Assembly: GCF_000060285.1 (NCBI RefSeq)
Contig: NC_008555.1
Span: forward strand, 2,666,001-2,730,000
Source: Listeria welshimeri serovar 6b str. SLCC5334
GTDB lineage: Bacteria; Bacillota; Bacilli; Lactobacillales; Listeriaceae
Direction of reading: 5' to 3'
DNA: 64,000 nt
Positions 1-64,000 of the stretch are shown in pieces (the stretch's first letter is position 1; every line of letters starts with the position of its first letter). The notes beneath the pieces are model-generated. The model saw nothing but the letters and a program-made list of their open reading frames with translations. It searched no databases and had not been told where the DNA came from. The position numbers were made by a program, and so were the translations under genes.

Positions 1-1013
1 AGCGGCACACCCGTAAGTGGAATAATCCCACTCACTCCGCCAAGATTTAAAAACATTTGCACTGATATCCAAGCCGCAACTCCAATACAAACCATGGAAT
101 CAAAAATAAAATGACTGCAAATCGCAATATATAGTGCTGTAAAAGTAAATAACATCAGTAAGAAAATCGTCCAAATCACACCGAAAACCCCAAGTTCTTC
201 CGCAATCACAGTCATAATAAAATCCGTATGTGGTTCTGGCAAATATCCTAATTTTTGGATGCTACCGCCTAAGCCATTTCCAAATACTCCACCACTTCCA
301 ATCGCATAATAGCCATTTCTGAGTTGATAAGAAGCATCTAAATTATGAAGATTAAATGGGTCCAAAAAAGCAAATCTACCTAACTTTGCTGAACTGAAAA
401 AATCAGGGTGAAAGAAGTAAATTAAAGTTGCGACAAGTATCAGTACACCAAAAGCCCAGATAGACACTCGGACAAGGCGTGTGAGGCCGACTCCGCTCGT
501 TAAAAACAAAGCGACCCCAATGACACCTAAAATCAGCGCAGTGCCAAGATCCGGCTGCAAGAAGACAAGACCCACTGTTAAAAACAAAAATCCAAGTAAC
601 CAATATTGCACACGTGCTCCACATCCTTTTTTCAAAAAAACCGTTGCAATTACTAATATCAAGAGTAATTTAACTGTTTCTGTTGGTTGAAAAGTCACGC
701 CTGCAAAGGACAACCATCTTTGTGCATTATTCGCCGCACTTCCGGTTACAAGCACTAGAATAAGCAAACCTAGCAAACTACCTACTAACATTCGTAGCAT
801 CCACCTACGATAAAATAATTTCACATTAATACGCGAACAAAGCAGCAAGCCTAGAAGCCCCAGCCCATAAAAGATTAACTGTCTATCAAAAAAATAACTC
901 GGTTCTACTTTGTATCGCATAATTGCCACACCGTAACTTGTACTATAAACTAGTAGCAAACTCCACACTGAAAGAAGTAAATACGTTACAAACAGTACTT
1001 TGCCCGCACGCAT
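1..1013 (-). CDS. FtsW/RodA/SpoVE (SEDS) family protein, partial at the window edge
   Basis: This open frame runs off the left edge; its C-terminus lies outside. SEDS proteins are polytopic membrane peptidoglycan glycosyltransferases that work with class B PBPs in division or elongation. The translation shows hydrophobic segments from the start (MRAGKVLFVTYLLLSVWSLL) and, near the edge, the family hallmark GGVSGIIPLTGVP, preceded by KLGYLPEPHTDF. The ATG at 1011-1013 directly abuts the stop codon of the upstream Mg2+ ATPase gene (TAA then ATG, no gap), so the two should be co-transcribed and translationally coupled. The position next to mgtA matches EGD-e lmo2688, described as FtsW2 (from memory). 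FtsW versus RodA is not settled by the visible part. Confidence 0.85.
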   Translation of the reverse strand, partial: MRAGKVLFVTYLLLSVWSLLLVYSTSYGVAIMRYKVEPSYFFDRQLIFYGLGLLGLLLCSRINVKLFYRRWMLRMLVGSLLGLLILVLVTGSAANNAQRWLSFAGVTFQPTETVKLLLILVIATVFLKKGCGARVQYWLLGFLFLTVGLVFLQPDLGTALILGVIGVALFLTSGVGLTRLVRVSIWAFGVLILVATLIYFFHPDFFSSAKLGRFAFLDPFNLHNLDASYQLRNGYYAIGSGGVFGNGLGGSIQKLGYLPEPHTDFIMTVIAEELGVFGVIWTIFLLMLFTFTALYIAICSHFIFDSMVCIGVAAWISVQMFLNLGGVSGIIPLTGVP

Positions 1014-3584
1014 TTAAATCCACTCCCGGAATTTACGAATGTAAAGGGTTTTTACTAATTGCATCGTTGCCATATAGCCAACCAGAATCAAGATTAACCA
1101 AGGGAAATAACTACCAGGTAAGCTGACAAAACCTATGCTGTGGCCAAATCCAGTAAATGGAATTACAATCCCGAGCGTCATCACAACAAGCGTCGCAATC
1201 ATCACTGGAGCAGTTGCTCGACTTTGAATGAAAGGAATTTTTTCTGTTCGAATCATGTGAACTACTAATGTTTGTGTAAGTAGGCCGACAACAAACCAGC
1301 CACTATGGAATAAAGCTTGCTCTGCTACCGTATTAGCGCTAAATACAAACCACATAATTAGAAACGTCGCAATATCAAAAATCGAGCTTACTGGACCAAT
1401 ACATAAAATAAAGCGCAACATTCCTTTTTGTTCCCATTGGTGCGGCTTTTTCAAAAATGACCGATCCATTTTATCCCAAGGTAGAGTTAATTGAGAAAAG
1501 TCATACAGCAAATTTTGTAGTAAGAGGTGTAAAGATAACATTGGTAAAAATGGAATAAATGCACTGGCTACTAAAACACTAAATACATTTCCAAAATTTG
1601 AACTAGCCGTCATCTTCATGTATTTTAAAATATTACCGAAGACATTACGCCCTTCCATGACCGCATCATTTAATACGGTTAAACTTTTCTCCAATAAAAT
1701 TACTGAGCTAGCATCTTTTGTTATATCTGCTGCCGTATCCACCGAAATCCCTACATCTGCTTTTCTAAGCGCAGGCGCATCATTAATTCCATCACCAAGG
1801 AATCCAACCGTATGTCCTGCTTTTTTTAGTAAGCCAATGATACGCGATTTTTGCATCGGACTTAATTTAGCAAAAATGTGGTATTTACGCAGTTCGCGCG
1901 TGAGTTCCCCGTCAGATAATTCTTCTATATCTGCACCGAGTAAAAATCCGTTCGCTGGAATACCAACTTCTTGACAGATTCGTTTCGTAACGATTTCGTT
2001 ATCTCCTGTCAGAACTTTTACGTTAATTTGATTCTTGAAAAGATGAGCAATAGCTTCTTTTGTTGATGTTTTTACTGGATCTCGGAAACCTAAGAATCCA
2101 GCAATAATCATTTGTTCTTCATCATTTTTAGTAAATGCTTTTCCTGCTTTTCCAGTTTTATAGGCTACTGCAATCACTCGAATTCCTGAGCGATTCATTT
2201 CTGCACACATTTCTTGGAGCTCATCCTTTTCCGATTCATTTAGTGTAGAAATAGTGCCATCAAATTCCTTATGAGTGCACACAGTGAGCATTTCTTCCAC
2301 CGCGCCTTTTGTAATCATCCTCGTTTCTACGCTGTTCTCCACAATGACACTTAAACGCCGCCGGTCAAAATTAAATGGAATTTCACCAACTTTTGCCCAA
2401 CTTTCTGTAACACTATCATCCAATTTGGCAATGACAGCATGATCTAATACATTTTTCCAACCAGTTTGGAAGTAACTATTTAAATAAGCCAGTTTGAGGA
2501 CACTTTCGGAATTCTTACCAGCACTATCAATGTATTTTACAAGTTCTAGTTTATCTTCTGTAAGTGTGCCAGTTTTATCCGTACATAAGATATCCATCGC
2601 ACCGATATTTTGAATAGCGCTAAGTTCTTTCATAATTACTTTTTTTGACGACATATTAATTGCGCCTTTTGCTAAGTTCGTGCTGACAATCATTGGTAAC
2701 ATTTCAGGCGTGAGACCTACAGCAATCGCAACCGCATAAATAAACGCTTCTAGCCAATTGCCTTTCATAAGACCATTAATCATAAATACAATTGGAACCA
2801 TCACCATCATAAAATAAAATAGTAATTTCGAAATTGATTTAACGCCTTTATCAAAGCTAGTATCGCCACGACGTTCTGTAGCTGCAATTGACAGCGAACC
2901 GAAAAATGTCGAGCTTCCTGTACGCAAAACAACAGCTCGGCCATGACCACTTAACACATCCGTCCCCATAAACAATAAGTTTTCCCGTTCAAAAATTTCT
3001 GGATTTGCGCGTTTATCTTCCACAAATTTCTCAGCTGGAATCGATTCACCAGTAAGCGCCGATTGATTAATCAATAAATCTGTCGCCGAAATTACACGTG
3101 CATCTGCTGGAATAATATCTCCCGCCGAAATTTCAATTAAATCTCCAGGAACGATTTCGTCTTGATTCAAAGTAACCATCGTATCGTCCCGTATAACTTT
3201 CACTTTATTTTTCACCATATTTTTCAGTGCATAACTAGCTCGTTCCGCTCTACTTGTTTGAATAAATCCAAGCACTCCGCTCGCGAGTATCATTAACGCC
3301 ATAATAATTGTCGCTTCCATATCATCCGTTAAATAGGAAACCACCATCAACATCACTAAAATATAGATAAATGGATCATTAAATGCGCGAATAAATAGCC
3401 GTAAATTTGATACTTTCTTTTCTTCCACAGTTCGATTAGGACCAAATTCTGCTAACCTTTCAGTGACTTCCACGTTCGTTAGCCCGGTTTCCATTACACC
3501 TAACTTTATTAAAATCTTTTCTCTTCCTAATTGTGATTCTTTGAGCAAGTTGTTACCTTGCACTTTTTCTTGTAATTTTTTCAT
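1014..3584 (-). CDS. mgtA: Magnesium-translocating P-type ATPase (MgtA/MgtB type)
   Basis: The 856-residue P-type (P3B) ATPase is predicted to import Mg2+ across the cytoplasmic membrane. Visible features are an N-terminal cation-ATPase domain, the TGES actuator loop (ALTGES), the phosphorylation motif DKTGTLT with the aspartate near residue 336, the hinge GDGINDAPALRKADVG, and about ten hydrophobic segments, six of them C-terminal. Length fits MgtA proteins (about 850-900 aa). The ATG has a GGAGG ribosome site 8 nt upstream. The leader carries an M-box Mg2+ riboswitch with a terminator and a short ORF, which supports Mg2+ rather than Ca2+ as the substrate. A SEDS gene follows without a gap. 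Confidence 0.95.
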   Translation of the reverse strand: MKKLQEKVQGNNLLKESQLGREKILIKLGVMETGLTNVEVTERLAEFGPNRTVEEKKVSNLRLFIRAFNDPFIYILVMLMVVSYLTDDMEATIIMALMILASGVLGFIQTSRAERASYALKNMVKNKVKVIRDDTMVTLNQDEIVPGDLIEISAGDIIPADARVISATDLLINQSALTGESIPAEKFVEDKRANPEIFERENLLFMGTDVLSGHGRAVVLRTGSSTFFGSLSIAATERRGDTSFDKGVKSISKLLFYFMMVMVPIVFMINGLMKGNWLEAFIYAVAIAVGLTPEMLPMIVSTNLAKGAINMSSKKVIMKELSAIQNIGAMDILCTDKTGTLTEDKLELVKYIDSAGKNSESVLKLAYLNSYFQTGWKNVLDHAVIAKLDDSVTESWAKVGEIPFNFDRRRLSVIVENSVETRMITKGAVEEMLTVCTHKEFDGTISTLNESEKDELQEMCAEMNRSGIRVIAVAYKTGKAGKAFTKNDEEQMIIAGFLGFRDPVKTSTKEAIAHLFKNQINVKVLTGDNEIVTKRICQEVGIPANGFLLGADIEELSDGELTRELRKYHIFAKLSPMQKSRIIGLLKKAGHTVGFLGDGINDAPALRKADVGISVDTAADITKDASSVILLEKSLTVLNDAVMEGRNVFGNILKYMKMTASSNFGNVFSVLVASAFIPFLPMLSLHLLLQNLLYDFSQLTLPWDKMDRSFLKKPHQWEQKGMLRFILCIGPVSSIFDIATFLIMWFVFSANTVAEQALFHSGWFVVGLLTQTLVVHMIRTEKIPFIQSRATAPVMIATLVVMTLGIVIPFTGFGHSIGFVSLPGSYFPWLILILVGYMATMQLVKTLYIRKFREWI

Positions 3585-3627
3585 TTTTCTTGCCTCCGAT
3601 TCTTTCTAGGCAAGCTGAGAATAACGT

Positions 3628-3723
3628 TTATGTACGCCAGAGATGAAGGATAGTCACTCGTGCAGCTTGATTTCTATAATATGAGTCTGGTTCTTCTACT
3701 TCCGCTTCCTGTCGATAAGCCAT
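3628..3723 (-). CDS. Small leader ORF (31 aa) between the M-box terminator and mgtA
   Basis: This ORF reads MAYRQEAEVEEPDSYYRNQA and ends with VTILHLWRT. It starts with ATG behind a purine-rich AAAGGAGATGAAGG stretch and stops 43 nt before mgtA. It lies downstream of the riboswitch terminator, so it should be translated only when the riboswitch lets transcription through. I recognise no family. It could be a leader peptide tuning mgtA translation or a small regulator of the transporter. It could also be a chance ORF, because the ribosome site sits slightly far (about 10 nt) from the start. Confidence 0.5.
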   Translation of the reverse strand: MAYRQEAEVEEPDSYYRNQAARVTILHLWRT

Positions 3724-3813
3724 ATGCCTTCATCTCCTTTCGAATTATACCTAAGCTTAATTATCTGAAAAAAAGATTTTAATTCCCAGATAATTATTAT
3801 CATAATAAACATG

Positions 3814-3847
3814 AAAAAAGCCCTTACCAAAACCTCGGCAAGGACTT
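3814..3847 (-). terminator. Expression-platform terminator of the M-box riboswitch
   Basis: On the minus strand, AAGTCCTTGCC and GGTAAGGGCTT flank a short loop and are followed by a run of six U. It sits between the aptamer and mgtA, as expected for Mg2+-induced termination. Confidence 0.85.
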
Positions 3848-3869
3848 CTGAATTCATACGCATACTAAA

Positions 3870-4035
3870 ACAGACTCCCCTCGCTAAAGTTTTGGCACTA
3901 TGCAACGTAAAGAATACTCTTAGCCACATTATGGAAAGCCTTAATCCGACAATCCCTGTTCTACCCATTGGCGTCTTTGGACATTTTTGGGCAGTGGCCT
4001 GTGTTTGCATAGGAGCCTCACCTAACAGGCAAAAC
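3870..4035 (-). ncRNA. M-box (ykoK leader) Mg2+-sensing riboswitch aptamer
   Basis: The minus strand contains the highly conserved M-box blocks in order: GTTAGGTGAGGCTCCTAT, then CTGCCCAAAAATGTCCAAAG, then ACGCCAATGGGT, then GGATTGTCGGATTAAGGC, and near the 3' side AGTGCCAAAACTTTAGCGAG. These match the B. subtilis mgtE leader as I know it. M-box RNAs fold compactly when Mg2+ is plentiful and favour a terminator. The boundaries are approximate. Confidence 0.95.
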
Positions 4036-4066
4036 TACATATTTATTATCGCTCTAATCGTCTACG

Positions 4067-4095
4067 AGTTTAACATAGAAAATCTAACCTCGCAA
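4067..4095 (-). promoter_or_regulatory. Likely sigma-A promoter for the M-box/mgtA transcript
   Basis: The minus strand has TTGCGA (4090-4095), a 17-nt spacer and TAAACT (4067-4072). An overlapping alternative is TTGTCT with 17 nt and TATGTT. Either would start transcription about 25-35 nt before the aptamer. Confidence 0.5.
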
Positions 4096-4138
4096 GACAA
4101 AATGTAAAATGTTTAACTTTTATTTAACTTTTTGTGAT

Positions 4139-4705
4139 TTATTTCAATAATTTTAACAAAACATCTGCTAAAGCATCCGCAGTTGTCGTAATGGTTGGTG
4201 GGCGTTTATAAATATCATCCCGAACTTTCTCCACCATAATAAGTAAAATAACACTATTTAAAATTAAAGAAATGGCATCAGCTTCTTGTGTAGAGTTTTT
4301 ACTTGGAATCATCTCTTTCACTTTTTGATTAACCCGTTCGTATAAATATTCTACAATAGACGGATCAATAAATTCCATATCTTTACTACCCATTTCTCGA
4401 ACAGAAATCACCATAAAATCTCGATATTTTTCATAAATATCTGAAATAAATTGACTCGCTTGTCGCAAAAATACTTTTGTGCTTTCAAAATCTTTATCAA
4501 AAAATTGATTGATTTCTGCTTTCATACTTTCAAATTGCACTTCCAACGTCATATGAATTAAATTATCTTTATTCTTAAATTTTTTAAAAATCGTAGCTTC
4601 ATTTATACCAGCGGCTTCAGCCAATTGTCTTGTTGTAGAGCCCTTAATGCCATTTTTCGCCATCATAGAAAGCGTTGCATCCATGATGGATTCGTTTGTA
4701 ATCAT
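4139..4705 (-). CDS. TetR/AcrR family transcriptional regulator
   Basis: The 188-aa protein has an N-terminal TetR helix-turn-helix at roughly residues 8-52 (GIKGSTTRQLAEAAGINEAT, then FKNKDNLI), followed by a divergent helical ligand-binding domain. It starts with ATG behind ACGGAGG. It is encoded divergently from namA and upstream of the mgtA unit, with its own promoter and a palindrome just downstream of the -10. That arrangement suggests autorepression. The ligand and other targets cannot be told from sequence. The position matches EGD-e lmo2690 as I recall it. Confidence 0.88.
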   Translation of the reverse strand: MITNESIMDATLSMMAKNGIKGSTTRQLAEAAGINEATIFKKFKNKDNLIHMTLEVQFESMKAEINQFFDKDFESTKVFLRQASQFISDIYEKYRDFMVISVREMGSKDMEFIDPSIVEYLYERVNQKVKEMIPSKNSTQEADAISLILNSVILLIMVEKVRDDIYKRPPTITTTADALADVLLKLLK

Positions 4706-4725
4706 TGTTCAACCTCCGTTCAATT

Positions 4726-4741
4726 AAGCAAGCACTTGCTT
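4726..4741. promoter_or_regulatory. Palindromic operator candidate for the TetR regulator
   Basis: AAGCAAGCACTTGCTT has two perfect 7-nt arms around a 2-nt centre. It sits 6 nt downstream of the tetR -10 box and upstream of its ribosome site, where a bound repressor would block transcription. Confidence 0.6.
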
Positions 4742-4747
4742 ATATAA

Positions 4748-4776
4748 AGTATAACAAAAAACCATCTTTTTGACAA
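4748..4776 (-). promoter_or_regulatory. Promoter of the TetR gene
   Basis: The minus strand reads TTGTCA, a 17-nt spacer, then TATACT, close to the sigma-A consensus and about 45-70 nt before the ATG. Confidence 0.7.
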
Positions 4777-4799
4777 TTTAATTACAATTTGTACAACCA

Positions 4800-4828
4800 T
4801 TACATACCTTCCGTGAAGTGTGTAATAA
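4800..4828 (+). promoter_or_regulatory. Promoter candidate for the autolysin gene
   Basis: TTACAT at 4800-4805, a 17-nt spacer and TAATAA at 4823-4828 lie 43 nt before the ATG of the autolysin gene. Confidence 0.5.
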
Positions 4829-4871
4829 TAGAGGTAGAATATTTATTTAAAAGAATTGGAAGTGATTTACC

Positions 4872-6635
4872 ATGCAAAAGACAAGAAAAGAACGTATTCT
4901 TGAGGCTTTACAAGAAGAGAAGAAAAACAAAAAAAGCAAAAAAATAAAAACTGGTGCAACAATTGCTGGGGTTACTGCCATAGCAACTTCAATCACTGTT
5001 CCTGGAATCGAAGTTATCGTTCAAGCAGATGAAACTGCACCCGCTGATGAAGCTGTCAAAAGCGCAGATAAAACAGCTCAACCAGAAGCAGATTCTGCTA
5101 CCAAAACCACTACAGAAACGACTCCAGAAAGAAATCAAATAGAACCTAAAACAGAAACTCAACCTAAAACACCTACAGAAAAAACGCCTCCTGCCGAAAA
5201 AGAAGTTACTCCTACAGTGCAAACAGCCACAATAAGCAACTCTGACAATGTAACAAGTTCATCTACACCAGCAACCTATAATGTGTTACAAAAGTCCGCA
5301 TTACGCTCAGGCGCTACAGTCCAAAGTTTCATTCAAACAATCCAGTCATCTTCATCACAAATCGCTGCAAACAATGATTTATACGCCTCCGTAATGATTG
5401 CCCAAGCCATTTTAGAAAGTGCTTATGGAACAAGCGAATTAGGCTCTGCTCCTAACTACAATTTATTTGGCATTAAAGGCGCATACAACGGTAAGTCTTA
5501 TACAAAACAAACACTAGAAGATGATGGCAAAGGAAACTACTACACAATTACAGCCAAATTCAGAAAATATCCATCTTACCATCAATCTTTAGAAGATTAC
5601 GCACAAGTCATTCGAAAAGGCCCAAGCTGGAATTCCAATTACTATTCTAAAGTATGGAAAAGTAATACTAAATCGTATAAAGATGCCACTCAAGCATTAA
5701 CCGGAACTTATGCAACTGACACAGCCTATGCAAGTAAATTAAACAATTTAATTAGCACTTATAACCTAACCCAATATGACACTGGAAACGCGTCAAATGG
5801 TAGCGGCTCTTCAAATACTGGTAACTCTGGTAACTCCAACAGTTCCAGTTCAAACAGCGCAACTTACACGGTCGTAAAAGGTGATTCTCTTTGGAAAATT
5901 GCCACTAAATATAATGTATCAGTAGCCAACTTAAAATCTTGGAATAACCTAAAATCTGACAACATTTACATCGGTCAAAAACTTAAAGTCACCGCTGGAT
6001 CCACGTCAAATACCTCTAAGCCAAACACCGGATCAAATACCAACACATCTAAACCAAGCACTAGCACCAACGCAAAAACCTACACTGTAAAAAAAGGCGA
6101 CTCTCTTTGGAAAATTGCCACTAATAATAAAGTAACTATCGCTAATTTAAAATCTTGGAACAATCTAAAGTCTGATTTTATTTATCCAGGGCAAACCCTT
6201 AAAGTCAGTGCTAGTTCCACTTCAAGCAACACAAACACATCTAAACCAAGTACCGGTTCAAGCACTAACACATCTAAACCAAACACAAACGCAAAAACGT
6301 ATACCGTGAAAAAAGGCGACTCCCTATGGAAAATTGCTAATCAAAATAAGACAACTGTCACAAACTTAAAATCTTGGAACAACCTAAAATCCGACAACAT
6401 TTACATCGGACAAAAACTTAAAGTCAGCGCTGGATCTATTACAAATAATACCAACACATCTAAACCAAGCACTAGCAAACCAAGCAATTCATCCACCAAA
6501 ACCTACACCGTAAAAAAAGGAGATTCACTTTGGTCCATCTCTAGACAATACAAAACAACTGTAGATAATATTAAGTCTTGGAACAAGCTAACAAGTAACA
6601 CCATTTATATCGGACAAAAAATCACGATTAAATAA
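4872..6635 (+). CDS. namA: NamA/MurA autolysin: glucosaminidase domain plus four LysM repeats
   Basis: The 587-aa exported peptidoglycan hydrolase is needed for daughter-cell separation in Listeria (known as NamA or MurA, a SecA2-dependent protein, EGD-e lmo2691; not the UDP-GlcNAc transferase MurA). It has a charged N-terminus and a hydrophobic stretch at about residues 29-50, then a Thr/Pro/Glu-rich linker. A GH73/FlgJ-like glucosaminidase domain follows at about 146-300; its catalytic Glu candidate is E182 in [12 protein letters not shown], with YNLFGIKG downstream. Four LysM repeats start near residues 331, 401, 474 and 543, each with KGDSLW, separated by Ser/Thr/Asn linkers. LysM repeats bind the wall glycan. 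A strong terminator follows. Confidence 0.97.
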
Positions 6636-6636
6636 G

Positions 6637-6677
6637 AAAAACGCCTTCTTTACGAGTATATAAAGAAGGCGTTTTAT
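6637..6677. terminator. Bidirectional terminator between namA and the glycosyltransferase
   Basis: AAAACGCCTTCTTTA pairs with TAAAGAAGGCGTTTT around a short loop. The A and T tracts on both sides let it serve both convergent genes. Confidence 0.9.
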
Positions 6678-6697
6678 TTAACTAAAAAATACTATTT

Positions 6698-8344
6698 TCA
6701 CTCTTTTTCCAAGACATCTTCCAACATTTGTCTCGCTGTTCTATTGTATGCTTTATAATCAAACTGTTTAAAATCATTATAACCAAGCATCACTTTTTCC
6801 ATTCCTTCTGCTAACCCTTCTACTGTGCTGTCCACAAGTAAGCCATAGCCGTTTTTTAATAAACTGTAGCTCCCAGGGATATTAGTAGAAACAATTTTTT
6901 TCTCCAAAACTAGGCATTCCAATAGTACCATTGGTTGCCCTTCGTGAATAGACGACAAGACAAACGCGTCGCATGCCTTTAGAACCGGAAATGGGTTTTC
7001 TAATTGTCCTAAAATATGCACTTTGTTCTCTAATTCTAAATCAATAATATATTGTTTCAATTCTTCTTCCAGTTCTCCAAGTCCAATAATAAAAAGCTGT
7101 GAATCTGCTCGTTTTTTCTGTAATTGATGAAAGGCTTTTATTAATCCTTGATGATTTTTTTCTGGTGATAACCTTCCCATTGTCACAAAATTAAAAGTAT
7201 CCGCTGAAAGATCGATATCGCTCACCTCTTTGGAAGAGCGGAGAATATATTCGTAATCAATCAAATTATGGATATATGTCATTTTACTAGTATCTTGAAC
7301 AATATGTTCCAAATGCTGTTTATTCACTTCCCCAGTCTGTTTAGAAACCGAAACAATTACATCAAAATAATTATATACAGGAAAAATGATATTTAAATCA
7401 GCTTGATGCTTAAACTCTTTGCCTAATTTCTTACTATATTCTTGCATCATTTCATTGTGTTGATAAATAATTTTTTTGGGACTATTAGAAGAAGCAACTA
7501 GCAACGTCCAATATTTAAAATAACCATCAAAATCAAGCGCAATATCGACGCTGATATTTCCTAAAACACGATTCCACTCTCTCTGATAAATAGCCTTAAT
7601 TTCCTCCGTTAGAAATTTTGTAGGTCCGTTTTTCATTAAATGTTCTAGTGGGTGAGAGTGAAAATCTAAAAAAGCTTGCTCTTCATTTGGAAAAATATTA
7701 ATATCTCCTGGAATTTGGACTTTAACTACGTGCGCTGGTATTTTATTAAAATTCAATTGTTCATAATAAGATAGGTTTTCTGCTTCAATCACTACAATTT
7801 GATACTTTTCTTTGTTTAAGTTCCGCATCAGATTAAGAGCCGAAGACGTGATTCCATTATTTTTAAAACCTCCACAGTACATCACAATTATTTTCTTTGA
7901 TTTTTTTGTTACAGGTTTTTTCTTGCATTCAAAAAAGCTATAATTGTCTACTGGCAAAATTTGTCCTGCTATCAATTTTTTAAAATTTTCAGTTAATATT
8001 TCAAGATTATTCTGTTCAATAATATAATCTGCATGGAGCAATAAACGTTTGAAATTAGCATTATAATTTTCTGTATGAAGGATTTGAATGTAGATTTGTC
8101 CTGCCTTTTTAGCAAAAAAAGTGGGCAGTTCTATATCAGAAATTACATACTCCGCTTTTCCCAACCACTCGATGTTCTCCGCAGAATCAAAAGAGTCAAT
8201 TAAGTATTGTTTCATTCTCTTTAACGATGGGTTGACACTTAAAAATTTTTCAAAAAAAGCAACTTCTTTTACTATAAGTACAATTGTATCCTTCACTATC
8301 TCTTCTTCCAACCAACTTTTTAAATAGGACTGCTTTAAATTCAT
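6698..8344 (-). CDS. Family 4-type (GT-B) glycosyltransferase
   Basis: This 548-aa protein has a C-terminal GT4 catalytic half. It shows GRLSPEKNHQGLIKAF, then FIIGLGELEEEL, then HEGQPMVLLECL near residues 468-478, giving the retaining-enzyme E-x7-E motif. The N-terminal 160 residues are poorly conserved and resemble no domain I know. A second Rossmann-like start (IIVMYCGGFKNNGI) begins around residue 150. It has no signal peptide, so it is probably cytosolic, modifying a surface glycan, teichoic acid or protein. The acceptor is unknown. I chose ATG at 8344 because GGGGGG lies 7 nt upstream; a GTG at 8347 is the alternative. In EGD-e I recall no gene here, so it looks accessory. Confidence 0.8.
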   Translation of the reverse strand: MNLKQSYLKSWLEEEIVKDTIVLIVKEVAFFEKFLSVNPSLKRMKQYLIDSFDSAENIEWLGKAEYVISDIELPTFFAKKAGQIYIQILHTENYNANFKRLLLHADYIIEQNNLEILTENFKKLIAGQILPVDNYSFFECKKKPVTKKSKKIIVMYCGGFKNNGITSSALNLMRNLNKEKYQIVVIEAENLSYYEQLNFNKIPAHVVKVQIPGDINIFPNEEQAFLDFHSHPLEHLMKNGPTKFLTEEIKAIYQREWNRVLGNISVDIALDFDGYFKYWTLLVASSNSPKKIIYQHNEMMQEYSKKLGKEFKHQADLNIIFPVYNYFDVIVSVSKQTGEVNKQHLEHIVQDTSKMTYIHNLIDYEYILRSSKEVSDIDLSADTFNFVTMGRLSPEKNHQGLIKAFHQLQKKRADSQLFIIGLGELEEELKQYIIDLELENKVHILGQLENPFPVLKACDAFVLSSIHEGQPMVLLECLVLEKKIVSTNIPGSYSLLKNGYGLLVDSTVEGLAEGMEKVMLGYNDFKQFDYKAYNRTARQMLEDVLEKE

Positions 8345-8545
8345 CACACTTCCCCCCTAAATTTCATATGATTAATTATTTATTCAATCCATAAAAAGAG
8401 ATGAACAAGAAGTATCTATCTATTCCCTTCTTTCAACATTTAAATCTCTAACAACGCTATAAAAAGTGATTCTAGTGCCGGAAAATGTTAACTAGGAGTA
8501 TTTTATTAATACTAAAATCAGTTTCACAATAGATAAGAAAAATCA

Positions 8546-8586
8546 GGCTACTCGCTTCTTGAAATTGCTAAGAAACGAGTAGCCTA
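8546..8586 (-). terminator. Terminator downstream of pstA
   Basis: AGGCTACTCG pairs with CGAGTAGCCT, extended by TTCTT/AAGAA. On the minus strand it is followed by GATTTTTCTT. The rest of the 8345-8629 gap holds the glycosyltransferase leader, with a possible promoter (TTGTGA, 18 nt, TAAAAT on the minus strand), and nothing else I recognise. Confidence 0.8.
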
Positions 8587-8629
8587 ATCAAAAGTATTTT
8601 TCATGTGATAATGTATCTTTTATTTCATT

Positions 8630-8974
<345 letters not shown>

Positions 8975-9066
8975 CTAAAAATCTATCTTTTTTTCATTAT
9001 AGCAAACAAAACCTTTTTTAAAGAGCAATATGCACTTTTGGCTTGGTACTTAAGTCACATGAAATG

Positions 9067-9693
9067 TTAGGACAATTGTTGTAAAATATCTGCTAAAATG
9101 ACTTCCGTGATTTCTTCCGGTTGCATAGTTGCGTCGACTCGCATAAAGCGATCTGGGAACATCTTGATGATTTTTTCATAACCGGCTTGGACTTTCTCAT
9201 GGTAAGAGATATCTTCTTTATCTAAACGATTAACTTCACGACCTTTATTAGCGGCGATCCTAGCTAAACCAACTTCGGCTGGCACATCGAGATAATAGGT
9301 CCGGTCTGGAATTGTATCTTCAATCGCATACAAATTCACTTGTAAAACTTGTTCCATATCCATGTCACGTCCGGCGCCTTGGTAAGCAAGTGAGCTATCC
9401 ATAAAACGGTCACAAAGAACAGTTTTCCCTGCCGCTAAAGCTGGACGAATCGTTTCAACCACATGCTGACGGCGAGCTCCAGCAATAAGTAATACTTCTG
9501 TTTTTGGATCCATTTCTTCATTTCCAATTCCAAGGACGATGTTTCTTACTTTTTCTGAAATCGGGCTGCCACCTGGTTCACGGGTTTTAATAAAATCTAT
9601 GCCCGCTTCTTCCATTTTCTGATTTAAAAGTGTTCCAACAGTCGTTTTTCCAGAACCATCTGGGCCTTCGAGTGTAATAAAAATTGCTTTCAT
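9067..9693 (-). CDS. tmk: Thymidylate kinase
   Basis: The 208-aa enzyme phosphorylates dTMP to dTDP for DNA synthesis. It has the P-loop GPDGSGKTT at residues 10-18, [11 protein letters not shown], the DR motif ([16 protein letters not shown]) and a lid region rich in Arg/Lys. The ATG at 9693 with AGGAAA upstream gives the normal length of about 210 aa. A longer frame upstream adds 19 residues with no family match and is not used. It lies between a PLP decarboxylase gene and pstA, the same order as yaaO-tmk-yaaQ in B. subtilis. Confidence 0.96.
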
Positions 9694-9746
9694 TTTCGTA
9701 ATTTCCTTTCTATTTCGCGTCGCTTTCTGTTTGATTATAGCATATA

Positions 9747-11126
9747 TCAACGAAACACACGGATGTAATTGTTTGCTAGTTTTTCGCCACCCTGATAGTG
9801 ACGAGTACTAATGCTTTTTAGTTCACGGATATGGTTTTCCGTAATATTTTCTCCGCGAATAATAGCTGGTATTCCCGGCGGATAAAGTGAAATTGTTTCA
9901 GCAGACACACGAGCAACCGCTTCCTCTAATAAAATAAATTCAGTGTTCCGCGTATACATTTCTTCATACGTTAGTGCAAGACCTGTTGCACAAGGCGTTG
10001 ACATTTCGTGCGGTTTTTTTGCCGTTTCTTTTTTTACGGGTGAATGAATCCGACTGATTGGCGTGAAATCAATCCCTTTTTTAATTAACGGTAAAATGAG
10101 TAACACTTGTGATTCATCGGCAAGTTCGGGAAAATAAGAGCTTTCTTCAAAAATAGTTTGCAGTTCATAGCCTGTATAACCCGTTTTGCGAACGATTATT
10201 TTAAGTGGATCATCTGGCAAAATCACATCAAACTTATTTTTTGTCAGCCACTTAATCCACCTAGCACGCATTTTCCAAAAAGCTTCAACATCTGCCGCTG
10301 TGTAAGTTGCCGCATATTTCCGCGCCGCATCCAGTGACGCCATGATTAAATAAGATGGACTACTCGTTTGAAAAACTTGCAAGTAATAAGCTAGTTTATC
10401 AAAAATCGGCAAATCGTTCACTACATGTAAATAGGACCCCATCGTTAGCGCCGGCAACGTCTTATGAGCTGATTGAACGACTACATCTGCCCCAAGCTCC
10501 ACCGCACTTTTAGGAAATTCTGAACTTGTTAAAAAATGTGCTCCGTGCGCCTCATCCACAAATACTACCGTGCCAAAATCATGGGCAATTTGAATACATT
10601 TTTGAATATTGAAAGTCGTTCCATAATAGCTCGGATAAGTAAAAATACATAGTTTTATCTCTGAATGATTATGTAATGTTTCTTCGAGAAGCGCAGGCGT
10701 AACACCACTCGCAACACCAACTTCTTTATTAATTGCTGACGTTAAAAAAATCGGTTCTGCACCTGCTAATTCTATCCCATGTAAAATAGATTTATGTGCA
10801 TCTCTAGGCACCAAAACTTTATCCCCGCGTTTTAAAATCGTCATAATAACCGCCAAGCTTCCACCACTTGTACCATTGACAAGAAAATAGCTTTTTTTAC
10901 TTCCATAACATTCAGAAAGTAATTCCTCTGCTTCTAAAATCACATCTTCCGGGTGGTGTAAATCATCCATTCCTGTAATTTCTGTTACGTCCCATTTCAA
11001 AAATTTTTGCCATGCATCTGGATAAATGGCTCCGCTTTTGTGTCCGGGAACATGGAGTGATATTGGGCAGGATTTAGCATGAGCATCTAGCCGTTCCACT
11101 AAAGGCATTTTAGATTGATCTCGCAT
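9747..11126 (-). CDS. Orn/Lys/Arg-type PLP decarboxylase (YaaO-like)
   Basis: This 459-aa fold-type I PLP enzyme belongs to the group III amino-acid decarboxylases. Visible motifs are the N-terminal [10 protein letters not shown], the VDEAHGAHF aspartate that contacts the PLP ring nitrogen, and the Schiff-base lysine in [11 protein letters not shown]. The C-terminal domain follows. Family members decarboxylate lysine, ornithine or arginine; the substrate cannot be assigned by sight. The ATG at 11126 is preceded by AAAGGGG at good spacing, so an upstream TTG six codons earlier is less likely. It precedes tmk, the same synteny as yaaO in B. subtilis. Confidence 0.88.
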
Positions 11127-11156
11127 AACAATTCCCCTTTTCAAATTCTCTCTTTC

Positions 11157-11162
11157 ATTGTA
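11157..11162 (-). promoter_or_regulatory. -10 box for the decarboxylase gene
   Basis: TACAAT on the minus strand, preceded by TGG, lies about 30 nt before the ATG. The -35 is weak. Confidence 0.4.
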
Positions 11163-11197
11163 CCATTTTGCTGGATTTATGACACATTCTTGCAGTT

Positions 11198-11212
11198 TTA
11201 AAGCGTTTTCAT
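11198..11212 (-). promoter_or_regulatory. cre-like (CcpA) site upstream of dhaK
   Basis: The minus strand reads ATGAAAACGCTTTAA, which fits the cre consensus WTGNAANCGNWWNCA with one mismatch. It lies just upstream of the dhaK -10 (TATAAT at 11224-11229), so CcpA-mediated glucose repression of glycerol/dihydroxyacetone use is likely. Confidence 0.6.
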
Positions 11213-11223
11213 TTTATAAGTTG

Positions 11224-11229
11224 TATAAT
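11224..11229 (+). promoter_or_regulatory. -10 box of the dhaKLM promoter
   Basis: TATAAT lies about 80 nt before dhaK and next to the cre-like site. The -35 is poor (AAGCGT at 17 nt). Confidence 0.5.
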
Positions 11230-11309
11230 AAAATAAGCAACCACGTTTTGACTTTCTAGTAAAGGGAAATTGAGATAAGAGGACTATTTTGAAGGAGGTT
11301 TTTTGTCAG

Positions 11310-12299
11310 ATGAAGAAGATTCTTAACGGTACAGATCAAGTAGTAGAACAAATGGTGGAAGGTTTAGTTAAATCGCATGCAGATATTGTTCACCGTGTGG
11401 AAGGAACTCGCGTCATTGCAAGAAATGATAAACGCCCAAAAAAAGTCGGACTTGTTAGTGGCGGAGGTTCTGGTCACGAGCCTGCCCATGCTGGTTATGT
11501 AGGTCGTGGAATGTTATCTGCGGCAGTGTGCGGCGATGTTTTCACTTCTCCAACTCCAGACCAAATTTATGAAGGTATTAAAGCCGCTGACCAAGGTGCC
11601 GGTGTGCTTTTAATCGTAAAAAACTATACCGGTGATGTGATGAACTTTGAGATGGCAGCAGATTTAGCAGATGCCGAGGATATTAAAGTAGAACAAATCG
11701 TAGTAGATGATGATATTGCTGTTGAAGATAGTACTTTTACAACTGGGCGTCGCGGTGTTGCTGGAACGGTTCTAGTGCATAAAATAATCGGTGCAGCTGC
11801 AGAGGCTGGTGCATCGCTTGAAGAACTGAAAGCACTTGGTGAAAAAGTAATTGCCTCTGTTAAAACGCTAGGTGTAGCACTTTCTCCTTGTACAGTTCCT
11901 GAGGTTGGACATCCTGGATTTGAGCTCGCTGATGACGAAATTGAGCTTGGTATCGGTATCCACGGTGAACCTGGATTTACAAAAGAAAAAATCATGCCAT
12001 CCGCAAGTCTTGCTAAACAACTTTTTGACCGCATTAGTAAAGAAAGTAAACTCCTACCTGGAGATAAAGTAGTTGTCCTAGTAAATGGCATGGGGGCAAC
12101 ACCACTAATGGAACAATATGTTTTTGCAAATGATGTCCATGAACTTCTAAAAAATGCTGGAATAAGCGTAGAAAAAACACTTGTTGGAGATTATATGACT
12201 TCCCTAGAAATGGCCGGATTGTCACTCACCATTTTGAAATTAGAAGATGAGAAATGGGTCGATATGTTGAAACTCCCAGTGGACACAATTGCTTGGTAA
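11310..12299 (+). CDS. dhaK: PTS-dependent dihydroxyacetone kinase, substrate-binding subunit DhaK
   Basis: The 329-aa DhaK subunit binds dihydroxyacetone covalently through a histidine and passes it to DhaL-ADP for phosphorylation. H218 in GIGIHGEPG matches the hemiaminal-forming His of the family, and H56 lies in SGGGSGHEPAH. Full length. The ATG at 11310 follows AAGGAGG; an in-frame TTG at 11289 overlaps that ribosome site and is not used. It is the first gene of dhaK-dhaL-dhaM (EGD-e lmo2695-2697 from memory). A cre-like site overlaps its promoter region. Confidence 0.96.
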   Translation: MKKILNGTDQVVEQMVEGLVKSHADIVHRVEGTRVIARNDKRPKKVGLVSGGGSGHEPAHAGYVGRGMLSAAVCGDVFTSPTPDQIYEGIKAADQGAGVLLIVKNYTGDVMNFEMAADLADAEDIKVEQIVVDDDIAVEDSTFTTGRRGVAGTVLVHKIIGAAAEAGASLEELKALGEKVIASVKTLGVALSPCTVPEVGHPGFELADDEIELGIGIHGEPGFTKEKIMPSASLAKQLFDRISKESKLLPGDKVVVLVNGMGATPLMEQYVFANDVHELLKNAGISVEKTLVGDYMTSLEMAGLSLTILKLEDEKWVDMLKLPVDTIAW

Positions 12300-12321
12300 C
12301 AAAAATTTGGAGGAATGAAAA

Positions 12322-12918
12322 ATGACTTATAATAAAGATTGGGCGTTACGTTGGTTAAATGATTTCGGCGAACGCGTACAAGAAAACAAACAATTATTAA
12401 GTGATCTCGATCAAGCGATTGGTGACGGAGACCACGGTATTAATATGGCTCGCGGTCTTAGCGAACTAAAAAAAGCTTTCACAGAAAAAGAACCCGCAGA
12501 TTTAAAAGATGTTTTTAAAACAGCTGGAATGACAATGGTTAGCAAAGTTGGCGGCGCATCTGGCCCACTTTACGGAACAGCTTTTCTAAATATGAGTAAG
12601 GCAGTTGATTCGGATACAATCGATGCAATCGGTCTGACAAAAGTAATTGAAGCTGGCCTTGAAGGAATTGAAAAACGCGGTAAATCTCATGCAGGTGAAA
12701 AAACAATGATTGATGTTTGGGAACCAGTTGTTCATGCGCTCCATCAAGAAGATTTAACAGATGATGTAGTTGACGCGGCCTTACAAAAAACAAAAGATTT
12801 AAAGGCAACTAAAGGGCGTGCAAGTTATCTTGGTGAACGCTCCATTGGTCACCTTGATCCAGGCGCATACTCTTCCGCCCTGCTCTTCCATGCTATGCTT
12901 CAAACGGAGGTGAGCTAA
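12322..12918 (+). CDS. dhaL: Dihydroxyacetone kinase ADP-binding subunit DhaL
   Basis: The 198-aa DhaL subunit carries a tightly bound ADP that is rephosphorylated by DhaM and then phosphorylates dihydroxyacetone on DhaK. The family signature DLDQAIGDGDHGINMARG near residues 28-45 holds the Mg2+-binding aspartates, followed by GGASGPLYGT and KGRASYLGERSIGHLDPGA. Normal length. It has GGAGG upstream, lies 22 nt after dhaK and is followed by dhaM after 3 nt. Confidence 0.96.
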   Translation: MTYNKDWALRWLNDFGERVQENKQLLSDLDQAIGDGDHGINMARGLSELKKAFTEKEPADLKDVFKTAGMTMVSKVGGASGPLYGTAFLNMSKAVDSDTIDAIGLTKVIEAGLEGIEKRGKSHAGEKTMIDVWEPVVHALHQEDLTDDVVDAALQKTKDLKATKGRASYLGERSIGHLDPGAYSSALLFHAMLQTEVS

Positions 12919-12921
12919 CTT

Positions 12922-13296
12922 ATGGCTAAACCTTATGGTGTTGTCATTATTTCTCACTCCAAAGATGTTGCCAAAGGGGTTCATGATATTATCAAAGAAA
13001 TTGCTCCAGATGTTTCTATCACACATGCAGGCGGAACAGAAGATGGCCGAATTGGCACAAGTTTCGATGCAGTGAACGAAGCAATTGAAAGTAACGAAGC
13101 TGATAAAGTCTACACTTTCTATGATTTAGGAAGCGCCAAAATGAACATTGAAACCGTAGAAGAAATCAGCGAAAAAGAAATTATCCTCTTCAACGCACCA
13201 ATTTTAGAAGGTGCTTATGCTACTGCTGCTCAAGTTCAAATGGATGAAAAACCAGAAGTCATCGCAGCAAATCTTCAAACAATTGAAATTAAATAA
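12922..13296 (+). CDS. dhaM: PTS phosphotransferase subunit DhaM (EIIA-Man type domain only)
   Basis: This 124-aa protein is the EIIA-mannose-like domain that takes phosphate from HPr and rephosphorylates DhaL-bound ADP. The active-site histidine is H12 in GVVIISHSKDVAKG. It lacks the HPr-like and EI-like domains found in E. coli DhaM, as is usual in Firmicutes. It is the last gene of the dha operon, 3 nt after dhaL, and a terminator follows. Confidence 0.94.
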   Translation: MAKPYGVVIISHSKDVAKGVHDIIKEIAPDVSITHAGGTEDGRIGTSFDAVNEAIESNEADKVYTFYDLGSAKMNIETVEEISEKEIILFNAPILEGAYATAAQVQMDEKPEVIAANLQTIEIK

Positions 13297-13302
13297 ATTC
13301 GT

Positions 13303-13336
13303 AAACCCTTGAACTTTCACAGTTTGAGGGTTTATT
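13303..13336 (+). terminator. Terminator of dhaKLM
   Basis: AAACCCTTGAACT pairs imperfectly with AGTTTGAGGGTTT, followed by a T-rich stretch. Confidence 0.8.
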
Positions 13337-13385
13337 AATTATTTCAATTGAAAGAATTAACTAAAAACTCTTTATTTTTCTTAAT

Positions 13386-13403
13386 ATTTAGTATAAACTA
13401 AAT
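13386..13403. promoter_or_regulatory. Inverted repeat in the promoter region of the OppA-type gene
   Basis: ATTTAGT, 4 nt, ACTAAAT forms a spaced palindrome covering a possible -10 (TATAAA), about 30 nt before the ATG. It could be a regulator site; which regulator is unknown. Confidence 0.35.
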
Positions 13404-13431
13404 TATGTACCAAAAAATAGGGAGGTTTACT

Positions 13432-15099
13432 ATGGTTAAGAAAAATATTGTAATTGCGTTTTTTATTTTGACGTTAGGGCTCGTTCTTGCAGCATGTGGC
13501 GGCAATGATAGTTCTAAAGATAAAGCAACAACTTCTACAGGGGATAAAGGGGATAAAAAAGTTGTTAATTTAATGGAATCCGCTGAAATCCCATCCATGG
13601 ATTCTGTTAAAGGAACCGATGGCGTTAGCTTTACAGCACAAAATCAAGTTTTTGAAGGTCTTTACTACTTAGATAAGGATGATCAAACGCAACCAGGTGT
13701 CGCAGCAAGTGACCCAGAAATTTCTGATGACCAAAAAGTATACACGATCAAACTACGAGACGATGCAAAATGGTCTAATGGTACAAAAGTAACTGCTCAT
13801 GATTTCGTTTACGCATGGCAAAAAATTGTTAATCCCGCAACCGCAGCAGAATACGCAGTCCTTTTTGATGGGCTGATTGCGAATGCGACAGATATTATTA
13901 ATGGTAAAAAGAAACCCGAAGAACTTGGTGTCAAAGCACTTGATGATACTACACTCGAAATCACACTCGAAAATCCAACACCATACTTTCATTCTCTTTT
14001 AACTTTCCCAACATTCTACCCACAAAATGAAAAATATTCAGAATCACAAGGCGATGATTATGCCAAAGATAGCGATCATATGATTTATAATGGTCCATTT
14101 GTGATGAAAGATTGGAATAATACTAGCAAAGAATGGAAATACGAGAAAAACAAAGATTACTGGGACAAAGATACAGTAAAAGTAGACACAATTAATATGC
14201 AAGTTGTTAAAGAACCAGGAACTGCTGTTAATTTATATTCTACTGGCAAGTTAGACCGCGCAACACTTACAGGTGACTACGCAAAACAAAAACAAAACGA
14301 TAGTGATTACACTACCGAAAAAGAAGCTTTTGTTTATTACTTAAAATTCAACCAAAAGCAAGCTGGAAAATCCACTCTTTTTGCGAATGAAAATGCACGT
14401 AAAGCATTCGCGCTGTCCGTGGATAAAGAATCCTTAGTAAAAACAGTCATGGGTAACGGCTCTACTGCAATGAATGGTTTTGTTCCTGCCGAATTTACTT
14501 TCAATCCCGAAACAAAAGAAGATTTCCGGAAAGAAAATGGTGACTTATTAACAACCGACAAAGCAGCAGCCAAAGAATACTGGAAAAAAGCGAAAGAAGA
14601 GCTAGGAATCGATACACTCACTGTAGAACTGCTTGGCGATGATCAAGACTTCAACAAAAAATCTACAGAGTTCTTACAAAGTGCACTTGAATCAAACTTA
14701 GATGGACTAACAATTAAAATCAAAACCGTTCCTTACAAAGCTCGCCTAAAATTAGACGAGACAGAAGATTATACATTAGAACTAACTCGTTGGGGCCCGG
14801 ACTACCAAGATCCTATCACATTCCTATCGACAACGATGACAGACAACAACTACAACCGCTCTAACTACTCTAATAAAGAATATGATAAACTGCTAACCGA
14901 TGCTTCTACCACTTATGCAACACAACCAGAAAAACGCTGGCAAGCAATGCTTGATGCAGAGAAAATACTAATGGATGATGTTGGTATTGCACCACTTTAT
15001 CAAGCAGGTACAGCAGCTCTCCAAAGCCCTAAAGTAACCGGCATTTCTCATCACTTATTCGGCGCTCCATTCAGTTACCACTGGATAGAGAAAAAATAA
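13432..15099 (+). CDS. Oligopeptide ABC transporter substrate-binding lipoprotein (OppA type)
   Basis: The 555-aa lipoprotein has a signal peptide ending in a lipobox, LVLAAC, with C22 as the lipidated residue. The mature part fits the SBP_bac_5 family: EGLYYLDKDDQTQPGVA, the KWSNGTKVTAHDFVYAW motif, then YNGPFVMKDW. It should sit on the outer face of the membrane and deliver peptides to an Opp permease. No permease or ATPase genes are adjacent, so it is an orphan binding protein that must share a transporter elsewhere. The ATG at 13432 has GGGAGG upstream. Confidence 0.92.
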   Translation: MVKKNIVIAFFILTLGLVLAACGGNDSSKDKATTSTGDKGDKKVVNLMESAEIPSMDSVKGTDGVSFTAQNQVFEGLYYLDKDDQTQPGVAASDPEISDDQKVYTIKLRDDAKWSNGTKVTAHDFVYAWQKIVNPATAAEYAVLFDGLIANATDIINGKKKPEELGVKALDDTTLEITLENPTPYFHSLLTFPTFYPQNEKYSESQGDDYAKDSDHMIYNGPFVMKDWNNTSKEWKYEKNKDYWDKDTVKVDTINMQVVKEPGTAVNLYSTGKLDRATLTGDYAKQKQNDSDYTTEKEAFVYYLKFNQKQAGKSTLFANENARKAFALSVDKESLVKTVMGNGSTAMNGFVPAEFTFNPETKEDFRKENGDLLTTDKAAAKEYWKKAKEELGIDTLTVELLGDDQDFNKKSTEFLQSALESNLDGLTIKIKTVPYKARLKLDETEDYTLELTRWGPDYQDPITFLSTTMTDNNYNRSNYSNKEYDKLLTDASTTYATQPEKRWQAMLDAEKILMDDVGIAPLYQAGTAALQSPKVTGISHHLFGAPFSYHWIEKK

Positions 15100-15132
15100 A
15101 ATTAAAAAGACGAGCAGTGTGAATTCCCCCCT

Positions 15133-15172
15133 GAAAAGTTAGACCTAAAAATCTAACTTTTCGGGGGTTTTT
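15133..15172 (+). terminator. Terminator of the OppA-type gene (copy 1 of a repeated element)
   Basis: CCCCCTGAAAAGTTAGA pairs with TCTAACTTTTCGGGGG, followed by TTTTTT. A near-identical element occurs at 15392-15432. Confidence 0.9.
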
Positions 15173-15184
15173 TAATGCGAAAAT
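15138..15184 (+). repeat. Direct repeat, copy 1 (terminator plus flank)
   Basis: The segment from GTTAGACCTAAAAATCTAAC through GGGGGTTTTTTAATGCGAAAA recurs almost unchanged at about 15397-15442, on the other side of a 36-aa ORF. Confidence 0.8.
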
Positions 15185-15205
15185 GCTGTACTTAATTTAA
15201 TATGT

Positions 15206-15211
15206 TATAAT
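15206..15211 (+). promoter_or_regulatory. Extended -10 promoter of the 36-aa membrane protein
   Basis: TATAAT preceded by TGT gives the extended -10 motif TGTTATAAT. The -35 is weak. It lies 52 nt before the ATG. Confidence 0.55.
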
Positions 15212-15262
15212 CAAAACAACAAGAGAAAATTAACCATACGTTTGATAAAGGGAGGCATAAAT

Positions 15263-15373
15263 ATGTCGTGGATAGCACCTTACATACCAATTGTATTGCA
15301 AGCTCTGTTAGTTATTGGTATCTTTTTTATAGGATTTAAGCTCTATAAAAAATTTCAGTTATCAAAAAAATAA
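15263..15373 (+). CDS. Small single-span membrane protein (36 aa)
   Basis: The reading frame MSWIAPYIPIVLQALLVIGI continues with one hydrophobic helix (about residues 8-26) and ends in a basic tail (FKLYKKFQLSKK). The ribosome site AAGGGAGG lies 8 nt before the ATG, an extended -10 promoter lies upstream and a terminator follows, so it looks like a complete transcription unit. I know no family. Small hydrophobic peptides with basic tails include type I toxins, membrane-protein modulators and short peptides without known role. It is flanked by two copies of the same terminator sequence. Confidence 0.6.
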   Translation: MSWIAPYIPIVLQALLVIGIFFIGFKLYKKFQLSKK

Positions 15374-15391
15374 TACGAATTACAACCACCC

Positions 15392-15432
15392 CCAGGAGTT
15401 AGACCTAAAAATCTAACTTTCGGGGGTTTTTT
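15392..15432 (+). terminator. Terminator after the 36-aa ORF (copy 2 of the repeated element)
   Basis: CCCCCAGGAGTTAGA pairs with TCTAACTTTCGGGGG, followed by TTTTTT. It is nearly the same as the terminator at 15133-15172. Confidence 0.88.
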
Positions 15433-15442
15433 AATGCGAAAA
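15397..15442 (+). repeat. Direct repeat, copy 2 (terminator plus flank)
   Basis: This repeats 15138-15184 with two T deleted in the stem. The pair brackets the small ORF. Confidence 0.8.
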
Positions 15443-15507
15443 CCCACTCTATAAAAGGCTAAATTTCCATCGGGACGCCAACCTTTTTTAACGTAAATTT
15501 TCCGTGG

Positions 15508-15513
15508 TATAAT
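15508..15513 (+). promoter_or_regulatory. Extended -10 promoter of the RpiR-family gene
   Basis: TATAAT with upstream TGG (extended -10) lies 45 nt before the ATG. The -35 region is T-rich and weak. Confidence 0.5.
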
Positions 15514-15558
15514 TACTTATGATCCATTTGCCATTCTAAAAAGTTAGGATTTGAAACG

Positions 15559-16410
15559 ATGAATATATTAATTAAAATAAGAGAATTAGCCAATTTAACG
15601 AATAGCGAAAAAGAACTTGCCAACTACATTTTGGCAAATCCGAAAAAAACACTTCAATTCAAGCCTAAAGAACTAGCCACATCTGCATTCGTTTCCACCG
15701 CAACCATCTATCGCTTAATCAACAAGTTAGGACTAAACGGTATTGGTGAACTAAAAATCGAAATCGCTTCAAGTCTTCGTGAAACAACCACAGAAAAAGA
15801 AATAAATTACGATTATCCTATTTTAGAATCAGATACACCTTACCAGATTATGACCAACCTACAGCAAATATACAAAGGAACCATTGATGAAACGTTAAAT
15901 AACGCTGATCCAGAAGAACTCGTAAGGATTGGTGAAAAATTGGTCAATGCGAAAATCATTGATGTATACGCAGCTTCTGCTAACTTATTCTTTGCTCAAA
16001 ATTTTAAATTTCAAATGCAGGAAATTGGTGTTCTAGTCAACGTTCCTGAGGAAGATTACATCCAAAGCTTGTCTGCAGCAAATAGCGATAAAAACCATAT
16101 TGCCATTGTGGTTTCTTACGGCGGACGAAGCCGGACACTTCAAAGAGTCGTCCATATTCTGTCTGAAAACAATGTCGACATTATCTTAATTACTTCCATG
16201 CAACAAAATTCCTTAGCCAAATTTGCTACACACAAAATTTATATGGCATCCGCTGAGAATCATTACAACAAAGTCTCCTCGTTCTCAACTAGGCAGTCAT
16301 TACTAAGCATTTTCGACACGCTTTATTCGGTTTATTTTAATCACGATTACGAAAAAAATATCCAGTATAAAACAACTAATTATCAAAAAATGAACGCCGA
16401 ATTGGAATGA
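15559..16410 (+). CDS. RpiR/MurR family transcriptional regulator (HTH plus SIS domain)
   Basis: The 283-aa protein has an N-terminal HTH_6 domain at about residues 1-77 (ANPKKTLQFKPKELATSAFV, then TATIYRLINKLGLNG). A C-terminal SIS sugar-phosphate-binding domain lies at about 120-260 (VVSYGGRSRTLQRVV, IILITSMQQNSLAKFA). RpiR regulators respond to phosphosugars and usually control sugar catabolism or amino-sugar genes. It stands alone, with a Cof-type phosphatase gene downstream after 117 nt, so its target cannot be named. The ribosome site is modest (AGGA). Confidence 0.9.
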   Translation: MNILIKIRELANLTNSEKELANYILANPKKTLQFKPKELATSAFVSTATIYRLINKLGLNGIGELKIEIASSLRETTTEKEINYDYPILESDTPYQIMTNLQQIYKGTIDETLNNADPEELVRIGEKLVNAKIIDVYAASANLFFAQNFKFQMQEIGVLVNVPEEDYIQSLSAANSDKNHIAIVVSYGGRSRTLQRVVHILSENNVDIILITSMQQNSLAKFATHKIYMASAENHYNKVSSFSTRQSLLSIFDTLYSVYFNHDYEKNIQYKTTNYQKMNAELE

Positions 16411-16527
16411 TTTTTCAAAAAGACTGCTATTTTCCTTTCGAACTGAAAAAAAGCTCTCAATATTTATCACTTCTAACTTTTCCTTATTTTCTAATGATAC
16501 AATGAAGAAAAAAGGAGCTAAACTCAC

Positions 16528-17367
16528 ATGACAACACAAGCGATTATTTTAGATATTGATGGCACTTTATTAAATGACGACAAAAAAATCTCACCCGAAA
16601 CTAAAAAAGCACTCATCACCGCGCAACAAAATGGCGTTAAACTCATCCTCGCATCTGGCAGACCAACAACCGGAATGCACCTGTACGCCGAGCAATTAGA
16701 AATGGAAACATATCACGGCTTACTCGTTTCTTACAACGGTGCCAAAGTTGTTGATTGCCAAACAAAAGAAGAATTATTTAATCAGACGCTCACTATTGCA
16801 GAAGGAAAAGCTGTACTTGAACATATGAAGCAATTTGAAGTAAAAGTCATGATTGATAAAGACGACTATATGTATGTGAACAATGTATACGACTGTTATA
16901 TCCCTTACAAAGGCGAAGAAATTAACATCATTCAATATGAATCTCGCGGTGGCAACTTCAAGCTATGTGAAAAAGAAGATTTAGCAGCATTTTTAGATTA
17001 TCGTATCAATAAAATACTAACTGCCGGCGACCCAGACTATATGCAAAAAAATTACCAAGCCATGATGGCTCCTTTTAAAAATACTCTTAACTGCGTCTTT
17101 ACAGCAGATTTCTACTTTGAGTTTACAGCAAAAAATATCGACAAAGCCAAAGCTCTCGACACTGTTTTAACACCAATGGGCATTCACGCTGAAAACATTA
17201 TCGCTTTTGGAGATGGACATAACGATATCACTATGGTCAAATATGCTGGAACAGGTATCGCCATGGACAACGCCGTTCCTGAATTAAAAGCAGTAGCCAA
17301 CTCCATTACTTTATCCAACAATAAAGACGGAATTGCGCACGTACTAAATAATTTCATTAAGAGTTAA
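16528..17367 (+). CDS. Cof-type HAD-superfamily phosphatase
   Basis: The 279-aa HAD class IIB phosphatase has motif I DIDGTLLND at residues 9-17, motif II around LASGRPT (residue 48), a conserved Lys in the cap-to-core region and motif III/IV GDGHNDITMVKYAG. Enzymes of this group dephosphorylate sugar phosphates, FMN or PLP; the substrate cannot be assigned. AAAAGGAG precedes the ATG. A short terminator follows, shared with the convergent Nudix gene. Confidence 0.92.
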   Translation: MTTQAIILDIDGTLLNDDKKISPETKKALITAQQNGVKLILASGRPTTGMHLYAEQLEMETYHGLLVSYNGAKVVDCQTKEELFNQTLTIAEGKAVLEHMKQFEVKVMIDKDDYMYVNNVYDCYIPYKGEEINIIQYESRGGNFKLCEKEDLAAFLDYRINKILTAGDPDYMQKNYQAMMAPFKNTLNCVFTADFYFEFTAKNIDKAKALDTVLTPMGIHAENIIAFGDGHNDITMVKYAGTGIAMDNAVPELKAVANSITLSNNKDGIAHVLNNFIKS

Positions 17368-17391
17368 AAAAGGCTGAAAATCAGCCTTTTT
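17366..17391. terminator. Bidirectional terminator between the HAD and Nudix genes
   Basis: AAAAAGGCTG, AAAAT, CAGCCTTTTT forms a compact hairpin with A and T tracts on both sides. Confidence 0.85.
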
Positions 17392-17836
17392 CTATTACAT
17401 TCATATCATGGTTTTTTAATCGTTCATTCAGCTCATAAAGCGCCGTCTTATTACTGTCCCACGCCAATAACTTAAACGCCTCTTCATACGAAACCCATTT
17501 GAACTCCTTATGTTCCAAAGATAATTTTACATCAGATAAGCAAACAGATAAATCTATAGCAAAAGAGTACTCTGGAATCACATAAGGCCTTTTAAATGAA
17601 AAATGATAACCCGGAATATGAGCGAGAGAGTCTAGCTGGTAAATTTGAAAACGTTTATCCAAATTCAACTCTTCGGCACTTTCTCTTCTCGCAGTTGCCA
17701 CAATTGTTTCATCCTCTTCTCCACCACCAGCTACAAATTGCCAAACTTCTTCCTCTTTCCTAAGCAAAACGCCAAACCGATATTTATCTTTATTTTTTAT
17801 AAACGGTATCACTAAAATTTGAAAAGGTTGTCTCAC
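17381..17836 (-). CDS. Nudix hydrolase
   Basis: The 151-aa protein carries a Nudix box at about residues 37-59: G-x5-E-x7-R-E-S-A-E-E-L. The usual G after the EE pair is replaced (NL instead of GU), a minor deviation. Nudix enzymes hydrolyse nucleoside diphosphates linked to another group. The substrate is unknown. The start is GTG behind AAAGGCGTG. It is a single gene convergent with the HAD phosphatase gene; its 3' end overlaps the shared terminator. Confidence 0.88.
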   Translation of the reverse strand: MRQPFQILVIPFIKNKDKYRFGVLLRKEEEVWQFVAGGGEEDETIVATARRESAEELNLDKRFQIYQLDSLAHIPGYHFSFKRPYVIPEYSFAIDLSVCLSDVKLSLEHKEFKWVSYEEAFKLLAWDSNKTALYELNERLKNHDMNVIEKG

Positions 17837-17954
17837 TTTCTCACGCCTTTCTTAATATATAAAAAATTTTCTACAAATTCGCCCCTTCTTTCTACAGAAA
17901 TGATCCATTTTCTGGTATGCTTAAATTAATAAACTAAAGTAGGAGGCTATTTAA

Positions 17955-18797
17955 ATGACACTTTCTTTCTCGGATACATACAAATTGAACAATGGAATTG
18001 AAATGCCTAGACATGGTTTTGGAGTCTACAAGCTCACTGACGAAAAGCGTATGCGTACAGCTTTGGAAACTGCTGTAGACGTTGGATATCGCTTGTTTGA
18101 TACGGCTTCATTTTACCATAATGAAAAAGAACTCGGAGACTTTTTTGCATCAAGTGGCTTAAAACGTGACGAGTTTTTTGTAACGACAAAAATGTGGAAT
18201 ACGGAGCAAGGCTACGACGAGACGCTTCGTGCTTTTGAAAAATCTCAGAAGAAACTACAACTAGATCAAATTGATTTATATTTAGTTCATTGGCCTAAAC
18301 AAGATACATTTTTTGAAACATGGCGAGCTGTGGAAAAACTATATGATGAAGGGCTTGTTCGCGCTATCGGAGTAAGTAATTTTGAAGCGCATCACTTGGA
18401 TCGTCTTCGCACAAGCGCAAATGTTCTTCCAGTGGTTGATCAACTTGAAACGCATCCGCACTTTCCAAACCGTTTATTGCATCGTTACTTAGAAGAGTTA
18501 CATATTGTTCACCAAGCGTGGAGCCCACTCGGTCGCGGCGGAGTACTAGAAGAGCAAATTCTTATTGACTTAGCAAAAAAACACGGAAAATCGCCTGCAC
18601 AAATTGTTCTTCGTTGGCATTTGCAAAACAATATCTCGATTATTCCAAAATCTGAAACACCTTCCAGAATCAAAGAAAATGCAGCAATTTATGATTTTGA
18701 ATTAACAGAAGCGGATATGCATCAAGTTGACCGCTTAAATAATGGCGAACGCGTTAGCCACGCCCCAGACGTAATGTACGTCCGCTCTGAAATTTAA
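17955..18797 (+). CDS. Aldo/keto reductase
   Basis: The 280-aa NADPH-dependent oxidoreductase of the AKR superfamily has the catalytic tetrad in place: Asp and Tyr in LFDTASFYHNE, Lys in VTTKMWN, and His in YLVHWPK. GVSNF and the cofactor loop IIPKSETPSRIKEN follow. Firmicute relatives reduce methylglyoxal, glyoxal or other carbonyls; the physiological substrate is not clear. The ATG follows AGGAGG. It is a single gene with a terminator shared with the convergent yaaL. Confidence 0.93.
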   Translation: MTLSFSDTYKLNNGIEMPRHGFGVYKLTDEKRMRTALETAVDVGYRLFDTASFYHNEKELGDFFASSGLKRDEFFVTTKMWNTEQGYDETLRAFEKSQKKLQLDQIDLYLVHWPKQDTFFETWRAVEKLYDEGLVRAIGVSNFEAHHLDRLRTSANVLPVVDQLETHPHFPNRLLHRYLEELHIVHQAWSPLGRGGVLEEQILIDLAKKHGKSPAQIVLRWHLQNNISIIPKSETPSRIKENAAIYDFELTEADMHQVDRLNNGERVSHAPDVMYVRSEI

Positions 18798-18805
18798 AAT
18801 AAAAA

Positions 18806-18838
18806 ATCTACTATTCCGAAATGGTTTAGTAGATTTTT
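18806..18838. terminator. Bidirectional terminator between the aldo/keto reductase gene and yaaL
   Basis: AAAAAATCTACTA pairs with TAGTAGATTTTTT around a 13-nt loop. Confidence 0.88.
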
Positions 18839-18841
18839 TAT

Positions 18842-19084
18842 TTATTTCTTTAATTGTCTTGTTCTAGCTTCTTTAAAAAGATAAAAATAGCGCGCTTCGG
18901 CCTTTTTCTCTTCATATTCTAAATTAGGGTCATACTCAAAACTTTTTCGCAACAAAACTTTCTGCTTATGCCAATTTTCTTGCGTGACGTCAATTAACTC
19001 CATCAAATAAGCATCATAGGATTTGTGCAATTTACCAATTTTTTTATTCTTTTTCCGACCAAACTTATTACTTCTGGACTCCAT
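18842..19084 (-). CDS. yaaL: YaaL family protein (DUF2508)
   Basis: This short 80-aa basic protein belongs to the YaaL/DUF2508 family found directly after recR in Bacilli. The function is unknown. It starts with ATG behind CGAGGTG, 14 nt after recR, so the two are co-transcribed. In B. subtilis bofA follows yaaL; here a terminator follows instead, as expected in a non-sporulating genus. Confidence 0.85.
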   Translation of the reverse strand: MESRSNKFGRKKNKKIGKLHKSYDAYLMELIDVTQENWHKQKVLLRKSFEYDPNLEYEEKKAEARYFYLFKEARTRQLKK

Positions 19085-19098
19085 TTTATCACCTCGGT

Positions 19099-19695
19099 TT
19101 AGACTTCTCTTCGCCCTTCCATAGCTTTAGACAGCGTGACTTCATCTGCGTATTCAAGATCTCCGCCCACTGGAAGACCGTGCGCAATTCGAGTTACTTT
19201 GATCCCTGAAGGTCTTAAGAGTCTTGAAATATACATCGCTGTGGCTTCACCTTCAACATTAGGATTCGTTGCTAAAATAACTTCTTCAATCGTGTCATCT
19301 TGCAAACGTTTAAGCAAATCCGGTATATTAATATCTTCAGGTCCAATCCCATCCATTGGTGAAATCGTTCCATGAAGAACATGATATAAGCCATGAAAAT
19401 CACGCATTTTTTCCATTGCAATAACATCTTTAGATTCTTGCACCACACAAATAACACTTCGATCACGAGAAGTATCTGAACAAATATAACATGGGTCCTT
19501 ATCTGTAATGTGTCCACAAACGGAACAAAAGCTTAGATTTCTTTTTGCATCTACAAGCGCTTTAGCAAAGTCTAAAACATCATCTTCTTTCATATCTAAC
19601 ACATAAAAAGCCAACCTTGCTGCGGATTTAGGTCCAATTCCAGGTAATTTCATAAAACTATCCATTAATTTCGTTATCGGCTCAGGATAATGCAT
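19099..19695 (-). CDS. recR: Recombination mediator RecR
   Basis: The 198-aa RecR works with RecF and RecO to load RecA at gaps. It shows the helix-hairpin-helix [16 protein letters not shown], a Cys4 zinc site (C57, C60, C69, C72 in CSVCG and CYICSD) and a Toprim domain ([23 protein letters not shown]). The ATG at 19695 with AGAGGAAG upstream gives the standard length; the extra eight codons of the longer frame are not needed. It lies downstream of dnaX and ebfC, the usual order. Confidence 0.97.
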
Positions 19696-19728
19696 ATCTC
19701 GTCTTCCTCTCACCTTCAAATTACATAA

Positions 19729-19744
19729 TGTTTCACGTGAAACA
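19729..19744. promoter_or_regulatory. parS site (ParB/Spo0J binding), perfect match
   Basis: TGTTTCACGTGAAACA is the exact 16-nt consensus parS palindrome of Firmicutes, lying in the gap between ebfC and recR. ParB loads here to organise origin segregation and recruit SMC. Confidence 0.95.
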
Positions 19745-19756
19745 TTCTATTTAAAA

Positions 19757-19795
19757 ACAGTTGAGACTCTTGTATATAATCCAAGAGTCTCAAAC
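19757..19795 (-). terminator. Hairpin terminator after ebfC
   Basis: GTTGAGACTCTTG pairs with CAAGAGTCTCAA; on the minus strand it is followed by CTGTTTTTAAA. It may terminate only part of the transcripts, because recR follows on the same strand. Confidence 0.65.
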
Positions 19796-19804
19796 TAAAC
19801 AATA

Positions 19805-20122
19805 TTACATTCCGGGAAGATTTAATCCTTGTGTAAATTTGCCCATTGTTTGTGAAGTAGTATCTTCAATTTGTTTTAATACATCATTTGTTGCTGCAAG
19901 GACTAAATCTTGTAGCATTTCGATATCTTCTGGATCAACAACTTCTTCATTTATAACAACATCTGTAATGACACGTTTACCAGTAGCTTTTACGGTAACC
20001 ATTCCGCCACCAGCTGTTCCAGTAAATTCTTGAACTTCTAAATCAGCTTGAGCTTTCGCCATTTCCTTTTGCATTTTTTGCATTTGTTTCATCATACCTT
20101 GCATATTTCCCATTCCACGCAT
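19805..20122 (-). CDS. ebfC: YbaB/EbfC family nucleoid-associated protein
   Basis: The 105-aa DNA-binding protein belongs to the YbaB/EbfC family (B. subtilis YaaK), encoded between dnaX and recR in most bacteria. It is Met/Gln-rich at the N-terminus ([20 protein letters not shown]), then shows [17 protein letters not shown] and the acidic [14 protein letters not shown] region. Members form dimers that bind DNA with little sequence preference. It follows dnaX by 29 nt. Confidence 0.95.
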
Positions 20123-20151
20123 GAATAATCTCCTCTTTCTTCTATTGTTTT

Positions 20152-21891
20152 TTAATCTTTAATTTCAAGCAAATCTTCGCCAACGAGTTTCGCCGCCTCT
20201 GCTACAAAAGGATCTTCCGCTGGTTTTCTAGCTTCTGGTCCCGAACTTTCCTCCGCGTCTCCATCGCTACCATGACTATGAAGAAAATTTTCTCTTACTT
20301 CAGCCCATTGATCTTCCGGGATTCCAATAAAAGTATAATTCACTTGTGTAAGTCGTGCAATACTCGATGTAATGGTTTCGACAAAGTTGGGATTATCCAT
20401 TGCCATTTGACAGTGAATCTCATGCTTAAATTTTAACACAAAAGTATCCTCAGATGCAGCTACAGGTTCTGCGTCATTTAAAAGAGCTGCTTGAGACGCC
20501 ATCAACATTGACAGCAACTCACCCCAACAGCCACGGATTAACTGTAAATTCTCTTTCTTAGCCTGACCCAGTACATGATTAATTTTACCAATAGGTGCTT
20601 TAAATTGCTTACCATTGTTTATTGCTTTTTTAGAACCGCCACGATTTTGTGCTGGCTTTTCAGCTGGTGCTGCCCCGGCTCCATTTGCAACTTGTTTTTT
20701 TAGAGCCTGAAGTTCTTGATGCATTTGTTCCATTTGGCGTTTTAAATCAGCAAAGTCACTTCCAGAAGCCGCATCTGTCGGCACATTCCCGCCACTTACT
20801 GCTGATTGACCAGCTTGCGTTAACTGTACAAGTGCAACTTCGACATAAATACCTGGATGATTCGAGAAACGCATTTGTTGTTGAGCCGTATTTAAAATTT
20901 TAACGAACTCATACACTTTAAGCGAATCCGCTCTTTTTGCCAAAGCAACAAAATCATCATCAATTAAAGCTCGTTCTAGCGTTTCTTCCAGATTCGGCGC
21001 TTTTTGATAAAGCAGCACATCTCTAAAGAATACAAGCAAATCTTCCACCAGACGAACTGGATCTTTCCCTTCTGCAAGTAAAGCTGTAAGTGTTGAAATA
21101 GCTTCTGCCGCATCACCGTCAAATGCTGCACTTACTAGTTTTGTAAGCAGGTTTTGAGCAACAGATCCAGTGATTTCCAGCGCATCTTCCACTGTAACTT
21201 CTTCTGAGCCGTAAGAAATAACCTGATCAAGCAAACTAAGTGCATCACGCATTCCACCTTCAGCCGCACGGGCTACTATCATTAGTGCTTTTTCATCATA
21301 AGGAATTTTTTCCTCTTCCAAAATAAATTTCAAACGTCCAATAATATCTTGGGTCGTGATTCGTTTAAAATCAAAGCGTTGTACCCGTGAAATAATTGTT
21401 AATGGTAGTTTATGTGGTTCTGTTGTTGCCAAAATAAAAATGACATGTTTCGGCGGTTCTTCTAGCGTTTTTAGTAGCGCATTAAACGCTCCCGTCGACA
21501 ACATATGCACTTCATCAATAATATATACTTTATATTTCGCCACAGTTGGCGCATATTTTACTTTTTCCCGGATATCCCTAATTTCTTCAACACCATTATT
21601 ACTGGCAGCATCGATTTCAAGAACATCTGGTATAGACCCATCCGTCGTCCCTTTGCAAATCTCACATTCATTACAAGGCTCCCCGTCATGGCCGTGTTCA
21701 CAGTTGATAGCCTTCGCAAAAATCTTCGCCGCGCTCGTCTTCCCAGTCCCACGAGGCCCCGAAAACAAATAAGCGTGCGATGTTTTATTTTGCACAATGG
21801 CATTTTTAAGCGTTTTCGTCACATGTTCCTGCCCAACAACATCCTGAAACGACTGCGGCCGAAAAACCCGATACAAAGCCTGATACGCCAT
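20152..21891 (-). CDS. dnaX: DNA polymerase III subunits gamma and tau
   Basis: The 579-aa clamp-loader ATPase has Walker [13 protein letters not shown] near residue 45, four cysteines of a zinc module in [17 protein letters not shown], Walker B IDEVHML, and sensor/SRC regions ([19 protein letters not shown]). Domain III and a tau-specific C-terminal domain follow a linker rich in Ala, Gln and Lys. The ATG at 21891 has GAAGGAG upstream and matches the universal N-terminus [14 protein letters not shown] good promoter lies at 21931-21959. I saw no obvious slippery frameshift site for a shorter gamma form. Confidence 0.97.
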
Positions 21892-21930
21892 CTGCCACTC
21901 TCCTTCACCTAAAACCATTTTAGTAGTCTT

Positions 21931-21959
21931 ATTATAACGTATTGTTGAAGAAGTTTCAA
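21931..21959 (-). promoter_or_regulatory. Promoter of dnaX
   Basis: The minus strand reads TTGAAA (21954-21959), a 17-nt spacer and TATAAT (21931-21936), about 40 nt before the ATG. The -35 lies inside the first unit of a 77-bp tandem repeat. Confidence 0.75.
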
Positions 21960-22120
21960 AACGTTGTTTGTTTTGATTTACTTCTTCAATATAAATCTGA
22001 GCACAGCGATGATTTAATCCTTAACCGAAGTTTCAAAATGTACTTTATTTTGATTTACTTCTTCAATATAAATCTTAGCAAAGCGATGATTTAATCCTTA
22101 ACAGAACTTTCAAAACGCTC
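21950..22120. repeat. 77-bp imperfect tandem repeat upstream of dnaX
   Basis: Unit 1 spans 21950-22026, unit 2 spans 22027-22103 and a partial third unit starts at 22104 (GAACTTTCAAAACG). The units differ at about eight positions. Each holds GATTTACTTCTTCAATATAA and AGCGATGATTTAATCCTTAA. On the minus strand each unit carries TTTTGAAACTTC; in unit 1 this supplies the dnaX -35. The rest of the 21892-22245 gap holds the dnaX promoter and the terminator at 22207-22240. Confidence 0.85.
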
Positions 22121-22206
22121 TGAGTCGGGCTAGCTTCAAAAAAAAACAATAATCAAAACCATCTTAAGTCAAACAGTCTTAAAATCCAACCCAAAACCCC
22201 AAACCA

Positions 22207-22240
22207 AAAAAGAACCAGACCTTCGAAAAAGCCCGATTCC
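22207..22240 (-). terminator. Terminator of the PTS EIIC operon
   Basis: On the minus strand GAATCGGGC pairs (with some G-U) with GGTCTGGTTC, followed by TTTTTT. Confidence 0.75.
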
Positions 22241-22245
22241 AAACC

Positions 22246-22710
22246 TTATTGTTCACTTTTAGCAGCTAATTTCTCTTGTTTCTTCTTACTCTCATTAATA
22301 ACGGAAAGCTCAATTGATTTAAGCAAGTTTTTCACGCGTTTTTTTCGGAAGAAGCCAAACATAAAACCAACAATAATATTATTCATTTTATTCATTGCTT
22401 TTTCTGTTTCAATTAATTCGTTATATGTCACTTCGCAAGTTGTTTCGCTAGTAGCTTTTATTGTATAAGTCGTTGTATGTGTATTTACTCGGCTACTTGT
22501 TTCAAATTGATACAAATCATAAGGAGTTACTTTTACAATTTTTGTAGTAGCAAGTGCGCCGTTAGACATTGTCCGTTGGTACTTATATCCCTCTAATTTC
22601 CGCATTTGAATTGTTTTACCAGTGGCATTTTTCACATCATAGATTGCTGAGCTGACAAGTGTATCAAAGCATTCTTTTTGAGAAATATATAATTTCTGTG
22701 TGACATTCAC
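22246..22710 (-). CDS. DUF3284-like protein of the PTS operon
   Basis: This 154-aa protein resembles the DUF3284 family, whose genes often sit beside cellobiose/lichenan PTS genes. It has an N-terminal START-like beta-rich region (TGKTIQMRKLEGYKYQRT, then TYTIKATSETTCEVTYNELI) and a basic C-terminus with a short hydrophobic patch (IIVGFMFGFFRKKRVKNLL). The function is unknown. It is the last gene of the operon, 17 nt after the preceding small gene, with a terminator beyond. Confidence 0.7.
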   Translation of the reverse strand: MNVTQKLYISQKECFDTLVSSAIYDVKNATGKTIQMRKLEGYKYQRTMSNGALATTKIVKVTPYDLYQFETSSRVNTHTTTYTIKATSETTCEVTYNELIETEKAMNKMNNIIVGFMFGFFRKKRVKNLLKSIELSVINESKKKQEKLAAKSEQ

Positions 22711-22727
22711 TTTTCAATCGACTCCTT

Positions 22728-22916
22728 CTAATTCTTTTCTTTCTTATCTTTACGGATTTTTAGCACGATGAATACACAGCCAATTAAAACAACCGCAAGT
22801 CCTGTAACTAGAAGAGGTACACTAGCCATTCCATCTTTTCCATAAGAAGGACTAAACATAATAATAATAAGACCTATACTAATAATAAATAGTGCATTAA
22901 CAATTTTCATTTTCAA
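22728..22916 (-). CDS. Small membrane protein with two transmembrane helices
   Basis: The 62-aa protein has two hydrophobic helices at about residues 5-22 and 30-51 and a Lys-rich C-terminus (IRKDKKEKN). No family recognised. Its ATG overlaps the stop of the upstream gene by 4 nt (ATGA), so it is translationally coupled in the PTS operon. Confidence 0.7.
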   Translation of the reverse strand: MKMKIVNALFIISIGLIIIMFSPSYGKDGMASVPLLVTGLAVVLIGCVFIVLKIRKDKKEKN

Positions 22917-23134
22917 CCCACACTAACTTGGAAATAGAGTACAGAACCTATTTCTGTTGCTTTAATTGTTTCTTTGGCGATTTTTGCTGCTTTTTCTTCG
23001 TCTTCAATGTTTGTTTCAAAAGTAAGTTTCATACCTTGTTCAGCAATTTTTTTAAAAGTTACACCGTCTTTATCGTATGTTTCAAGTAATTCAGTAATAT
23101 AATCACGTTTCATTGGACAATTAAGAATAATCAT
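22913..23134 (-). CDS. Small soluble protein of the PTS operon
   Basis: The 73-aa protein reads as an alternating alpha/beta fold with a Lys/Glu-rich helix (NIEDEEKAAKIAKETIKATE). No family is recognised with confidence. The ATG has AAGGAGG 8 nt upstream. It lies between the EIIC gene and a coupled membrane-protein gene. A stable hairpin separates it from the EIIC gene. Confidence 0.7.
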   Translation of the reverse strand: MIILNCPMKRDYITELLETYDKDGVTFKKIAEQGMKLTFETNIEDEEKAAKIAKETIKATEIGSVLYFQVSVG

Positions 23135-23221
23135 TTAAAAAAACCTCCTTTTCTATAGTTTAACTTTATATTTCGCTTCTTGCAATGAATAAAAATGGCG
23201 CAGGACTACCTACATGATATA

Positions 23222-23254
23222 CTGGCTAGGCACAAATTAGCTGCTCCTAGCCAG
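23222..23254 (-). promoter_or_regulatory. Intercistronic hairpin after the EIIC gene
   Basis: CTGGCTAGG and CCTAGCCAG form a perfect 9-bp stem with a 15-nt loop. No U tract follows on either strand, so it is more likely an mRNA stability or processing element than a terminator. Confidence 0.55.
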
Positions 23255-23268
23255 AAACTTATTATTTT

Positions 23269-24633
23269 CTAAGCTTTCATCTCTTCTTCTGGTACACCAA
23301 CGCGATTTGCGGTAATAACAAATGGTACCCAAATCAAGAATGCGATGACCATATTTATGAGTGAAATTACTGGCGCCATCCAATCTCCTCCAGTTGCTAA
23401 GAAGGAATTCAGAAGTGGCGGCATTACCCAAACTACTGCAATTTTAACTGGACCAACAAGCCCTAGTGTTGTTGCAAAGTAAGCGATTGTTACCATTACC
23501 ATTGGTGCGATAAGGAATGGTATTAAGTAGATGGTATTTAATACAATCGGTAAACCAAACATGATTGGTTCGTTAATATTAAATATACCTGGTGCAAGAG
23601 ACAATTTCGCAACTGTTCGTGCATCCGCTCGTTTCGAGAACATTAGTAAAGCGATAATTAATACAAGTGTACCGCCTGATCCACCCATCCATACATACGC
23701 ATCAAACGAACCACGTACCCATTCGAATGGTAATTTAGCGCCTTCTTGTGCCGCACTAATGTTTTGTAGTTGTGCTGTCCCCCAAAGTGATTCTAAAACC
23801 GGTGCAAGAACGTTTGGACCATGAATCCCGAAGAACCATAGTAGTTGTACTAAGAAAGTAACTAGTAAAACAGCTCCATACCCTTGCGATAGTGACAATA
23901 ACGGCTCTTGAATTGTTTTGGAAATCCAAGTAATAACGTCCATATTAGTGATTTTGAAGAATGCCCAGTCAATAATACCAACAACATAAAGTGCAACTAG
24001 TGCAGGAATAATCGCCGCAAAAGCTTTACTTACAGCTGGTGGAACAGAATCTGGCATTTTAATAATAATATTTCTGCGCATTAATTTCGCATAAATAATA
24101 GTTGATATAAAACCGAAAATCATTGCAGTAAACAATCCGGTACCATTTACTTGACTAAGATTAAAGAATCCATAAATCCCAGCAAATTCTTTTGGTAAAG
24201 TATTGACATCAAAATTAGCATTAGAAGCCGCAATTGCAGCTTTTACTGCATCTAAGCTTACAGTAACAGTTAAGTTCATAACAAAAGCAGCAAGAGATAC
24301 TAGCCCCCCAGCTAAGCGATCCACTTCATACGCCTTTGATAAATTATAACCTAGTGAAAAAGCAAAAATAATTGAAACAATTGCTAACGTCCCATTGTAT
24401 ACATATCCATTAATCTCGATAAGTGGTTGCATTGCTGCCACGAACCCTGTCCATCCCCAGTCAGTTGGAAAATCCCTAAAAAACGCATTTAAAAGTACTG
24501 CAATCGATCCAGCCATTGTAATTGGCATTGTTGAAATAAAAGCATCACGCAATGCAACCAAATGTTTTTGTGAACCAATTTTAGCTGCTACAGGCACAAA
24601 ATACTTTTCTAAAAATGCTGTTAATCCATTCAT
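23269..24633 (-). CDS. PTS EIIC component, cellobiose/lactose family
   Basis: The 454-aa polytopic membrane permease belongs to the PTS lactose-cellobiose-diacetylchitobiose family. Motifs include the N-terminal FLEKYFVPVAAKIGSQKHL, LWFFGIHGPNVLAPVL, and GIFNINEPIMFGLPIVLN with the conserved NEP-type substrate-site Glu. It has about ten hydrophobic segments. The gene lies alone, without EIIA or EIIB, so it must borrow those from another locus. A sigma-54 promoter and inverted repeats upstream point to a LevR/CelR-type activator. It corresponds to EGD-e lmo2708 as I recall. Confidence 0.92.
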   Translation of the reverse strand: MNGLTAFLEKYFVPVAAKIGSQKHLVALRDAFISTMPITMAGSIAVLLNAFFRDFPTDWGWTGFVAAMQPLIEINGYVYNGTLAIVSIIFAFSLGYNLSKAYEVDRLAGGLVSLAAFVMNLTVTVSLDAVKAAIAASNANFDVNTLPKEFAGIYGFFNLSQVNGTGLFTAMIFGFISTIIYAKLMRRNIIIKMPDSVPPAVSKAFAAIIPALVALYVVGIIDWAFFKITNMDVITWISKTIQEPLLSLSQGYGAVLLVTFLVQLLWFFGIHGPNVLAPVLESLWGTAQLQNISAAQEGAKLPFEWVRGSFDAYVWMGGSGGTLVLIIALLMFSKRADARTVAKLSLAPGIFNINEPIMFGLPIVLNTIYLIPFLIAPMVMVTIAYFATTLGLVGPVKIAVVWVMPPLLNSFLATGGDWMAPVISLINMVIAFLIWVPFVITANRVGVPEEEMKA

Positions 24634-24862
24634 ATTTTATCCTCCCATGAACCTTTTTTTATTTAGCGCTCATCTCTTTAAACAAAATATAATTTTTATG
24701 TATACATCCCTTTAAGTTTGTCAGCTATATCTGTTTACTTTGTTCTAGCAATCCCCATTACCAAAACAAACCAGATGGAATCTCTGTACCGCCTCGTGAA
24801 ATAATGGGAGTCCTCCTCTCCGCTTCATGATAAGGCTTACATTTAGACTCGTATTATTCTAT

Positions 24863-24879
24863 TGCAATTTTCGTGCCAA
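24863..24879 (-). promoter_or_regulatory. Sigma-54 (RpoN) promoter of the PTS EIIC operon
   Basis: The minus strand reads TTGGCACGAAAATTGCA, with GG (24877-24876) and GC (24865-24864) separated by exactly 10 nt, matching the -24/-12 consensus. It overlaps a possible sigma-A pair (TTGGCA, 17 nt, TAATAC). Transcription would begin near 24851, leaving a leader of about 220 nt before the gene. Confidence 0.8.
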
Positions 24880-24941
24880 GTCCTATAACGTAAGAAAAGA
24901 TACTCTTACAGCTTGTATTCGTTATCTTTCTTATTGTTAAA

Positions 24942-25000
24942 TGTGACTTACACACATAATGAAAAAAACTGTGTAAGTAAGCGCTAACATTACACAGTTC
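24942..25000. promoter_or_regulatory. Overlapping inverted repeats, candidate activator (enhancer) sites
   Basis: ACTTACACA at 24947-24955 faces TGTGTAAGT at 24970-24978, and AACTGTGTAA at 24968-24977 faces TTACACAGTT at 24990-24999. They lie about 70-130 nt upstream of the sigma-54 promoter, the normal place for a LevR/CelR-type activator. The centre GTAAGCGCTAAC also looks loosely like a cre site. On the minus strand the second pair is followed by a T run, so it could be a terminator instead. The rest of the 24634-25077 gap is the EIIC leader. Confidence 0.5.
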
Positions 25001-25030
25001 CGTATAATTTAATGAATGCTTATTTTGTGT

Positions 25031-25036
25031 TATAAT
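25031..25036 (+). promoter_or_regulatory. Extended -10 promoter of the 51-aa ORF
   Basis: TATAAT is preceded by TGT, giving an extended -10. It lies 42 nt before the GTG start. Confidence 0.5.
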
Positions 25037-25077
25037 GAACATAAGCTAAGTAATACCAACAAGTCGAGGTGATAAAA

Positions 25078-25233
25078 GTGGCAGTAAAGCGAGATATGCC
25101 TGAAGAATCGAAAAATAGTAAAGTCGTGAAAAAAGAGCATTTTTCGATTGTATTTCCAGATGATATAAAAGAGCCTTCCGATAAAGATGAGCAAAAGAAA
25201 AAAACAATAGACACCAAAAAAGACAATGACTAA
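25078..25233 (+). CDS. Small highly charged protein (51 aa)
   Basis: The reading frame starts at GTG behind GAGGTG with 6-nt spacing, and encodes a Lys/Glu/Asp-rich peptide (VAVKRDMPEESKNSKVVKKE, then FSIVFPDDIKEPSDKDEQ). An extended -10 promoter precedes it and a terminator follows. No family recognised. The lack of hydrophobic segments suggests a soluble or intrinsically disordered protein. The ORF on the opposite strand has no ribosome site. Confidence 0.6.
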   Translation: MAVKRDMPEESKNSKVVKKEHFSIVFPDDIKEPSDKDEQKKKTIDTKKDND

Positions 25234-25247
25234 TTTGTTTGTATACA

Positions 25248-25282
25248 GAAAAAGAACAGCTACTCTGGGCTGCTCTTTTTTA
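25248..25282. terminator. Bidirectional terminator between two convergent genes
   Basis: AAAAAGAACAGC pairs with GCTGCTCTTTTTT. It serves the 51-aa ORF and the opposite membrane-anchored protein gene. Confidence 0.85.
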
Positions 25283-25921
25283 TTTAATAGAGAAAATCAC
25301 CATTTTTTTATTATCATCCATTCGTACTTTTACGTCCATACCAAGTTTATCCTTGAATAACGCTGTAATATCTAGGTAATCGTCATAACTACCGATATCA
25401 CTCTTTTCATAGCCTTGTAAAATTGTGGGTTTAATACGTACAATGTAGTCATCCGTTGAGGTTTCTTCGGGATTGTAGGAATAGATTTTCTTTCCATTTT
25501 TATCGAAAAAGTCATAAGTTGCATAGGATTCATCGTTTGTTATATAGACATCTTTTTGCGTAACATAAGCATTATCGGCAACACTATAATCAATAAGTCC
25601 AGAATAATATTTATTTCTAGAAGGTTCGTTGATTTCATATTGTTTATAGGCAAGACGGAATAAATAATCGATGTTGTAATAGCTGTTTACTCGAAAATAA
25701 AGATGCTTATCTGCAGATTTTTTATCTACACCAATATCTGTTGTACTAATAGGGAAAACTTCGTATAATTTACCATCTATTTCATAGGCTACATCATATT
25801 TATCAAATACTTCTTGGCGCTGAAAAAAACCAAACATAATTGCTAAAATAACAATAATTCCTATTAAAATTGCGATAATTAGAGCTGGCAGCCATTTCTT
25901 TTTTGATTTTAATTGTGGCAT
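25280..25921 (-). CDS. Membrane-anchored protein of unknown function
   Basis: This 213-aa protein has one N-terminal transmembrane helix (about residues 11-32, ALIIAILIGIIVILAIMFGF) after a basic stretch, and a Tyr/Asp-rich extracytoplasmic domain. No family is recognised. I chose the ATG at 25921 because AAAGGA lies 8 nt before it; an ATG three codons upstream overlaps that ribosome site. It lies upstream of the terminator shared with the 51-aa ORF. Confidence 0.7.
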   Translation of the reverse strand: MPQLKSKKKWLPALIIAILIGIIVILAIMFGFFQRQEVFDKYDVAYEIDGKLYEVFPISTTDIGVDKKSADKHLYFRVNSYYNIDYLFRLAYKQYEINEPSRNKYYSGLIDYSVADNAYVTQKDVYITNDESYATYDFFDKNGKKIYSYNPEETSTDDYIVRIKPTILQGYEKSDIGSYDDYLDITALFKDKLGMDVKVRMDDNKKMVIFSIK

Positions 25922-26022
25922 TCTTTTCATCCTTTGTCATGAATTGCTTTACTAATCTATATTGTACCAGTTTACAATGTATTATACATTATTTTTCTAA
26001 GATTAGAAGTTGATTTGTAGAA

Positions 26023-26057
26023 AAAAGACTATTCCGCGTTAAGCAAAATAGTCTTTT
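26023..26057 (-). terminator. Terminator downstream of the SRP RNA
   Basis: AAAAGACTATT and AATAGTCTTTTTT form the stem, with a U run on the minus strand. Confidence 0.8.
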
Positions 26058-26072
26058 AATATATTTAAAATT

Positions 26073-26349
26073 AGTGTCGCGCACCCCACATCGACATGCA
26101 ATCACCTGCGTTACCTCGATAGTTAGCTCAGGCCAGGCAACCTCGCGGCACATGAGAAGCACTGATTAATGCTGCTTCCTTCCGGACCTGACATGGTTCA
26201 CAGGTTCCCATTGCGCAAGACCCAACCTTCAACACCACTTGTCGAGGGCAGACCAAACAATTACGATGCCTCAAATGAGGAATTCAACCCCGCTAGAGCG
26301 GATTGCGGGTTACAGGGCGCCGCTACCTCCCCGTCTAGCACGACAAATT
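26073..26349 (-). ncRNA. ffs: Signal recognition particle RNA, large Bacillus type (scRNA)
   Basis: The minus strand has the hallmarks of the roughly 270-nt Firmicute SRP RNA with an Alu domain. The order is GGGGAGGTAGCGGCGCCCTG, ATCCGCTCTAGCGGGG, GGTGTTGAAGGTTGGGTC, and the universal helix 8 core GTCAGGTCCGGAAGGAAGCA (core GGTCCGGAAGGAAGC near 26171-26190). The 5' and 3' ends (GTCGTGC and GCGCGAC) pair. It binds Ffh and targets nascent membrane and secreted proteins. Ends are approximate to a few bases. Confidence 0.96.
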
Positions 26350-26466
26350 TGCTACCAATAATTAAATGCCAAATAAAAAATATTTAGCGCAAACTCTGAA
26401 AAGAGCTCAATTACTAGTGTACCTTTTTAGTGTAAAAAGTGCAAGTAGAAAACGGGGAAATATTTT

Positions 26467-26562
26467 TTAACGTAAGTAAACACTCATGACTGAAGCAATT
26501 ATTGTTCCAACCACACAAATCCCTACTAATGTTAAAGCTATCCAAACTATTTTTTTATTCAT
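26467..26562 (-). CDS. Small single-span membrane peptide (31 aa)
   Basis: The frame encodes MNKKIVWIALTLVGICVVGT followed by a short tail ending VYLR: one hydrophobic helix with basic residues at the N-terminus. The ribosome site AAGGGGGAGAG lies just before the ATG. It sits between the SRP RNA and a kinase gene. No family recognised. Candidates include a small membrane regulator or a toxin-like peptide. Confidence 0.55.
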   Translation of the reverse strand: MNKKIVWIALTLVGICVVGTIIASVMSVYLR

Positions 26563-26626
26563 CGTCTCTCCCCCTTACTTCACGTTATCGCACTTCTTTT
26601 AGTGATTATATCATGAAAACAAAAAT

Positions 26627-28141
26627 TTAGCTGTTATAATCAAACTTCTTTTGCCAGCTATTTAACATGCTGTAACTAGACATTAATTGTGTAGTTACTT
26701 GTTTAAAAATTGAGCGTAATTCTCGATATTTTTCAGTATTCTCACTAGGATGGTAAATTGCTTTAATTGGAAGAGTTTGCTCCAAGTTCAAGTCTTTTAA
26801 AAATCCTAGAGAACGCATACCAATAATTGCAGCGCCTAAACTTGATCCTTCAATAGTATGAGGCACCCGAATTTCACGGTCCAAAACATCAGCAAGTAAT
26901 TTACACCAAGCCTCATGACCAGAAATACCGCCCGTCACATAAATTATATCATCTGGAGCCGAAACAGCTTCATACACTTCCGCTAGATTAAACGCAATTC
27001 CCTCTAAAATAGCACGTATAAAATGCGCTTTTGTATGGTTAATCGTTAATCCAATAAACCCGCCACGAATATCATTAGTCCAAAACGGTGCTCTTTCGCC
27101 AAGTAAATATGGTTGAAAGAGTAATCCAGAAGCGCCAGGAGCCACTTCCTCTATATGAGCAATAAAACTAGCATAATCACGGTTAAGAATTTCATCTTTA
27201 GATCCGAATTGCTGTAGTCCCCATTCAACCACTTTGCCACCATTATTTACAGCTCCACCTGCGATAAAATAACCATCCCCGGCACCATAACAAAAAGTGC
27301 GCCCACGTGAGTCTATCTGAAATTCATTTGTTAGTTTACGAACCGCCCCGCTTGTACCCACAGTAATTGTTACATCATTTCTACCTGTCGCTTGAATACC
27401 AATACTCGCCAGTGCCCCATCACTTCCACCCACTATAAATGGCAAGTTTTCCGGAATACCCATTAAGTCTGCATATTCTTTTTTCACGCCATGTAACTGG
27501 TAGGTTTCTGGAACTACTTTTGGCAAATAGTCTGGTGTTAATTTCACTATTTCCATTGCCTCAAATTCCCAGTCGTGTTCTAAAATGTTATAAAGTCCGG
27601 TTCCTGATGCTAACGATTCATCCATCACCCACACGTCGAACAAACGATTCAGAATGTAAGACTTAATATCAACAAATTTCTCCGCGCGATGGAATAATTG
27701 CGGTTCATCTTCTTTTAACCAACAAATTTTAGCAAAGGGGCTCATCGGATGTATCGGCGTCCCTGTTGCTTCATATAGTTGAAACATGTAATTATCTCTC
27801 TTTATATTTTCAAGCGCCTCACTGCTTCGTCCGTCCGCCCAAGTGATACATTCTGTCAAAAGCTCGTCGTTACTTCCTATCATAATTAAACTATGCATGG
27901 CAGAACTAAAGGAAATTCCGCTTAATTCGTTCTTATTAATACTCTCCATTACACGTTGGATAGATGTTATGACCGCCTCAAAAATTTCAGTAGGACTCTC
28001 TTCTGCTTTTCCAGTTTCATCCGTTACTAGTTCATAATGCGTAGCTTCTCGACAAATTACTTCCCCATATTTATTAAAAATCACTGCTTTTGTACTTGAA
28101 GTGCCGATATCTACGCCCATTATGTAAGATTTGCTTGTCAA
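26627..28141 (-). CDS. FGGY-family carbohydrate kinase, gluconate kinase-like
   Basis: The 504-aa sugar kinase has the N-terminal phosphate-1 motif GVDIGTSSTKAVIF, an FGGY signature part (EGIAFNLAEVYEAV, then YVTGGISGHEAWCKLLADVL) and the GSDGALASIG region. The family includes gluconate, xylulose and glycerol kinases; the sequence is closest by eye to GntK/XylB types. The start is a TTG at 28141 with GAGGTG seven nt upstream. A -10 TATAAT lies at 28173-28178. No permease or epimerase is adjacent. Confidence 0.85.
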   Translation of the reverse strand: MTSKSYIMGVDIGTSSTKAVIFNKYGEVICREATHYELVTDETGKAEESPTEIFEAVITSIQRVMESINKNELSGISFSSAMHSLIMIGSNDELLTECITWADGRSSEALENIKRDNYMFQLYEATGTPIHPMSPFAKICWLKEDEPQLFHRAEKFVDIKSYILNRLFDVWVMDESLASGTGLYNILEHDWEFEAMEIVKLTPDYLPKVVPETYQLHGVKKEYADLMGIPENLPFIVGGSDGALASIGIQATGRNDVTITVGTSGAVRKLTNEFQIDSRGRTFCYGAGDGYFIAGGAVNNGGKVVEWGLQQFGSKDEILNRDYASFIAHIEEVAPGASGLLFQPYLLGERAPFWTNDIRGGFIGLTINHTKAHFIRAILEGIAFNLAEVYEAVSAPDDIIYVTGGISGHEAWCKLLADVLDREIRVPHTIEGSSLGAAIIGMRSLGFLKDLNLEQTLPIKAIYHPSENTEKYRELRSIFKQVTTQLMSSYSMLNSWQKKFDYNS

Positions 28142-28172
28142 AACATTTCACCTCATATCTTTGTTTCTTTTC

Positions 28173-28178
28173 ATTATA
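28173..28178 (-). promoter_or_regulatory. -10 box of the kinase gene
   Basis: TATAAT on the minus strand lies about 35 nt before the TTG start. The -35 is weak. Confidence 0.45.
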
Positions 28179-28229
28179 CGTCAAACAACTTAAATTTTGG
28201 GGTTAGGCTACTCAGATTTTTTGGGCAAA

Positions 28230-28256
28230 AGAAAAAGCTAGAGAAATCTCTAGCTT
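28230..28256 (-). terminator. Terminator of the L,D-transpeptidase-like gene, overlapping its stop
   Basis: AGCTAGAGA, TTT, CTCTAGCT is followed by TTTTCTTTT on the minus strand; it overlaps the last codon and stop. Confidence 0.8.
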
Positions 28257-29193
28257 AATTGACCGTATTAAACGTTTTAATTCTGCTTTCTTCACCTAGT
28301 ACAATAAGTGTATTTTTATCAGCAAATTTGAGCACTGCTTTTGTATTCGCTTCACTTTGCGCGACACAACCTAATGTATAATTATATTTCGGGGAATCCA
28401 CATGATAAAAAACAGCCGACCCTTTCCCTTTAACACGTTTAGAGTTGTATTTAATTTCCATTCCATATCTATATTGTGGAATTTTCATTTTTTCATCAGC
28501 TGAACTAGAAGAAGCACGCTCTTGCCATGTGTTATATGCTTTGTCATTTGAATTAGAAATCCAATAACTTCGATTTGTGATAGCTTTAAATGTTAATTTC
28601 GTTCCAGGATTTCCTTTTTGACCAAAGGCGATTCCTGTTTTATAAACGCCCACTGGAGTTCCTGAGCTTTTCTCTGAGAACTTAGGATCAAAACCCCACT
28701 TACCAATGTGGCTACCAAAATGACGAACCTCGTACCAATTACCTGCACTATTTCTTTGATACAAGTAGGTTGTAGCTGAAGTGCTTTTTGGCTTAGTTGT
28801 AATAATTGCTTTTTTGCTATTCCAAAGAGCGGGCACTGTATCAGCAATAGTTGGTTTGCCGACATTTGTAAAAGCACGTGCATCAATCCAACCAATATTG
28901 GTATTTCCAAGTTTACAATAATACCATTTAGCTCTAGCTGTTTTTCCTTCGCGAGTAATAATCAGTGTTTTTTTGTTGTATTTTTTAGCAGAGCCGAGAT
29001 ATTTCACATCTTTACTCGTTTTGTACATCTTACTATTAATACCATCATTTCGTTTTGACTGATTTACTACCCCTTTTAAATTAACTGCTTTGTCATAAAT
29101 GATTTTTTCATAAGTTGCGGCTTCTGCGTTAAAGGAGTGACCAAGTAGGCTAATCATTAAGATAATAATTAAACCGCTCAATAACTTCTTCAT
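28255..29193 (-). CDS. Secreted L,D-transpeptidase-like (YkuD-type) protein with GW-like module
   Basis: The 312-aa exported protein has a signal peptide (residues 1-25, ending SFNAEAA). An SH3/GW-like module lies at about 35-110 (KYLGSAKKYNKKT, WYYCKLGNTNIGWIDARAF), and a YkuD-like catalytic domain at about 160-300. The catalytic Cys candidate is C276 in YTLGCVAQSE, with H in FYHVDSP. Such enzymes cross-link or modify peptidoglycan peptides, while GW modules bind teichoic acid. EGD-e annotates a one-GW-repeat protein here (lmo2713, from memory). It follows the LPXTG gene by 42 nt, likely one operon. Confidence 0.8.
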   Translation of the reverse strand: MKKLLSGLIIILMISLLGHSFNAEAATYEKIIYDKAVNLKGVVNQSKRNDGINSKMYKTSKDVKYLGSAKKYNKKTLIITREGKTARAKWYYCKLGNTNIGWIDARAFTNVGKPTIADTVPALWNSKKAIITTKPKSTSATTYLYQRNSAGNWYEVRHFGSHIGKWGFDPKFSEKSSGTPVGVYKTGIAFGQKGNPGTKLTFKAITNRSYWISNSNDKAYNTWQERASSSSADEKMKIPQYRYGMEIKYNSKRVKGKGSAVFYHVDSPKYNYTLGCVAQSEANTKAVLKFADKNTLIVLGEESRIKTFNTVN

Positions 29194-29235
29194 TATTCGC
29201 TCCTTTTATTTGAGTTATTCCCTATAGTAGTTTGC

Positions 29236-30201
29236 TTATTTTTTACGCTTTCTGAGTAGTAATACTGCTATAAGAATAACTATAACACCTGCCACAACGA
29301 AAATCCATTCAACGCCTTTGTCACCTGTGCTTGGCAAGTCAGATTTGCTGTCAGTATCTGCTTTTGCCGTTTTAGTTGGACTGGTAGTTGTGCCTTTTAC
29401 AGAGCTTTTTGTTTCGATTTTTTTTACATTTGTCGGAGCTTTAATAACTGCTTCATTTTGTTTTTTAGCTGGGACTTTATAAGTTACTTCTTCACTAAAA
29501 TTGCCTTCATCGTCAAAGGCATATGCTGTGATTTCTTTTGGTGAAGTTGCCCATTCTGCATAAAAATTGCCATCCTTATCTGCTTCTACTCGTCCTTCAC
29601 CAAAATTTTCGTCTTCAGGAGAACTCATATAAACACTTGCAAATGGTTTTGTTTTTCCAGAAAAGATTTTTGTTTCTAAATCAAAATTCATATCTGTAAT
29701 TGCTAATTTTGCTTTTTTCTCTTTTACTAAATAATTTAATTTTACTGCAGTCGTCTTACCTTCTTCGTTTTCACCCAGTAAAGTTACTTCTTGGATGCCT
29801 GTATTTGCTGTACTTAAGTGCGAATTGTCGGCTAAACGATAGTTGGTCAGTGTTATTCCTGTGTAATCACTTAAATTTTTTGTGAAATCCTCTAGAGCAA
29901 TCTTACTGTTTTGTTCATAAGAGTAGACTTCAGGAGAATCGGTAATATCAATCGTTGTTTGTGTTTCACTTGGCTGTTCTTCTGCTATAGCCTCTTTTGT
30001 TGGTTCTGTGGGATCTGTTGGTGCTGTTTCTTCTGCTTTTTCATCAGGAGTTGTATTTTCAGTAGAGTCAGTGGCTTTTTCTTCAGTGGTAGTAGTAGGA
30101 TTATTACCATTTTCATTTGTTTCAGCACTTGCTGCCAATGAAAATGGGATGAATAGACTAGTTAATAATGCTGTAAGTACCAGTCCGTGGAATTTTTTCA
30201 T
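29236..30201 (-). CDS. Sortase-anchored (LPXTG) surface protein
   Basis: The 321-aa protein has a signal peptide (residues 1-26, ending SLAASA), then a Thr/Glu-rich linker (about 30-90). A beta-rich Ig-like or bacterial adhesion repeat region follows (about 95-230). The C-terminal cell-wall sorting signal has LPSTG at about 289-293, a hydrophobic stretch and the RKRKK tail. It should be anchored to peptidoglycan by sortase A. The ATG at 30201 follows AAGGGG; the longer frame has no signal-like N-terminus. It matches EGD-e lmo2714 in type. Confidence 0.9.
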
Positions 30202-30303
30202 AATAAATTCCCCTTTCTTTTTACTTGTACTAATCATAATAAGAAATTCATAGAAAGTCAATTTTAAATTACAATTTTATTACAAATATTAAGAATGGAC
30301 GAC

Positions 30304-30343
30304 AAAAAATGACTTGCTAATGAGGTTAGCAAGTCATTTTTTT
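30304..30343. terminator. Terminator after the cyd operon
   Basis: AAAAAATGACTTGCTA pairs with TTAGCAAGTCATTTTTTT. It separates the cyd genes from the LPXTG gene that also reads minus. Confidence 0.85.
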
Positions 30344-32084
30344 ATAATTCAATTGGTCGATCGAGTTGATAAAGCCGTTTATATCGCGGTTCTTCTTTCA
30401 TCAACGTAGCGTGAGGGCCTTCCATAAGCGTTTTTCCTTCTTCTAAAAATAACACCCGATCCATTTTTTCAGCTCCAACTAAATGATGCGTTACCCAAAT
30501 AAGTGATTTATCTGCTAAAGTTTCAAAAATAGTCGCTAATAAATCTCGTTCTGTAATGGGATCAAGTCCTACTGTCGGTTCATCTAAAATAACAATCGGA
30601 GTATTTTGAAGTAAAATCCGAGCTAGCGCAATACGACCTCGCTCCCCGCCTGAAAAACGTTCACCCATTTCGCTCATTTGAGTGTGATAACCATCAGGCA
30701 TACTCATAATAAAATCATGTAGTTGAACTTTTTTTGCAGCCTCATACACTTCTTCATCCGTAGCATCTTGACTTCCTAAACGGATATTATTTAAAACGGT
30801 TGTGCTGAAAAGATGTGCTTTTTGATTTAACATAGAAGTTATTTCAGGGACTTGTGGGCGTAACTTCTCCACTTCAATACCATTCATTGTTACTTTCCCG
30901 GCTGTCGGAAGCAGTGCTCCTTGCACTAATTTAAGAAAAGTTGATTTCCCAGTCCCACTTCGACCAATAATCGCTACTTTTTCACCTTGTTGTAGTGTAA
31001 AATCAAAACCATTTAAGATTTCTGGTGATTTTTTATCATAGGCGAAAGTTAAGTTTTCCGCTTTTAAAATAACATTTTCTGTATTAATACGCTCTATTTC
31101 TTTCGTTTCTTCTTCAAATGTTGGTAATGTTGGATCTTCTATTTTATCTAGGCGGGCTAGTGAGTCTTGATAAAGCGACTTGTCACTAATAGCACTCGAA
31201 ACTGGCATAAATGCTTCTGCCAGAGCCATTATTGCTAAAACAAAAGCAGCAATCATCGTCCCAGAAAACGCGCCATCACGCGATTCTGCTGTGCTCCAAT
31301 AAACCATCACAATAACCATGAAACCAACAACTAACTGACTAAAGAAATCTCGCCAATTAACAAAATGAAATTGTTTATTTTCAATTCGAAGCATGTCCGC
31401 CTCGTCTTTTTCGTAATTTGAAATAAATGTTTTTTCACGTCCACTGAATTTCCAATCACTGATTCCAAAAACAGCATCGGTGAATTTTTGATATAGACCA
31501 TTTCGTCCTTGTTTTAAATAAGCATTTTTCCCGCGAGCATATAAAAGCGATACCCATGGTAAAACGAGCACAAGAAGTCCAATCAAGAGCACGAAGAGAG
31601 CAGCGAACGGAATTGAAAATGCTCCAAGCGCGATAACTACACCAGCGTAAAGAACAAGACTTACTATTGCTGGTAGCATCGTTGTTAAATAGAAATTTTG
31701 CAAATGCTCAATATCGCCAGCAAGCAACCCGAGAATATCACCTGTTTTATAACGTGATTTTAGCAATAAAGCTTGTGGTTCAAGCAAACGATACAAGCGA
31801 ACACGCATTTTTTCAAGAATTCTGAGGACAAGCGAATGGCTTGATAGTCGTTCAACGTAGCGTGAAACCGAACGCATAATACCAAAAGCACGAACACCAA
31901 CTGTCGAAATGTAAACAGCCATAATCGATTCCGGCATCAAGGAAGATTTTGAAATCAGATGACCCGACGTAAACATAAGCGCCCCAGCTGAAGCAAAAGT
32001 AAGCGTTCCAAGGAAAATGACAAGTAAAAACAAGCCACGATTTTCTTTAATATATGGAATAATCCAGCTACTTTTCCGCATCAT
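30342..32084 (-). CDS. cydC: Thiol reductant ABC exporter subunit, CydC type
   Basis: The 580-aa half-transporter has six N-terminal transmembrane helices (about residues 15-310) and a C-terminal ATPase. Walker A is GRSGTGKST, the signature FSGGERGR and Walker B IVILDEPT. With the neighbouring subunit it exports glutathione or cysteine for assembly of cytochrome bd. The ATG overlaps the upstream stop by 4 nt (ATGA). Bacillus and EGD-e nomenclature calls this fourth gene cydD; family similarity to E. coli suggests CydC. It ends just before the operon terminator. Confidence 0.92.
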   Translation of the reverse strand: MMRKSSWIIPYIKENRGLFLLVIFLGTLTFASAGALMFTSGHLISKSSLMPESIMAVYISTVGVRAFGIMRSVSRYVERLSSHSLVLRILEKMRVRLYRLLEPQALLLKSRYKTGDILGLLAGDIEHLQNFYLTTMLPAIVSLVLYAGVVIALGAFSIPFAALFVLLIGLLVLVLPWVSLLYARGKNAYLKQGRNGLYQKFTDAVFGISDWKFSGREKTFISNYEKDEADMLRIENKQFHFVNWRDFFSQLVVGFMVIVMVYWSTAESRDGAFSGTMIAAFVLAIMALAEAFMPVSSAISDKSLYQDSLARLDKIEDPTLPTFEEETKEIERINTENVILKAENLTFAYDKKSPEILNGFDFTLQQGEKVAIIGRSGTGKSTFLKLVQGALLPTAGKVTMNGIEVEKLRPQVPEITSMLNQKAHLFSTTVLNNIRLGSQDATDEEVYEAAKKVQLHDFIMSMPDGYHTQMSEMGERFSGGERGRIALARILLQNTPIVILDEPTVGLDPITERDLLATIFETLADKSLIWVTHHLVGAEKMDRVLFLEEGKTLMEGPHATLMKEEPRYKRLYQLDRPIEL

Positions 32085-33805
32085 ACTTCCTCCAATTGGG
32101 CTTTGACTAAATTATAATAGAACCCTTTATGCGCCAGTAATTCTTCGTGTGTTCCAGTTTCGACCACAGCCCCGTGATCCAAAACAATAATTCGGTCCAT
32201 TTCAAGCATCCAGTGCAAGCGATGCGTTGCAAAAAAGACGAGTCGATTTTCAAATAAATGGAGCATTGGTTTTTTTAATTCATATTCTGTCTCAATATCT
32301 AAGTGTGCTGTTGGTTCATCCATTAAAACAACCGGACGATCCGTCAAGAAAGCACGGGCAAGCGCCACACGTTGTTCTTGTCCTCCACTCAGCATCCGCC
32401 CAGCTTCCCCGACAAGCGTTTCATAACCATCTTCAAGTCCAGCTACAAGCTTATTTAACCCTGCTGATTCTGCCGCTTTCTTCATTTCCTCGTCTGTAGA
32501 GTTGGGATGATAGAAACGAATATTACCAGCAATCGTATCGTGAAAAAGGTATGGGTGTTGCGGAATGTAAGTGACTTGCGTTTGCCAATCGGCCGCAGCA
32601 AGCGACGCACCACTTTCGCCATTCCAAAGAAAATCTCCAGAAGTTGGGGTTAAAAAACCACTCAAAACGTCAATCAATGTGGATTTCCCAGCACCAGTCG
32701 CTCCAATAATTCCAATTTTTTCAAAACCATTAACAGTAAAGCTTGCTTCATGAAGTGAATCAGCATCATCTGCACCGTGTTTTACAGTAATATTTTCAAA
32801 GGAAAACTCCGTATTTTCAGCAAAAGTGGTTAGTGGTAAAGCACTCGTTTCTGGCTTCTCTGCTTTGGCTTGGTCAATAATCCCTTGAATAACGCGGCCA
32901 GCTTCTTGTCCATCAAGTGTAGCATGATAATCCGAGCCAACTTCACGAACAGGCAAAAAGTATTCTGGCGCAAGGATTAGGACACTAAGCGCAATTGGCA
33001 AATTCATATTCCCATCTATTAAACCAAGACCTAGAAATAATGCAACTAACGCGATTGAAAGCATGGTAAAGAAATCTAGCGCGAATGACGACATAAACGC
33101 CACACGCAATGTTTTCATAGTAGCTTTTCGGTAGCGCGAACTAACCGAAGCAATTTTACCTTCATGATCATGGCTTAAACCTAAGTATTTCAATGTTTCT
33201 AACCCTTTTAACGAATCTACAAAATGGTTGGAAAGCACGCGATATGTTTCAAATTGCGAATCTGCTTGTTTTTTCGCGGCTAATCCTAAAATAATCATAA
33301 ATACAATTAAAATCGGCAAAGTAATCATTAAAATAAAAGCAGAAGTCCAGTCTTGAAAAGCAATATAAATCCAAATCATGGCTGGAATAATAGCCATATT
33401 CATCATTTTAGGTAAAAATAGTTCCAAGTAATTACGGAAGTCCGCAACTCCCTCCATGACCATTGTGACAACTTTCCCTGTTCCTTCTGCACGAGCAAAA
33501 CGAGGTCCGAGCGCAAACAAACTATCCAGCAACTCTTCTCGCATTGTTTTTGCAAGTTTTGCAGCATAACGATAAACGATTTGTTTTTTCCAGACGTTCA
33601 AAAAATGACGCAAGAAATAGGCCCCCGCAAAGAGACCTATTTGTATTGTGACTGATTGAAACGCGTGCTCGTGAAATAAATCTGTAATTGCACGAGCTAA
33701 AGTTATCGCCATCACGATAATCGCAGCACCTTGGACAAGCGTGAAAACTGCGAGAATCGCCATTATTTTTTTAATTCCTTTGTAGTTCCTTAAATCTTTT
33801 CCCAT
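32081..33805 (-). CDS. cydD: Thiol reductant ABC exporter subunit, CydD type
   Basis: The 574-aa half-transporter has an N-terminal membrane domain with the CydD-typical LILAPEYFLPVREVGSDYHA and a C-terminal ATPase. Walker A is GATGAGKST, the signature LSGGQEQR and Walker B VVLMDEPT. It pairs with the next gene product to form the CydDC exporter. Its ATG overlaps the cydB stop by 1 nt (TAATG). In Bacillus/EGD-e naming the third gene is called cydC. Confidence 0.92.
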   Translation of the reverse strand: MGKDLRNYKGIKKIMAILAVFTLVQGAAIIVMAITLARAITDLFHEHAFQSVTIQIGLFAGAYFLRHFLNVWKKQIVYRYAAKLAKTMREELLDSLFALGPRFARAEGTGKVVTMVMEGVADFRNYLELFLPKMMNMAIIPAMIWIYIAFQDWTSAFILMITLPILIVFMIILGLAAKKQADSQFETYRVLSNHFVDSLKGLETLKYLGLSHDHEGKIASVSSRYRKATMKTLRVAFMSSFALDFFTMLSIALVALFLGLGLIDGNMNLPIALSVLILAPEYFLPVREVGSDYHATLDGQEAGRVIQGIIDQAKAEKPETSALPLTTFAENTEFSFENITVKHGADDADSLHEASFTVNGFEKIGIIGATGAGKSTLIDVLSGFLTPTSGDFLWNGESGASLAAADWQTQVTYIPQHPYLFHDTIAGNIRFYHPNSTDEEMKKAAESAGLNKLVAGLEDGYETLVGEAGRMLSGGQEQRVALARAFLTDRPVVLMDEPTAHLDIETEYELKKPMLHLFENRLVFFATHRLHWMLEMDRIIVLDHGAVVETGTHEELLAHKGFYYNLVKAQLEEV

Positions 33806-34818
33806 TAATACGTCATTTTCTCCTTACTAGAAACGCGCTTACGGAAAACATAGTAGCTCCAGATTTGGTAACCAAGAACAAACGGTAATAGCGTAACGGC
33901 AACTATCGTCATCACACTAAGCGAATATTGTCCGGAAGCTGCATTTTCTATAGTTAAATCAAACGCACTGTTGATTGAACTGATCATTACACGTGGGAAT
34001 AGTGACACGAAAATTGTAGCAATCGTGAAGACAATTCCAAGTCCGCCGAATGTAAATGCTAAAATATCACGATCTTTCCAAATAAACAGGGCAGATAGCA
34101 CGTACATAACGACTACAATTCCAATCATTAGTGGTACAAGTACAGGTCTAACTTGGAACATATCTGTATTGAAGTAAGCAAGTACAACGAAAATTACTAA
34201 CGCTGGTACAGTAATAAACCAAACACGTTTCGCCATACGACGAGCGCGATCTTGAATGTCTTCTTCTGTACGCAAAGTGATAAATAGTAAGCCGTGAAGT
34301 AGGCACATAAGCGTAATTGTTACCCCACCCCATACGGAGAATACGGTAATGTAGTCAAAGAATCCAGCATACATATCCATATCACTATTAATTGGCATCC
34401 CTTGAATCAAACTAGCAAATAATACACCAAATAGGAATGGCGGTAAAATACTACCGAAGAAAATAACCCAATCCCACGTTTTTATCCAAAGCGGCGAATC
34501 TTTTTGACCGCGGAATTCAAAAGAAACACCACGACCAATTAGAGCAAGTAATAAGAATACTAGTGGAATATAGTAACCACTAAACATTGTTGCATACCAG
34601 TTAGGGAAAGCTGCGAAAATCGCACCCCCTGCGGTTAATAGCCATACTTCATTTGCATCCCAGAACGGCCCAATCGTATTAACGAGTACGCGGCGTTCCA
34701 GTGCATTTCTAGCCATAAATCGTGTAGACATCCCAACACCAAAGTCAAAACCTTCAAGGAAGAAGAATCCAATGAACAAGATGGCGATTAATAAAAACCA
34801 TAACTCATTTAGTGACAA
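33805..34818 (-). CDS. cydB: Cytochrome bd ubiquinol/menaquinol oxidase subunit II
   Basis: The 337-aa integral membrane subunit of cytochrome bd oxidase carries the family N-terminal region LWFLLIAILFIGFFFLEGFDFGVG and GPFWDANEVWLLTAGGAIFA. I chose the TTG at 34818 because AAGGGGG lies 9 nt upstream and the product then starts like the B. subtilis protein (M-S-L-N-E-L-W-F). An ATG at 34827 would overlap the ribosome site directly. The gene overlaps the end of cydA by 14 nt and touches cydD. Confidence 0.95.
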   Translation of the reverse strand: MSLNELWFLLIAILFIGFFFLEGFDFGVGMSTRFMARNALERRVLVNTIGPFWDANEVWLLTAGGAIFAAFPNWYATMFSGYYIPLVFLLLALIGRGVSFEFRGQKDSPLWIKTWDWVIFFGSILPPFLFGVLFASLIQGMPINSDMDMYAGFFDYITVFSVWGGVTITLMCLLHGLLFITLRTEEDIQDRARRMAKRVWFITVPALVIFVVLAYFNTDMFQVRPVLVPLMIGIVVVMYVLSALFIWKDRDILAFTFGGLGIVFTIATIFVSLFPRVMISSINSAFDLTIENAASGQYSLSVMTIVAVTLLPFVLGYQIWSYYVFRKRVSSKEKMTY

Positions 34819-36211
34819 TGTTTTCATCCCCCTTATCAAACGGATCTACGGAAATCTCTGCTTTTTCTGGTTTGTGTCCGTCTGGTCCTTTTTTAATTTC
34901 ACGTATAAACAAGTAAACCAACAGAATTGCTAGAATCGTATAAATCGTTGAAAAAGCAATTATCGAGAATAAGATTTGTCCTGATGAAACGTTTGGCGAT
35001 ACAGCATCCGCGGTTTTCATATAACCGAAAACTACCCATGGTTGTCGCCCTATCTCTGTCATAATCCAACCCATTGAGTTCGCTAGGAACGGGAAGCCAA
35101 TCATTGGAATCATGAAACGTAAATACCATTTTGCATTAACAAGTTTTTTCTTCCAAGCAAGTACGATACCGATTAGCGCGAATAGAATCATTAACATACC
35201 AGCGCCAACCATGATACGGAAGCTCCAAAATGCTGTTTTAACTGGTGGGATGTAGTCACCTTCACCATATTTTTCTTCGTATTGTTTCTGTAACGTGTTC
35301 ATACCTTCGACGCTACCAGTTAAGGTACCATAAGACAAGAAACTTAGCGCATATGGGACATTCACTTCCCACTCGTTTTTCTTCTCTTCTGGATTAATCT
35401 TGGCAATCATCGTCCACGGAGCAGGGTCGGCTGTATCTTCCCATATCCCTTCTGTTGCTGCCATTTTCATTGGTTGCGTTTTAACTAAGTATTGTGCTTG
35501 TGAGTGACCACTGAAAGCCACACCAAAACCACCGATTACTGCCATGACCATTGCAATTTGGAATGATCGTTTAAAGAAGGCGACATCTTGTTTTTTGAGC
35601 ATCTTATATGCACTGACACCGGCAATGAAAAAGGCCCCAGTGGCAAATGCCCCGAATATAACGTGTGGAAATTCCACGAGTAGTTGTCCATTAGTAATAA
35701 GTTGCAAGAAGTCATTCATTTCTGCACGACCATTTTTAAATTCAAAACCAACCGGATGTTGCATAAATGAATTCGCTGCTAAAATCCAGAAACTGGACAT
35801 GATTGTGCCGATTGCGACAAGCCAAATACATGCTAAATGAAGTTTTTTGCTAAGTCTGTCCCAACCAAAAATCCATAGTCCGATGAAGGTAGATTCCATG
35901 AAGAATGCAAGTAATGCTTCGATTGCAAGTGGCGCTCCGAATACATCCCCAACAAATCTAGAGTAATCTGACCAGTTCATCCCAAACTGGAATTCTTGAA
36001 TAATCCCGGTTACGACACCGACTGCGAAGTTAATAAGGAATATATGTCCCCAAAACTTCGACATTTTTTTGTAAATTTCTTTCCCCTTCACGACATACAA
36101 CGTTTCCATAAGAGCAACCATAAATACAAGTCCAATTGAAAGTGGTACAAATAAGAAATGGAAAATCGTTGTTGATGCGAATTGAAAACGGGCTAAAAAT
36201 AGTTTATCCAC
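34805..36211 (-). CDS. cydA: Cytochrome bd ubiquinol/menaquinol oxidase subunit I
   Basis: The 468-aa haem-bearing subunit reduces O2 with quinol electrons. Haem ligands can be placed by family position: H18 (IFHFLF) for haem b595, and the His of EFPHVIFG plus the Met of MKMAATEG for b558. The GRQPW motif is present. The Q loop is short, as in Firmicute enzymes. The start is GTG behind AGGAGGAG. It is the first gene of cydA-cydB-cydD-cydC. Rex-like half-sites lie upstream. Confidence 0.96.
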   Translation of the reverse strand: MDKLFLARFQFASTTIFHFLFVPLSIGLVFMVALMETLYVVKGKEIYKKMSKFWGHIFLINFAVGVVTGIIQEFQFGMNWSDYSRFVGDVFGAPLAIEALLAFFMESTFIGLWIFGWDRLSKKLHLACIWLVAIGTIMSSFWILAANSFMQHPVGFEFKNGRAEMNDFLQLITNGQLLVEFPHVIFGAFATGAFFIAGVSAYKMLKKQDVAFFKRSFQIAMVMAVIGGFGVAFSGHSQAQYLVKTQPMKMAATEGIWEDTADPAPWTMIAKINPEEKKNEWEVNVPYALSFLSYGTLTGSVEGMNTLQKQYEEKYGEGDYIPPVKTAFWSFRIMVGAGMLMILFALIGIVLAWKKKLVNAKWYLRFMIPMIGFPFLANSMGWIMTEIGRQPWVVFGYMKTADAVSPNVSSGQILFSIIAFSTIYTILAILLVYLFIREIKKGPDGHKPEKAEISVDPFDKGDENIVTK

Positions 36212-36283
36212 CCTTTTCTCTCCTCCTTTTTGTGCTAAAAATTCCTGTTATGTTCCTTTTTTTGTGCTTCCTTCTTAAAAACC

Positions 36284-36333
36284 TTGTGAAAAACACCCCA
36301 AAGTGACATGTCCAGTTGCTCTGTAATTCACAA
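36284..36333. promoter_or_regulatory. Two Rex-like half-sites upstream of cydA
   Basis: TTGTGAA at 36284-36290 and TTCACAA at 36327-36333 match the half-sites of the NADH-responsive repressor Rex (TTGTGAAnnnnTTCACAA). They are separated by 36 nt rather than fused, so the fit is partial. Another TTCACAA occurs at 36551-36557. The remaining 36212-36593 gap is AT-rich and shows no gene. Confidence 0.4.
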
Positions 36334-36593
36334 AGCATAATAAAATAATATAAAATTAGGTTTTTCAAAGATTTAGGAACTATTTAAGAAAGATTTTTAC
36401 TTTATAATAAGTTCTATCTGGAGTATATTTTATCCTATTTTGCGATAAATTTATTTAGTACTTTAGATGTTATTTTGTTTTTGCTAGATTGTGATAATTT
36501 TCGCAATTATTAGGGGGCTGTAAATGTTGATAAGACTTATTGCTTTTTATTTCACAAAATAATTCATCAATGTGCTATTTTGCATAATGAGTA

Positions 36594-37064
36594 TTAAGTC
36601 CTATTTGATTTATTACGTTTTCGCAGTTCTTGGAAGAATTTTTTTAACATTTCGCTGCTTTCGACTTCCATCAATCCTGCTTCCACTTCACATGTATGAT
36701 TAAAACGATTATCTTGTAGCAAATTCATTAAAGATCCTGCTGTACCTGCTTTTGGATCTTTTGCTCCATAATAAACTTTTTCAATTCTCGAAAGTAAAAT
36801 TGCGCCACTGCACATAGGGCATGGTTCTAAGGTGACATATAGTTCTGCGCCACTTAGTCGCCATGAATTCTGGTGTTTACAAGCATCTTGTATTGCCAAT
36901 AGCTCCGCATGAGTTACTGCATTCTGACTTGTTTCTCGCAGATTATGTGCTCGACCAATTATTTCACCATCTAAAACAACTACTGCACCAATTGGAACTT
37001 CTCCAATTTCCTGTGCTTTCTCTGCTTCCGCAAGCGCTTGTTGCATAAAGAAAGCTCGTTCCAT
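36594..37064 (-). CDS. tadA: tRNA-specific adenosine deaminase TadA
   Basis: The 156-aa deaminase converts A34 to inosine in the anticodon of tRNA-Arg. Zinc ligands and catalytic Glu are in place: H52-A-E54 in THAELLAIQDA and C82, C85 in PCPMCSG. Length is typical. It starts with ATG and lies alone, with an acyl-CoA synthetase gene divergent. B. subtilis yaaJ sits near dnaX; here it lies about 15 kb away. Confidence 0.95.
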   Translation of the reverse strand: MERAFFMQQALAEAEKAQEIGEVPIGAVVVLDGEIIGRAHNLRETSQNAVTHAELLAIQDACKHQNSWRLSGAELYVTLEPCPMCSGAILLSRIEKVYYGAKDPKAGTAGSLMNLLQDNRFNHTCEVEAGLMEVESSEMLKKFFQELRKRNKSNRT

Positions 37065-37258
37065 CTATGCACCTCATTTCTAAAAAATCACTCACTGTTA
37101 TTTTAGCATAGCTTGGTTGGATGTATGAATAATCTGCTCAGGTTTTCACAGGAATACTTTTAGTTGCTTTCAAGTAACATTTATATTACCATATATTAAT
37201 ACTAGGTACTAAAACAAAATTATCAAAATATACAATCTACTTATAAAGGAGAATCATT

Positions 37259-38836
37259 ATGAATTCAGAGAACCTAATTGCTCCAGAACTTTATAATATC
37301 ACCGACGAGATTGCTAAATTTAGTTCTGAAAAAACTGCCTTAATTTGGAAGAATGACCACGATGAAACAAAAACTTGGAGTTATCGTCACCTGCTTGAAC
37401 AAGCGAATAAATTTGCTAATGTGGTAAAAAATGCTGGTGTTAAAAAAGGAGATCACGTCATTGTTATGACACCTAGAGCACTTGAAACTTACGCCATCTA
37501 TATGGGTTTGTGGAAAGCTGGGGCTATTATCATTCCCGCATCCGAACTACTTAAAGCCCATGATTTAGAATACCGTATTCACCACGCAAACGTAAAAGCA
37601 ATCGTTTCTTACAGCGGAATGACAGCAGAATTTGATAAAATTGAAAAAATTCCTTCTGTATCGAAAAAAATTATTGTTGGTGGCAAATTATCCGGCTGGG
37701 ATCATTATGAAACATTAATGGATTCGGCTTCTACTGATTTTGAACGCGTAGAAACTTCTCGCGATGATGCTTGCCTGCTTGCTTTCACAAGTGGCACAAC
37801 TGGTAATCCTAAAGGGGTTGTACATATTCATGGTTGGGGTTATGCACATATTCGTATTGCAGCTGATCATTGGCTCGATATTCATGAAGATGATATCGTC
37901 TGGGCTACAGCAGGACCTGGTTGGCAAAAATGGGTTTGGTCTCCTTTCCTTTCTGTACTTGGAAAAGGCGCGACCGGTTTTATTTACAGCGGTCGTTTCA
38001 TTCCTGAAAAACAACTTCATTTACTAGAAGAAGAAAAAATTAACGTACTATGTTGTACGCCAACGGAATATCGCTTAATGGCAAAAGTAAATCATTTACG
38101 TGAACATGATTTAAGTTCGCTTCGTAGCGCCGTTTCAGCAGGAGAACCTTTAAACCGAGAAGTTATTCAAGTTTTCCAAGATAATTTTAACATTAAAGTC
38201 CGTGATGGCTACGGTCAGACGGAAAGTACCCTTTTGATTGGAACACTTGTTGATACACCAATTCGTCCTGGGTCAATGGGTAAACCAATTATGCCTGAAT
38301 ACATGGCGATTATTGATGCAGATGGAAATCCTGTCGGGGTTGGCGAAATTGGTGATATCGCTATGCGTAAAGACTTCCCGGCACTTTTCAAAGAGTATTA
38401 TAAGGAACCCGAACGCTTGCAAAAAGCGATTCGTGGTGATTATTTTGTTTCTGGTGACCGTGCAATCCGTGATGAAGATAATTATTACTGGTTCCAAGGC
38501 CGGAATGATGACATTATTATTAGCTCCGGATACACCATCGGACCATTTGAAGTTGAGGACGCGCTCACACATCACCCCGCTGTAAAAGAAGTCGCTGTTG
38601 TCGCAAGTCCTGACGAAATCCGTGGTACTGTTGTAAAAGCGTTCATCGTTTTAAAAGATGGATACGAGGGCACCGAGGATCTTGTTCATGAATTACAAAC
38701 ATTTACAAAAGAACAAACTGCTCCATATAAATACCCTCGCCGAATTGAATTTGTTGAGTCATTACCGAAAACTGATTCTGGTAAAATTCGCCGCGTCGAG
38801 TTGCGTGATGCGGAGTTTGCTAGTGTTAATAAATAA
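37259..38836 (+). CDS. AMP-forming acyl-CoA synthetase (acetyl/medium-chain type)
   Basis: The 525-aa adenylate-forming enzyme has motif A3 AFTSGTTGNPKGVVHIHGW, motif YGQTES, the aspartate of YFVSGDRA and the C-terminal SGYTIGPFEVEDAL and KTDSGKIRR, with the A10 lysine. It activates a carboxylic acid to acyl-CoA through an acyl-adenylate. The acid (acetate or a short/medium acyl group) is not certain; annotation as acetate-CoA ligase is common. The ATG has AAAGGAG at 7 nt. A bidirectional terminator follows. Confidence 0.9.
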   Translation: MNSENLIAPELYNITDEIAKFSSEKTALIWKNDHDETKTWSYRHLLEQANKFANVVKNAGVKKGDHVIVMTPRALETYAIYMGLWKAGAIIIPASELLKAHDLEYRIHHANVKAIVSYSGMTAEFDKIEKIPSVSKKIIVGGKLSGWDHYETLMDSASTDFERVETSRDDACLLAFTSGTTGNPKGVVHIHGWGYAHIRIAADHWLDIHEDDIVWATAGPGWQKWVWSPFLSVLGKGATGFIYSGRFIPEKQLHLLEEEKINVLCCTPTEYRLMAKVNHLREHDLSSLRSAVSAGEPLNREVIQVFQDNFNIKVRDGYGQTESTLLIGTLVDTPIRPGSMGKPIMPEYMAIIDADGNPVGVGEIGDIAMRKDFPALFKEYYKEPERLQKAIRGDYFVSGDRAIRDEDNYYWFQGRNDDIIISSGYTIGPFEVEDALTHHPAVKEVAVVASPDEIRGTVVKAFIVLKDGYEGTEDLVHELQTFTKEQTAPYKYPRRIEFVESLPKTDSGKIRRVELRDAEFASVNK

Positions 38837-38877
38837 AGAAATAGAAGTTCTCATTGGAGGACTTCTATTTCTTTATT
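38837..38877. terminator. Bidirectional terminator before the membrane-protein cluster
   Basis: AAAGAAATAGAAGT pairs with ACTTCTATTTCTTT around a 12-nt loop. It serves the acyl-CoA synthetase gene and the convergent cluster. Confidence 0.85.
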
Positions 38878-39716
38878 TATTCGCTATACCACTGTTTTTT
38901 GGTGAAGCCATGCTCTTTTCGAAACGATTCTGTATACTTTTGAAGCAAGTAACTTTTAACGAATTCAGGATAAAAATAGCGCACAGGAATGGCTACCAAT
39001 AAAAATAAAACAATAGCCACCGATAATATTTGCCCCATTGGAACTAACATTGTAGAGATCCACGAGTTGTCATTTAAAAGCCAAAATTTATTTATTCGAT
39101 AAATTTGCATACCTGCTATGACAATAACAATCCCATAAATTAAGGACTTATCAACAATTTTCCCCCATAAGGGTATTTTAATTGTTGGGTCAAAGACTGC
39201 TAACTCACTTATTTCCAGATATTGTAAATATTTGTAAATTGCAAAGCTAACTAATATAACACCACCAACCGCACAAATAGTTTGTATCATAATTTGCATC
39301 ATATATTCATCTTTTATTCCCGCCGAAAATGCCCCGAATACAAGCCATAACCCAATTGAAAAGATAACTGATACGATACTAAAAATAATAGAACAGCAAG
39401 AATAAAATCTTGATAGATAATTCTCCGAGAAACTTTTTAAATTTAGCTTAAAAAAATAAATGATTGTCCATAAAACAACTGCCCATTCGATGAGAGCAAA
39501 AACAGGACTACTAACAACCCAACCAGAGAAGGTGCTTGCTAACAGGGTTTCAACGCTAATGATAATAACAAAGAAAATGTATCTCAGAAGCATCATTTTC
39601 TGGTTCATTGATTTTTCTATTATCGTCTTATTAATTATTTGGTTAGCCTGCTCAAAGTTGATTTTTTGGACAATTTCTTGATTTTCTTTGTTGAAAAAGA
39701 TAGTTGTTAACTTCAT
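38877..39716 (-). CDS. Multi-pass membrane protein, fourth gene of a paralog cluster
   Basis: This 279-aa protein has about six or seven hydrophobic helices and no family I recognise. Features shared with its three neighbours are the motif MQIYRINKFW, a long membrane helix, and a charged C-terminal tail ending FRKEHGFTKKQWYSE. It lacks the N-terminal HxIYExLNG block of the middle two genes. I chose the ATG at 39716, giving a 4-nt ATGA overlap with the upstream gene; a GTG four codons earlier is the alternative. It ends at the shared terminator. Confidence 0.7.
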   Translation of the reverse strand: MKLTTIFFNKENQEIVQKINFEQANQIINKTIIEKSMNQKMMLLRYIFFVIIISVETLLASTFSGWVVSSPVFALIEWAVVLWTIIYFFKLNLKSFSENYLSRFYSCCSIIFSIVSVIFSIGLWLVFGAFSAGIKDEYMMQIMIQTICAVGGVILVSFAIYKYLQYLEISELAVFDPTIKIPLWGKIVDKSLIYGIVIVIAGMQIYRINKFWLLNDNSWISTMLVPMGQILSVAIVLFLLVAIPVRYFYPEFVKSYLLQKYTESFRKEHGFTKKQWYSE

Positions 39717-40546
39717 TCTCCGTACCACTCTTTTTCTGTGAACTCATACTCTTTTCTAAATTCTTCTGAGTATTTTTTGTAAATAAGACCGTCCACCAAC
39801 GCTGAAGCATTTAAAAGAAGTGTTGGGAGTAGGGTGATTATAATTAAAATCACTATGCCTATGAATATAAGAAGCACTGATAAAATCATCCCCGCCCAGG
39901 TTCCATTCAACCCAGAAAGAGCATCTGAACTAGACTCACCAATCCACCATTTATTAACTCGATAAAATTGCATACCTGCAATTATTAGTACTATAAAACC
40001 CATTAAAACCACAGATAACATTTTAACAGCCTTTATTGTCCCTTTTTTCTTACCTAACTTTTCATTATCTACCAAATACTCTGTTTGAACATTTTCAATC
40101 AGCTTTATTTTGATAATATAGAAGGATAAGCAATACCCAAATAAAATATATAGGCAAGCTGCTGTTCTATTTATAATGACGTTATCTGATATTTCGATAG
40201 AAGTGATATAAAAAATGAGCGCTGTTTGCGTAAATAAATATACAGAAAATGTGTATGCAGCATTCTTGAAATAAAGACTACTTCTAAAATATCCTATGCA
40301 AATAGCGATAATTATTACAGATGCTAGAATCGGAAATAGATACCAGTTATACGCGGAAAATAAGCATATTAACCAAGATATACTAGCGAACACGAAAATT
40401 TTTAGTGTTCGGGGAAATAGTTCTTTATTAGTTCCGTTTAGCGTTTCATATATGTGATGCAGTGAATTATTTTCTAAGGATTTTTTAAGGGAAATGGAAT
40501 CAACCAATTTAGATACTGAATTCATTTTTATATGTCTATTCACCAT
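39713..40546 (-). CDS. Multi-pass membrane protein, third gene of a paralog cluster
   Basis: The 277-aa protein has about six hydrophobic helices. It is closely related to the gene before it: HHIYETLNGTNKELFPRTLK at the N-terminus, YILFGYCLSFYIIKIKLIEN, MQFYRVNKWW, and a C-terminus ending YKKYSEEFRKEYEFTEKEWYGE. No enzyme motif is visible. ATG at 40546 has AAGGA about 6 nt upstream. A later ATG at 40525 fits the N-terminal alignment with the paralog better but has no ribosome site. Confidence 0.7.
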   Translation of the reverse strand: MVNRHIKMNSVSKLVDSISLKKSLENNSLHHIYETLNGTNKELFPRTLKIFVFASISWLICLFSAYNWYLFPILASVIIIAICIGYFRSSLYFKNAAYTFSVYLFTQTALIFYITSIEISDNVIINRTAACLYILFGYCLSFYIIKIKLIENVQTEYLVDNEKLGKKKGTIKAVKMLSVVLMGFIVLIIAGMQFYRVNKWWIGESSSDALSGLNGTWAGMILSVLLIFIGIVILIIITLLPTLLLNASALVDGLIYKKYSEEFRKEYEFTEKEWYGE

Positions 40547-41342
40547 ACCATTCCTTATCCGTGAACTCATATTCCTTTTGAAAGTCTAATGAGTATTTTT
40601 TGTAAATAAAGCCGTCCAACACAACCGATGTTTTTAAAAGAGATGTCGGGAATAACGTGAACAGCGCTAAATTTGCAAAGGCTATAAAGCTAGAAAAAAC
40701 GTATAGAACAGTTCCTACCAAAGAGTCATATGAATAATCATAATTGTTACTGCTGTTCCACCAATCACTACTTATCGTATAAAATCTCGTTACCCATATT
40801 GCAACTACTAAAGCCAAGCCTAAAATGACCGCCACTATTTTTAATATCTTTATCGTTTTTCTTTTTCGGATTAATTTCCCATCTTTTATTAAATAGTTTA
40901 TTTGGATATTTTCAATTAATCGAATTCTTATAATATAAAAAGAAAGGCCATATCCAAATAAAATATATAAAATAGCATACGTTCTAATCATATCTGGATT
41001 TTCCCAAGGCATCCAAACAGAGAAGAAAAACAGGACAGCTGTTTGAATTATTAAGTAAACAGCGATTGTGTATGCTGCGTTTTTAAAATAACGTTTACTT
41101 CTGGTAAATCCTATGAAAATACCTAAGATTATAATGGATGCGGTAATTGGAAAACCCGCCCCTTTAAGTCCAGAAATCAAACATATAGACCACGAAAAAG
41201 CAGCTAAGATGTATACTTTCAGTGACTTAGGTATTACTTCTTTTCCTGTACCATTTAAATTTTCATATATTCGATGCATTGAATTCTTCTCTAAGGCGTT
41301 CTCAAAAGAGACAGCATTTATTAATTTCGATAGTGTTTTCAT
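40536..41342 (-). CDS. Multi-pass membrane protein, second gene of a paralog cluster
   Basis: The 268-aa protein has about six hydrophobic helices and the same blocks as the third gene: HRIYENLNGTGKEVIPKSLK, YILFGYGLSFYIIRIRLIEN, and YKKYSLDFQKEYEFTDKEWYGE at the C-terminus. The RxNKWW block is degenerate here (TRFYTISSDWW). It starts with ATG behind GAGGAG and overlaps the first gene by 4 nt (ATGA). The role is unknown. Confidence 0.7.
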   Translation of the reverse strand: MKTLSKLINAVSFENALEKNSMHRIYENLNGTGKEVIPKSLKVYILAAFSWSICLISGLKGAGFPITASIIILGIFIGFTRSKRYFKNAAYTIAVYLIIQTAVLFFFSVWMPWENPDMIRTYAILYILFGYGLSFYIIRIRLIENIQINYLIKDGKLIRKRKTIKILKIVAVILGLALVVAIWVTRFYTISSDWWNSSNNYDYSYDSLVGTVLYVFSSFIAFANLALFTLFPTSLLKTSVVLDGFIYKKYSLDFQKEYEFTDKEWYGE

Positions 41343-42112
41343 TGGTTGCTCCTCGTATTTTCTTGTTGAAATTCTGTTGCATATTCTTTTAGCAAAATAC
41401 CTTCAGTAATTGTTTTAGCATTAAATAATAATGTAGGGAGTAATGAGAAAACAACAAGAAGTATTATTAATAAAATCCCGACCACTAAAACTAAAAACAT
41501 TCCTAGCCATTCATTTTGGATAGATATCCCATTAGATGAACTGTTATTTCCAATGAACCACCATTTATTTAGCCTATACAATTGGGTACCCAAGCCAATT
41601 ATCACTAATAAAATAATGGACAGTTTTAAAAAAACTTTATTCCATATTTTAGATACAGAGATTCCTTTTAAATTTATACCATTATTTTTTAAATAATTTA
41701 GAATCATTGCTCTGCATCGAAAGTAGCCAAGCACAGCAACCAAAAATAAATAACATAACGCCACTAAAACATAGTATTCTCCAAAAGGTGTCTCACCATC
41801 AACTCTTATTCCTAATAATATGCTCACTGTAGTAGTTTGAAGCATTACATATTTAGCCAATTGGTAACTAAATTCTTCCAATAATTTATTGTTAGCTTTC
41901 GAAATATAATAATACAGAAAACTTATTACTATGATTATGATTAAGATACTTGTAATAACAATGGAATTCTTCAAAGGCAAAAGTGCCATAAATCCGCAAA
42001 AAAATGCGCGAATAAACAATTTTATACTTTGCGAAGTTGTGTTTTCTTTATCTCTTATGTCTATTAGTTGTTTAGCTTCTTCAAAAGTAATTTTGCTCAT
42101 GATGAATTTCAT
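41339..42112 (-). CDS. Multi-pass membrane protein, first gene of a paralog cluster
   Basis: This 257-aa protein has about seven hydrophobic helices. It shares the block LYRLNKWWFIG, then a long helix and LLPTLLFNAKTITEGILLKE with the other three proteins, but its C-terminus is shorter and lacks the WYGE ending. The N-terminal FEEAKQLIDIR resembles FEQANQIINK of the fourth gene, suggesting that first and fourth form one subtype and second and third another. ATG at 42112 has GGAG 7 nt upstream. Confidence 0.7.
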   Translation of the reverse strand: MKFIMSKITFEEAKQLIDIRDKENTTSQSIKLFIRAFFCGFMALLPLKNSIVITSILIIIIVISFLYYYISKANNKLLEEFSYQLAKYVMLQTTTVSILLGIRVDGETPFGEYYVLVALCYLFLVAVLGYFRCRAMILNYLKNNGINLKGISVSKIWNKVFLKLSIILLVIIGLGTQLYRLNKWWFIGNNSSSNGISIQNEWLGMFLVLVVGILLIILLVVFSLLPTLLFNAKTITEGILLKEYATEFQQENTRSNQ

Positions 42113-42425
42113 TTAAAAACTCCATTTCTATTGGCAAATTTATTAAGAATCTTATTATTTAGTTGGCTTGGTTTAAAGTCACCATTCCCGCTGCGATAAT
42201 TAACTCCAACTTTACTCTCTTTATATTTAAACTATTTTAGCATAGAAGGGGCGGATTATGTACCTCCATTCACAAACACTTTCTTTGTGCTATGAATCTT
42301 TATTTTCTCAGCGATTTCTCTATCTAATCACTTGTAAATAGAACCACTCTTAACTGCCGAGCCTTTCTAATTCACAAAAATGACAATTTGAATGGCTATT
42401 TTAATGACTTTTTGGGGAGATTGGT

Positions 42426-42431
42426 TATAAT
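42426..42431 (+). promoter_or_regulatory. -10 box of the GNAT gene
   Basis: TATAAT lies 28 nt before the GTG start. The rest of the 42113-42459 gap is AT-rich; I see no further gene, only weak -10-like sequences for the paralog operon. Confidence 0.45.
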
Positions 42432-42459
42432 AGAAAGAAATAATGTGGAGGTGAATGCC

Positions 42460-42921
42460 GTGGAAATCAAACAAATCAGTGCAGAAGAGACGCAAGATAT
42501 TAGACACCGGGTTCTTCGCCCAGAACAGCCAGAAAGTAATGCGATTTATCCTAATGATGATTTGGAGGGGACTTTTCATTTAGGTGCTTTTGAAAATGAT
42601 GTTTTGCTCGGGGTGGCAAGTTTTTATCCAGAAAAATCCGCTGTAATTATGAATCATGCACAGTACCGGATTCGCGGCGTAGCAACAGAACGACGGATGC
42701 GCTTGAAAGGTCTTGGCACAGCATTGCTTGCAGAAGGTGAAGCAAAAATATGGGCGCGCGGTGCAGAAATTATCTGGTGTAATGCACGGATTGTCGCTGT
42801 GGGTTTTTATGAAAAACACGGCTATCGTAAAGTAGGTAAATCCTTTGTTATTCCCGGCATCGGCGAACATTACTTAATGACAAAACCAAATCCAAATAAA
42901 ACAGTGGACCAAGATTGCTAA
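42460..42921 (+). CDS. GNAT family N-acetyltransferase
   Basis: The 153-aa acetyltransferase of the GNAT superfamily shows the acetyl-CoA-binding motif A region RRMRLKGLGTALLAEGEAKI (pyrophosphate loop K-G-L-G-T) and the C-terminal FYEKHGYRKVGKSF. The substrate is unknown. I chose a GTG at 42460 with GGAGGTG six nt upstream; the longer frame adds 24 residues including that ribosome site and a -10 box. It is a single gene between the paralog cluster and a MATE exporter. Confidence 0.85.
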   Translation: MEIKQISAEETQDIRHRVLRPEQPESNAIYPNDDLEGTFHLGAFENDVLLGVASFYPEKSAVIMNHAQYRIRGVATERRMRLKGLGTALLAEGEAKIWARGAEIIWCNARIVAVGFYEKHGYRKVGKSFVIPGIGEHYLMTKPNPNKTVDQDC

Positions 42922-42938
42922 TATCCTGGTCCACTGCT
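42902..42938 (+). terminator. Hairpin spanning the GNAT stop codon
   Basis: CAGTGGACCA pairs with TGGTCCACTG around a 15-nt loop holding the TAA stop. The T tract after it is weak. Confidence 0.5.
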
Positions 42939-43005
42939 TTGTATAATTTTACTAAAAGTTACGCAAAAAGATTTCGCACTTATAGGCAAATGACTCTACT
43001 CTATT

Positions 43006-44358
43006 TTAAACTATTTCAGGGTTTTTAAAAATTCGGCGCCATGTTTTGCTCATAATAACGAGACAAACGGTGAAAGCTCCTAAATCCGCAAGTGGGAACG
43101 CGTACCAAATACCATCTAATCCAAAGAATTGCGGCAAAATAAGTAACAGCGGAACTAAACAGATGATTTGGCGCATTAAGGAAATGATAAATGAAATTCG
43201 TGCTCGACCAAGCGCTTGATATAGCCCTCCGCAGACAATTTGGAATCCAATTGTTGGTGCAGCGAGTAGCATAAATCTAACGGCGGTTGTTCCTTGTGCA
43301 ATCAGTTCTGGATCGTTAGAGAAAATTCTTACGAGCAATCCTGGGAAAATTTCTACTAAGCCCCAAGCAATAAGTGACATTACAGTTGCTGCCATCATGG
43401 ATACTTTGACTGCCTTCATAACGCGTTCGAATTGTCTGGAACCGTAGTTAAAGCCAACAATTGGCTGCATTCCTTGTGTAACACCATTGATTGGCATAAT
43501 AACAAATGAAGCAATTCGATTCGCAATCCCGTACACTGCAATCGCCATCGTTCCGCCATAAATATTAAGCATCCAGTTTACCGCAACCGTTACAATACTA
43601 CCTGCGGACATCATAATAAATGACGGAAATCCAATCGCCATAATCCGGCGAATTAGCGGGAAATCCATACGAAATGAAAAACCTTTTAACGATAAAGTAC
43701 TTTTTCCTGATAAAAAGTAAATCAACAGCCAAATCGCGCCAACCGCTTGTGCAATTACGGTCGCAAGCGCAGAACCACGGACTCCCATCCCGAATCCCAT
43801 AATAAAAATCGGGTTTAAAATCATATTTAAAATGGCAGAAATAATCATTGTTAGCATCGCTGTTTTGGCATTACCTTCCGAGCGAACGATATTATTCATC
43901 GCCATCGCAAAGGTTTGGAACACAGCTCCTAATAAAATAAGTGATAAAAAGTCGCTTGCAATATCGTGAATATCCGCTGGCGCCCCGAAAAGCGTAATAA
44001 GCGGATCTAAGAAAATAAAAGTAATAATTGCAATAAAAATACTGGAAATCACCACTAACCAAATAACTTGGTGGAATACTTTATTGGCGTTCTTTTGTTC
44101 CCCAGCACCAAGCGAACGGGAAATAATCGAAGCGCCCCCAATCCCGAACATCGCAGCCATCGCCATCAGTATCATTTGTACTGGAAAAGCAATTGAGAGT
44201 GCAGCAACCCCTGATGGGCCAACACCATACGACACAAAAATCGTATCTACAATATTATACATACCCATAACAAACATACCGATAAATGCCGGAATCGACA
44301 AACGCGCCATGAGTGATGGAATACTATCTTCACCTAATCGTTTACTCTGTTCTTTCAT
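43006..44358 (-). CDS. MATE family multidrug/Na+ efflux transporter
   Basis: The 450-aa polytopic membrane protein has two MATE halves, each about six helices: SIPAFIGMFVMGMYNIVDTI in the N-half and MPINGVTQGMQPIVGFNYGS in the C-half. MATE proteins expel cationic drugs by Na+ or H+ exchange; the substrate is unknown. It overlaps the upstream MarR regulator gene by 4 nt (ATGA), so MarR probably controls it. The ATG follows AAGGAGGAG. Confidence 0.92.
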   Translation of the reverse strand: MKEQSKRLGEDSIPSLMARLSIPAFIGMFVMGMYNIVDTIFVSYGVGPSGVAALSIAFPVQMILMAMAAMFGIGGASIISRSLGAGEQKNANKVFHQVIWLVVISSIFIAIITFIFLDPLITLFGAPADIHDIASDFLSLILLGAVFQTFAMAMNNIVRSEGNAKTAMLTMIISAILNMILNPIFIMGFGMGVRGSALATVIAQAVGAIWLLIYFLSGKSTLSLKGFSFRMDFPLIRRIMAIGFPSFIMMSAGSIVTVAVNWMLNIYGGTMAIAVYGIANRIASFVIMPINGVTQGMQPIVGFNYGSRQFERVMKAVKVSMMAATVMSLIAWGLVEIFPGLLVRIFSNDPELIAQGTTAVRFMLLAAPTIGFQIVCGGLYQALGRARISFIISLMRQIICLVPLLLILPQFFGLDGIWYAFPLADLGAFTVCLVIMSKTWRRIFKNPEIV

Positions 44359-44804
44359 TCATTCTCTCCTCCTTCCATTGCTACAATCGCATTATCAGAA
44401 AGTCGTCCTATCAAATGCATTAAATCATCTTTTTCCTTTTCACTAAATCCTGCTGTTAAACGCGCAGACCATTCTTTTGTCACTTCTTCAATTAAATCAC
44501 GCATCTGATAACCCATATCTGTCACAAAAATCCGCTGAATACGTCTATCTTTCGCATCCATTTCGCGACGAATCATGCCCAGTTCCTCCAGACGCTTAAT
44601 TTGCCGAGTCACACTTGCTTTATCCACCATAAATCTTTTTGCCATGGATTCTTGAGAAATCCCATCTTCTTTATAAAGTGTCCATAAATAACGCAATTGA
44701 CCTATATTAAGCCCAGTTTTAAGTAATTTTTTATTTTTAAAAGTGCTTTCTGAACGATGAATAATTGCAATGGCCTTCGTTAAAAATTCCTGTCTATCTG
44801 CCAT
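44355..44804 (-). CDS. MarR family transcriptional regulator
   Basis: The 149-aa protein has a winged helix-turn-helix at about residues 45-110: ISQESMAKRFMVDKASVTRQ, then KRLEELGMIRREMDAKDRR, the typical MarR wing. It is followed by and translationally coupled to a MATE exporter gene, so it probably represses that gene and itself until a drug or phenolic ligand binds. An imperfect palindrome lies downstream of its -10. Confidence 0.92.
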   Translation of the reverse strand: MADRQEFLTKAIAIIHRSESTFKNKKLLKTGLNIGQLRYLWTLYKEDGISQESMAKRFMVDKASVTRQIKRLEELGMIRREMDAKDRRIQRIFVTDMGYQMRDLIEEVTKEWSARLTAGFSEKEKDDLMHLIGRLSDNAIVAMEGGENE

Positions 44805-44842
44805 TTAACCGACTCCTCATAAAAAAATCCGCCACATGATTA

Positions 44843-44863
44843 GTTGCGGCGTCAACCATTATA
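44843..44863 (-). promoter_or_regulatory. MarR promoter -10 and overlapping palindrome
   Basis: TATAAT (44858-44863, minus strand) is followed directly by the dyad GTTGACGCCGCAAC (44843-44856). A MarR protein bound there would block its own operon. Confidence 0.5.
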
Positions 44864-44916
44864 GTATAGCAGGAATTTAGTTGACTACGCAACCTTTTTA
44901 TTTCCCGGGCAATAAT

Positions 44917-44944
44917 TTGACTTCCTATCTTTCTTTTGTAAAAA
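44917..44944 (+). promoter_or_regulatory. Promoter of the PucR-type regulator gene
   Basis: TTGACT at 44917-44922, 16 nt, TAAAAA at 44939-44944. It would start the transcript about 20 nt before the GTG start. Confidence 0.5.
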
Positions 44945-44973
44945 TAAAGTATAGAGAAGGGGTGCTATCCAGG

Positions 44974-45861
44974 GTGCATATTAAAATATTAAAAAATAGA
45001 TATCCCAATATTATTGTTTCAAAAAACCCAATAAAATCAACTACTGATACGATTTCATTTTTCGAGGAGCCGTATTATTTTACTATTCCTAAAAGCAATC
45101 TTTCTGAAGAAGAAGCCACATTGTTACATACGCTATTTCCAGAACCATTACCAACCTTTACCAAAGAATCCACCCAATTTTGGTTCGATTTACTATTTGG
45201 AAATGAAGAAGTCGCGATTACGAATGAAAAAGAAACATATCGCATAACCCAGTTTCACATTAAAACTACAATGACTAAGAGTCTATTACAAGAATGGCAA
45301 AAAGCTTTACTAAGTTTCTTTAGTCCTGATGCCGAGCTAATTATGTTTTCCGCTAATTATGGCGTGATTATTGAAAAATCCACCGGCTCACTACTTGGAG
45401 AAGAAGAACTTATTGCAGTGGCAGGAACACTTGAAAACGATTTCTATATTCAATCCACTTTTTTTATGGGTCTTTTCCATCCGCTGAACGATAAATTACG
45501 TGGTTTATTTGCGGAGGAACGTGCCATTTTCAATTATAATAATCGGGAGGTCGTCCAAACAGTAGCTTCCGAAAGTTTAAAAGTCATCGCCATTCGAATG
45601 AAGGAAAGTTTAATTACTAACGAGCTAAATAGTTTCTTCCATCAAGACGATACTTGGATTCCCCTAATTCATACGCTGTTTAAAAATCAAGGGAACATCA
45701 GCCTTACTGCCAAAGAACTGTTTATGCACCGGAATACAATTCAATACCGTTTGGATAAATTTTATGAGCAGACAAACCTCTCCCTTCGAAAAATGGACGG
45801 ACTGCTCTTAGCTTATCTTGCAACGCTTCAATCAAATACTAAAAACAACAGCCATGAATAA
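44974..45861 (+). CDS. PucR/CdaR-like transcriptional regulator with C-terminal HTH
   Basis: The 295-aa protein has a C-terminal PucR-type helix-turn-helix at about 235-290 (TLFKNQGNISLTAKELFMHR, then NTIQYRLDKFYEQTNLSLRK). The upstream two thirds match no domain I recognise; CdaR-like regulators usually sense sugar acids or purine breakdown products. I chose GTG at 44974 because AGAAGGGG lies upstream; a TTG at 44881 would precede the promoter itself. A terminator follows. It is a single gene, so no target can be inferred. Confidence 0.75.
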   Translation: MHIKILKNRYPNIIVSKNPIKSTTDTISFFEEPYYFTIPKSNLSEEEATLLHTLFPEPLPTFTKESTQFWFDLLFGNEEVAITNEKETYRITQFHIKTTMTKSLLQEWQKALLSFFSPDAELIMFSANYGVIIEKSTGSLLGEEELIAVAGTLENDFYIQSTFFMGLFHPLNDKLRGLFAEERAIFNYNNREVVQTVASESLKVIAIRMKESLITNELNSFFHQDDTWIPLIHTLFKNQGNISLTAKELFMHRNTIQYRLDKFYEQTNLSLRKMDGLLLAYLATLQSNTKNNSHE

Positions 45862-45887
45862 AATTTCCATCATGGTTGTTATTTTTG
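45844..45887 (+). terminator. Terminator of the PucR-type regulator gene
   Basis: AACAACAGCCATGA pairs with TCATGGTTGTTATT, followed by TTT. Confidence 0.75.
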
Positions 45888-45888
45888 C

Positions 45889-45919
45889 TTGACTTAAAGT
45901 GAACTCCAAGGAATACAAT
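45889..45919 (+). promoter_or_regulatory. MerR-type promoter with a 19-nt spacer and operator dyad
   Basis: TTGACT (45889-45894) and TACAAT (45914-45919) are 19 nt apart, the over-long spacer of MerR-activated promoters. The dyad CTTAAAGTGAACTCCAAG (45893-45910) lies between, resembling the operators of NmlR/AdhR-type MerR regulators. Confidence 0.75.
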
Positions 45920-45949
45920 AACTATATTAATAAGCAAAGGAGAATGGTT

Positions 45950-46384
45950 ATGTCAAAAAATGAAACAGTTCTTTTTGCAGTAGATGCCTCTGAGGAATTA
46001 ACGATGAATATAAAAGAAGCTAGTGAAAAAAGTGGCGTTTCTGCTGATACAATTCGTTACTATGAACGAATTGGTTTAATTCCTCCTGTACATCGCAATG
46101 AAAATGGCGTGCGCAAATTTGGTGCTGAAGATTTACGTTGGATTCAATTTAGCCGTCAAATGCGTCGTGCTGGTTTATCTATTGAAGCTCTGATTGATTA
46201 TTTAGCGCTTTTCCGAGAAGGCGAACATACGCTAGAAGCTCGCGTTGAACTTCTGAAAGAACAGCGCGTCGACTTAAAAAATCGTATTAATATCATGCAA
46301 GAAGCACTCGACCGCCTTGATTTCAAAATTAACAATTATGATACCCATCTCATTCCCGCACAACAAAAACTAAAAGATTTTTAA
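45950..46384 (+). CDS. MerR family transcriptional regulator (NmlR/AdhR-like)
   Basis: The 144-aa protein has an N-terminal MerR helix-turn-helix (NIKEASEKSGVSADTIRYYE, then IGLIPPVHRNENGVRKF) after an unusual roughly 20-residue extension, and a C-terminal coiled-coil dimerisation helix. I see no metal-binding cysteines, consistent with the NmlR/AdhR/thiol- or aldehyde-responsive group. It starts at ATG 45950 behind AAAGGAG. It is followed after 21 nt by a cupin gene, which shares its MerR-type promoter and is likely its target. Confidence 0.9.
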   Translation: MSKNETVLFAVDASEELTMNIKEASEKSGVSADTIRYYERIGLIPPVHRNENGVRKFGAEDLRWIQFSRQMRRAGLSIEALIDYLALFREGEHTLEARVELLKEQRVDLKNRINIMQEALDRLDFKINNYDTHLIPAQQKLKDF

Positions 46385-46405
46385 TCTTGAAAGGAGTAAT
46401 GCCGC

Positions 46406-46810
46406 ATGACTACACTTGAAAATAGCGTTATTTTTGATAAAGGGGAGCTGATTACAAATGACTACTTTATCGGAAATGCTTACTTAAAAATGCTTGTACC
46501 AGAAGATACTGTTTACAATTGTCCTATTGGAAATGTTACTTTTGAACCCGGAGCCCGAAACAATTGGCATATACATGACGGCGGACAAATACTCCTTGTG
46601 ACTGGAGGAACCGGCTACTACCAAGAGGAAGGTCAACCTGCCAAGCTCCTTAAAGAAGGCGATGTGGTTACTATTCCTAAAGATGTAAAACATTGGCACG
46701 GCGCTACGAAAGATAGCTGGTTTGTTCACCTAGCCATTTCTACCAACGTTGAATTGGGTGGAACTACTTGGTTAGAGCCAGTTTCCGATGAACATTATGA
46801 TAAATTATAA
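46406..46810 (+). CDS. Cupin-domain protein
   Basis: The 134-aa small beta-barrel has cupin motif 1 with metal-binding histidines (FEPGARNNWHIHDGGQ) and motif 2 (IPKDVKHWHGA). Cupin relatives include carboxymuconolactone-type and quercetinase-like proteins; the substrate is unknown. It is co-transcribed with the MerR regulator, which suggests an inducible detoxification role (aldehyde or quinone). AAGGAG precedes the ATG, and a terminator follows. Confidence 0.85.
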   Translation: MTTLENSVIFDKGELITNDYFIGNAYLKMLVPEDTVYNCPIGNVTFEPGARNNWHIHDGGQILLVTGGTGYYQEEGQPAKLLKEGDVVTIPKDVKHWHGATKDSWFVHLAISTNVELGGTTWLEPVSDEHYDKL

Positions 46811-46814
46811 CGAA

Positions 46815-46850
46815 AAACCCGCTAGCCTGATTTAAGGTTAGCGGGTTTTT
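46815..46850. terminator. Bidirectional terminator between the cupin and HAD genes
   Basis: AAAACCCGCTAGCCT pairs with AGGTTAGCGGGTTTT, giving T tracts on both strands. Confidence 0.88.
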
Positions 46851-46852
46851 CA

Positions 46853-47464
46853 TTATTTACTTACATACGCTAAAATATCTTCTGGTTTTTCAAAAATAAG
46901 TTCTGCATTTTCAAAGCCTTTAGTTGTTTTTGCCCCCCAAAGCGCTAAGCCAAAATGAGCTCCGGCCGCATGGGCACATTTCATATCATAAATAGAATCC
47001 CCTACATAAAGCACCTCATTAGGCTCTCTACCTAGCAGCTCCATACCTTTCAAAAGTGGATCAGGATGGGGTTTATGGTTTTCTGTATCACTCGCACAAA
47101 CAATTGCCTGAAAGTGATGATGAATATCAAAAGGATAAAACCCTTTGTCCATTTCGAGGGCATTTTTAGAAGTCACTACACCGCTCTCTGGAATCGCATG
47201 CAATACTTGATGAATTCCTTCAAAAACTTCTACTTCATCAATAAATGAGGCTTCCCGTTCAATCCACTTATCAAGTACTCTTTCTTGATCTAAAATATTT
47301 AATTGTTCCACCGCAGCAGCCCCAGTAATACCGAGTACAAATCGTAATTCATCCAGTTCATAATTCACGCCTTCGTCAGCTAAAACTGTTTGAAGTGAAT
47401 GTAAAACTGCTTTTTCCGTATCTAAAATAGTTCCGTCTACGTCAAAAATGATTGCTTTGTACAT
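46853..47464 (-). CDS. HAD-superfamily phosphatase (phosphoglycolate phosphatase-like)
   Basis: The 203-aa HAD class IA phosphatase has motif I DVDGTILDTE at residues 8-17, motif II VVTSKNA and motif III/IV YVGDSIYDMKCAHAAGA. The fold and cap match pyrophosphatase PpaX, phosphoglycolate phosphatase or beta-phosphoglucomutase types; the substrate is not assigned. The ATG has GGAGGAG upstream. It follows an unknown gene by 13 nt and is likely in one operon with it. Confidence 0.88.
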   Translation of the reverse strand: MYKAIIFDVDGTILDTEKAVLHSLQTVLADEGVNYELDELRFVLGITGAAAVEQLNILDQERVLDKWIEREASFIDEVEVFEGIHQVLHAIPESGVVTSKNALEMDKGFYPFDIHHHFQAIVCASDTENHKPHPDPLLKGMELLGREPNEVLYVGDSIYDMKCAHAAGAHFGLALWGAKTTKGFENAELIFEKPEDILAYVSK

Positions 47465-47477
47465 CTAAACTCCTCCT

Positions 47478-47846
47478 TCAAGATTTAGCGAAGTTGTGAT
47501 AGTGATGGGTTGTATATCTTACTTTTTTCTGATTTTCAGCTTTTTTAAGATCTGCATTATTCATACCTTTATTTTGGAGTAAATCACGGAACTCCCGCAA
47601 ATCATCATGAGAATTTCCATTTATTTCAAATTCAATATTGTCGCATTTAAATGTTAGCAATATTTCTTCGTTTTCACGAACCAACGCAATATTTCCAAGT
47701 TTTGCTACAGGAAATGTTTGTCGCTTTTTCATGCCTAAGCTGAAGTTTTGGTCAAAAACAAGATAGTCTCTATCAATATAAAACTCTCCAAATTGATATT
47801 CCATTCCTAAAACTGAATTAATTTTACATATACCATCTAATTTCAT
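47478..47846 (-). CDS. Protein of unknown function in an operon with a HAD phosphatase
   Basis: The 122-aa protein is predicted beta-rich (FGEFYIDRDYLVFDQNFSLG, then KLGNIALVRENEEILLTFKC) with a Lys/His-rich tail (THHYHNFAKS). It has PH-like/GRAM-like appearance but I cannot assign it. I chose ATG at 47846 because GGAGGCGG lies just upstream. Its promoter contains an inverted repeat in the spacer, so it may be repressed by the nearby LacI-family protein. Confidence 0.65.
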   Translation of the reverse strand: MKLDGICKINSVLGMEYQFGEFYIDRDYLVFDQNFSLGMKKRQTFPVAKLGNIALVRENEEILLTFKCDNIEFEINGNSHDDLREFRDLLQNKGMNNADLKKAENQKKVRYTTHHYHNFAKS

Positions 47847-47879
47847 ATTATCCGCCTCCATCAATCACCTTATATTAGT

Positions 47880-47908
47880 TTTAAATGATGAAATGGGTTT
47901 CATGTCAA
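47880..47908 (-). promoter_or_regulatory. Promoter of the unknown gene, with an operator-like inverted repeat in its spacer
   Basis: The minus strand reads TTGACA (47903-47908), 17 nt, TTTAAA (47880-47885). ATGAAACCCATTTCAT (47888-47903) fills the spacer. A second short palindrome, TTTCATGAAA, lies at 47913-47922. Confidence 0.5.
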
Positions 47909-47986
47909 GTAATTTCATGAAAATAGTTTAAATAAGTTTTTTATTATCCCGAAAATAGTAAAACCAGTACCATCAAAAGTAATTTT

Positions 47987-48943
47987 TCACACTGTCTTTC
48001 TTCTAATTAGCTCATGTTCCACCTTTAGTTTTTGCACTTTGCCTTGTTCAAAAATAGAAAAAGCATTTCCTCCTAGTTTTTTCAGATGATGATCAAGCGT
48101 TGTAATTTCAAGCGCTTTACCAATAGGCAGATTTTCCTGTCCTAAAATGGCTACATCTTCTGGCACACGTAATCCCAGTTCTTTCAGATGATACATAACT
48201 CCCGCCGCGACCTCATCACCATTCGCATAAATCGCATCAGGCCAATCTTTCTCTTCCGAAAAAAAGTGTTTCCCCGCCTTTAAACCATCTTCCAGTGTAT
48301 AACATTCTCCTAAAAACCGATTTTCACCAACGGAACCAAAAACTTGCTCATACGCATTAATTTTTCCATATGTACTAGTACTTTCTCGCGATTCGCGACC
48401 TGCTGTGAAAGCTACTTTTTTATAACCTTCATCTTGTAAAAATTGAAACCCTGCTCGGTAAGCCTTCACTCGGTCAATATAGGAGCATGATATCTCTTTG
48501 GATTCCACATATTCACACGCAATAATCGGACCATAAGCCAGATATGGTAAAATCACATCCCAATTATTGGCACGCGAAGTAATAATTAATCCATCTACTT
48601 GCTTCGTTTTCAAGCGCATTAAGTATTTTTCTTCTTCTTTTGGATCATATCCTGTTGGAAAAAGGGTTACCGAATAACGATTTTTAAAAGCCGCTTCTAA
48701 AATGCCATTCACAATTTTGTCAAACCACGGATGATCATTGTAAGGTATAATCACGCCAACCGTATTTGTTTTCCCACGCGCTAAATCCATGGCGCTGCGG
48801 TTAGGCGAATAGTCTAATTCATCAATAACGGCTTGCACACGAGCTCTTTTCTCTTCCGCAACATACGGATGGTTATTAAGCACACGCGAAACTGTCGTCA
48901 CGGAAACTCCCGCTAATTTGGCTATTTCTTTAATATTTGGCAT
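47987..48943 (-). CDS. LacI family transcriptional regulator
   Basis: The 318-aa protein has an N-terminal LacI helix-turn-helix with hinge (NIKEIAKLAGVSVTTVSRVL, then NNHPYVAEEKRARVQ) and a periplasmic-binding-like effector domain (VDGLIITSRAN, AFTAGRESRESTSTYGK, AIYANGDEVAAG). Sugar or nucleotide effectors are usual. In EGD-e a LacI gene at this place (lmo2737) follows a PTS/sucrose-phosphorylase cluster that I do not find in this window. The repressor here may instead control the adjacent unknown-HAD operon. Confidence 0.9.
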   Translation of the reverse strand: MPNIKEIAKLAGVSVTTVSRVLNNHPYVAEEKRARVQAVIDELDYSPNRSAMDLARGKTNTVGVIIPYNDHPWFDKIVNGILEAAFKNRYSVTLFPTGYDPKEEEKYLMRLKTKQVDGLIITSRANNWDVILPYLAYGPIIACEYVESKEISCSYIDRVKAYRAGFQFLQDEGYKKVAFTAGRESRESTSTYGKINAYEQVFGSVGENRFLGECYTLEDGLKAGKHFFSEEKDWPDAIYANGDEVAAGVMYHLKELGLRVPEDVAILGQENLPIGKALEITTLDHHLKKLGGNAFSIFEQGKVQKLKVEHELIRRKTV

Positions 48944-48969
48944 TTTAAAAACCTCATTCCTAAGAAAAA

Positions 48970-48998
48970 AGCGCGGACAGATTTCTCATACCGCACTT
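48970..48998 (-). terminator. Terminator of the CNNM/CBS gene
   Basis: On the minus strand AGTGCGG pairs with CCGCGCT, followed by TTTTTTC. Confidence 0.7.
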
Positions 48999-49009
48999 TT
49001 ATTTTATCA

Positions 49010-50344
49010 TTAAGCCATTTGTCCAAGTTCGTTTGTTTGGATGTCTTTTTCCACGCGAACCGAAACCAGTCTGGCATCATTCATTTCTTCTACTGTAAAT
49101 CGTAGCGTACCGTATTCTACCACTACTTTATCATCTTCTTCAGGAATAGTTCCAGTTAAAGTAAGGACAAATCCAGCCACAGTATCTACGCCACGTGATG
49201 GAAGTTCCACGTGAAACATTTTATTGAAATCATCAAGTGTCATACGGCCTTCAACGATAAATGTCGTATCATTAATTTTCTTTACTTCATCAGAAAACAC
49301 ATCGTTTTCATCGTCAATTTCGCCAACAATTTCTTCTAATAAATCCTCTACAGTGATAATACCTGCCACACCACCATATTCATCCATCAGAATTGCCATT
49401 TGATTCCTAGTTCTTTGCATATTTTTAAGTAAGTCATCAATGAACATTGTCTCTTGTGCAAAATACGCATCTTTAACAAGCGACTTCACATCAATGTTTT
49501 CAAAACCTGACTTTCTCGCTTCCGCAAAAAAATCTTTCATATGCAGAATACCTAACACCGAGTCCTGATTGTCTATATAGACAGGAACTCTTGAAAAATT
49601 CTCACTTAATAATGCGTCACAAAGTTCTTCCGATTCTGTTTCGGCATCAACCATAAACGCATCTGTTCGTGGCACCATCACTTCACGTGCATATTTATTA
49701 TCCATTTCAAATACACCACGAAGCATTTGTAATTCTTCTACCTCAATTACACCATCACGCCGACCAGTTTCAATGAGCAACTGCATTTCTTCCCGTGTCA
49801 TTTTTTCATTATCTGTATTTTTCTCCATTCTTGTTAGTTTTACAAGAATATCTGTGGAAAATGATAAGAATTTTACGAACGGACGAAGCACAACACCAAC
49901 TGCCATAATTGGTCGTACGGAAACGCGGGCAATTTTTTCTGATTTTTGGAGTGCTAAACGCTTTGGATAAAGCTCGCCGAATACTAATGTGATATACGAT
50001 AACACAATAGTAACAACGATAATGGATAATTCTTTCGCAAAACTACTTCCACCAAAAACCGATTCAAGTCTAGTCGCAATGCTCGTTGCGGCCGACGCAC
50101 TTGAGAAGAATCCTGCAAGTGTAATACCAACTTGAATAGTAGCGAGAAATTTACTTGGATCATCTACGAGTTTAGCAAGCATTACAGCCTTTTTATCGCC
50201 TGTTTCTGCTTGGCTTTTCACACGATTTTTGTTTAGTGATACAAGGGCCATCTCTGCTGAGGCAAAGAATGCGTTGAGCATTGTCAACACCACAATAAGA
50301 ATTAACTGCAAGATAATCTGCTGACTCTCGGGGTCAGGGTTCAT
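49010..50344 (-). CDS. CNNM/CorC-type membrane protein with CBS pair (hemolysin C-like)
   Basis: The 444-aa protein has an N-terminal DUF21/CNNM membrane domain with three or four helices (LNAFFASAEMALVSLNKNRV, then YITLVFGELYPKRLALQKSE). Two CBS motifs lie at about 215-345 (VMVPRTDAFMVDAETE, ILMDEYGGVAGIITVEDLLEE), and a C-terminal CorC/HlyC domain at about 355-435. It probably takes part in Mg2+ or Co2+ efflux. The hemolysin name is historical. The ATG at 50344 has GGAGAG upstream. A parS-like sequence lies in its 3' part. Confidence 0.9.
   Translation of the reverse strand: MNPDPESQQIILQLILIVVLTMLNAFFASAEMALVSLNKNRVKSQAETGDKKAVMLAKLVDDPSKFLATIQVGITLAGFFSSASAATSIATRLESVFGGSSFAKELSIIVVTIVLSYITLVFGELYPKRLALQKSEKIARVSVRPIMAVGVVLRPFVKFLSFSTDILVKLTRMEKNTDNEKMTREEMQLLIETGRRDGVIEVEELQMLRGVFEMDNKYAREVMVPRTDAFMVDAETESEELCDALLSENFSRVPVYIDNQDSVLGILHMKDFFAEARKSGFENIDVKSLVKDAYFAQETMFIDDLLKNMQRTRNQMAILMDEYGGVAGIITVEDLLEEIVGEIDDENDVFSDEVKKINDTTFIVEGRMTLDDFNKMFHVELPSRGVDTVAGFVLTLTGTIPEEDDKVVVEYGTLRFTVEEMNDARLVSVRVEKDIQTNELGQMA
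49203..49218. promoter_or_regulatory. Degenerate parS-like site inside the CNNM/CBS gene
   Basis: AGTTCCACGTGAAACA differs from TGTTNCACGTGAAACA only at position 1 (T to A). The N position is C. ParB sites with one or two mismatches are bound in B. subtilis. Confidence 0.6.
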
Positions 50345-50461
50345 ATGGAACTCTCCACTCCTTATTTTCATCGAGAAAACGAATGTTCATTTTCTCTAAA
50401 TATTCCGGACAATTTACCGGTTAAGAAAATTTTATCATGCCACCCCTTTTACTGCAAGGTT

Positions 50462-51151
50462 TCAAATCTCCGCAAAAACTTTCACTGCATCATTTTCAAT
50501 CATTTCAAAAGGATACGGAAGTGAAATTCGTTCTTTATTAACAGCAAAAACTCGCGCTTTGTTATTTCGATAATCCGTTAAATTACAAAACGGACTCACT
50601 CGAAAAGAAGTCCCCACAATGACTATCAAATCTGCTTGCCTCATAGCTTCAAGCGATTGATCTATTGCTCTTTCTGGAATTGCCTCTTCATAAAGAACCA
50701 CATCTGGACGAACTATCCCCGAGCACTCTGAATGGATATCTGATTTCAAATAATCCTCTGCAGGAACACTCATTCCGCACTTCTGGCAATAACAATCATA
50801 TAAACTACCATGAAAATTAACCACTTTTTTAGAACCAGCTTTTTCATGCAGTCCATCAATATTTTGTGTTATGATTGTGACATTTTTCTTTGACTCCATT
50901 TCTGCCATTTTTGTATGAATCAGATTTGGGACTGCATCTGGATAATACATATTTTCCATAACAAATTGATAAAATTTCTCTGGTTCACGAGTGAGGCATG
51001 TATGGCTAAGCATATATTCTGGGCTACTCATTCCTGCATACAGACCATTTTTCGAACGATAATCCGGAATTCCTGAAGGCACAGAAACACCCGCTCCAGT
51101 TAGAAAAACAATATTATCTGCTTTTTTTATCGCTTCCTTTAAATTATTCAT
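50462..51151 (-). CDS. NAD-dependent protein deacylase (sirtuin family)
   Basis: The 229-aa Sir2-family enzyme removes acyl groups from lysine with NAD+. It has GAGVSVPSGIPDYRS, TQNIDGLHEKAG with the catalytic His in FHGS, and zinc cysteines in CYCQKCGM and SECSG. VRPDVVLYEEAIP and VGTSFRV follow. Typical bacterial length. The ATG follows AAGGAA; the upstream small HhH gene ends 3 nt before it. No macrodomain or lipoylation genes are adjacent. Confidence 0.92.
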   Translation of the reverse strand: MNNLKEAIKKADNIVFLTGAGVSVPSGIPDYRSKNGLYAGMSSPEYMLSHTCLTREPEKFYQFVMENMYYPDAVPNLIHTKMAEMESKKNVTIITQNIDGLHEKAGSKKVVNFHGSLYDCYCQKCGMSVPAEDYLKSDIHSECSGIVRPDVVLYEEAIPERAIDQSLEAMRQADLIVIVGTSFRVSPFCNLTDYRNNKARVFAVNKERISLPYPFEMIENDAVKVFAEI

Positions 51152-51154
51152 TCT

Positions 51155-51433
51155 TCAATTCCTTTCGTTTATATGCTTTCTATCTTTCCAATTCCACCAT
51201 TTTCGTAAATCAGCTTCTTGCTCACTATTCTCTGTTTCCGCAACGTATACTGCACAACGATACGTATATAGTACACATGGATCCATTCTCTCTCCACGTT
51301 TTTCACAAGTATCCTCATATAAAGCCAGTGGATTCTTCCCTATTAAATCAGAAACGTCCATAATTCCAATTTCATTTAGCATTCCTACCATTTTCCGACC
51401 TATTCCAGGTAATTTCATTAAATCAGTTGGCAT
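51155..51433 (-). CDS. Helix-hairpin-helix protein of the Cdd1 (pathogenicity locus) family
   Basis: The 92-aa protein has one HhH motif ([20 protein letters not shown]) and a region with C and W residues. It resembles the Cdd1/pathogenicity-locus family; function unknown, perhaps DNA binding. Its ATG overlaps the end of the MFS exporter gene, and the sirtuin gene follows by 3 nt, so the three form one transcript. Confidence 0.8.
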
Positions 51434-52631
51434 GGTTTCCCTTCTCTCTATGCATTTTTTGATTGAAATAAAAACTGATTAATACATTGATAAAAATAAA
51501 ACCAGCAACTACGAGGAACACATCTCCATAGCCAAAATGCGCTGCTACACTTGAACCAATAAGCGGTCCGATGACATTCCCAATGTATTGAAATGATTGA
51601 TTATAACCAAAAATCCGACCTGAAACTTCTCGTGGCGTATTTTTTGTAAGAAGTGATTGAACTGCTGGCAATAAGGCACCATCCGTCAAACCAAGTAAGA
51701 AGCGCAGAATTCCTAATTGTAGTGGATTTTGCGCGAAAGCCATTGGTATCTGCAATAACATAGAGCCAATGAGGGCACCTAAAAGTATTCGCTCTGAACC
51801 GATTCGGTCGCCCCATCTTCCTAGTCTTGGCGCCGCAATAAGAGCTGCAACCCCTGGTACAGAAGCAATCATCCCACTAATAAACGCTATATTTTGTGCA
51901 TTTCCTGCTAAATCTCGTACATACAATGTCAAAATCGGGTTCACTGAATTAGAAGCGATTTGAATCATCATCGTTGTAATAAACAAGGAAACAATTAAGC
52001 CAGGTTTTTCTAATGATAAGAAAACTTCTTTCCCTGATCGCATTTCCTGCTTTTCAAGCGGTGTAAATTTCTCTTTCACGAAGAAAAGAGTTAAGAAAAA
52101 ACTACCTAAAAGAAGGACCCCTGTAATATAAAACACTGGTCTAACTCCAAATGAATCCGATAATGCACCTCCAATTAGCGGACCGATTAATACGCCTGAT
52201 ACGGCTGCTGTAGATAGTGCTCCCAGCGCCCAGCCACTACGATGTCGAGGAACCTGTGTTGCAATAAGTGCATTCGCTGTTGAAATATACCCTGAAAAAA
52301 TACCCATCAAAAGACGCAAACCTACGAATTGATACACATTGCTAACTAATCCCATTAAAATCATCGCTATCGCCATACCTAATGCAGCACGTAAAAGCAT
52401 GATTCGTCGTCCTTTTTGGTCAGCTAGCTTTCCCCATATTGGTGACATTATAGCTGATACTAAAAAAGTAGAACTAAGAGCAATCCCTGACCACAAGCTG
52501 ACTTGATCCGGATTATGTACGCCTAATTCTTCAATATACAATGGTAAAAATGGCATGATTAAATTTAATCCGGTCCCGGTCAAAAAACACCCAACCCAGA
52601 CAACATATAAATTCTTCTTCCAACTTTCCAT
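51423..52631 (-). CDS. MFS family drug exporter
   Basis: The 402-aa polytopic membrane protein has twelve hydrophobic helices and the MFS motif A ([14 protein letters not shown]), plus the drug-exporter motif C part ([16 protein letters not shown]). It is an antiporter of the DHA1 group, similar to B. subtilis YttB/Blt-like proteins; the drug is unknown. The ATG at 52631 has AGGTGG upstream. It leads a unit with the HhH and sirtuin genes. Confidence 0.9.
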
Positions 52632-52729
52632 AAATCCACCTAGATTCTTCTATCGTTATCCTTAATTATTCCACAAAAAAAGCGAAAGTAAAACTAAACC
52701 CTTCGCTTTTTTGCTATATTTACTTAAAA

Positions 52730-52745
52730 TGTTCCACGTGAAACA
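52730..52745. promoter_or_regulatory. parS site (one variable position)
   Basis: TGTTCCACGTGAAACA matches the parS consensus TGTTNCACGTGAAACA completely. It lies just beyond the stop of the SH3 protein gene. Confidence 0.88.
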
Positions 52746-52747
52746 AT

Positions 52748-53095
52748 TTATGCTTCGAGATTTTCTCTTGGTACCCAGCCTGCTTCATTATCTTCTGTCA
52801 CACACCAAACCCATCCATTAAGCTCGCGATTACTCTCTAATTTATCGCCAGGTTTCACGTTTAATTCGCGTGCAGAATAATCCTCTGTCACAGAGCCACT
52901 TTTCCCATCACTACCTAATTGAATAATTTGCTTGGGAACCCACCCTTCTTTTCCAGATGATTTCACTTTGCAAAAAATCCAACCTGGATATTCTGTGTCT
53001 TCTTCAAATACCCAGATAGAATCATTTTTATTAACAAAAAGGGGATTTGGATATTTGCTAATATGTTCTTTTTTTACAATAAATGTTTGATTCAT
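52748..53095 (-). CDS. SH3-domain protein (two SH3-like repeats)
   Basis: The 115-aa protein has two variant SH3 domains, at about residues 15-58 (SIWVFEEDTEYPGWIFCKVK, then GWVPKQIIQ) and 67-113 (LESNRELNGWVWCVTEDNEA, then GWVPRENLE). It has no signal peptide, so it is likely cytoplasmic. The function is unknown. It lies 18 nt downstream of the transaldolase gene on the same strand and ends just before a parS site. Confidence 0.8.
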   Translation of the reverse strand: MNQTFIVKKEHISKYPNPLFVNKNDSIWVFEEDTEYPGWIFCKVKSSGKEGWVPKQIIQLGSDGKSGSVTEDYSARELNVKPGDKLESNRELNGWVWCVTEDNEAGWVPRENLEA

Positions 53096-53113
53096 CGTTA
53101 GAAACCTTCCTTG

Positions 53114-53758
53114 TCATTTTTTCGCTGCTTCCCAGTCTGCTAAGAATTTATCAATACCGCTGTCAGTCAGAGGATGTTTTAGCATTTGTTCAAATACTTT
53201 ATATGGAACTGTGGCAATGTCAGCACCTGCTTTGGCACATTCAATAACATGAATCGGATGCCGCACACTCGCCGAAATTATTTCAGTTGGAATACCATGA
53301 ATTTCAAAAATTTCCGCGATATCTCGAATAAGTACCAGACCATCATCACCAATATCATCTAACCGTCCTAAAAATGGAGATACGTATGTTGCGCCTGCCC
53401 TTGCTGCAAGTAATGCTTGTGTAGCAGAAAAAACAAGGGTTACATTGGTTTTAATACCTTCTTCTGTCAATACTTTCACTGCGGCTAAGCCTTCTCCAGT
53501 CATTGGTATTTTCACAACCATGTTCGGATGAATTTTTGCAATAACTCGGCCTTCCTCAATCATTTCATCTGCTTCTAAACTTACTACTTCACCGCTAATG
53601 GGCCCGTCAACAATGGATGTGATTTCTTGAATGACCTCATTAAAATCGCGACCTTCTTTCGCAACAAGTGATGGGTTTGTCGTTACTCCAGCAATGAACC
53701 CCATTCTGTTAGCCTTTTTAATTTCTTCTACGTTCGCTGTATCGATAAAAAATCTCAT
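53114..53758 (-). CDS. tal: Transaldolase (fructose-6-phosphate aldolase-like, small type)
   Basis: The 214-aa class I aldolase of the small MipB/TalC transaldolase group has a Schiff-base lysine at K83 in [11 protein letters not shown]. The N-terminus [16 protein letters not shown] and [13 protein letters not shown] are typical. It transfers a dihydroxyacetone unit between sugar phosphates in the pentose phosphate pathway, or acts as an F6P aldolase. ATG at 53758 follows AAGGAGG. A cre-like sequence with two mismatches lies upstream. Confidence 0.93.
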
Positions 53759-53778
53759 AAAAACATCCTCCTTTTCTA

Positions 53779-53792
53779 TCAAGCGCTTTCAA
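53779..53792. promoter_or_regulatory. Weak cre-like site upstream of tal
   Basis: TCAAGCGCTTTCAA resembles a CcpA site but deviates at two consensus positions; it lies 20-35 nt upstream of the ATG. Confidence 0.35.
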
Positions 53793-53847
53793 TTACAGAG
53801 CTATTATAACGCAAATGTATAAATAAAGCTTTGGAAGTGCTTTTTCC

Positions 53848-53876
53848 ACAAAAAAAAGAATGCGTCTAGCATCCTT
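53848..53876 (-). terminator. Terminator of the Crp/Fnr-like gene
   Basis: On the minus strand GGATGC, 5 nt, GCATTC is followed by a run of eight T. It lies beyond a parS site that sits between the stop codon and this hairpin. Confidence 0.75.
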
Positions 53877-53879
53877 AAA

Positions 53880-53895
53880 AGTTTCACGTGAAACA
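53880..53895. promoter_or_regulatory. parS-like site (one mismatch)
   Basis: AGTTTCACGTGAAACA differs from the perfect parS consensus only at the first base. It lies 3 nt beyond the stop of the Crp/Fnr-like gene. Confidence 0.8.
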
Positions 53896-53898
53896 AAT

Positions 53899-54588
53899 TT
53901 ATAAACGTGATTTATCCATCACTAGAAGAGGTTTTGGTCTATTTCTAATTATATCCTCTTTAATTAAATGCATGACTGTGTGTGCCACATATTCGCGTGA
54001 TGTATTGGTGTATCTGGCAAGTACTTCTTGCGTAATTTCTTTTGGTAGCAATATCCCGTTATCAGAAAACGTTCCTAAAGTTTGAGCGCATTTGAGAATG
54101 GCTTTGCGAATTCGTTCTTCTTTTTTCAAAAAGCTTAGTTTTGCAAATGTATGAGCTTCACGTAATTCTTCTGCCATTACTTTAATCATGAAAAAGTTAT
54201 TCTCATCATCTTTATCAAAAATAGAAAACAAAAAATTGCTGTCTACTTCCATAACTTCTCCGTGACCCAAGCTTTGCATTGAAACATGTGGGCTCCACTC
54301 ATCATAAAAAAGATGATAAAGTCCAAAACTATCTCCTTTTTGCAAGAACCGAATAATGCATTCTTTACAACTTTCTTCTTCCATTTCTGCATCTTTTTCT
54401 ACAATCATCCCGTATATGCCACTTAGAACAAAATATACCTTTGTCCCAGCTGGACTTAAACTTTCTAGAACCTCACCCTTCTTGGTGCTGATAACTGAGC
54501 AATATTCTTTGTAATTTGGATGTTCAAAACAAAGCTCCATTAATTTGCTAACCGTTAGATCGGACTTAAGCTCTTTTAAGAATAGCAT
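53899..54588 (-). CDS. Crp/Fnr family transcriptional regulator
   Basis: The 229-aa protein has an N-terminal cNMP-binding-like beta roll (about 15-130: GEVLESLSPAGTKVYFVLSG, DSFGLYHLFYDEW) and a C-terminal HTH (about 180-215: ITQEVLARYTNTSREYVAHT). The CxxC pair in SCKEC is not an Fnr iron-sulphur motif. Listeria has several PrfA-like Crp/Fnr regulators. The ligand is unknown. The ATG follows AAAGGAGAG. It is divergent from a half-size ABC exporter, a possible target. Confidence 0.88.
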   Translation of the reverse strand: MLFLKELKSDLTVSKLMELCFEHPNYKEYCSVISTKKGEVLESLSPAGTKVYFVLSGIYGMIVEKDAEMEEESCKECIIRFLQKGDSFGLYHLFYDEWSPHVSMQSLGHGEVMEVDSNFLFSIFDKDDENNFFMIKVMAEELREAHTFAKLSFLKKEERIRKAILKCAQTLGTFSDNGILLPKEITQEVLARYTNTSREYVAHTVMHLIKEDIIRNRPKPLLVMDKSRL

Positions 54589-54697
54589 ATTCTCTCCTTT
54601 GCTATAATATATTGAAAAAACTCATCGTCATTATATCATAAACAGTATTTAAGAAATGCTGTTAATAGCTTAAGCCAAAATGGCAGAAAGCTTATTT

Positions 54698-54711
54698 AAG
54701 ATAAATATCTT
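54698..54711. promoter_or_regulatory. Inverted repeat between the Crp/Fnr-like gene and the ABC exporter
   Basis: AAGATAAATATCTT has 6-nt arms around AA. The rest of the 54589-54917 divergent gap is AT-rich; a TATACT at 54864-54869 is a -10 candidate for the ABC gene. Confidence 0.35.
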
Positions 54712-54917
54712 ACAACTTATGGTAAAATACTTAATATTTATCACTTTATATATGCGAATTCGTCGCAAATTCGAACTTTTTGTTACTTTTCTTAAAATAT
54801 TCTATTTGCGAAAATATTTCCATAACTACCACTTTAGACTGGTTTATTTTTAGATAAATTGATTATACTTAAAAAGAACTTACTATATGGTTGGTAAACT
54901 TAGAAAGGGTGAAAAAA

Positions 54918-56645
54918 ATGGATCAGACTAAATATAGCTGGCGGAATTTTTTCCAGTTACTTATTAGTGCGAAACCGGCAAATTGGATCATTTTCTGTGC
55001 TTTGTTCGCCAGTGTCATCACGACCGTTGCTGGCCTAGTTGTGCCGCTTTTTACAAAAAATTTAATCGACGGTTTTTCGATAGCTTCACTTGATGGGAAA
55101 ATAATCGCTCTAATCGTTCTTGCTTTTGTTTTGCAGGCAGTAACAAATGGTTTTTCAATATTCTTACTTAATTATATGGGGCAGAAAGTCGTAGCAACTA
55201 TTCGAGGACGTTTGTGGCGAAAAATTGTACATTTACCTGTATCTTATTTTGATAATACGAAAACGGGCGAGATGGTAAGTCGTATGGTGAACGATACTGT
55301 GGTGGTTAAAGAACTTATTGCTGATCACTTTCCACAATTCGTGACTGGTATTATTTCTGTAGTTGGGGCAATAATTATTTTGTTTTTCATGGACTGGAAA
55401 ATGACTTTAATCATTCTAGTTGCCGTTCCAATTACAGCACTTGTGGTTGCGCCTTTAGGTCAAAAAATGTTTAAAATTTCTAAAGGACTTCAAAGCGAAA
55501 CAGCGGATTTCACTGGTTCTATTAGTCAAACTCTTTCGGAAGCTAGACTTGTGAAGGCTTCTAACGCAGAAATGATTGAAACAGAAGCTGGCCATCAAGG
55601 GATTAATCGACTATTTGGTTTTGGTATTCGTGAGGCGAAAGTAGTTGCTGTGCTTGGACCGCTTATTTTCTTTGTTGTTATGGGGGTTATTGTTGGTATC
55701 ATTGGTTACGGCGGAATTCGTGTTTCTGCGGGAACCATGACTACTGGTACACTCATTGCATTTTTACTTTATTTATTCCAGATTATCGTTCCTGTGACCT
55801 CTTTTGCCACTTTTTTTGCACAACTTCAAAAAGCAAAAGGTGCGACAGAACGGATTGCGGATATTTTGAATGAAACAGAAGAAGATTTTGATGCTGGGAA
55901 AAAAGTAGATGTTAGTGGTAAAACGATTCGCGCGTCTGACATATCTTTTTCTTATAATGAAAACGAACCGATTTTAAAACATATTTCTTTTAATACAAAG
56001 CCAGGAGAAGTTATAGCATTTGCTGGTCCTAGCGGTGGCGGTAAATCGACTTTATTTGCGATTTTAGAACGCTTCTATCAACCTAAAACTGGAGACATCT
56101 TAGTTGGCGATGTTCCGCTTTCCGAGATTTCTATTAACTCGTGGCGTTCCCAAATTGGTTATGTTTCACAGGAAAGTGCTATGCTTTCTGGCACCATTCG
56201 CGACAATCTTTGTTATGGCTTAGACCGAGAAATTAACGAAGATGAACTATGGAATGTAGCAAAACTTGCTTATGCAGATGGCTTTATTTCCGAATTACCC
56301 GACAAAATGGCAACTGAAGTCGGTGAACGCGGCGTAAAACTCTCAGGAGGCCAAAGACAGCGAATCGCTATTGCGCGGGCATTTCTACGTAACCCTAATA
56401 TTCTCATGTTAGACGAAGCAACAGCTAGTTTAGACAGCCAGTCCGAACAAATCGTTCAGCAAGCATTAGCAAACTTGATGGAAGGTCGTACTACTTTTGT
56501 TATTGCCCATCGCCTTTCTACTATTGTTAACGCCGATCAAATCCTCTTTATTGAAAATGGGGAAATAACTGGCCGTGGTACGCATAGCGAATTAGTTGCT
56601 TCTCACCCGCTTTATGCTTCTTTTGCAGAACAACAACTAAAATAA
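54918..56645 (+). CDS. ABC exporter (BmrA/LmrA-like half-transporter)
   Basis: The 575-aa half-transporter has six helices in the N-terminal domain (about 20-300) and a C-terminal ATPase. Walker A is GPSGGGKST, the signature LSGGQRQR, Walker B ILMLDEAT and the H-loop IAHRLST; catalytic Glu is canonical. It is likely a homodimeric drug or lipid exporter. ATG at 54918 follows AGAAAGGGTG; an upstream TTG nine codons earlier overlaps that ribosome site. It is divergent from a Crp/Fnr-like regulator. Confidence 0.92.
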   Translation: MDQTKYSWRNFFQLLISAKPANWIIFCALFASVITTVAGLVVPLFTKNLIDGFSIASLDGKIIALIVLAFVLQAVTNGFSIFLLNYMGQKVVATIRGRLWRKIVHLPVSYFDNTKTGEMVSRMVNDTVVVKELIADHFPQFVTGIISVVGAIIILFFMDWKMTLIILVAVPITALVVAPLGQKMFKISKGLQSETADFTGSISQTLSEARLVKASNAEMIETEAGHQGINRLFGFGIREAKVVAVLGPLIFFVVMGVIVGIIGYGGIRVSAGTMTTGTLIAFLLYLFQIIVPVTSFATFFAQLQKAKGATERIADILNETEEDFDAGKKVDVSGKTIRASDISFSYNENEPILKHISFNTKPGEVIAFAGPSGGGKSTLFAILERFYQPKTGDILVGDVPLSEISINSWRSQIGYVSQESAMLSGTIRDNLCYGLDREINEDELWNVAKLAYADGFISELPDKMATEVGERGVKLSGGQRQRIAIARAFLRNPNILMLDEATASLDSQSEQIVQQALANLMEGRTTFVIAHRLSTIVNADQILFIENGEITGRGTHSELVASHPLYASFAEQQLK

Positions 56646-56646
56646 C

Positions 56647-56700
56647 TATTTCCCGGGAAATAAAAACCGACGATGCTTTTCTTGCATCGTCGGTTTTTTA
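56647..56700. terminator. Terminator between the ABC gene and the TfoX-C gene, with an adjacent palindrome
   Basis: AAAAACCGACGATGC, 7 nt, GCATCGTCGGTTTTTT is a strong bidirectional hairpin. Directly before it, ATTTCCCGGGAAAT (56647-56660) is a perfect 14-nt palindrome. Confidence 0.88.
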
Positions 56701-56949
56701 TAAGGATTGATGAAACTTTTTGAGTTCATTTTTCTTCATTTCGTCTAAATCATGCCATCTGATACCCTGCACAGCACCTTCAAGCGCACATAATTCACTT
56801 AGACAAACGCTTGAATCATTTTCCCAAATACGTAAAAAGGCTTCTTTGCTTCCAACATTTTTTAGCTCATCGGGAGTTTTGATTCCCGCTTTGATTAAGT
56901 CCTGCTCTAGTACTTTGCCAATGTTTGGTAATTCGCTAAGGTTCGCCAT
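56698..56949 (-). CDS. TfoX C-terminal domain protein
   Basis: The 83-aa protein is close to the isolated C-terminal domain of TfoX/Sxy (LSELPNIGKVLEQDLIKAGI, LKNVGSKEAFLRIWE, CALEGAVQGIRWHDLD). The domain is helical with an HhH-like core; in Firmicutes it stands alone and its role is unknown. It lies 19 nt downstream of serS, likely read through from it, and ends at the strong terminator. Confidence 0.88.
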   Translation of the reverse strand: MANLSELPNIGKVLEQDLIKAGIKTPDELKNVGSKEAFLRIWENDSSVCLSELCALEGAVQGIRWHDLDEMKKNELKKFHQSL

Positions 56950-56968
56950 TACAGTTCCTTCTTCCTTA

Positions 56969-58252
56969 TTATTTTGGTAGTTCTATTTTCTCGATACCGC
57001 CCATATAACCTTGTAATACTTTCGGGATACGTACAGAACCGTCAGCATCTTGGTAGTTTTCCAAAATAGCAGCTACTGTACGACCTAGCGCTAAGCCAGA
57101 ACCATTCAGTGTGTGCACATATTCTGGTTTACTTCCTGGTTCACGGCGGAAACGTATATTGGCGCGTCTTGCTTGGAAGCTTTCAAAGTTACTGCAAGAA
57201 GAAATCTCACGGTAAGAATCATAACTTGGAATCCAAACTTCTAAATCATATTTTTTAGCAGCTGTGAAGCCTAAGTCGGCAGTACACATACTTAATACGC
57301 GGTATGGTAATTCTAGTCGACGTAATACTTCTTCTGCGTTACTAGTTAATTTTTCAAGCGCCTCGTAAGAATCTTCTGGTTTAACAAATTGCACTAATTC
57401 TACTTTATTAAATTGATGTTGGCGAATTAATCCACGCGTATCACGACCAGCAGATCCCGCTTCAGAACGGAAACATGCACTAAATGCTGTATATTTTCTT
57501 GGTAAATCTTCTGCTTTTAAAATGTCTTCGCGGTGATAGTTTGTAACTGGAACTTCCGCTGTTGGAATAAGGAAATAATCTTCCGCTTCAATTAGGAAAG
57601 CATCTTCTTCAAATTTTGGCAATTGACCAGTACCTGTCATACTTGCACGATTAACCATGTATGGTGGTAACATTTCTTCATAGCCATGCTCGTTCGAATG
57701 CAAGTCCATCATAAAATTAATTAGCGCCCGTTCAAGTCTTGCACCTAATTTTTTATAAAAAACAAAGCGGCTACCAGTTACTTTCGCAGCATTTTCAAAA
57801 TCAAGAATATCCAAATCTGTGCCTAAATCCCAATGTGCTTTTGGTTCAAAATCGAATGTGCGAACTTCGCCCCATTTACGGATTTCTACGTTATCGTCCT
57901 CCGATTCACCAACTGGGGTAGATTCATGTGGAATGTTTGGAATCGACATTAAAATCATATCTAATTTTTCATCAATTTCTCTTAGTTCGATGTCTAAAGT
58001 TTTAATACGGTCTCCAACAACACGCATTTCTTCAATCTTTGCATCTGCATCTTGTTTTTCGCGTTTTAATTTAGCAATTTCTTGAGATACTTCATTACGC
58101 TGACTTTTAAGCGCTTCGGTTTCCACAATCAATGTGCGGCGGCGTTTGTCTAACTCACCAAATTTCTCGAATTCACCAAGATCTTCTCCGCGGTTTTGTA
58201 ATTTCTGTTTCACTTCTTCAAAATTATTACGTAACAATTTTACATCTAACAT
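56969..58252 (-). CDS. serS: Seryl-tRNA synthetase
   Basis: The 427-aa class II aminoacyl-tRNA synthetase has an N-terminal coiled-coil tRNA-binding arm (about 30-100) and the catalytic core. Motif 2 is [20 protein letters not shown] and motif 3 includes [20 protein letters not shown]. It charges tRNA-Ser (and tRNA-Sec where present). I chose ATG at 58252 with AAGGAGGAG upstream, which gives the standard [10 protein letters not shown] start. The leader contains a T-box riboswitch. Confidence 0.97.
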
Positions 58253-58282
58253 GCTAACTCCTCCTTTATTTTTTTCCATATA

Positions 58283-58545
58283 AAAACTCCCGTACTTTCC
58301 CGAATTAACAGGAAAGGGACGAGAGTTAACCGCGTTGCCACCCTTATTGGGATTAAATTAATCCCCAGCTTCATTTAGGTTTAACGGACCTTGCCGGAAT
58401 GATTTACTCGCAAAAATTTGCTTTCCACCATTCGCTCCAAGATGGATTCATAAGGAAATTTCACCAGTTCGCACCACCCACTGGCTCTCTTTAGAAAATC
58501 TACCTCATTACTACTTCTTGTCTTCGCTTTTCGTATTAATTTAAA
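58283..58545 (-). ncRNA. T-box riboswitch upstream of serS, with terminator
   Basis: The minus strand has, in order, an AGTA-type stem I region (AAGAAGTAGTAATGAGG), a specifier region with TCC (serine) in GAATCC, the T-box core AAGGGTGGCAACGCGG and an intrinsic terminator (AACTCTCGTCCCTTTCC paired with GGGAAAGTACGGGAGTT, then a U run). Uncharged tRNA-Ser would pair with the T-box and prevent termination. The ends are approximate. Confidence 0.93.
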
Positions 58546-58585
58546 GTAATTCTATCGCATATCTGCTTAAATTACAAGCAAATCT

Positions 58586-59005
58586 TTAACCAATTAAATC
58601 AAGTGTATCCGGACCATCATCACCTGAATTTAAAATTCTAATTTGTTCGGGAACAATTTTTATAACAACAAAAGACGGTGAATCTTCGCCTTTGAACCAT
58701 TCTTTAGAAATATTCTCCCAGATACTTTCTTTGACTGATTCATCTTCTTCCAAAGAAGCTAGACCTGTAATTTCTAGAAATGCCGAACCAGGCCCTTCAT
58801 ATCCGAGTAATACACTTACATGAGGATTTTTGCGCACTTCTTCCGTTTTTGGTAACTCTTTCCCTGATGGCGTATAAAGAGTCAAACCTTCATGGAAAAA
58901 TGTCATATATCTAGCATGTGGAAAATCTCCTTGTACAGAAGTTAATACACCTACTTGATGATCGTCTAAAATGGCAAGAATTTTATCTTCTAGTTCATTT
59001 TTCAT
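58586..59005 (-). CDS. General stress protein 26-like flavin/PNPOx-fold protein
   Basis: The 139-aa protein has the split-barrel FMN-binding (pyridoxamine 5'-phosphate oxidase-like) fold: ILAILDDHQVGVLTSVQGDF, ARYMTFFHEGLTLYTPSGKE, and VSVLLGYEGPGSAFLEITG. It resembles B. subtilis YdaG/GS26. It starts with ATG at 59005 behind AAGGAAGG. A sigma-B-like promoter lies upstream, and EGD-e lmo2748 is a known sigma-B-regulated gene of this type (from memory). Confidence 0.85.
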   Translation of the reverse strand: MKNELEDKILAILDDHQVGVLTSVQGDFPHARYMTFFHEGLTLYTPSGKELPKTEEVRKNPHVSVLLGYEGPGSAFLEITGLASLEEDESVKESIWENISKEWFKGEDSPSFVVIKIVPEQIRILNSGDDGPDTLDLIG

Positions 59006-59038
59006 TGAAAACACCTTCCTTTGGTCATTTAGTGTTCC

Positions 59039-59064
59039 ATTCCACTTGTTTTATGGCTTCAAAC
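59039..59064 (-). promoter_or_regulatory. Sigma-B-like promoter of the stress protein gene
   Basis: The minus strand reads GTTTGA (59059-59064), 14 nt, TGGAAT (59039-59044), close to GTTTAA-N12-15-GGGWAT. Confidence 0.65.
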
Positions 59065-59135
59065 ATTTTGCACTTGTTATCTCACTATCTATTTGCTATA
59101 AAGGAGTATAACCGTTTTAGTTAGGGGGACTTTAA

Positions 59136-59708
59136 GTGATTTTATTAATTGATCATAATGATTCGTTTACATATAATTTATATCAATATTTTTTAGAACT
59201 TCAAGAAGATGTACATGTAGTCTCTGCTACAGATTTAACCCTTGAAAAACTACACCAACTTGCTCCTGAAATGGTTGTTCTTTCGCCTGGTCCTGGCTCC
59301 CCAGAAGATTTTCCTTTGAGTTTAGCGATTTTGAGTGAAATTAATGTTCCTATACTCGGGATTTGCCTTGGCCATCAAATGATTGGGCATTTTTTTGGTG
59401 CAAAAGTAGTTAGAGCGGACATCCCTGTTCACGGAAAAACTAGTATAATCTCGCATGATGGTTCAGGTTTGTTTGCTGGTCTTAATCCTAAATTCCAAGT
59501 AACCCGCTATCATTCTTTAGTGATAGCTCCTGATTCCGTTCCGGCCGATTTAAGAGTAACTGCTATGACTGAAAATGGTGTTTTGATGGCACTAGAGCAT
59601 TTGAATAAAGCAATATACAGTGTCCAATTTCATCCAGAAGCAATTCTTTCTGAAAACGGTCACGCTATTTTAGAAAATTTTGTACGACTGGGGAGGAATG
59701 CCAAATGA
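59136..59708 (+). CDS. pabA: Aminodeoxychorismate/anthranilate synthase glutaminase component
   Basis: The 190-aa class I glutamine amidotransferase provides ammonia to PabB. It has the N-terminal LLIDHNDSFTYNLYQYF, the nucleophile Cys in LGICLGHQMIGHFFG, and HPE in QFHPEAI. Start is GTG behind AGGGGG. It overlaps pabB by 4 nt (ATGA). It makes 4-amino-4-deoxychorismate for folate. Confidence 0.94.
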   Translation: MILLIDHNDSFTYNLYQYFLELQEDVHVVSATDLTLEKLHQLAPEMVVLSPGPGSPEDFPLSLAILSEINVPILGICLGHQMIGHFFGAKVVRADIPVHGKTSIISHDGSGLFAGLNPKFQVTRYHSLVIAPDSVPADLRVTAMTENGVLMALEHLNKAIYSVQFHPEAILSENGHAILENFVRLGRNAK

Positions 59709-61411
59709 GTTATTTGCGATTTGATTTTGAAGGCGAAGTAAAGATTTTTGAAAACCCATTGCAAGAATTTGTGGCACACCATTTATCAGAAGTTCTCCCA
59801 GCGATGAAAGCAGCGGAAGAAGCCCAAGATGCTGGTAAGTATGTTGCTGGTTTTGTAAGTTATGAAGCGGCTCCTGCTTTTCGGAGTAATTTGCAAACAA
59901 AAAAACCGTCAATGAACATGCCACTTGTCTGGTTTGGTGTATATGATCATTTTTCTGATGTTACTACTAAAAGCACAGATTCTGCACCACTTTCTTTTCA
60001 AATGGATACAAATTATTTCGATTACACGGAAAAAATAACTACCATCAAATCTGAAATTGCTGCTGGTAACACCTATCAAATGAACTACACCGTCCGCCTA
60101 AACAGTGATGTTCCTAGTAACTTTTCTGCCAAAGCAACTTATGAAACTTTACAAAAAGCTGGAAAAGCGAATTACACTGCGCTCCTATCGACTAATGAAT
60201 TTGACATTATCTCCACTTCTCCAGAATTATTTTTTAAATGGAAGAAAAACACTTTAACTACTCGTCCAATGAAAGGCACTGTTCGACGTGGAACCACACA
60301 AAAAGCTGATTTAGAAGCACATGATTGGCTAAAAAATGATCCGAAAAATCGCGCAGAAAATGTAATGATTGTTGATTTACTGCGAAATGACCTCGGAATG
60401 ATTGCAGTACCTGGGAGTGTGAAAGTTCCTAAATTAATGACTTTAGAGCCATATCCAACTGTTTGGCAAATGACTTCTACTGTAACAGCAGAGACGCTTC
60501 CAAATACAAGCTTAACATCAATATTTCAAGCGCTTTTCCCTTGTGGTTCAATAACTGGCGCCCCTAAAGCTCGAACAATGGAAATTATTTCGCAGTTAGA
60601 AGATTCTCCGCGCGACGTTTATTGTGGTGCAATTGGTTTTTTAGAACCTAACGGAGATGCCATTTTCAACGTTCCGATTCGTACTATTTCTATTGCAAAT
60701 AAGAAAGCTACTTATGGCGTGGGTGGCGGCATTGTTTGGGATTCTGATGCGGAAAGTGAATTTTCCGAAGTCCATGCAAAAACAGCTCTCTTAGAAAAAA
60801 TGCACCCATTTTCTTTAATTGAATGTTTGCGCCTTGAAAACGGGAGGCTTTTTCGAATAGATTTTCATTTAAAACGTCTTCAAACAAGTGCTGCGTTCTT
60901 TGGTTTCCCTTTTAATAGAAAAGAGATAGAGGCATTATGGCTGAAAAACGCGCAAAACAATACTACTGGTGTTTTTAAAATGCGCTTTTTACTCGATTTA
61001 GATGGAACGACACATTTAGAATTGACAAAAATAAGCGAACATAATAAAACGTTGACCGCTCAGCTTGCTAAAAATCCAATCTCGACGGACAATTCCTTTC
61101 TCTATCATAAAACTACTTCACGCTTTATGTATGAGAAACTAAAAAGTACTAAAACAGACGAGACTTTGCTTTGGAACGAACGCGGAGAATTAACAGAATT
61201 TATAAATGGTAATATAGTTCTAGCCAAAAATGGTTGTTTTTTCACGCCACCAGTAACTTCTGGTCTTCTTCCTGGCACAATGAGGGAGGAACTTTTAACT
61301 AAAAATAGAATTTCTGAAAAAGTATTAACAAAAAAAGACCTTTTTGATGCAGAGTCTGTATGGTTAATTAATAGTGTAAGAGGATTTGTAGAGGTCAAAA
61401 TTCAACCTTAA
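59705..61411 (+). CDS. pabB: PabB-PabC fusion: aminodeoxychorismate synthase plus lyase
   Basis: The 568-aa fusion has an N-terminal chorismate-binding domain (about 1-360; YQMNYTVRL, TRPMKGTVRRG, KNRAENVMIVDLLRNDLG, FPCGSITGAPKARTMEII) and a C-terminal class IV PLP aminotransferase-like domain (about 370-568; LENGRLFRIDFHLKRL) with lyase activity (PabC). The lysine expected for PLP should lie near KMRFLLD. It produces p-aminobenzoate in one chain. The ATG overlaps pabA by 4 nt. A terminator-like feature was not obvious downstream. Confidence 0.92.
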   Translation: MSYLRFDFEGEVKIFENPLQEFVAHHLSEVLPAMKAAEEAQDAGKYVAGFVSYEAAPAFRSNLQTKKPSMNMPLVWFGVYDHFSDVTTKSTDSAPLSFQMDTNYFDYTEKITTIKSEIAAGNTYQMNYTVRLNSDVPSNFSAKATYETLQKAGKANYTALLSTNEFDIISTSPELFFKWKKNTLTTRPMKGTVRRGTTQKADLEAHDWLKNDPKNRAENVMIVDLLRNDLGMIAVPGSVKVPKLMTLEPYPTVWQMTSTVTAETLPNTSLTSIFQALFPCGSITGAPKARTMEIISQLEDSPRDVYCGAIGFLEPNGDAIFNVPIRTISIANKKATYGVGGGIVWDSDAESEFSEVHAKTALLEKMHPFSLIECLRLENGRLFRIDFHLKRLQTSAAFFGFPFNRKEIEALWLKNAQNNTTGVFKMRFLLDLDGTTHLELTKISEHNKTLTAQLAKNPISTDNSFLYHKTTSRFMYEKLKSTKTDETLLWNERGELTEFINGNIVLAKNGCFFTPPVTSGLLPGTMREELLTKNRISEKVLTKKDLFDAESVWLINSVRGFVEVKIQP

Positions 61412-61497
61412 AATTCATTATTTTTCACAATTTAAAATGATTTTTACACTTAAATTCGCCATAATTTCGCCATATTTATGATTTTCGAAAAAAATAC

Positions 61498-61526
61498 TTG
61501 CAAATTTTCACAATCTATATTAGAAT
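61498..61526 (+). promoter_or_regulatory. Promoter of the heterodimeric ABC exporter operon
   Basis: TTGCAA at 61498-61503, 17 nt, TAGAAT at 61521-61526, about 45 nt before the ATG. Confidence 0.6.
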
Positions 61527-61571
61527 ATGTGTTCGTACGTCTTTATTTCCATTTTCCAAGGGAGGAAAATC

Positions 61572-63293
61572 ATGAAAGTATTGTTTCACCATCTCAAAAA
61601 TTACAAGCTACAAGCAACGCTATCTACCTTGTTTGTAGTAGTCATGGTTATCTCACAACTGTGGCAACCAAAATTACTTCAGCAAGTCCTAGACGCCATC
61701 ATGAAAGACAATATGGATGAAATTTCTTCCATAGGCGCACTTCTAATCGGTATTGCCGCAGTTGGCCTTATCGCTGGGATTCTAAACACAATTCTTTCAG
61801 CCAAAGTCGCTCAAGGCGTTGGCGCAGATATTCGTGAATCTAGTTTCCGCAAAATCCAAACATTTTCATTCAGTAATATTGAAAAACTTTCAACAGGTAA
61901 TCTCGTTGTTCGTCAAACTAACGACATTACGCAAGTACAAAATTTAGTGATGCTTTCTTTACAATCGCTAACACGGATTCCTATCATGTTTATCGGGGCT
62001 TTTATCCTGGCGATGTTTACTTTACCTGAATTATGGTGGGTAATTATTGTGCTCGTTGTCCTGGTTGTCCTGATTGTGGTCTTCACTTTCGGTTCTATGG
62101 GGAAACATTTCGCGATTATCCAAAAATTAATTGACCGAGTGAATTCTATTGCGAAAGAAAACCTTGCTGGAATGCGCGTCGTTAAATCTTTTGTCCAAGA
62201 AGATAATGAAATCGGTCGTTTTACAACAGTAAGTGATAAATTAACACGTCACACTATCATTGTTGGGACACTTTTCTCTGTAATGATTCCTGCATTTATG
62301 CTCGTTTCTAACTTAGCCATTGTTGTTTCTATTTTCTTTGTTGGTGACATGGCTGCTGATAATCCTGAAGTTATCGGGGCTATCGCCTCATTTATGAACT
62401 ACTTAATGCAAATTATGATGGCAATTATTATTGGTGGAATGCTGATGATGATGGCTTCTCGTGCGCTTATTTCCTTGAAACGTATTACCGAAGTTCTTGA
62501 AACAGAACCAGATATTACCTACAACGAAAATGCACCAGAACAAGATTTAGAAGGTACTGTTGAGTTCCGCAATGTTAGTTTCAAGTACGATGGAGATGAT
62601 ACTGCTGCGCTTAAAGATATTTCATTTAAAGCTAACGTTGGCGAAATGATTGGGATTGTTGGCGCTACAGGATCCGGTAAATCCACTCTTGCCCAGCTGA
62701 TTCCTCGTCTTTATGATCCAACTGAAGGGGAAGTTATTATCGGCGGAACCAACCTAAAAGACATCAATAAAAAAACGCTTCGTAGCACAGTTTCCTTCGT
62801 ACTACAACGCGCAATCCTTTTTTCTGGAACCATTGCCGACAATTTGCGTCATGGTAAAAAAGATGCAACAACGGAAGAAATGGAGCATGCAAGTAAAATA
62901 GCACAGGCGAAAGAGTTCATTGACAAGCAAGCAAAACTTTATGAAGCGTCTGTTTCTGAGCGTGGAAACAACTTTTCTGGCGGACAAAAACAACGTCTAT
63001 CCATTACACGTGGCGTGATTGGCTCTCCGAAAGTACTTATTCTCGATGATAGTACGAGCGCGCTTGATGCAAAATCCGAGAAATTAGTCAAAGAAGCACT
63101 CAACAAAGAACTGGATGACACCACTACTTTCATCATTGCACAAAAAATCTCTTCTGTTATTCAAGCAGATAAAATTCTTGTGCTTGACCAAGGTAAACTA
63201 GTTGGTGTTGGTTCGCATAAAGAACTCTTGAAAGAAAATGAAATCTACCGTGAAATTTACGACACTCAAAAAGGCAAGGAGGTAACCGCATAA
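61572..63293 (+). CDS. ABC exporter subunit with a degenerate catalytic site (first of a heterodimer)
   Basis: The 573-aa half-transporter has six N-terminal helices and a C-terminal ATPase. Walker A is GATGSGKST, the signature FSGGQKQR, and Walker B LILDDST, where the catalytic Glu is replaced by Asp. The H-loop reads IAQKISS, so the usual His is Gln. This is the degenerate pattern of heterodimeric exporters such as B. subtilis BmrC/BmrD or YfiB/YfiC. ATG at 61572 follows AGGGAGG. The partner gene overlaps by 1 nt (TAATG). Confidence 0.92.
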
Positions 63294-64000
63294 TGAAAGA
63301 GTTTAAACAAATTAGCCGTTTTTTCTGGCATTATCTCCGGGGTTATAAGCCTCAACTTTTTGTTATTTTAATTGCTGTAATTTTCGCGACATATCTTCAA
63401 GTAAAAGCACCCCAATATATTGGTAACGCTGTTCAAGAGCTTGGTGATTATGTTGTCCGTTTAATGCAAACTGGAGTGGATGATAAGAGTGATTTCATTC
63501 ATATCATTTGGATGCTGATTCTCTGCTATGTGCTGCTTGCTGGTGCTACTTTTATCCAAAGTATCATTATGACAGGGGTAGCTGGTAAATCGACGAATAG
63601 AATGCGTATAGGGCTTTTCCGCAAGATGGAAAAACTATCGATTCGTTTCTTTGATAGCCGTAATGATGGAGAAATGCTTAGTCGCTTCACTAGTGACTTG
63701 GATAACATCTCCAACACACTTAACCAAGCTTTGATTCAAGTATTATCAAACATTGCACTGATGATTGGTGTTATTATCATGATGTTCCAACAAAACGTCG
63801 AACTAGCCTTCGTTACTTTAATATCTGCACCGTTTGCGATAATTATTGCCACTATCATCATCCGAAAAGCTCGTAAGTACGTGGATATTCAACAAGACGA
63901 ATTAGGTGTGCTAAATGGTTACATTGATGAAAAAATTTCTGGTCAAAAAATCATTATCACCAATGGTTTAGAAGAAGAAACTATTGATGGCTTTGTAAAA
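63293..64000 (+). CDS. ABC exporter subunit, partial at the window edge (second of a heterodimer)
   Basis: The open frame continues past the right edge; the first 236 residues are visible and form most of the six-helix membrane domain ([20 protein letters not shown], then [37 protein letters not shown]). The ATP-binding domain lies outside the window. It starts with ATG that overlaps the stop of the first subunit gene (TAATG) behind AAGGAGG. It should carry the canonical catalytic site that complements the degenerate partner. Confidence 0.9.

Follow-up and report, generated by a model that had tools for sequence, protein, structure and literature searches.

Four overlapping genes in the window (the whole 64,000-nt stretch of Listeria welshimeri serovar 6b str. 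SLCC5334 that was analysed) are best explained, with a probability of roughly 85%, as an array of orphan immunity genes directed at type VIIb secretion system LXG toxins, in which each protein would guard against one toxin class. Relatives of these genes lie directly behind type VII secretion system LXG toxin genes in other Listeria species and in two other genera, and their sequences vary together with the tips of those toxins. The array and its surroundings comprise the following features:

41339..42112, minus strand: gene 1, 257 aa; proposed class A immunity protein, at the toxin-proximal end of the array
40536..41342, minus strand: gene 2, 268 aa; diverged class E member without the YRxNKWW block
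39713..40546, minus strand: gene 3, 277 aa; proposed class E immunity protein, start uncertain (40546 or about 40525)
38877..39716, minus strand: gene 4, 279 aa; proposed class C immunity protein
38829..38880, no strand: 20-bp perfect inverted repeat with a 12-nt loop, behind gene 4 and overlapping the end of the convergent ligase gene

The four overlapping open reading frames of the original prediction were all confirmed on the minus strand, as were the 4-nt overlaps at two junctions (41339-41342 between genes 1 and 2, and 39713-39716 between genes 3 and 4). The third overlap, given as about 11 nt, spans 40536-40546 between genes 2 and 3, provided that gene 3 starts at the ATG at 40546. This ATG has AAGGA immediately upstream; the gene 3 relative in L051 has no ATG at the matching position, and if gene 3 began at the following ATG, near 40525, it would be separated from gene 2 by a short gap. 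The multi-pass nature of the proteins was supported by hydropathy, which gave five predicted membrane segments in genes 1-3 and six in gene 4, and the predicted structure model of the gene 3 protein has six long helices. The inverted repeat behind gene 4 is a possible terminator, and was absent from the terminator scan because that scan allows loops of at most 8 nt. A promoter scan yielded 17 hits where 20 were expected.

The LXG toxins found with relatives of these genes combine a conserved N-terminus with a glycine zipper and a tip that varies, although the L039 toxin does not match the strict five-glycine zipper pattern. Among 25 genomes of the genus, 11 toxins of this type are near full length; every one scores above the PF04740 cut-off and has a family member directly behind it, at a gap of -16 to 51 nt. 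Six further toxin/neighbour pairs were found outside the genus, giving 17 pairs in all; these include L098, where the toxin ORF has no N-terminus of the usual kind and was taken unchanged. Loci kept outside the 17 pairs were L099 (toxin in two ORFs, with tip and neighbour both class D), L088 (toxin in pieces, one of class D lying next to a class D gene), L096 (a remnant), L094 (where both the LXG toxin and the member behind it are divergent), L103 (a truncated toxin and no member), and L090, L104 and L105 (other C-termini, the last two without a family member). Class D members also occur near LXG genes of other kinds in L042 and L090. A structure model of the toxin (pLDDT 58.5) was mostly below 50 in the C-terminus and was set aside as too poor there.

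Across the 17 pairs, the distance between neighbours correlated with the distance between toxin tips (r 0.79, p 1e-4) and weakly with that between toxin N-termini (r 0.26, p 0.012); the partial r was 0.77 for the tip given the N-terminus and 0.13 for the N-terminus. The tip alignment was initially sorted by eye into classes A-E, an assignment afterwards repeated by clustering, and all 17 toxin-adjacent members fall in tip-pure clades. Five tip clusters and five immunity clusters agreed perfectly (ARI 1.0) in the 70 columns that directly follow the zipper, a stretch picked after the alignment had been viewed, and agreement was 0.64 for the whole tip and 0.01 for the N-terminus. Additionally, certain toxins share 93-100% identity in their first 1100-1200 nt but have different tips and different neighbouring genes, as in the joint exchanges of L040/L049, L039/L041 and L045/L048.

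These patterns bear on the idea that the proteins are membrane partners, either adaptors or chaperones, for the export or targeting of LXG toxins. The position of the gene directly behind the toxin gene, often overlapping it, would suit such a role. Export partners would, however, be expected to track the conserved LXG N-terminus, and the proteins track the tip; moreover, multi-copy arrays persist without this toxin type in the window, L038, L051 and L053. We consider an export role improbable.

As a separate observation, the neighbouring class D and B genes of L039 are 96% identical over their last 78 nt and 44% identical over the rest. Recombination at gene tails was rejected as a general feature, since five of six other comparisons gave only 27-78% tail identity; 96% tails were seen only in L039 and between the L041 class B and L039 class D genes.

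The tree of 53 relatives placed gene 1 in class A, genes 2 and 3 in class E, and gene 4 in class C. The class A clade (support 100) holds five toxin-adjacent members, and the sister of gene 1 is the one behind the L049 toxin (support 100). Genes 2 and 3 form a clade (support 100) with the toxin-adjacent L092 member, with 43% and 54% amino acid identity to it, respectively; class E is known from this one toxin only. Gene 4 groups with the toxin-adjacent L040 member (support 98, 83% amino acid identity) within the class C clade (support 100).

Paralogy of the four genes, as originally proposed, was upheld by likeness beyond chance: with gene 3 as query, E was 5.2e-75 for gene 2 (49% identity), 1.0e-17 for gene 1 and 2.6e-7 for gene 4, and a four-row profile recovered all four along with a fifth copy at 357278-358102 of the genome, which belongs to class D. 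Class B has no copy among the five family members of this genome. The Y-R-x-N-K-W-W block ascribed to all four proteins is exact in genes 1 and 3, altered to YRINKFW in gene 4 and lost from the strongly diverged gene 2 (YTISSDWW), while the WYGE/WYSE tail end ascribed to three is indeed present in genes 2, 3 and 4 and missing from gene 1. The proposed subtypes fared unevenly. Genes 2 and 3 do belong together, at 1.07 substitutions per site, whereas genes 1 and 4, which had been joined in a second subtype, lie in separate clades with support 100 each and are the most distant of the four measured pairs (3.88, against 3.57 for genes 3 and 4 and 2.77 for genes 1 and 3). The tree likewise gave no support to a duplication of a pair. 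Classes A, C and E are each also found without the other two, behind toxins or alone, in other genomes, and the array thus looks like an assembly of previously diverged genes plus one duplication giving genes 2 and 3.

The protein family appears to be undescribed, in line with the original prediction, as none that fits was found in Pfam, NCBIfam or the literature searched. Pfam and NCBIfam searches of the four proteins at E<=10 returned only scattered sub-threshold matches, and no clear match to a known transporter or sensor family. At E<=0.5, the 36 members of alignment A2 matched 34 Pfam families, none reached by more than three members; the best was a weak match to ThrE (E 3e-5, 3/36 members), against which gene 1 scored 14 bits with a cut-off of 26.3. 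Solved folds in the PDB gave no convincing match, and plasmid and phage records gave none to gene 3 at E<=1e-3. Homology to DUF443 (PF04276) was looked for and not found: none of the four proteins matched this family in Pfam at E<=10, it is absent from the best 25 of the 34 families, and hhalign gave a probability of 5.7% over 42 columns. DUF5079 and DUF5080 were also absent at E<=10 and among those best 25 families. DUF5085, which goes with soluble proteins of the TipE and ExiAB kind, was absent at E<=10 from the four proteins, which are predicted to be multi-pass.

A role apart from toxins, as transporter, sensor or multi-subunit membrane complex, might be suggested by multi-pass proteins in a single overlapping operon and by the ThrE match. 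Against this stand the scatter of Pfam matches and the low score of gene 1, and family members occur singly or in other sets (C alone in L040, A alone in L052, A+E in L053, A+E+E in L051). Such a role would also leave the co-variation with toxin tips unexplained, and we regard it as highly improbable. Nothing was found in support of a membrane complex with unequal subunits or of bacteriocin self-protection, both raised at the outset alongside an immunity array, the option now strongly supported by position behind LXG toxins, tip co-variation and variable copy number.

The genome itself contains EssC and nine LXG matches, with DUF443 genes present separately beside other LXG genes; a search at E<=1e-10 found none of the toxins of this type. 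In relatives, the toxin module sits at the chromosomal site that the array occupies here. A tblastn search of the window for relics of the module gave a MerR-type gene (46004-46255) as its sole match under E 1e-3, the best toxin match being at E 0.019 (17116-17304). Presence was not uniform across the genus: 14 of the 25 genomes have a match at E<=1e-3, and the number of matches per genome, including pieces, runs from 0 to 7.

The missing toxin could mean that the array is a decaying remnant, made up of immunity genes that survived toxin loss and are no longer useful. Broken members in other genomes (e.g., L045 and L047) would fit such decay, as would dN/dS values about ten times those of neighbouring core genes. 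However, the reading frames of the four window genes are all open, with tight coupling between them, their dN/dS against relatives (0.12-0.32, at dS 0.4-1.0) is well below 1, and L038 has a colinear array, as do L051 and L053 with gaps. Decay is accordingly an unlikely account.

An array of immunity genes in use would best be read as working like TsaI and ExiCD of S. aureus. According to two reports (PMC7456083, PMC9484751), TsaI (DUF443, PF04276) gives immunity to the T7SS toxin TspA, and consists of polytopic proteins in tandem, non-identical copies beside a polymorphic, membrane-depolarising LXG toxin; homologues of TspA, to which the Listeria toxins may belong, are mentioned in the former. 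DUF443 proteins differ in size (about 210-240 aa, with five TM in TsaI, against 257-279 aa), the hhalign comparison found no sequence relation, and the TsaI array keeps its toxin, unlike the window array. ExiC and ExiD (DUF5079/DUF5080), as described in PMC12744356, are six-TM proteins giving immunity to the extracellular glycine-zipper LXG toxin EsxX, and also occur as orphans in antitoxin islands; neither suffices without the other, and reports of them are confined to Staphylococcaceae, whereas here one gene lies behind each toxin and four related copies stand together.

TelE of Streptococcus gallolyticus (PMC10434224) is another LXG toxin with a C-terminal glycine zipper and variants. There, the six-pass protein directly behind telE gave E. 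coli no protection from TelE, and the soluble, 151-aa TipE (DUF5085) did. Gene neighbourhood can therefore mislead, which counts against the immunity reading. In Listeria monocytogenes, LXG hotspots outside the ess locus combine an LXG gene, small helical partners and an adjacent immunity gene, and orphan immunity genes occur as well (PMC10327511); the parts of that report drawn on are silent on this family and locus and on any membrane array of several classes.

Under the immunity reading, a related bacterium would secrete an LXG toxin whose zipper region inserts from outside into the membrane of the target cell, causing depolarisation. An array protein of the matching class may meet the toxin within the membrane, recognise its tip and block insertion or pore assembly, so that the cell is protected. 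The toxin module would have been lost here or never present, with the immunity genes retained under purifying selection. Coverage would extend to classes A, C and E (twice), with D supplied by the fifth copy and B missing.

More tentatively, the array may be an ordered record of past toxin exchanges, although we think this rather doubtful. Each new tip would arrive with its own immunity gene beside the toxin and displace the older gene outward, so that order from the toxin end would date the tips. C would be the oldest, E with its diverged copy would come next and A last, before loss of the toxin module. On this view, the tip class guarded against by gene 2 would be one so far unseen, and arrays could be read to predict extinct or unsampled toxins.

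Membrane shields of this kind are already known; what seems new is the protein family, an unnamed one in which each subtype is assigned to a toxin tip. Specificity is thus directly testable with five natural toxin/immunity classes, and toxins that are near-identical save for the tip offer natural swaps for studying the recognition of a membrane-inserting toxin by a membrane protein. Knowing which classes an array contains could also help explain which Listeria coexist with which.

Four genes in one tight run within 38877-42112, together with a fifth family copy located elsewhere on the same chromosome (2,814,130 bp) by profile and sequence searches, encode related multi-pass membrane proteins that we propose to be immunity proteins. 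Classes A to E, which denote toxin tip types and the immunity clades matching them, were assigned to each copy from the tree of family members, and class B was absent among the five copies found.

41339-42112, minus strand: gene 1, 257 aa, class A
40536-41342, minus strand: gene 2, 268 aa, class E
39713-40546, minus strand: gene 3, 277 aa, class E
38877-39716, minus strand: gene 4, 279 aa, class C
357278-358102 of the chromosome: fifth family copy, class D

The original prediction of four tandem paralogous membrane-protein genes was borne out, with open reading frames of the expected sizes present and similarity among genes 1-4 exceeding chance in both sequence and profile searches. Hydropathy indicated five membrane segments in genes 1, 2 and 3 and in the fifth copy and six in gene 4, and an AlphaFold2 model of gene 3 (pLDDT 71, pTM 0.68) contained six long helices. 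The earlier statement that no described family was known also held, as a profile search of Pfam and NCBIfam gave no fitting model; DUF5079 and DUF5080 were not among the Pfam matches listed. Among orthologues of the five genes, including toxin-adjacent ones from loci L040 and L039, dN/dS was 0.12-0.32 vs 0.01-0.03 in four neighbouring core genes, which indicates that the five are constrained, but evolving fast.

Copy number varied across Listeria: at E<=1e-3, a four-row profile matched 14 of the 25 genus genomes, and the number of matches per genome, counting pieces, ranged from 0 to 7. In a family-level sample, 16 of 36 genomes matched at E<=0.01, the two beyond the genus set being weak. A 36-row profile matched 28 of 395 order-level genomes at E<=1e-4, namely 14 from Listeria and 14 others (ten strong, from genera g17, g21 and g27, and four weak), and in a class-wide sample of 398 genomes only the SLCC5334 genome itself matched at E<=1e-5. 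With a widened profile, distant members of 261-265 aa (E 6e-10 to 2e-12) were seen in genomes of another genus, g6 (L101:7821-8618, L102:7368-8153, L106:7369-8154), where no toxin of the studied type lies directly in front. Some arrays show signs of decay, with members split into two ORFs (L045:9074-9886, L047:8071-8834).

Loci of relatives were compared around 21 genus or family matches and 19 outgroup and toxin-like matches. At the chromosomal place of the window, the order in loci L040, L045, L048 and L052 is one small gene or two, followed by an LXG toxin gene and at least one family member; toxin-free arrays occur in L038, which is colinear with the window throughout, and in L051 and L053, with gaps. 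Where SLCC5334 has its fifth copy without a toxin, L039, L041 and L046 have both toxin and member. In L038, L040, L051, L052 and L053, the array or toxin module is separated from an acetyltransferase gene by genes for proteins of 242 aa and 247 aa, the latter MerR-like; both are missing from 42113-42387 of the window. The 25 genus genomes held 11 near-full-length toxins of the studied type, all exceeding the PF04740 cut-off and each directly followed by a family member (11/11); three further partial matches had no adjoining member. No toxin-module remnant was found inside the 64-kb window, and the whole SLCC5334 genome gave no match to this toxin type at E<=1e-10. That genome has an EssC match (1895 bits) and nine LXG matches, none of the eight positions listed falling in the window. 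A further membrane immunity family, distinct from that of the window and with no relation to it found, is represented in the genome by two equally scoring DUF443 (TsaI-type) genes at 1967099-1967659 and 2101490-2102050; LXG matches at 1968541 and 2102932, respectively, lie some 0.9 kb from them.

Conservation among the 11 genus toxins extends to around residue 430; beyond it come a glycine-rich stretch (GPLEGAQYGGPFGAVAG in L052) and then a variable tip some 100 residues long. The strict pattern GxxxGxxxGxxxGxxxG, checked in four toxins, was found in those of L052, L040 and L041 and was absent from that of L039. A C-terminal glycine zipper is required for TelE toxicity (PMC10434224) and is also carried by the membrane-depolarising EsxX (PMC12744356); by inference, the Listeria toxins may depolarise membranes as well. 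The pairing may extend past the studied toxin type, since at L094:7354-9512 a 442-aa LXG protein of another kind, with a glycine-rich stretch of GPLEG type, precedes a family member that is divergent (E 3.7e-14). Standalone toxin C-terminus pieces with class D tips, resembling orphan tip cassettes, lie next to members of classes D and B at L088:7392-10064.

Across 17 toxin/first-neighbour pairs (11 from Listeria and six from g17 and g21), neighbour distance followed tip distance (r 0.79, p 1e-4) more closely than toxin N-terminal distance (r 0.26, p 0.012), with partial correlations of 0.77 and 0.13, respectively. The corresponding values were r 0.90 and 0.15 (p 0.16) for the genus pairs alone and r 0.50 (p 0.049) and 0.00 for the six others. 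In a five-cluster split, tip and immunity groups coincided (ARI 1.0) over the first 70 columns past the zipper, a stretch picked post hoc from the alignment already inspected; with the whole tip the ARI fell to 0.64, and with the N-terminus to 0.01. In a 53-member tree with one unclassified member (L047 8932), tip-pure clades held 17/17 toxin-adjacent members, with support of 100 for clades A, B, C and D and also for clade E, which has one toxin pair. In two broken cases outside these pairs (L099, L088), tip and member likewise both belong to class D.

Natural exchanges were visible between closely related toxin genes. Identity per 100-nt block was 93-100% over the first 1200 nt in L040/L049, and 97-100% in L039/L041 and 98-100% in L045/L048 over the first 1100 nt, bottoming at 40-49% in the tip regions (for L040/L049, 8% in the last, short block); the class of the first neighbour changes along with the tip in all three. 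The same-class pair L048/L052 retains 86-100% to the end, and the L091/L097 toxins, differing in both tip and neighbour, drop from 88-97% to 62%. Class B genes one step outward in L039 and L048 share 96.7% and 98.4% DNA identity with the toxin-adjacent B genes of L041 and L045, respectively, and a class D gene retained in L091 shares 92.0% with the one in L097. Seven loci combine a toxin with at least two consecutive tree members (L039, L044, L045, L047, L048, L091, L098; L049 was excluded since its other members sit behind unrelated genes); among these, the first member agreed with the tip class in 7/7 and further members in 0/9, one of the nine being unclassified. These retained outer genes and the first-member agreement lead to the speculative idea that arrays are an ordered record of past toxin exchanges, each new tip bringing its own immunity gene next to the toxin and pushing older ones outward. 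At L039:8537-10160, adjoining genes of classes D and B share 96% identity in their final 78 nt and 44% in the remainder, which hints at recombination via the conserved WYGE tail.

Most likely, a secreted LXG toxin would come from outside to the target membrane and insert its zipper region there, and the matching membrane protein would recognise the tip and block insertion or assembly. TsaI against TspA (PMC7456083) and ExiCD against extracellular EsxX (PMC12744356) offer parallels; however, a six-pass protein directly behind telE gave E. coli no protection against TelE (PMC10434224). Immunity genes both in tandem and as orphans are known in S. aureus (PMC9484751), orphans are known in Listeria (PMC10327511), and a review states both as a general feature (PMC10765036). 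Among the papers listed on Listeria, LXG and type VII immunity, none described the window family, which may still have been mentioned earlier. Relative to known systems, the differences are the protein family itself and an array of several classes without any toxin.
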